A stretch of DNA of 22,109 nucleotides from a virus, in IMG/VR virus record IMGVR_UViG_3300031972_001481, positions 1 to 22,109 of that record, one strand, 5' to 3'. The notes under the pieces are model-generated. The model was given only the letters and a program-made list of their open reading frames with translations. It had not been told where the DNA came from and made no database searches. The number at the start of each line of letters is the position of its first letter. Position 1 is the first letter of the stretch. A program made the position numbers and the translations under genes. This document shows positions 1 through 22,109 of the stretch, in pieces.

Positions 1-2566
1 ATCTATCATCAGGTTCTCCACCACCGAATGCCCAATACTTATTCCACACCAATACTTCACCGTCTTGTCTATCCATTAATAAATCTCTAGCGTTTGGTGT
101 TCCAGCTGCGTGTTTACCAACAAATCTTATTGGAGCACTTGTCCATTCAGCATCAGGAAAGTCTGCTTTAAATAATAGTTTTAATCCGTCAATCTGTTTA
201 TCTATGTGATACGTTTCAGGTGAGTTACTTGGTGAATAATCTATACCACCAAAAGAAACTTTCTGCCAACCATTTACAGGTTCGTGAAGATTAACATATG
301 TAAACCACGGGCCTGGCAGAACGTCTGTCTTCATATCTATAAAGTCTAACTCATCTACTTTAAATTCTACCTCAAATTCAAATCCTGCAATAAGAACTCC
401 TTCACTTGGTGTAATCGTTAATGGTATTTCTATCTGATTACCTGATTGAACTCTTACTGTAGAATCAGCAGGTAAAGAAAGAACAACGTCAACATCTACA
501 CTTGCATTGGTTGCCATAATTTTGTTTGCGTGTCTTGTTGGTGGACTCCCACCCCAACGATAAAATGTAGTACCCTCATTATCAATGTATCCATCATTAG
601 CAGTTCCTCTACCAGTCTTACCATCATCTCCAACTTCTTTTACTTTTGTACCTGTAGTGTTTAAGTCACCTGTAAAATAGTATCCTACGTCAGGTAAAAG
701 ATAATCTGGATTATCATCGTTGTCGGTTCTGTTTGGCGCCCAAGATGAATATCCATTTCCAAGAACTATATGGAGTGTATCCAATCCTGTTTGGTGGTCA
801 TCCATCAAAGGGTTTATAGTTTCTATCTGACCAAAGGTTAATGCTTTTTGAGCAGTAGCTAAAGCTCTTGTTGTGGTTATTGGTGAATACTCTCCGTCAT
901 TTTCTGTTGGTGCGCCAGAAGCTCTATCACCACCATTGTTTGTATTAGCGGTTGTGTTCTCATCCCAATATATTGTATACTCATATTTGTTTAATCTTGT
1001 TTGACCATTTACTGTATTATAATATCCGTAGTCTAATGCACTACCACCCTCTTCAAATTTTTCTATTGAAGCCCAATCTTCGTATGTGTCTCCATTGTGG
1101 TGTGTATAGTTTGATAATAATCCTGCTGAGTAAGACCATAGTATATAAGTGTCATTTAAGAAAAAGTCATCATCACCATCTACATCACCGATTAAATATT
1201 CAAGAGCAGTCAACGTATCTATTCGTGTACCACTATATTTCCAACCAACGTCATTTGCGTTGTAATTATGATGTTTACCAGATTGGAAATTAAATGAAAG
1301 TATAGCATCGGTTACATTTGTGATAGCAGTTCTATCTACTTCGAAGTGGTCGTGTGTTTCTATACCATCACTAGCATCAGGTGGCCAGAATGAAACACGA
1401 TACCTATTGTTTCTTGGTAACTGTATTTGATAATATCCTTTATCATCGGTGTAAGTTGAGTCATAATAAGATATTCCAAGAAATCCTTCAGCTGGTAAAG
1501 TTGCATCACCAGTTGTGGCTGTATTACCGTTAAGTGCTTTTTTATTGTATCTAAATGTTGATGCATGGTCTCCAATAACATCATCACTTCCATCCTCATC
1601 TGCTGCATTAGCATCGTTTGCTATGACTTCTAAGTTATGCCAATTAGTTATTCGTGGAGTAAAGTTAGCTTCGTTTCTATCTAACTCAAATTTTACTTTC
1701 CAATATGGATATGTGTTTTCTGCTGGTGCACTCCAAGCAGCTCCAATAGCTCTATCCTTACCTTGAATGTATCTGTAGTATCCCTCAACATCAACAAGTT
1801 TTGGATGTAATGTAATATCACCACGAGCACCATCTAAGTTAGTTGATTCTGTTCCGTAATTACCATCTATATAAACCTTATAGTTTACAGCATAATTTCC
1901 ATCAGTTACATAGGTATAATATCCTGTATCGTTTTCATATTCGGTAGCTACTCTAAATGCTCTTGGATGAAAGTTATCTGCTACATCTTCTACTTTAAAA
2001 TGTAATTTTAATAATTCTTTTTGTACGCCATCACCACCACCAAATTCGTGTGTAGCTACATTGTGAGATACCATTGTTATTCTTAACCAATCATATCTAG
2101 CATCAGTAGCTGATTTTTCATTACCATTACTAGCTATACCATCAGTATAACCTACATCAGCATAACGAACTACCTCATAAGAATATTGGTGGCCACTTCC
2201 TGCATTGTCACCTTCTGTCCAGCCAGTTATGTGAGCACCTTTTTGTACGTGAGTTGAATCTTCAGCCCAACTAAAGATATCGTTATCAAATACAATGTCT
2301 AAACGAAAGGCACTAACGTCTGCTCCGTTATCATCAAGTGTAACGGCAACTGTCATTACATCATCTCTCCAAGCATCAAAGTTATTATTATTTTCTGCTG
2401 GTTTAGAAATGTCATCAGCCAAGTATGTTCTCAAACTATGAGTAACTTGGTCTCTCCACCAAAACTTTGGTGTCTTATATTCTCTGCTCTGCATAAGTCT
2501 TATGATGGGTGTTTGTGAATATACAAAACTCATAACCATCAAGAGGCTTAATAAAAATCTACGCAA
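1..2566 (-). CDS. Large secreted protein with cohesin-like and dockerin-like modules (C-terminus beyond the window)
   Basis: The frame stays open from a TTG start at 2566 to the window edge (855 codons), so the gene is 3'-partial. The TTG is chosen because GGAG lies 9 bases upstream and the product begins with a signal peptide (MRRFLLSLLMVMSFVYSQ). An in-frame ATG at codon 10 would destroy that signal peptide. Residues about 48-110 and 682-840 look like cohesin-type beta-sandwiches (for example SGNQIEIPLTITP). Residues about 370-405 resemble a carboxypeptidase-regulatory-like fold. Residues 460-475 (GDVDGDDDFFLNDTYI) form a DxDxDxxxxxxD calcium loop as in dockerin, and a degenerate partner (TNVTDAILSF) lies about 35 residues earlier. 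Such modules are known from extracellular FCB-group and clostridial proteins; finding them next to a phage tail operon is unusual. Possible roles, all inferred, are a surface or exported adhesin, glycan binding, or a host-derived cargo gene. Domain calls are from pattern memory and moderately sure. Confidence 0.8.
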   Translation of the reverse strand, partial: MRRFLLSLLMVMSFVYSQTPIIRLMQSREYKTPKFWWRDQVTHSLRTYLADDISKPAENNNNFDAWRDDVMTVAVTLDDNGADVSAFRLDIVFDNDIFSWAEDSTHVQKGAHITGWTEGDNAGSGHQYSYEVVRYADVGYTDGIASNGNEKSATDARYDWLRITMVSHNVATHEFGGGDGVQKELLKLHFKVEDVADNFHPRAFRVATEYENDTGYYTYVTDGNYAVNYKVYIDGNYGTESTNLDGARGDITLHPKLVDVEGYYRYIQGKDRAIGAAWSAPAENTYPYWKVKFELDRNEANFTPRITNWHNLEVIANDANAADEDGSDDVIGDHASTFRYNKKALNGNTATTGDATLPAEGFLGISYYDSTYTDDKGYYQIQLPRNNRYRVSFWPPDASDGIETHDHFEVDRTAITNVTDAILSFNFQSGKHHNYNANDVGWKYSGTRIDTLTALEYLIGDVDGDDDFFLNDTYILWSYSAGLLSNYTHHNGDTYEDWASIEKFEEGGSALDYGYYNTVNGQTRLNKYEYTIYWDENTTANTNNGGDRASGAPTENDGEYSPITTTRALATAQKALTFGQIETINPLMDDHQTGLDTLHIVLGNGYSSWAPNRTDNDDNPDYLLPDVGYYFTGDLNTTGTKVKEVGDDGKTGRGTANDGYIDNEGTTFYRWGGSPPTRHANKIMATNASVDVDVVLSLPADSTVRVQSGNQIEIPLTITPSEGVLIAGFEFEVEFKVDELDFIDMKTDVLPGPWFTYVNLHEPVNGWQKVSFGGIDYSPSNSPETYHIDKQIDGLKLLFKADFPDAEWTSAPIRFVGKHAAGTPNARDLLMDRQDGEVLVWNKYWAFGGGEPDDR

Positions 2567-2639
2567 TGTAAATCTCCTCGTTATGTTTTAAGTTAAGCAA
2601 CCTTTTAGAATAAAAAGGGTTTTGATTTTATTCCTTATA

Positions 2640-2647
2640 TATAAATA
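2640..2647. promoter_or_regulatory. TATAAATA motif in the leader of the secreted-protein gene
   Basis: TATAAATA on the plus strand (TATTTATA on the minus strand) lies in the 105-base gap between two minus-strand genes, about 75 bases upstream of the TTG start at 2566. It sits inside an AT palindrome (TATATATA at 2636-2643 and 2651-2658). T4 late promoters are TATAAATA, so the exact match points rightward, antisense to the neighbours. Either the motif works in both directions or this phage's late element is the reverse form ATATTTATA. Chance in AT-rich DNA is possible. Confidence 0.3.
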
Positions 2648-2671
2648 TAATATATATAGAGAAATATTTTG

Positions 2672-3748
2672 TTAGTTCGTGTCAAACCTCACAACAAAGG
2701 TTAAAGATAGTTCTTTTTCATTTTTAATAGGCATCGCTGGTTTACCTACTGCTAATAATTCGTTTTCGTCATTATATAAACCAATAGCAGTTACATAAGT
2801 TGCAAATTCAGAATGTGTTGTTACACCTAAAAATTCAGTACCCATATTATAACCAACTGAATCAAATGAACCAGTCGCATAACCCAAACCATCATAAATA
2901 AAATTATCATCAATTGTATTTGTATATTGTGTTATTGGAAAAGCTGGAATACTTATACTTCCACTACGACCAACTCTTGCACTTTTATTATTAGTAAATT
3001 GAAATTCATTTTCTCCAGCTGGACAGGTATATTCTCTTTCATAAATTGTTTGACTAGCTCTAAAATTAACAGTAAATCCGTCACTACCTTCAAGAGTTCC
3101 TACGGTAGAATATGAGCCAGTATCAGTTATGACAATTAATCCATCACTATAAAAAATGTTACCAACTACACTACCACTATTAGTGGTGGTTGGTGTTCTA
3201 TTTGCATAACTTGAAGAGAATGCAGTATCATATATGTTTCCTCTACCATCATCTCTCAACACAAAAGTTGTAGCCAAACTCTCATCAATCATTTCAAAAG
3301 AACCGGGTTTTATGTATTCACCATAAAATTTTTGAGGTAGTGATATTACAGTAGCAGTGCTGTGTAGTTGTCGAGTATATGGTCTTCTTAATTTTACTGA
3401 AGATGAAGGTGTTTGTAAATGATTAATTGAAATATATTCATTTATTGCATTAGAAGATGTTGGAACACCTCTGATGTAATCAATATAACCTCTCATATTA
3501 CGAACATCTTTATAATATAAAGTATTTATCATATGATAATTTGGTACTTTATAAAAAACACTTCCTGATATTGTTTTGGTTGATGCAGTAGATGTAGAGA
3601 AATCGTAGAGATTACTATCAGAACCTTTTATTATTGGTACGGAAAAAACTCCACTTCCACTATCAGTATCAGTAAAAGAAAACTTTTTATGTACTTGAAA
3701 GGATGATAATGATATATCGCTTGGTTCAAGATTTTTCTTGAATGACAT
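2672..3748 (-). CDS. Phage tail/fibre-associated structural protein, paralogue of the next gene upstream
   Basis: The 358-residue protein is the last gene of the structural block. Its start at 3748 has a strong AAAGGAG site 7 bases upstream. The C-terminus (AIGLYNDENELLAVGKPAMP) matches in pattern the end of the adjacent 343-residue protein (SVGMYNSDNELLAIAKLSKP), so the two look like diverged copies sharing a terminal domain. This GLYN-x-x-NELLA signature recurs, from memory, in tail proteins of marine T4-like phages and is probably an assembly or attachment module. No signal peptide, membrane segment or enzyme motif is seen; the composition is Ser/Thr/Gly-rich and beta-like. A role as a baseplate-distal or short-fibre component is inferred from position. 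The exact T4 counterpart is not identified. Confidence 0.75.
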   Translation of the reverse strand: MSFKKNLEPSDISLSSFQVHKKFSFTDTDSGSGVFSVPIIKGSDSNLYDFSTSTASTKTISGSVFYKVPNYHMINTLYYKDVRNMRGYIDYIRGVPTSSNAINEYISINHLQTPSSSVKLRRPYTRQLHSTATVISLPQKFYGEYIKPGSFEMIDESLATTFVLRDDGRGNIYDTAFSSSYANRTPTTTNSGSVVGNIFYSDGLIVITDTGSYSTVGTLEGSDGFTVNFRASQTIYEREYTCPAGENEFQFTNNKSARVGRSGSISIPAFPITQYTNTIDDNFIYDGLGYATGSFDSVGYNMGTEFLGVTTHSEFATYVTAIGLYNDENELLAVGKPAMPIKNEKELSLTFVVRFDTN

Positions 3749-3761
3749 ATGTTAACTCCTT

Positions 3762-4793
3762 TTAGAAATCAAGTTTGACTTTTATAAGAGCTTCTCTCGA
3801 TTTTGATTTTATAATCGGTTTACTTAATTTTGCTATAGCTAATAACTCATTATCACTATTATACATACCAACAGAAGTTATAAAAGTCTTTGGGTCTGCT
3901 TGTAATCCAGATATAATTCTTTTAACACCTGCAATTGACTCTGTATAAAAAGTTTCATTTGTTGTAGCGTTAAAATCATTAGCAGTTGCTCTTACAAAGT
4001 AATGACGAGACGTTATTTGTTCTTGTCGTTTAGCTTGGAAATATTTACCAAGTTTTACTGCGTTGAAGAACTTACGTGCATTTCCACCAAGAGTATTTGA
4101 AGCGGTTGATATAGATAAACCCAATTCACCTGGTGATTCAAGTCTATTTGAATTTAACACAATAACACCAACTGTTGGATAGAATGTTCCATAAGAACCA
4201 CTAAGAGCATCAACGGTTGCAGTATCTTTTATTGTAGTTCCACCTACTAAACTACCACTAACAACATTATATTCAGGAGCAAAATTTCTCCTTGTTGTAT
4301 TTCCACCTTTATTTGTGGATGAATCATCAATTAATTTAACCACGTTATCAGTTCCTGCACTTGCAGATAAATGTAATTCCCAACCACCTGGTTCTAAAGA
4401 TTCTCTAATTCTAGCTCTATTAAGAGATAGAACAAAAATATCATCAGCAGTAAAAGTACCAAATTTAAATTTATCTGTTTGTGGTGGGTTAATGAGATTG
4501 TTAAATTGTCCATACACCGCTGCTGCTGGTCTTTCACCTGCCACACCGACTCCACCTAAAGAACCACTACCCGCATAGTGACCATATGCTACTCCAAACT
4601 GAACTGATGCTGATGCGTTTCCAGTTGGGTTATATCTGTATACGTCAAGACTATAATCTCCAGTACTGCCACTTTGTGTGGTGTTATTAAAAAATGTAGT
4701 TATCTTTGATGCACCATCTTGGAAAACACCTGATGTAACAACTGCTACATCTGATATCACATCATCGTTTGTAAATTCTTTATATAATGCCAT
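3762..4793 (-). CDS. Phage tail structural protein, marine T4-like type
   Basis: The 343-residue protein starts at 4793 with AAAGGA about 10 bases upstream. The middle section has features I recognise from marine T4-like phages: a QFGVAYGHYAGSGS stretch near residue 64, then AVYGQFNNLI and a LSLNRARIRESLEPGGWELH segment near residues 125-142. The C-terminus carries the same YNSDNELLA signature as its downstream paralogue. Together these suggest a virion protein near the tail tip or baseplate rim. It is separated from the following gene by only 13 bases, so the pair is probably co-expressed. No catalytic motif is evident. Assignment as a structural protein is fairly sure; the specific subunit is unknown. 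Confidence 0.75.
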   Translation of the reverse strand: MALYKEFTNDDVISDVAVVTSGVFQDGASKITTFFNNTTQSGSTGDYSLDVYRYNPTGNASASVQFGVAYGHYAGSGSLGGVGVAGERPAAAVYGQFNNLINPPQTDKFKFGTFTADDIFVLSLNRARIRESLEPGGWELHLSASAGTDNVVKLIDDSSTNKGGNTTRRNFAPEYNVVSGSLVGGTTIKDTATVDALSGSYGTFYPTVGVIVLNSNRLESPGELGLSISTASNTLGGNARKFFNAVKLGKYFQAKRQEQITSRHYFVRATANDFNATTNETFYTESIAGVKRIISGLQADPKTFITSVGMYNSDNELLAIAKLSKPIIKSKSREALIKVKLDF

Positions 4794-4823
4794 TTTATTT
4801 TATTCCTTTAAAATTAAACCTAA

Positions 4824-5528
4824 TCAAGACCCGGCCCGAGAGTATCCGCCACCACCACCAGAGCTACTGCCACCAGAGCTACTGCCACCAGAGCTACTGC
4901 CACCAGTAGGGCCTAAACTTCCACCGCTACTATCATCACTTCCAGTAGTATCCTCAGGTGCGTCTGGTGAAGTTGTACTACCTGCGTCTGCAGCTACTTG
5001 TATTGAAATAACATTTGCAAGTCCTGTTTGATTACCAACAATTCTTACAGTAGCAGTTCCAATCTGTGATATGGATTGAGCATTTATCTTACACTCTTTA
5101 CCAATTTTTGATTTTTGTGCTGGTGAACCATCAAATCTTATAATATTTAAATTAGAAATAGAAAATGTATATGTTTCTTCAGGCCCACCAACAGTTGCAG
5201 GTGCAATTGAAATTGGTGTATCCTTTATAACATTAGAATATGTTAAACTATCTATTTGTAGTTTAGCACCAGCTAATGAAGAATTTACAAGAAAACTATT
5301 GAAACCAGCTCTATTTGGAACTGCTTCAAGTAAGTTCATATTTTCTATTACCGATCCATATGAATCAGTTCCATTTGGGTGAGTAACGTCATATAGAGTA
5401 TAATCTACTTCTTCATCACTAAGTGCAAATTTGGTAATTGCAAAATTGCCACCCTGTGAAAGTATTTGTCTACCTCTACGGGTTAGTATAGCATCTACCG
5501 TTACTGTCGAATTATCTAAAAATCCCAT
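4824..5528 (-). CDS. Virion structural protein with Gly/Ser-rich repeat tail
   Basis: The 234-residue protein has GGAG 8 bases before its ATG at 5528. The N-terminus (MGFLDNSTVTVDAILTRRGR, then a KFALSDEEVDY motif near residue 33) matches a family I recall as recurrent in large marine phages, usually just before tail-tip genes. The globular part ends near residue 190. The remaining approximately 40 residues are a low-complexity tail with GGSSS repeats followed by GGGGGYSRAGS. At DNA level the repeat is three perfect 15-base copies. Polyglycine-rich loops are known as receptor-contact surfaces in T-even gp38 adhesins, so this tail may be a flexible, variable contact or linker region; that is inference. 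A 75-base AT-rich gap containing a TATAAATA-like motif precedes the gene, so it may have its own promoter. Confidence 0.75.
   Translation of the reverse strand: MGFLDNSTVTVDAILTRRGRQILSQGGNFAITKFALSDEEVDYTLYDVTHPNGTDSYGSVIENMNLLEAVPNRAGFNSFLVNSSLAGAKLQIDSLTYSNVIKDTPISIAPATVGGPEETYTFSISNLNIIRFDGSPAQKSKIGKECKINAQSISQIGTATVRIVGNQTGLANVISIQVAADAGSTTSPDAPEDTTGSDDSSGGSLGPTGGSSSGGSSSGGSSSGGGGGYSRAGS
4861..4905. repeat. Perfect 15-bp tandem repeat, three copies, within the Gly/Ser tail
   Basis: The unit GAGCTACTGCCACCA occurs three times without mismatch at 4861-4875, 4876-4890 and 4891-4905, flanked on the left by a partial ACCACCACCA run. On the coding (minus) strand it encodes the repeating GGSSS block. 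Because the unit is a multiple of three, copy-number slippage would change tail length without breaking the frame. Confidence 0.95.
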
Positions 5529-5571
5529 ATTTTATCTCCAAAGATTTTGATTGTATTATAACTTATCTAAA

Positions 5572-5579
5572 TATAAATA
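5572..5579. promoter_or_regulatory. TATAAATA motif upstream of the Gly/Ser-repeat gene
   Basis: The plus strand reads TATAAATATCTATAAT here; the minus strand reads ATTATAGATATTTATA, about 44 bases before the ATG at 5528. The 80-base gap is one of only a few sizeable gaps in the structural block, which supports a regulatory role. As a T4 late promoter the match points rightward, away from the gene. A TATAAT also occurs on the minus strand nearer the gene, without a recognisable -35. Orientation and function are unproven. Confidence 0.35.
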
Positions 5580-5608
5580 TCTATAATATAAGTTTTTAAT
5601 ATATTTTT

Positions 5609-8600
5609 TTATGTATCGTCTACCACATTGATATCACCAATGACACCATCTACTGGAACAGCTACTGTTGGTGAACTTCTGGTTGTAATTATTGGTAATT
5701 TACCATCTAGTGTTGTATCAATTGTATTTTTAACACCTTCATAAAAACTATTATTGAATGCAGTTATGTCTGTATATCCTGGGTCTATATCTGTGTGTGC
5801 TAAAGACTTAGAGGTGAAAAAGTGTAAATATCCATTTTCATCTGTATCTGTATATAATCTATTACCAGCACTTGTTGTTTTTCTATTACTTTTTTCATAT
5901 TCAGCAGAACTTGTATAGAAAAAATTATATATTTGATTTTTATTTGTTGGTATCTTTTTATTTTCTATAAATGAACTTGTAGCTTCAGTAAATACTTTAT
6001 TAGGCCCACCAAATGATGCTGTAGCTTCTATGTAAAGATTTCTATCACTAAAATTGTCATTAGCTGCAAATCTATATAAGGATGGAGTTCTAAACACATC
6101 AGTGCTATTACTTATATCTCCTGTAAAATTAGGAAATTCCGTACCAACTATTACAACTGAACGACTAGCCTCGTTTTCAGGTTCTTGTATTGACAAGTTA
6201 ATTGTTTTTTCATAGAAAGGTTCAGTTTTAACTGGATTATTTCTTTGTACAGGTGATTTAGGTCTCTCAAAAATATTACCTTCAATTAAAGTTCCCATAT
6301 TAGACTTTGCTCTAGCTGGTATCACTTTTTTTAATTGTTTAAATATATTTTGATCGTAATATTTTATTAATCGAATGTAATCAAAAAAGTTATTATTGCC
6401 TGTATATTTTTTAAAGTAAGAATCAGATACATCTCTTAACGTACTATACATTTCATCAAAATTATCTCTTGGGTCACCAATGAACTGATTAAAATCAAGA
6501 TTTGCAAATGATGATACAATGTCCTCATTAATAACATCAGTTGGTGAAAAGTATATTCCTAATTTTGGTGAGTCTAAAGGTGCAAAATCATTAGAACTAA
6601 AATCAGCTCTTTTATCTACTGATAACGAAGCACCACTACCACTTAAAAAATTATTTTCAATTCTAATCTTTGTAGCCATTCTACGATTAGGGCCGTGATT
6701 AGGTATAATAGTTTTTGTTTTATCTACAACGGATTCAAATGTATTGGCTCCACCAAAGTGATTTGCACTACCACTTTGTGTATAAGTTTGATTAGCACTT
6801 GTGTCTCTTATAGATGCACTACTTGCTAAAGTTGTATTGTCATCAAAACTAAATCTTCTAACTAAATTGGTATAAGAAGATGAAACACTATTTCCAATAT
6901 ATGATTTTGGTGTGGATACGTGAATATCAAATTTATCTTCATCTAATGGTTCAGTCCACAATCTAAATTCCATCATTGAACCAGAGAATTTATTTGCTCC
7001 AAATGGTGTTGTATTATTACCACCAATGAATAAGTCACCACTACCAGTCCAAGACGCGTTGTATGAATGTGATGCTGCAGTAGAGCTTGAAATTATTAAA
7101 TTTGATTTTGAAGATAATTTAATTCTATCTAATCCTGCATCATATTTTTTTACAAATAAATCATAACTAAAATCATCAGCAATCGCATCTGTGTTGGATG
7201 AAATTTTTCTTAGGGATACATCGTCAAATAAAATAGAACTACTTGGTTTATTATTTTCAAAACGAATACCTAGTTTTACAGTATTTCTAAATTTAATAGT
7301 TTTCTTTACTTGTATTTGTTTCCACTCAGTTTCGTTTAATCCAACTGCTTGAGATGATTTTATACCACCATCAATTGTATTATAATCAAATTCTTCTGTC
7401 CAATTAACAACTTCTTCATTAGAATCTAACTCAAATAAATTTATACTAGATACTGAATCAACTTCACTACCTGATGCTTTTGCATACACACTAAACAAAT
7501 ATGTCTCACCAACGGCAACAGTAGCCAAACTAGCATTATTTCCTGGATAAATAGTTGGGTCTGGATTTCTATGAAAATATGTATAAGATGTATTATCAGT
7601 AGATGTGTTAGAATGTTTTAAACTTTTTGTACCTGTTCTAGCTACATTTGAACTACTAACAATTTCAATTCTACCAAACTCTGCACTATTACTACCAGTT
7701 ATAAATGGTGGATTAAATAATCCTGCATTAGAACCAACCTCAAAAGATGGAAATGGAAATAACTCAGTCTCAATTTTTGATTTTCTCAACATAACAGAAT
7801 GATATTCACCATCAAAAACAGGCATTAATGAAGAACTTATTTCTTTGTATCCAGAAGAGCCAGATAACATAAATGAAACTGTACCATTATTATCTGTTGA
7901 ACCATTATCTTTTAATCTAATTGCCCACTTATCATCTTTTTGAACTAATACTTGATTAGAACCTGATAAAGACCTAAATCTAAATTCAACTGTTTCAGGT
8001 TTTCTACTACTGTTAGTGTCATCTGCCCAAGTTGTTGTTATGTATTGACCCGCTCTAAACCCTAAAGCTCTTGTGAACTTTCTAGCTATCTCAAATTGTG
8101 CTTTGTGATTATCTTTTTGTATTCCACCATACTCACGAACTCGTAATATACTTGATGGTATACCATAACAATTCATAATAGCTTTTAAAGAACCAATTGT
8201 ACCTTTTGATTTAAGAATGTAAGGCATACTTGAAATTAATCTTTTTGTTATTTCTTTTGAAATGTCTCCCTCAGGTGGTGAACTTAATGAACCTGAAGTA
8301 TATAAAGAATAACTATTACTACCACTTACTGTTTCAACTTTTTGACCAAATCCAAATCTACTTAAATCTAATAAATCTTTTCCATCTTGTGTATCCCAAC
8401 CTAAAGATTTTGCTAAATTAAAAACTAAATCTTTTGAAAACCCTTTACTCAAATCACTTTGTCTATCTGTTATTTCAGATATATTTTTAGTGTATAACCA
8501 AAGTTCATCAAATTGTTGTCCTATCATATCCATAAATTCTAAAAATTGTTCATTACCAATATCTTCCCTAACGTGTTGAGGTAATAAATTTACTAATCTA

Positions 8601-9949
8601 TTTGGATTATCAGTATCATAAAGTGATGCGGAATAAATTTGTCCTAACTTAGTATTTACAGCACCGTACCAATTTGTAAATAAAGCATTAGAAGAACTTA
8701 CAGGAACAAATGGGTCTGCAAATGTTCCACTACCAGTTTTTGGAACTGATGCATCGTAGAAAACTCCAATAGAACTTGAAACATATGAAGAACTAACATT
8801 GTAAAGATAAGAGTCATACCCATCAAAATTAGATTTTAAATTTCTTATTTTATTTTCAAAGTCTATAGCTTCAGCTGAACCACCAGTGATTGCTGCCTTA
8901 GATGAACTTTGTGCAGTATAACTTTCTATTAATTCTAATTTGTATTTAAAATTTGATAATCTTTTTTCTGCAGAACTAAAATTTACATAATTTTCATAAT
9001 TAGAATAGTCCGCATTTAACTCAACTGGTTGTTGACTACCAGTTAAATATTTATCTAATATTTGATTTTTTAAATCTTTATTTGTTGTTACTAAATCATT
9101 AAAACTTTTTAATTCTGTTGGACGATTCGTTATCGGTGAATCAACGTTAGCTGATTCTGGAGTTTTTAAAACTAATACACCCTCATCTTCTTGAGCGTAT
9201 GGAACTAATTCAACGGTTTCTGTAAGTTGTGGTAGTATTTCACGAACAACAAACAACTGACTTTTTTCTTCTATGTCATCGGGTAAAGGTTCATACAATT
9301 TAAATACTGCAGAGTATGGTGATGTATTAAAAATTTCTCTATCACTTTTAACATTAGTAATTAATATTTTATTATCATCACCAAAATTTAAAAAAGTATT
9401 TAAATCTAAAATATCATTTGATTTAAATGTAAGTGTTGCGTTACTAAATACACTATCTGGTCTCTTCTTTTCACCATTGGTAAAATTTGCTAAGGTTTTA
9501 AATTGATTCCAACTTCTTGTTAAAGCGAGTTTATGGCCATCAACAATATTTTCAATTTTCGAAACAAAGGGTGCTAGTGTTTCAATAATATTTTCATTTA
9601 AAACATCTGATAATCCTGTTACATTAATTTCAGCAGGTATTTGCTTTTCTGCTACAGCGGGGTCTTCTTCATTACCTAAAACTCTTTTTACATAAAATTT
9701 ATATATACCTACTCTAGTATCCCAATTTGATATACTTGTTCTTAATATATTTTCATCTGAAGCAACTATTTCATCACTCCCATCAGGTTTTTGTATATTC
9801 CAAGTAAAGGAGTTTTGATTTGCTCCAGTTGTAGTATAACCTATTATATTCTTTGCTTCATCAGTTAATTCTATTTCAAATTGATTAGATATCTGAATAC
9901 TTCTATCTGCTGAACTTATTCCTGATATTATTTTTATATTTTTAAGCAT
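5609..9949 (-). CDS. Giant gp7/tail-protein-I-like baseplate protein with nested LamG and carbohydrate-binding domain
   Basis: The product is 1446 residues from the ATG at 9949, eight bases beyond the upstream gene's stop. A GTG at 9973 would add eight residues inside the overlap; neither start has a clear SD site, so translational coupling is likely. Residues about 455-600 resemble tail protein I/gp7-type baseplate proteins, with the typical SKGTIGSLKAIMNCYGIP motif near 580 and then REYGG. Residues 615-730 and 930-1000 look like two halves of a LamG/concanavalin-like fold (FDGEYHSVMLRKS; FSGSMMEFRLW). Between them lies a jelly-roll segment resembling a carbohydrate-binding module (about 738-915, ending SSILFDDVSLRKIS). 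Residues about 1131-1230 (YFSPTDVIN, IGDPRD, RLIKYYD, GTLIEGNIFERPK) are a block I recognise from other large phages. The likely role is a baseplate wedge joined to glycan-binding domains that contact the host. Domain limits are approximate. Confidence 0.8.
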   Translation of the reverse strand: MLKNIKIISGISSADRSIQISNQFEIELTDEAKNIIGYTTTGANQNSFTWNIQKPDGSDEIVASDENILRTSISNWDTRVGIYKFYVKRVLGNEEDPAVAEKQIPAEINVTGLSDVLNENIIETLAPFVSKIENIVDGHKLALTRSWNQFKTLANFTNGEKKRPDSVFSNATLTFKSNDILDLNTFLNFGDDNKILITNVKSDREIFNTSPYSAVFKLYEPLPDDIEEKSQLFVVREILPQLTETVELVPYAQEDEGVLVLKTPESANVDSPITNRPTELKSFNDLVTTNKDLKNQILDKYLTGSQQPVELNADYSNYENYVNFSSAEKRLSNFKYKLELIESYTAQSSSKAAITGGSAEAIDFENKIRNLKSNFDGYDSYLYNVSSSYVSSSIGVFYDASVPKTGSGTFADPFVPVSSSNALFTNWYGAVNTKLGQIYSASLYDTDNPNRLVNLLPQHVREDIGNEQFLEFMDMIGQQFDELWLYTKNISEITDRQSDLSKGFSKDLVFNLAKSLGWDTQDGKDLLDLSRFGFGQKVETVSGSNSYSLYTSGSLSSPPEGDISKEITKRLISSMPYILKSKGTIGSLKAIMNCYGIPSSILRVREYGGIQKDNHKAQFEIARKFTRALGFRAGQYITTTWADDTNSSRKPETVEFRFRSLSGSNQVLVQKDDKWAIRLKDNGSTDNNGTVSFMLSGSSGYKEISSSLMPVFDGEYHSVMLRKSKIETELFPFPSFEVGSNAGLFNPPFITGSNSAEFGRIEIVSSSNVARTGTKSLKHSNTSTDNTSYTYFHRNPDPTIYPGNNASLATVAVGETYLFSVYAKASGSEVDSVSSINLFELDSNEEVVNWTEEFDYNTIDGGIKSSQAVGLNETEWKQIQVKKTIKFRNTVKLGIRFENNKPSSSILFDDVSLRKISSNTDAIADDFSYDLFVKKYDAGLDRIKLSSKSNLIISSSTAASHSYNASWTGSGDLFIGGNNTTPFGANKFSGSMMEFRLWTEPLDEDKFDIHVSTPKSYIGNSVSSSYTNLVRRFSFDDNTTLASSASIRDTSANQTYTQSGSANHFGGANTFESVVDKTKTIIPNHGPNRRMATKIRIENNFLSGSGASLSVDKRADFSSNDFAPLDSPKLGIYFSPTDVINEDIVSSFANLDFNQFIGDPRDNFDEMYSTLRDVSDSYFKKYTGNNNFFDYIRLIKYYDQNIFKQLKKVIPARAKSNMGTLIEGNIFERPKSPVQRNNPVKTEPFYEKTINLSIQEPENEASRSVVIVGTEFPNFTGDISNSTDVFRTPSLYRFAANDNFSDRNLYIEATASFGGPNKVFTEATSSFIENKKIPTNKNQIYNFFYTSSAEYEKSNRKTTSAGNRLYTDTDENGYLHFFTSKSLAHTDIDPGYTDITAFNNSFYEGVKNTIDTTLDGKLPIITTRSSPTVAVPVDGVIGDINVVDDT

Positions 9950-9954
9950 AATTA

Positions 9955-11235
9955 TTACTGTATGATAGCACACGGTATGTAGATTGATTCATCTACATTA
10001 TCCGAAGGTTTTGTTATTGTTAATTTAACACCATATCTACAGTCTCTTGAATCTAAATTGATTGTAATTTCTTTTAAATCTGTACCTGATATTTTTAAAT
10101 CACTTGCACCATCTATAGTTACATCATTTGTAGTAACTCTGTCATATTTATCATCACCATCTCTATCATATCCTGATATTTCCCAAGTGTAGGTAAAAGT
10201 TGTCTGTTGTGGTTTAGCAGATATACTTGTTAAAGTTACTGATACTGGTTGATCAGTAATATAATTGTATTTTGGAAGGTCAAATGTTTTCTCACCGAGC
10301 CACTTTATACCGTCTAAGCCTAAACTTTCATCAAGATAATCAAGGTCATCTGATTCTGGAGGAGTACTACTATCTGATAAATCTTTAAAATATTTATATG
10401 CATAATCAAAATTCCTATCACCAAAAGCATATCGACCACTACTATCATTTGATATTATAAAACGTGGTAAAACATTAGATGACTCCACTTCTTCTGCACG
10501 AGCTGCAGTTGGGTCTGGTGGTGTTGAGTCTACTACTGATTCTATAAAAGCACCATCTAATACTACAGTTCCTCCAATGGCTTGACTTGGTATTTTCACC
10601 CTTTTGTCAAATTCTAATGTTAAAGAGTCGGCAGCTAAACTACTACCTTGTGCATCAACTTTAAATTTTACACCACTTGGAATACTTATTCTTTCTCTAC
10701 TCGTTTGAATTTTAAAGAAATCATTAAGATATCTACTATCTGATATGTTTTGTGGTACTACTCGTACTTCGGTTCTTGATGGTGATATTTCTTCAACAAA
10801 ATATTTATTCTCTTTAACAAATAAATTAACTGCAGTATCAGAGTGTTCTGTACCTGACATTAATCTTCCACCATCCATTCTGTGAAAATCTGTATATGTA
10901 TCACCATTTTCATCTACCAATACTGTTTCGTCTGAACCAGCTAATTTTCTTAAAAAATTATATTTGACTACATATCTTCCTCTGTCATATCCTATTTTTC
11001 GTAGAATAGTTCCGGTGTTTAATTTTATTGTACCATCTATAAAATCATAATCATCGGTATCAACTACTGAACTTTCTAAAAAATTATTATTAGTATCATA
11101 TATTAAAACCTCAACATAATCATTTGAATTGGTAGAAAAATCACCACCAACATATCCATACGCGGTATCATTTAATGCTATTTTTTTACCACTATCTAAT
11201 AAATCTATATCGTCTTGTCTTAATCTTATTTCCAT
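9955..11235 (-). CDS. Unrecognised baseplate-region structural protein
   Basis: The 426-residue protein begins at the TAATG overlap with the preceding gene, so the two are translationally coupled. It is acidic and rich in Asp, Ser and Thr, with alternating hydrophobic residues suggesting beta structure. I see no signal peptide, membrane helix or catalytic motif. Around residues 325-420 there is an Ig/PKD-like stretch (TFTYTWEISGYDRDGDDKYD) containing an Asp-rich loop that could bind calcium, followed by a Cys-containing C-terminus. Its place between gp6-like/DNRLRE-like genes and the gp7-like giant makes a baseplate wedge or fibre-adaptor role likely, but this rests on position only. Confidence 0.65.
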   Translation of the reverse strand: MEIRLRQDDIDLLDSGKKIALNDTAYGYVGGDFSTNSNDYVEVLIYDTNNNFLESSVVDTDDYDFIDGTIKLNTGTILRKIGYDRGRYVVKYNFLRKLAGSDETVLVDENGDTYTDFHRMDGGRLMSGTEHSDTAVNLFVKENKYFVEEISPSRTEVRVVPQNISDSRYLNDFFKIQTSRERISIPSGVKFKVDAQGSSLAADSLTLEFDKRVKIPSQAIGGTVVLDGAFIESVVDSTPPDPTAARAEEVESSNVLPRFIISNDSSGRYAFGDRNFDYAYKYFKDLSDSSTPPESDDLDYLDESLGLDGIKWLGEKTFDLPKYNYITDQPVSVTLTSISAKPQQTTFTYTWEISGYDRDGDDKYDRVTTNDVTIDGASDLKISGTDLKEITINLDSRDCRYGVKLTITKPSDNVDESIYIPCAIIQ

Positions 11236-11810
11236 TATTCTATTGGCTCCCCGTCTGGTATTGAAGTTAGATCAGCTTCACTTAAACTTATAAGTTGAGA
11301 AAAAGTTTTACCTAAACCATAAAACTCTCCTACGTTTCTAAATTCTCTTTTTTGACCATCCTCTATCAACCATCTATCCTGACTTAATGGGTCTTCATTT
11401 GTTACAACATTACCATTTATTATATTTTTTGGTAAAGCACCACCAACTGTATCCTGAGCTAATTCTGAAATATTTCTATCAATAAGTTTACTTGTTAAGT
11501 TACTTTGGTCTATTGGTTTATCATCAGGTAAAATAAGGTTATATACTGGGTACGAAAGGCTGTTAACAGATTTTGAGTTATCTATTTCTTCTTGAGATAC
11601 ATAATTTTTATAGATACCATCTGTACTCACTCTTATTGTTTCACTACCAAGTGTGGTAAATATATCTTCATACGAATATAAGACGTTATTTTCATCTCTA
11701 AAGTTATTTTCAGCAGAAGCAGACATCCTGTTTAAATATTCGTTTCTTAAACCATCTCTAAACTCAGTATAAAAATCTAATTTTTCTATTTCACTTTTTG
11801 TGTAAGGCAT
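11235..11810 (-). CDS. Unrecognised small baseplate-region protein
   Basis: The 191-residue protein shares TAATG junctions with both neighbours, so it is embedded in a coupled structural operon. The sequence is mixed alpha/beta, hydrophilic and acidic at the C-terminus (IPDGEPIE), with no recognisable domain. Its length is close to that of T4 gp53 (a baseplate wedge protein of about 196 residues), and its location between gp6-like and gp7-like genes would fit such a role. I see no sequence similarity that supports the identity. Treated as a structural protein of unknown function. Confidence 0.65.
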   Translation of the reverse strand: MPYTKSEIEKLDFYTEFRDGLRNEYLNRMSASAENNFRDENNVLYSYEDIFTTLGSETIRVSTDGIYKNYVSQEEIDNSKSVNSLSYPVYNLILPDDKPIDQSNLTSKLIDRNISELAQDTVGGALPKNIINGNVVTNEDPLSQDRWLIEDGQKREFRNVGEFYGLGKTFSQLISLSEADLTSIPDGEPIE

Positions 11811-12952
11811 TATAACGAAACCTTAAATGTAAATCCCTCATCAATGAAAGTGTTGGTTTCATCTGCAGTTCCACTACCACTTACAATTTTATATTGAAGT
11901 GTATAGTATCTTTCTGGTTGATAACCATTCATCCAAACATTAAAATAATTTCCTGTTGAATCACAACTTACTTTAGAACCACTTCCAAATGGTACAACTA
12001 CATCATCTGTTTCTGCATCAACTATGGAATAAAAAGCTCCATCACCTGATGTGCTTCCACTTGGTAAATACTTTACTGTTAAATTACTTGGTGTTGTTGA
12101 AAAAGTCTTTTCTGGAAACCTTGTTCTGCCAACAAGTCTAAATTTAGCTTTAGAATTTTCCTTGTATACAGGTCTTAACCCTTTCATATAAACAACTAAA
12201 TCTTCTAATTCAGTTGAAACTAATGGTGATAAGGAACCAGTTATCCATTTTGAATCATCCCAAACTGCTTCTAATGTTGGTGGATATTTTGTATGAGTAT
12301 CACTTGAGAAGAATTTCAAATTACCAAAACGATCTGTGCTACCTTCATCTAAAGACGAAGATGTATTACCAACACTACCACTTCTTTTTACTATAAATCC
12401 ATTGTTGGGTACTGTTCCTTTAATAAATTTATCTACAATATCAGTAACATTCATTCTAACATCTTTAGTTTTTTTATTAAAAGACATAGAAGCTTCAAAT
12501 CCAGGGCCTTCATACCAAAGACCACCTGAAGCTGATATTGGTGGTCTCCAAAGAGTGCTTACAGTAGCACCATCTCTAAAATTCCAACTCGCACCCTCAG
12601 TTGTTGTAGGATTATCATAAGAACGACCATCACCTTCAATCCAAGCACCTCCACTAACTGGATATGCATATATACTTTGAGATGTAGCTAACGCACTTGG
12701 ATTAGCATCAAAAAGATTTAAGAAAAATGAACTTGAAGCTGGATTTGGGCCTACTGCAGGAATCAAACCACTTGAAATTGAACCTGATATATAGTTTAAA
12801 TCAAATTGAATTAAAATTCTTGAGACAGATATGTTCGTACCAGAAGCTGGAACGTTTTTTTGAATTTCTAAAACTTCATCCAAACCAGCGTTTAAACTTG
12901 AACTAGCTTCATATAATGTTGTGTCTTTGTCTGCAAATGTAAAATAATGCAT
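11810..12952 (-). CDS. Baseplate-region protein with DNRLRE-like beta-sandwich domain
   Basis: The 380-residue protein follows the gp6-like gene by three bases, with AGGAGA inside the end of that gene serving as SD. Residues 1-240 match the DNRLRE domain pattern: an opening D-x-TLYE...N-x-G segment, then SRILIQFDLN near residue 45, a GGAWIEGDG stretch near residue 106, VTDIVDKFIKG near 173, and NNGFIVKRSG followed by a KFFSSDTH strand near 210. DNRLRE domains are known as beta-sandwich modules of secreted surface and polysaccharide-degrading enzymes. Residues 240-380 look like a second beta-rich domain. A role as a baseplate-attached fibre or adaptor that touches host glycans is inferred from domain and context. 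No catalytic residues are evident. Confidence 0.7.
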   Translation of the reverse strand: MHYFTFADKDTTLYEASSSLNAGLDEVLEIQKNVPASGTNISVSRILIQFDLNYISGSISSGLIPAVGPNPASSSFFLNLFDANPSALATSQSIYAYPVSGGAWIEGDGRSYDNPTTTEGASWNFRDGATVSTLWRPPISASGGLWYEGPGFEASMSFNKKTKDVRMNVTDIVDKFIKGTVPNNGFIVKRSGSVGNTSSSLDEGSTDRFGNLKFFSSDTHTKYPPTLEAVWDDSKWITGSLSPLVSTELEDLVVYMKGLRPVYKENSKAKFRLVGRTRFPEKTFSTTPSNLTVKYLPSGSTSGDGAFYSIVDAETDDVVVPFGSGSKVSCDSTGNYFNVWMNGYQPERYYTLQYKIVSGSGTADETNTFIDEGFTFKVSL

Positions 12953-12955
12953 TTA

Positions 12956-14944
12956 TTATTCTCCTGGCCCTAAGTTATCACCAACAACTTTACCTTTGAT
13001 GTCTGTATTAGGGTATTTTACTTCAAATATACTTGGGTCTAATGCTGTATATATTACGCCATTAATCGTTGCAGATTTGATATCAAAAACATTTCCTGAA
13101 TACCCTTCTGATGGTTTGTATTTGTTTGTAACTACAATTGGTAATTTTTCTGGATTATTTTCTGTTGGTGGAACAACTGAAGATACACCATCAACTAAAG
13201 ACAATTCATATATTATATCAGACAGAATTATTGGTTGACCAATTTGCCAGTTTTTTATATCAAAGTAATCTTGAACTACACTTACACATCTAAGTAGAAC
13301 ATCATTTTTATTAAATCCAACTTTAGTTAATATTGCAAAGTCCACTGCTACATCAATAATGTAAGCGTCTTTTATATTTACTGCATCAGTAACAAGTCTA
13401 AATTGAGAAAGGTATGTTTTTAAATTTTCTTTAACAGTTGGTGATAATTGTGTTAAATTTCCAATTGAATCATAACCAAGTGAATACATATTCATTGCTA
13501 ATGGATTTGGTATCCTTGATACTTGTAATGCTCTTAGTGATTTACCAATATCATCTTCATTAACTTTTCTATTTAAATCATCCAATTCAAATGACTTACT
13601 TAATTGGTCATCTTGTACTAAATGAACTTTTGCAATGTTACCAAACTTTGCTGGAAGAGCATATGCTCTAACAATATAATCTTCTTTAGTTACTGACCTC
13701 TGTTGTGATTGAAAATAAGCCAATGCATTTTCTCGTACTTCCCTAACACTCTGACCACCAGCACCACCAGTTGCAGGATTTGGATTTGAAAAACCTACAG
13801 AATTTTTTGATTCTTGAACTACTCCAGCAGTTAATAAAGCATCTTGTATTTCAAATGTTATTGAAGATAACTCATTAATTTCACCACTATTAACATTATC
13901 ATCAATACCACCACCGTGTGAATATTTAATTGTAAGTGTTGTATTAGATGGTGCTAATCCAAAAGTTCTTGTGTCTAAAAAATTACTTGGGTCAAAGGCT
14001 TTATTTAAATAAGTTGGACTACCTGGTAAATTAGAACCAACTGAATCTGGATTTGGTATAATATCTTCATCAGGATTATTTGATATACCAGCTCCAAACC
14101 TCAATGTGGTTTCATCATTATCATTTATATATGTTGTGAACCTACGAGAAGTTTTTTTCAATTTTAAAATATAAGGTGCTGTATCTCTATTAATAACTGA
14201 TGTAGGATCATTTGTAGAGTTATTTTCTACCTCATCAAAAATTGTATCTCTTGCTAATGAGTCTACTTCAGACCAATTATTACCATCACTATCAGTACAC
14301 GATATAATTTCTATAACATCGTCATTACCTAATTTTATTTGAGAATACTTTTCAGATGACCCAAATGAAAAGAACTCTGTTGAAATATCACCACTCTCAG
14401 CTTTAACTTGTTTTTTTAATAAGTATTTTGTTGGTGTTCCACTATCACTTTCAAATATTGTAGATACACGTGGACTTGATGGTGTATCAAATTTAAAATT
14501 TACATCTTCTAGTGTTCTAAACGTTGTACCTGTTGATGATGCTTTTACAGTAACTCCAGCTTTTACTGTAAGTGCGTATCTGTAATCTGGGTTTCCATTT
14601 AAAGCTGGAATGGTTTGGAATACATCTAAAACTACATTAGATGGTGAAGTTACTCTTGGTTTATATCCAAATGATTGTGCTATATTATATACGTTTCTTT
14701 TTTCTTCCGCGTAAGCAAGAAGTGATTCTCTAAATTGTGAATCAACATAATATGAAAGAACATCACCAACGTAAGATGCCATTTCAATAAACATCATACC
14801 AGGTGAAGCTTCGTTAAAATCATTATATGTGTTTGGAAAATATATTTTAGCAAACTCTATAAGATTATCTCTAAAGTCACTAAAGTCTTTGTTAAGATAA
14901 TTAACTTGTTTTACCATATTCTTTTTTGTACTTGTACGTGCCAT
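12956..14944 (-). CDS. 6: Baseplate wedge protein, gp6-like (baseplate J family)
   Basis: The 662-residue length almost equals T4 gp6 (660). The N-terminus (LNKDFSDFRDNLIEFAKIYF, then FNEASPGMMFIEMASYVGDV near residues 42-60) is the classic signature of gp6 and baseplate J-type wedge proteins in T4-like and marine phages, followed by YVDSQFRESLLAYAEEKRN. The central region carries GGAGGQSVREVRENALAYF near residues 397-415 and then QRSVTKEDYIVRAY, also typical. The C-terminus is Asp/Lys-rich and ends in a conserved DIKSATING segment. gp6 dimers form the wedge scaffold that reshapes the baseplate at contraction. It lies directly downstream of gp25, matching the order in T4-like phages. The ATG at 14944 has AGGG upstream. 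This is one of the surest calls in the window. Confidence 0.92.
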   Translation of the reverse strand: MARTSTKKNMVKQVNYLNKDFSDFRDNLIEFAKIYFPNTYNDFNEASPGMMFIEMASYVGDVLSYYVDSQFRESLLAYAEEKRNVYNIAQSFGYKPRVTSPSNVVLDVFQTIPALNGNPDYRYALTVKAGVTVKASSTGTTFRTLEDVNFKFDTPSSPRVSTIFESDSGTPTKYLLKKQVKAESGDISTEFFSFGSSEKYSQIKLGNDDVIEIISCTDSDGNNWSEVDSLARDTIFDEVENNSTNDPTSVINRDTAPYILKLKKTSRRFTTYINDNDETTLRFGAGISNNPDEDIIPNPDSVGSNLPGSPTYLNKAFDPSNFLDTRTFGLAPSNTTLTIKYSHGGGIDDNVNSGEINELSSITFEIQDALLTAGVVQESKNSVGFSNPNPATGGAGGQSVREVRENALAYFQSQQRSVTKEDYIVRAYALPAKFGNIAKVHLVQDDQLSKSFELDDLNRKVNEDDIGKSLRALQVSRIPNPLAMNMYSLGYDSIGNLTQLSPTVKENLKTYLSQFRLVTDAVNIKDAYIIDVAVDFAILTKVGFNKNDVLLRCVSVVQDYFDIKNWQIGQPIILSDIIYELSLVDGVSSVVPPTENNPEKLPIVVTNKYKPSEGYSGNVFDIKSATINGVIYTALDPSIFEVKYPNTDIKGKVVGDNLGPGE

Positions 14945-14956
14945 TATAAATCCCTA

Positions 14957-15388
14957 CTAATAGTTTCCTTGTGCACCTGACCCACCAGCGTCCAATGTTA
15001 TTTGTTGTTGTGTTGAAGCATTTAATGTAGTAGAATATTCTATTTGTACAAATATTTCACCCTTATCACCCTCTTCAGTTAAGGTAGTAACTTCTTGTAT
15101 ATTAATATAAGGTAACCAAACACTCACAGCTCTAATTACTTCTGCTTTAATATTAACTGGTAATTCATCATCTTGTTGTTCAAAACAAAGAGCTCTTAAT
15201 GTACTACCAAATTGTGGTTGATTTACTCTTTCACCTACGTGAGTTAATAATAAATTCTTTAGATTGTGTTGAGCTTGTTCTAAAGAATTTTTTGTCATAG
15301 CAAAGTCATTGAACGCATCCCCTCTAAGTGGAAAAGATAAACCAATTGTTACATTTGGATTCAAATCATTTTCTCTAGCACTTGCCAT
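14957..15388 (-). CDS. 25: Baseplate wedge subunit, gp25-like
   Basis: The 143-residue protein is near the usual gp25 length (132 in T4). It contains the family hallmarks: GLSFPLRG with a following DFAMTKN, the helix EQAQHNLKNLLLTHVGERV near residues 38-56, then the QPQFGSTLRALCFEQ motif and VWLPYINIQEV near residue 90. gp25 is the inner wedge component that binds gp6 and the hub, and is homologous to TssE of type VI secretion. The gene starts at a TAATG overlap with the upstream gene and is followed after 12 bases by gp6. The C-terminus ends in a Gly-rich stretch (LDAGGSGAQGNY). Confidence 0.93.
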   Translation of the reverse strand: MASARENDLNPNVTIGLSFPLRGDAFNDFAMTKNSLEQAQHNLKNLLLTHVGERVNQPQFGSTLRALCFEQQDDELPVNIKAEVIRAVSVWLPYINIQEVTTLTEEGDKGEIFVQIEYSTTLNASTQQQITLDAGGSGAQGNY

Positions 15389-15840
15389 TATTTACCCTTC
15401 ATTTTATCGTGTTTCATTAAAGCACTATAATCTCTTGTTAGTGCATTTGTCACGTGTTCAGGAACTTGTTCTAAACTTACACCAGCTTTTTTAAATGAAT
15501 CTACAGCCACCATATCTCTTTTAACTTCTTCAGGTTTACCATATCCCATAAGTTCAGTAATTTTATTTGTATCAAATGTTCCACCACCCATTGTAGGATA
15601 TTCTGACTTTTCACCTTGTATACCACCTGCAGTTTCATTTAAAACTTTATTCAAAACATCATCTTTAGTATATTTTACTTCTTTTTTTGTTTTTGGTTTT
15701 TGAATTTCAGTCACGATATTTTCTAATTTAGGGGAATCATCTGATGATGCATTCTCTTTTATAAATATCTTTTTAACTTCTTTTTTAACTTCCCTACGGA
15801 CAGCTTCTTGTATTATTTTTACAAGTTCTTTTTTGGTCAT
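15388..15840 (-). CDS. Charged protein of the baseplate operon, function unknown
   Basis: The 150-residue protein has an excellent AAGGAG site 6 bases before the ATG. Residues 1-60 are a Lys/Glu-rich probable coiled-coil helix (VRREVKKEVKKIFIK). Then come VLNKVLNETAGG and a SEYPTMGGGTFDTNKI segment near residues 80-96, which I recall vaguely from marine phage virion proteins, and an alpha-helical C-terminus. There are no membrane or catalytic features. It sits between the spike (gp5-like) and gp25 genes and is coupled to gp25 by TAATG, so a baseplate hub accessory, chaperone or scaffold role is plausible but unproven. Confidence 0.65.
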   Translation of the reverse strand: MTKKELVKIIQEAVRREVKKEVKKIFIKENASSDDSPKLENIVTEIQKPKTKKEVKYTKDDVLNKVLNETAGGIQGEKSEYPTMGGGTFDTNKITELMGYGKPEEVKRDMVAVDSFKKAGVSLEQVPEHVTNALTRDYSALMKHDKMKGK

Positions 15841-15852
15841 AATAACTCCTTA

Positions 15853-16977
15853 TTATTTTTTTAATTTTTTTAATCCCTCGTCTATTCCTAATTTCGTAAT
15901 ATCAGAAGCATTTGGTATATTTGGAATTTTAGGTACTTCTGGTATTTTTGGTATCTTAGGTACTTCAGGAAGTTTAAAATCTGGATTAGCCGTTACCACT
16001 TGTTTATTCAAAAACGTTTGTTTTGTAACCACTTCAAATAACCTTTTAAGTTTAGGTGGTAGTTTTAAAGCTGCTTTTGCAATATTAGCTGGACTTCCAG
16101 ATAAAGCTCCTAGTATATCACTCATAAGAGTTAATATATCCGATTGAAATTTTAATAACACATCACCTCTTATGGTTGGTATCATTGGGGCTCTTGGGTC
16201 ACCCATTTTAATTGTTTGACCTTTTTTAGCGTTAATACTAATCTCATCTGCTTCTAAAAATATATTATTTCTTCCAGTAATAAATATGTCATCACTTTTT
16301 ATTAACACATTTGCACCCTTTATTTCCTTACCATTAAAAGTCGTTTGTTTAAATTCAATTCCATTTGTTGTAAGATAAATGGAACTATCATCCGTATCTA
16401 TATTTTCAGATTTCATCTCTGAAGTATCTCCATCATTAGCTCTTAATTTTATATTTGGTGAATTATTTTTTTTGTTTCTATCAAAGTGAATTGATTGACC
16501 CATTCTACCTTCAAATAAAGTGCATCCCTCTGAAATTTGTATTGGTCTTACATCTTTACTTTTAAAAGTTCCATCTGCAGAATATGTTGTTTTTGAATCG
16601 TAAGTACCACTTATACCAGGCATAGAATTTTCATTAGGTTTGCCTTTACGATTTAAAATTGCTGTATAGAAATGTTGTCCATTATATTCTGTAGCAATCA
16701 CGTGTTCACCAACTACTGGAACTGTCAATACAGCCGTTTGTACTGGCCTTAAAATAACTGCAGGTTGACTTGGGTCGTTGAGATAAGTTCCTGTGACACT
16801 ACCTCTGTTTAAGGGGTCATCAGTAATAATACCTGTCACTTCGAATGATTCAGTTTCGTGAAAATCATATTGTGATGCGTCAATACATTGTTTTATATAA
16901 GAGCTGATTTGAGATGGTGTTGGTAATCTACCAAAACTAATATCTGGTATTTTGAAAAGCCTCTTTACTCTGAACAT
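15853..16977 (-). CDS. gp5-like baseplate spike protein lacking a lysozyme domain
   Basis: The 374-residue protein begins with a hydrophobic/basic leader and then, near residues 45-115, an OB-fold-like segment (VTGIITDDPLNRGSVTGTYL, VPVVGEHVIATEYNGQHFYT) as in gp5/VgrG/gpV spike proteins. Residues about 150-265 show strand repeats of the type SSIYLTTNGIEFKQ and DDIFITGRNNIFLEADEISI, consistent with a beta-helical spike stalk. The 575-residue T4 gp5 has a lysozyme domain between OB-fold and beta-helix; no such domain or catalytic Glu-x8-Asp/Thr block is visible here. The C-terminus has a Pro-rich repeat (PEVPKIPKIPEVPKIPNIP, residues about 333-351) and a Lys-rich end. It is the second gene of the late block. 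The role as central spike and OB ring is likely; which residues pierce the membrane is unknown. Confidence 0.75.
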   Translation of the reverse strand: MFRVKRLFKIPDISFGRLPTPSQISSYIKQCIDASQYDFHETESFEVTGIITDDPLNRGSVTGTYLNDPSQPAVILRPVQTAVLTVPVVGEHVIATEYNGQHFYTAILNRKGKPNENSMPGISGTYDSKTTYSADGTFKSKDVRPIQISEGCTLFEGRMGQSIHFDRNKKNNSPNIKLRANDGDTSEMKSENIDTDDSSIYLTTNGIEFKQTTFNGKEIKGANVLIKSDDIFITGRNNIFLEADEISINAKKGQTIKMGDPRAPMIPTIRGDVLLKFQSDILTLMSDILGALSGSPANIAKAALKLPPKLKRLFEVVTKQTFLNKQVVTANPDFKLPEVPKIPKIPEVPKIPNIPNASDITKLGIDEGLKKLKK

Positions 16978-17373
16978 TTAATCTACCTTATTTACTGATT
17001 CTATTTTATTGTGTATCTTGTCTGATTCTACTTGTATATCTTTTATACTGTCTTCTAATCCTGAAAGTAGTTGTGTCTTTTCTTCATCTGATAATCCATA
17101 TTCATCTTCTGAACCAGCTTTACCTTCAGCAGAAATAAGTCGTTGTACGATACCAGCCATCTTAACGAGTTGGTCATCGTTCTTTACATTTATCTCTAAA
17201 TACTCTTTAATCATAGGTACTATCTGAACTGCAGTATCACCGTCTTTAATAAACTGAACAAGTTCTTTTGTTAGTACCTCAAGTTGTTTTCTATTAAATT
17301 CTGTATTGTCGTAGATGTCTTTAAATAATGATGATAGTGATTTACCATCAAAGATTTCATAATCTATAGCCAT
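16978..17373 (-). CDS. Small helical protein, first gene of the structural block
   Basis: The 131-residue acidic protein is predicted mostly helical with coiled-coil character (NRKQLEVLTKELVQFIKDG; then DSIKDIQVESDKIHNKI near the end). It has no membrane segment or known motif that I recognise. The ATG at 17373 has only a weak SD (TTTAGGT). It abuts the spike gene with no gap (TAA then ATG), so co-translation is likely. Similar small helical proteins precede gp5 in marine T4-like phages as I recall, suggesting a hub accessory, tail assembly factor or spike chaperone. The identity remains open. Confidence 0.65.
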   Translation of the reverse strand: MAIDYEIFDGKSLSSLFKDIYDNTEFNRKQLEVLTKELVQFIKDGDTAVQIVPMIKEYLEINVKNDDQLVKMAGIVQRLISAEGKAGSEDEYGLSDEEKTQLLSGLEDSIKDIQVESDKIHNKIESVNKVD

Positions 17374-17399
17374 AGTTTACCTAAATGTTTTTATCTAAT

Positions 17400-17407
17400 A
17401 ATAAATA
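17400..17407. promoter_or_regulatory. AATAAATA motif just before the structural block
   Basis: On the minus strand this reads TATTTATT inside ATATATTTATTATTAGATAA, about 27 bases before the ATG at 17373. It shares the ATATTTAT core with the other gap motifs (2640, 5572, 17432, 21872). The spacing would suit a late promoter for the structural operon if the minus-strand form is the active one. The sequence is AT-rich and low in information. Confidence 0.3.
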
Positions 17408-17431
17408 TATAATAACCAAAAAACCTTCGTA

Positions 17432-17439
17432 TATAAATA
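17432..17439 (+). promoter_or_regulatory. T4-like late promoter motif TATAAATA for the small plus-strand gene
   Basis: The plus strand has an exact TATAAATA followed by TATATTGAG, about 108 bases before the ATG at 17548. This is the only copy that points towards a plausible downstream gene in the T4-consensus orientation. A gp55-like factor, which reads this sequence in T4, is encoded in the same window. The reverse form could also serve the leftward structural block, so it may be a shared divergent element. Confidence 0.45.
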
Positions 17440-17443
17440 TATA

Positions 17444-17473
17444 TTGAGATTTATTATTTCTTAACAATATAGT
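17444..17473 (+). promoter_or_regulatory. Possible sigma-70-like promoter TTGAGA-N18-TATAGT
   Basis: TTGAGA (17444-17449) and TATAGT (17468-17473) each match the sigma-70 consensus at five of six positions, with an 18-base spacer. The predicted start would be near 17480, immediately before the hairpin at 17483, so the transcript would begin with a stem-loop. It overlaps the region downstream of the TATAAATA motif, and only one of the two may be used. Confidence 0.4.
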
Positions 17474-17482
17474 TATTATTGA

Positions 17483-17524
17483 GGGTTACTCGGTTCTGTA
17501 AAATTACTGAGTAATCCTTTTTTT
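17483..17524 (+). terminator. Hairpin plus T7 tract in the leader of the plus-strand gene (terminator, attenuator or 5' stabiliser)
   Basis: Arms 17483-17494 and 17506-17517 form a 12-pair stem (GGGTTACTCGGT with ACTGAGTAATCC, two G-U pairs) with an 11-base loop, followed directly by seven T residues. This is the form of an intrinsic terminator on the plus strand, yet no plus-strand gene lies to its left and the gene it precedes starts only 23 bases later. It may therefore end a short leader RNA, act as an attenuator, or be a 5' stem-loop protecting a highly expressed mRNA. Confidence 0.7.
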
Positions 17525-17547
17525 CTTAACTAACGGGAGAAAACCAA

Positions 17548-17769
17548 ATGAAGGAAATCGTAACAACAGTCAAGGGATGGGTAGATGACATAGCTCATCT
17601 AATGCTATCTCTTGTCGCTATCGGTGCTGTATCAGAAGTAACATTCGGAAGTGGTATCTTTGGCGTTAATGTTATAGGTAACCTCACATCCATCATTAAT
17701 GGGTTCGGCGAGTCGGGTTTCGCTGGGCTTGTCGCCTTATTGGTGTTGGTGGGTTTATTTCGCAAGTAG
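17548..17769 (+). CDS. 73-residue hydrophobic protein, probably highly expressed; holin-like or small virion/membrane protein
   Basis: This is the only plus-strand gene. It has GGGAG 8 bases before the ATG, its own promoter-like elements and leader hairpin, and a strong terminator after the stop. The N-terminus (residues 1-16) is amphipathic and charged. Residues about 17-38 (LMLSLVAIGAVSEVTFGSG) and 57-71 (GFAGLVALLVLVGLF) are hydrophobic, possibly two membrane helices, and the protein ends in RK. Size and topology fit a small holin; the amphipathic-hydrophobic-basic layout also recalls small membrane-inserted coat proteins. I do not recognise the family with certainty. G+C is about 44% by hand count (17581-17760), clearly above the AT-rich neighbours, with C- and G-ending codons such as GTC and ATC. 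That pattern suggests selection for high expression or a different origin. Confidence 0.85.
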   Translation: MKEIVTTVKGWVDDIAHLMLSLVAIGAVSEVTFGSGIFGVNVIGNLTSIINGFGESGFAGLVALLVLVGLFRK

Positions 17770-17811
17770 GACGAAATAGCTCTACATTCCTACAATCAAT
17801 GTAGGGCAAAG

Positions 17812-17843
17812 AAAAAGGGAAGTTTAAACGCTTCCCTTTTTTT
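17812..17843. terminator. Bidirectional intrinsic terminator between the small gene and the tRNA operon
   Basis: AAAAAGGGAAG (17812-17822) pairs with CTTCCCTTTTT (17831-17841) around an eight-base loop, giving an 11-pair stem with T-tracts on both strands. It ends the rightward small gene and the leftward operon that finishes with tRNA-Thr. A weaker stem CTACATT/AATGTAG (17782-17804) precedes it on the plus side. Confidence 0.9.
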
Positions 17844-17854
17844 GTTTATATAAG

Positions 17855-17925
17855 AGCCGATGGAGGGAATCGAACCCCCGTCGCAGACTTACAAAGACTG
17901 TGCTAAACCACTCAGCTACATCGGC
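17855..17925 (-). tRNA. tRNA-Thr (anticodon TGT)
   Basis: The minus strand folds into a full cloverleaf: acceptor GCCGATG/CATCGGC, D arm GCTG/TAGC, anticodon loop TTTGTAA, and T arm GGGGG-TTCGATT-CCCTC. The anticodon (TGT, plus 17891-17893) reads ACA. The anticodon stem has one T-T mismatch at pair 30-40 and CCA is not encoded. It is the last gene before the terminator. Confidence 0.9.
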
Positions 17926-17955
17926 AACTTGACTACATTCGGTTATAACCTATTG

Positions 17956-18027
17956 TAACCGATAGGAGAATCGAACTCCTGTTGCCAGGATGAAAACCTG
18001 GAGTCCTAACCACTAGACGAATCGGTC
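17956..18027 (-). tRNA. tRNA-Glu (anticodon TTC)
   Basis: The cloverleaf starts GACCGAT-TC-GTCTAGTGG, closely following bacterial tRNA-Glu, with anticodon stem-loop CCAGG-TTTTCAT-CCTGG and T arm AGGAG-TTCGATT-CTCCT. The first acceptor pair is G-U. The anticodon TTC lies at plus 17992-17994 and reads GAA. No CCA is encoded. Confidence 0.93.
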
Positions 18028-18031
18028 ATTG

Positions 18032-18105
18032 TGGAGCTGACAGGAATCGAACCTGCGACCTCCGCAGTGCAAGTGCGGCGCTCTCCCAAACTGAGCTACA
18101 GCCCC
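18032..18105 (-). tRNA. tRNA-Ala (anticodon TGC)
   Basis: The cloverleaf has acceptor GGGGCTG/CAGCTCC including the G3-U70 pair that marks alanine tRNAs, D arm GCTC...GAGC, anticodon stem-loop CCGCA-CTTGCAC-TGCGG, and T arm GCAGG-TTCGATT-CCTGT. Anticodon TGC reads GCA. It lies only 4 bases from tRNA-Glu; CCA is not encoded. Confidence 0.95.
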
Positions 18106-18132
18106 ATACTTCATGTCAGTAACGACATAAGT

Positions 18133-18312
18133 TTATTTGGGTGGTGAAAAGATTTTCTTAGCACCCCTCATAACAGCTTCAAGAAATTTATTATTCTCTG
18201 TTGTTTTTTTTCGTCTATATCTTCTTTTAGCCTGTTTATTAATTGTAGTGTAACTAGTGTCGTCTCTATAATTATTTTTATTTATTTTCTTTTTTGTCGT
18301 CTTTCTTGGCAT
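18133..18312 (-). CDS. 59-residue highly basic protein between gp55 and the tRNAs
   Basis: A short open frame starts at ATG 18312 with AAGGAG 6 bases upstream and ends in TAA at 18133. It lies 11 bases after the gp55-like gene and just ahead of tRNA-Ala. The protein begins MPRKTTKKKINKNN, continues with an Arg/Lys-rich core (QAKRRYRRKKTTENN) and ends in a helix FLEAVMRGAKKIF then SPPK. The strong basic charge suggests nucleic acid binding or contact with the transcription machinery. I do not recognise a family. Its strong SD and exact fit in the operon make it very likely real despite its small size. A role with the late sigma factor is inferred only from adjacency. Confidence 0.8.
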   Translation of the reverse strand: MPRKTTKKKINKNNYRDDTSYTTINKQAKRRYRRKKTTENNKFLEAVMRGAKKIFSPPK

Positions 18313-18323
18313 TTTAATCTCCT

Positions 18324-19094
18324 TTAAAATATACTTCCTGTATTTGATGTATCTATTTGTCCGCTAGCTGAAAACTCCTCTAGCATATTAAAATAATACT
18401 TTTTCATTTGATTTACAACTCGTGTAATATGTTGTGTATTACTACCTGTCATTTCACGAATCATAATATACAAAGCTTTCTTATTAAAATTTTCTATATT
18501 TGTACGTCTTCTAAATATTTCTAAAACAGAATCTGCAACTAATATATCTTTTTGTCTACTAAATATATTTGTTATATTGTTATCCCAATACTCTAACATT
18601 TGAATTACAAACTCTGAGTTAAACTCACCAACTGCTTCATCAACAGTTTCAGAATGAACATTTCTTTTATAATCCAATCTATCTATTTGGTCGTGAATCT
18701 TCATCTTCTTATAATTATTATTATTATTTAAAATCAAATAGTTTTTACCAACCACAGAAAAATAAGAAAATGCTCTACCCTTATCGGCTTGATATTTAGG
18801 CATTTGCATTACTAAAAAAGAAACAACTTCTGCTTTCACTTCTTCGAATGGATAGTCAAAATAATAAAACTTAAAAGTATGAATTAAGTTTTCTGCCATC
18901 TTTTCAAATGCGGCATGAATGTGTTCTTGATAAATTCTATTTTTAATTACTGGGTTAGAACTCTCATTGTATCTAATAATAGCTTCTTGAACTGGTGTTC
19001 CAAAATAAATTTTACTTTTCTTTTTACGCTTTTTCTTAATAACCGTTTTAACTGGTTTTTCAAACACTTTCTTTACTTCAACTTTACTTGGCAT
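18324..19094 (-). CDS. 55: Late-transcription sigma factor, gp55-like
   Basis: The 256-residue protein is longer than T4 gp55 (185) because of a basic N-terminal extension (residues 1-28, including KKKRKKKSK). From residue 30 it follows the T4-like pattern: FGTPVQEAIIRYN, then KNRIYQEHIHAAFEKMAENL, and the sigma region 2-like core MPKYQADKGRAFSYFSVVGK near residues 98-117 followed by an Asn run (NNNNN) and KKMK. gp55 directs host RNA polymerase to TATAAATA late promoters and needs the sliding clamp; the extreme C-terminus (GSIF) is hydrophobic and could be a clamp-binding tail, which is a guess. The start at 19094 overlaps the previous gene by 11 bases, with AAAGGAG upstream. This identifies the phage as T4-like in its late gene control. 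Confidence 0.88.
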   Translation of the reverse strand: MPSKVEVKKVFEKPVKTVIKKKRKKKSKIYFGTPVQEAIIRYNESSNPVIKNRIYQEHIHAAFEKMAENLIHTFKFYYFDYPFEEVKAEVVSFLVMQMPKYQADKGRAFSYFSVVGKNYLILNNNNNYKKMKIHDQIDRLDYKRNVHSETVDEAVGEFNSEFVIQMLEYWDNNITNIFSRQKDILVADSVLEIFRRRTNIENFNKKALYIMIREMTGSNTQHITRVVNQMKKYYFNMLEEFSASGQIDTSNTGSIF

Positions 19095-19344
19095 TTACTG
19101 GTTCTCCTTTTAATGTTTTTAATTCTTGTACTGTATTTTTTATGAGTTTAAATACTGTTCCAACCTCATCATCAGCTTCAAAGTGACCTGTTGAATCTAT
19201 TTTTTTTAATTCGTCTTGTACTATTTGTATGTCTTGGGTAAAACGTTCTACCCACATTTCTAAAAACTCAGTTTTTCTAAATAAGTTCCATATAACATAA
19301 CCTTCAAGAATAACAAATACTCCTAATATAATTTCTAGTATCAT
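19084..19344 (-). CDS. Small membrane-anchored protein conserved near gp55
   Basis: The 86-residue protein begins with one membrane helix (residues 1-21, MILEIILGVFVILEGYVIW) and continues as a charged helical cytosolic part. The segment GHFEADDEVGTVFKLIKNTV near residues 53-72 resembles a motif I remember from hypothetical proteins of cyanophages and other marine T4-like phages. GGAG precedes the ATG, which sits in a TAATG overlap with the HD-domain gene; its end overlaps gp55 by 11 bases. The function is unknown. It may tether a partner to the inner membrane during infection. Confidence in the gene is high, in the family modest. Confidence 0.8.
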   Translation of the reverse strand: MILEIILGVFVILEGYVIWNLFRKTEFLEMWVERFTQDIQIVQDELKKIDSTGHFEADDEVGTVFKLIKNTVQELKTLKGEPVNAK

Positions 19345-20117
19345 TATTTATCTCCAAACAATTCATCAAAAAGGTCTTTAGATTTTTTAGAAAGTTCTTC
19401 AGAAGTTTCCTTCATAGTAACGGCCTTTTTAATATTTTCTACGTTACCTTGAACTTTAATCTCTTCTTGTTTTTGACTATTTTCCCACTCATCATATTCT
19501 ATGTGGGTTGCCATACTATCAGCTTGATGTAGTATGTAAGCTATATTAGATTTTAGACTATTACCCTTACCATAATTAATGTAATATTTTTTGTTAGCCT
19601 CTTCATACAAACCATCAGCAAGTCGTAATCCAATATACTCGTTCTCTGTCATAGGAATCTGAAACTGATTCAGTAAGAATACTGCTCTATCTGTAACCGT
19701 CATATATTGTAGTTCACTATTATGTGTAAAGATTGAACCTTGATTCTTTCTATGCCACTCTGATTCTTGTGGAACATAGTAATCTTTATCCATATCACCA
19801 ACTTTACCTAAGTCGTGATGAAGAGCTGCGAAGATAACTTCTTCTGTAGTGAAGTCTATTGTAGCTCCTTCTGATTGCCATAGGTTTGTAATCTTCAATG
19901 CACAATCAACAACGTGAAGTACGTGTTCTACATAACCACCAACGTGTGCGTAATGAAAATATTCAGTACCACTTGCTGGTGCCATACACATCCTATCTTC
20001 AAAGTAATCATACATCTTATTGAGTTTTTCTAATCTGTCACCCTCAAATGTATTCGTAATCAAGTTACGAAGTTTTTGCCAATTTTCTTGTATTTGTTCA
20101 GCTGTTAGTTCTTTCAT
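19344..20117 (-). CDS. HD-domain phosphohydrolase
   Basis: The 257-residue protein has the HD-superfamily metal-binding set: H58 and H65/H68 in YAHVGGYVEHVLHV, the HHDLGK motif at 100-105 (H101, D102), and D200 in ILHQADSMA. HD enzymes hydrolyse phosphate esters in nucleotides, cyclic dinucleotides or alarmones; no feature here fixes the substrate. The insert with YYVPQESEWHRKNQG after HHDLGK may shape the pocket. The C-terminus (about 210-257) is charged and helical. In a T4-like phage, nucleotide salvage, removal of a signalling nucleotide used by host defence, or control of ppGpp are possible; these are inferences. The start overlaps the previous gene by 4 bases (ATGA), with GGAG 10 bases upstream. 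Confidence 0.85.
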   Translation of the reverse strand: MKELTAEQIQENWQKLRNLITNTFEGDRLEKLNKMYDYFEDRMCMAPASGTEYFHYAHVGGYVEHVLHVVDCALKITNLWQSEGATIDFTTEEVIFAALHHDLGKVGDMDKDYYVPQESEWHRKNQGSIFTHNSELQYMTVTDRAVFLLNQFQIPMTENEYIGLRLADGLYEEANKKYYINYGKGNSLKSNIAYILHQADSMATHIEYDEWENSQKQEEIKVQGNVENIKKAVTMKETSEELSKKSKDLFDELFGDK

Positions 20118-21271
20118 CTACCTACATCTCCTAAATATTTTTCTTTTGTTTCTTCCCAACTCATCCCTACTATATCACCATAGAAAAGAGCTTCGGGTTT
20201 AATATTATTATTATCATATAATTTTGTGTATCTTCTTATTGCTTTAGGTTTCCACCAATTCATAATGTAATCTACATCATTAACAAACTTTGGTTTCATC
20301 ACTAAATCTTTTTCATCAATTTCATTTCTTAAATATTCTAAACCATTGTCGTACATATTAGCAAAAAATACACCACGTTTAAATCCGTGTTCATAAGTTT
20401 TAGGCTTTATTTTTAAATGTCTAAATATACGATTGATTGTGTTTTGTTTTGGGCCTGTCGCATCTTGTGCTTTTTTATATTCTTCATAATGATTTTCTTT
20501 TAACCACTTAGCCCATACAAAGTAAGCTGTATCATCTGGCTTAATTGATATTTTACCAGCTGATTCACCAAGTGTCTTCCAATGAGGAATACCATTATAT
20601 TGTGAGTGAACCCCATAAAGAGAGGTGGTGGTTACACCAATTAATATATCATTATAATTTTTATACCAAGTGTCTCTTAGTAGAGATGAAGTTACAAGTG
20701 CTGATATTAACTTACCACCTAAAAAATTAAAACCTAAAGGTTGTGTCGGAACAATTGAAGTTCCAATACAAGTATTATTTAATTTGTGGTCAACAAATTT
20801 ATTATCCTTTGTCCAACCAATATAATCGTCACGAACTTTAATAGAAGTTACATCTGAAGCTATTGATATGACACCAAGATATTTATCACTAACTCTATCC
20901 TTAACATAAAATCTAATATTTCTGCCAGGATTAGAAGAAAATTCCATAGATGAAATCATTGTTCTTAACAAAGCCCAACTACTAGCAGAATCTGTTATTT
21001 CTACATACGGTTCTATGTTTTCAATTTCAGATATGGTTAGTTCCTTATCTTGTATATCTGTTGGTTTCCACAACTGATTATATAATGGTTCAAACCTTGA
21101 AGCTTGTTGACTAATCTTATACAAGTCTTTATTAAGTTCTTGCCATTTTTTATATAGTGTTTGTTCTTGCACACCCATTGATTTTAAGAGGTCAAGATTT
21201 TCTATAAACTTTTTTCGTTCACCCTCAAAATTAAATTCAGGGATATCGAAAAATTTATTTGTTAAGTTCAA
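20114..21271 (-). CDS. DUF4338/DruA-like protein of marine T4-like phages
   Basis: The 385-residue protein starts at TTG 21271, with AAAGG 8 bases upstream; the next in-frame ATG (codon 32) would remove a conserved helix. The core, residues about 118-245, has the layout I associate with DUF4338/DruA proteins: KYLGVISIASDV, then RDDYIGW, then IVPTQPLGFNFLGGKLISAL, a TWYKNYNDILIGVTTTSLYG segment, and HWKTLGESAGKI. DUF4338 is known from DruA of the Druantia anti-phage system and from many phage proteins of unknown activity. It leads an operon behind a good sigma-70-like promoter, so it is probably an early or middle gene. A DNA-modifying or defence-related function is possible. The family call is moderately sure; Mom-like acyltransferases are the alternative. 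Confidence 0.75.
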   Translation of the reverse strand: MNLTNKFFDIPEFNFEGERKKFIENLDLLKSMGVQEQTLYKKWQELNKDLYKISQQASRFEPLYNQLWKPTDIQDKELTISEIENIEPYVEITDSASSWALLRTMISSMEFSSNPGRNIRFYVKDRVSDKYLGVISIASDVTSIKVRDDYIGWTKDNKFVDHKLNNTCIGTSIVPTQPLGFNFLGGKLISALVTSSLLRDTWYKNYNDILIGVTTTSLYGVHSQYNGIPHWKTLGESAGKISIKPDDTAYFVWAKWLKENHYEEYKKAQDATGPKQNTINRIFRHLKIKPKTYEHGFKRGVFFANMYDNGLEYLRNEIDEKDLVMKPKFVNDVDYIMNWWKPKAIRRYTKLYDNNNIKPEALFYGDIVGMSWEETKEKYLGDVGR

Positions 21272-21294
21272 TATTATAACCTTTCCATATATAG

Positions 21295-21323
21295 AATATA
21301 CGAAATTTTTTCACTAAAGTCAA
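21295..21323 (-). promoter_or_regulatory. Sigma-70-like promoter TTGACT-N17-TATATT for the DUF4338-HD-gp55-tRNA operon
   Basis: On the minus strand TTGACT (plus 21318-21323) and TATATT (plus 21295-21300) are separated by exactly 17 bases; each matches the consensus at five of six positions. The expected start lies near 21288, giving a short leader of about 17 bases containing AAAGG before the TTG start. It is the best host-type promoter in the window and implies early or middle expression of the operon. Confidence 0.75.
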
Positions 21324-21334
21324 GCTTTATTTTT

Positions 21335-21847
21335 TTATGTTCCAGAATTAACAATTAAATCGGTTTTTACGATTGAAGCCCTTTCAAACTTATATGGTTT
21401 AACATCAATAGATTCAAGAATATCAATACGATTAACGTATCTTTTATTCATTGTATCTCTAACTTGATATACACCATCCTTACCATCAGTTCCTTTTAAT
21501 AGAATGAAGTCACCGTAATCTAACCAACCGCCCCAACGTTTTAAAAGATTTCTACTCACCGCTATGAATTTGTAGTTAGAAGCTTCTCCAACTTTTATAC
21601 GCGTACCATCCGCGAGAATGTTCGGTGTAGAATCAGTTTGACGTTCGACTGGTTGATACATAGTTACAGTCACATCCATTCCTTCTGTTTCATACTCATT
21701 CAACTTTCCTGACAGTCTTTTATTTTCATCTATCAGGGATTGCAGTTGAATATTCTTATCACTCAAGAATTTTGTTGATACTATACCATTGGCGTAAGTT
21801 ACCAACACAATAGCTACTCCTAAAAATATTATATTTATTTTTTTCAT
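21335..21847 (-). CDS. Membrane-anchored protein with 3D-type (RlpA/MltA-like) domain
   Basis: The 170-residue protein has an N-terminal hydrophobic helix (residues 4-20, INIIFLGVAIVLVTYAN) that is either a signal peptide or an anchor, then a short coiled coil (residues 28-55, LQSLIDENKRLSGKLNEYE). Residues 58-150 look like a double-psi beta-barrel of the 3D type: VTVTMYQPVERQTDSTPN, ILADGTRI, FIAVSRNLL, and the Asp-bearing VRDTMNKRYVNRIDIL (D131, D142). 3D domains occur in MltA and related cell-wall-acting proteins. A role in peptidoglycan cleavage at lysis, or in altering the envelope during infection, is plausible. Conservation of all catalytic residues cannot be judged by eye. It stands alone between the tmRNA and the DUF4338 operon. 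Confidence 0.8.
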   Translation of the reverse strand: MKKINIIFLGVAIVLVTYANGIVSTKFLSDKNIQLQSLIDENKRLSGKLNEYETEGMDVTVTMYQPVERQTDSTPNILADGTRIKVGEASNYKFIAVSRNLLKRWGGWLDYGDFILLKGTDGKDGVYQVRDTMNKRYVNRIDILESIDVKPYKFERASIVKTDLIVNSGT

Positions 21848-21871
21848 AGTTACTTCTTTTCCTTGTTCTTT

Positions 21872-21879
21872 TATAAATA
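21872..21879. promoter_or_regulatory. TATAAATA motif upstream of the 3D-domain gene
   Basis: The plus strand reads TATAAATATCTATT, very close to the extended T4 late consensus; the minus strand reads AATAGATATTTATA, 24 bases upstream of the ATG at 21847. The spacing suits a promoter for that leftward gene, but the consensus orientation faces right, towards the tmRNA's 3' end. It is the clearest case of the orientation puzzle seen at 2640 and 5572. Confidence 0.4.
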
Positions 21880-21912
21880 TCTATTAATTATGTAAAACCA
21901 CATTAATTTTTG

Positions 21913-22109
21913 TGGAGCTGGTGGGATTCGAACCCACGTCCAGTCTATTTTCTTCAAAGAGTCATTCACAGCTTAGTTGGATTCCAAATTCGGTAGTGTA
22001 CCAACAAACCCACCATAGACCAATTTACTCAGATTGGTTTAACTGATATTTCTTTATACTCTAATACAAAAGAGTTGGTGTTTAACTTTTTTTATAATCG
22101 AGTGTTAAA
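21913..22109 (-). ncRNA. ssrA: tmRNA, 3' part (5' end beyond the window)
   Basis: The minus strand ends GGACGTGGGTTCGAATCCCACCAGCTCCA in two parts that match the T arm (GTGGG-TTCGAAT-CCCAC) and 3' acceptor strand of tmRNA; the AGCTCCA end carries the alanine-type U70. Upstream, GGTTTGTTGG and CCAACTAAGCTGTGAATGAC (in part) match the last pseudoknot region of bacterial tmRNA, where GTTGG pairs with CCAAC. Further hairpins are ACCAAT/ATTGGT and ACTCT/AGAGT. An ordinary tRNA is excluded because no D arm or anticodon arm lies within tRNA distance. CCA is not encoded. tmRNA with SmpB rescues stalled ribosomes and tags the nascent chain; the tag frame lies outside the window. About 197 of probably 300-400 bases are seen. 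Confidence 0.85.

Follow-up and report, generated by a model that had tools for sequence, protein, structure and literature searches.

In the type IX secretion system (T9SS), proteins with a type A C-terminal sorting domain (CTD) are exported by Sec, pass the SprA translocon and are collected by PorV, and type B proteins have dedicated PorP/SprF shuttles, which are often encoded by an adjacent gene and are also able to anchor the cargo (PMC12618676, PMC9143113). SprB/SprF and the other type B CTD–PorP/SprF pairs consist of a gene for an adhesin-type cargo and then the gene for its dedicated outer-membrane shuttle/anchor. Phage cargo for this system is known from Cryophage, a Bacteroidetes phage that encodes proteins with T9SS type A sorting domains, and its authors suggested that it hijacks the T9SS of its host and perhaps excludes superinfecting phages (Bellas et al., 2020; PMC7468147). 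This was the sole report of phage T9SS cargo that we found in the open-licence literature, and none of a phage PorV-like shuttle was found there. The locus described here shares the gene order of the SprB/SprF-type pairs, but those are cellular and combine a type B CTD with a protein of the PorP family, while this one is viral and combines a type A CTD with a PorV-like protein, so that the phage layout, as read from its genes, is type B gene logic built from type A parts. It also differs from Cryophage, whose report, in the available text, mentions no shuttle and names as cargo an endoglucanase, a GH39 protein and a PA14 protein, all hypervariable among variants (PMC7468147), while here a single conserved cargo of cohesin type is a fixed feature of the phage group and has a PorV-like gene as its partner.

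The window, the whole stretch of DNA analysed, is a linear viral record of 22,109 bases. ORF calls bore out the open frame of at least 855 codons noted in the first-pass annotation and placed it on the minus strand at 2..2566. The gene starts with a TTG codon preceded by an RBS-like GAGGAG (ribosome-binding-like GAGGAGA, 2572..2578, minus strand), and its end is missing because it runs off the contig; judged from relatives, the part beyond the contig end amounts to about 90–100 aa and is the sorting domain. Homologues in IMG/VR, together with a hydrophobic N-terminus and a Q/xPIIR junction common to 34 aligned proteins, mark it as a true gene: a scan with the window protein returned 68 loci at 46–94% identity, and one with an alignment returned 150 encoding stretches. 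Complete relatives are 858–1017 aa long and have a C-terminus of one kind in all those examined. The position after baseplate and tail genes on the same strand was also confirmed, as tail genes on the minus strand of the window run leftwards to the cargo and correspond in order to gp153–gp166 of Flavobacterium phage immuto (vB_FspM_immuto, MW353175.1). They include a baseplate wedge protein (12956..14944; phrog_6, E 1e-20; 40% to immuto gp159), after which come several conserved tail-region proteins, among them the homologues of immuto gp165 (3762..4793), used as a probe for relatives with and without the cargo, and of gp166 (2672..3748), immediately upstream of the cargo, all on the minus strand. 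The tail genes are separated from the start of the cargo by an inverted repeat, AACCCTTTT...AAAAGGTT (window 2588–2620), possibly a terminator or attenuator.

By inspection, the cargo begins with the previously noted N-terminal signal peptide (MRRFLLSLLMVMSFVYSQ/TPIIR; 2513..2566, minus strand), and this N-terminus is conserved in the 34 aligned proteins. The proposal of a dockerin calcium loop held in part. A single EF/dockerin-like loop, GDVDGDDDFFLNDTYI (1145..1192, minus strand), with the motif DxDGDDxxxLND in one copy, is invariant in the alignment (D456, D458, G459, D460, L465, N466 and D467 in the numbering of relative L003), but assignment to the dockerin domain family was rejected, because the loop is single, with no second F-hand repeat found beside it, and Pfam dockerin matched neither the window protein nor any of the four full relatives and 21 N-terminal parts searched. 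Self-assembly through a cohesin–dockerin pair within the protein, as suggested in the first-pass annotation, is speculative, its dockerin half being weak. Of the two cohesin-like sandwiches proposed, the C-terminal one (approximately 40..480, minus strand) was recovered by both Pfam and Foldseek. PF00963 matched window residues 703–748 with an E-value of 0.001, below the curated cut-off, and reached 4.4e-5 and 24.1 bits, exactly at the cut-off of 24.1, in relatives L003 and L040, with lower scores elsewhere. The best PDB matches of the predicted fold were almost all cohesins; since the full-length model has low overall confidence (pLDDT 51), only these cohesin-type fold matches were used. The N-terminal domain is a beta-sandwich in a model of moderate quality and is cohesin-like by fold alone, with no Pfam match and no significant profile match to the C-terminal cohesin. 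The C-terminal domain shares its predicted fold with the clostridial cellulosome cohesins (e.g. 5nrm, 1anu), but it sits in a phage-encoded, predicted T9SS cargo, and any dockerin partner of it is hypothetical.

The sorting domain is invisible in the window because the window lacks the C-terminus of the cargo, and the window's own CTD, with an expected length of about 96 aa, and PorV-like gene are predicted from relatives at about 67–70% identity. The C-terminal sorting domain that had been raised as a check was present, as TIGR04183 (T9SS type A, NCBIfam), in every complete relative examined. Searched with whole proteins, four complete relatives gave E-values of 1.3e-4 to 3.8e-6, and one domain above the curated cut-off was found in 15 of 15 virus records, mostly the longest contigs, and in one MAG. 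The aligned length of the phage CTD was about 92–93 aa in each record, compared with 67–80 aa for full-length host CTDs of the MAG, the difference being an insert of roughly 15–20 aa, FTNEPSVWLPEVSVYENHQ-like, ahead of the final LEPGVYIFVxxTxxxIKxxKFTV strand pair. In immuto and in G070, an uncultured phage with a 111.9-kb record, the CTD has an ordinary length of 77–78 aa, and in both of them a PorV-like gene was looked for and was absent, suggesting that the lengthened CTD accompanies the phage PorV-like gene. This correlation, in which the phages lacking the gene are two related records, is what a cognate pair predicts.

The gene directly downstream of the cargo, in the same direction, encodes a protein of 284–306 aa with a signal peptide. 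All 93 loci in which the cargo is complete and followed by 950 nt or more (50 distinct cargoes) have this gene in the next position, most commonly after a gap of 6 nt, and no locus among those examined, which were gathered via the cargo or a tail gene, had the PorV-like gene without the cargo. An independent IMG/VR scan with the PorV-like family returned 63 loci, mostly on contigs already known from the cargo scans. As far as fragments allow, the gene was present in 10 of 10 cargo-bearing virus records and in none of 12 without this cargo. Further downstream, the cargo-bearing phages encode a lipoprotein of 213 aa and signal-peptide proteins of 331 and 197 aa, three families that occur solely alongside the cargo among the neighbourhood loci. 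Relatives that share the upstream tail genes and have no cargo carry at its site, among others, a gene for a 420–436 aa signal-peptide OMP-like protein (NFFKYSTAYASFSLNAPRHQDDR...YQF; L145:11134-12432, L208:10988-12250 and others), with no Pfam or significant NCBIfam match; a similar gene occurs in the immuto-type module of G070 (L318:5311-6528).

The downstream protein matched NF033709 (PorV/PorQ family) with a best E-value of 2e-25. Scores in three of the PorV-like proteins were 76.5–90.1 bits against a cut-off of 90, which was passed by 3 of 10 cargo-bearing virus records, and NF033710, the PorV equivalog, gave 44–49 bits against a cut-off of 250. By the strict NCBI model these proteins are not PorV orthologues and they are therefore named PorV-like. 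A profile of 38 of them had a sole PDB match, chain 6h3i_F (E 1.3e-12), which is PorV in the F. johnsoniae translocon. The confident structure model (pLDDT 83.6, pTM 0.81) is a FadL-type outer-membrane barrel with an N-terminal plug and the PorV fold, and its best PDB matches were both PorV: 8gl6_F, the PorV chain of a complex in which a sorting domain is bound (E 2.6e-12, TM 0.72), and 6h3i_F (TM 0.71), with TM normalized on the PorV-like query. In a maximum-likelihood tree that included family members encoded by Flavobacteriales-order genomes (PorV, PorQ and others), with host PorV and PorQ labelled by us from length and model score, the phage proteins formed one clade (98/94), sister to host PorV (99/96) and apart from PorQ. 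The phage protein resembles PorV, the type A shuttle, in fold and probably in family, but at about 290 aa, compared with 382–420 aa, it is about 100 aa shorter, and it is encoded beside one cargo, while host PorV serves all type A cargo.

An export-tagged protein with an adjacent PorV-like gene suggests that these phages are equipped to redecorate the surface of the infected cell. We consider it probable that the cargo is a large phage surface protein that is exported by the host T9SS, collected by the phage PorV-like protein and used to coat the cell; export from the infected cell, as first proposed, is supported by the signal peptide and, in relatives, the type A sorting domain. With somewhat less assurance, we favour a virus-encoded T9SS cargo–shuttle pair, in which a cargo with a modified type A CTD has a dedicated PorV-type shuttle, so that a phage-built coat is delivered independently of, or in competition with, host PorV. 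The Sec signal peptide seen in the sequence would bring the cargo to the periplasm, where the type A CTD found in the relatives would feed it to the host T9SS translocon. The PorV-like barrel, given its pairing, fold and probable family in the relatives, would then collect the cargo and carry or anchor it at the surface, a task that falls to PorV for type A cargo and to the gene-linked PorP/SprF proteins for type B. At the surface, the cohesin-like modules may form a coat, to which the conserved envelope module farther downstream would contribute its products. Receptor masking against rival phages or progeny re-adsorption, or adhesion, can be guessed as the benefit, and a steady role of this kind (receptor masking, blocked progeny re-adsorption or adhesion) fits better than that of an arms-race effector.

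It is also conceivable, but in our judgement unlikely, that the cargo is T9SS-exported and that the PorV-like barrel is a separate, co-inherited OMP, such as a porin or decoy receptor, rather than its shuttle. Because they are shorter than PorV, close to the subfamily cut-off and far under the equivalog cut-off, the PorV-like proteins may not be shuttles; in addition, an unrelated OMP-like gene occupies the same site in the cargo-less relatives, and immuto and G070 carry a CTD protein without a PorV-like gene. Against this reading stand the invariable adjacency in the same orientation (93/93), the placement in the tree next to PorV and not to other family members, and best fold matches that are PorV itself, one of them in a CTD-bound complex, as well as the restriction of the lengthened CTD (92–93 aa compared with 77–78 aa) to phages with the PorV-like gene.

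The cargo–shuttle reading can be compared with the arrangement in immuto, whose gp15 (243 aa; signal peptide, cohesin and CTD; TIGR04183, 46.5 bits) is homologous to the C-terminal part of the cargo (hhalign, E 1.1e-8) and whose gp17, gp18 and gp19 correspond in this order to the families of 213, 331 and 197 aa (E 2e-49, 3e-14 and 4e-15); G070 has the same immuto-type set. Homologous tail genes and the order of the downstream-module homologues are thus shared, but immuto differs in that its cargo is 243 aa long instead of 850–1000 aa, has a CTD of ordinary length and no PorV-like gene, and lies with its module in another part of the genome (11.6–16.4 kb, with the tail genes at 76–100 kb), where immuto also has gp13, a secreted lectin, and gp14, another protein. 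This distance from the tail genes is one argument against the cargo being a virion or tail component in which signal peptide and CTD are irrelevant remnants, a reading that we regard as quite improbable. The gene does lie at the end of the tail cluster, where immuto has its tail fibre and spike genes; however, signal peptide and sorting domain are conserved across a large divergence, and the cargo gene's neighbours, which encode the PorV-like protein, the lipoprotein and the signal-peptide proteins, are of envelope type.

In immuto, gp13, a secreted C-type lectin (PF00059, E 3e-15; in L137:1528-3690), and gp14, the second signal-peptide protein, directly precede the cohesin–CTD protein, and an F-hand-like motif carried by both gp13 and gp14 resembles that of the cargo, although the profile comparison was not significant. 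That gp14 is the split-off N-terminal half of the cargo was considered from a shared YY..GD.NGTG end and the motif, both seen by eye, and was rejected, as the profiles were not significant. The paralogous families of the 213 aa lipoprotein and the 197 aa protein (L025:14312-16496), and with them gp17 and gp19 of immuto (L137:4732-5445 and 6955-7410), resemble CsgG by eye; Pfam CsgG gave a very weak match (0.018) in 1 of 15, and no PDB match was found. Neither the window-type cargo nor the PorV-like protein had a match in 50,697 phage records (cultured phages). PorV matches in the phage collection consisted of a best one, MT836897.1, and two weaker ones; MT836897.1 (L319, 'Bacteriophage sp.') was set aside, as it looks like a bacterial porU–porV–ispF chromosomal fragment labelled as phage.

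In relatives with a long flank, the cargo lies between tail genes and envelope genes, followed by a DNA primase (phrog_47, E 5e-37). The left flank, which might have proved to be host chromosome, is thus made up of phage genes in the long relatives, and phage genes on both flanks argue against host chromosome and against recent capture. The sole cellular match to the cargo was a 9.2-kb contig binned into a Flavobacteriales MAG, and this contig bears the same phage genes in the same order; the CTD model matched about 50 times in the MAG, which also encodes a PorV. A cargo profile without the CTD found no relative in 51 other genomes of the MAG's family. Conservation of the cargo is no lower than that of the adjacent tail genes, with 70% compared with 58–67% to one relative (G005) and 52–55% compared with 36–44%, the latter for the two adjacent genes, to the other three. 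Proteins combining cohesin and a T9SS CTD are known from Bacteroidota and one relative lies in the MAG, but a recently acquired host gene, or host DNA joined to a viral contig by misassembly, is hardly credible, given the phage genes in order on the MAG contig, the lack of relatives in the 51 genomes, more than 90 loci at the same site between phage genes and a conservation above that of the neighbouring tail genes. The recent capture of a host gene suggested by the first-pass annotation was accordingly rejected in favour of an old gene of the lineage, 46–94% identical between relatives, whose cellular match is a phage contig; an ancient cellular origin is likely.

If the cargo–shuttle pair is real, it would be, to our knowledge, the first viral component of the T9SS machinery, as opposed to viral cargo alone, and would give phages a concrete route to remodel the surface of infected Bacteroidota. 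It would also be a natural case of one type A sorting signal with its own shuttle, by which the features that a shuttle recognizes in a CTD become testable. Immuto, a cultured relative growing on Flavobacterium sp. LMO8, encodes a cargo homologue and shares the downstream genes, which makes the system approachable at the bench.

We infer a Bacteroidota host from the T9SS signal, the host of immuto and the one MAG. Among named phages, Microcystis phage Mel-JY01 encodes the closest baseplate wedge protein (PP395634.1, 163476–165365; 45%). No CTD and no PorV-like gene were found in this phage, and its 'major paralogous domain' gene hints at a member of the Bacteroidota in the culture as its possible real host. 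Besides a few tRNAs, two phage contigs carry predicted tmRNA genes (L122:13959-14300 and L127:14613-15024), whose tags read GTQANLTYAYA and AQDYQPTYAYA. Another phage contig (G002, 17–45 kb; L116:16700 to L118:6872) has a run of roughly 25 genes, possibly for surface-sugar synthesis, among whose products NDP-sugar epimerase-like and RmlC-like proteins and a large number of SGNH-like (GCSFT) ones were recognized by eye.
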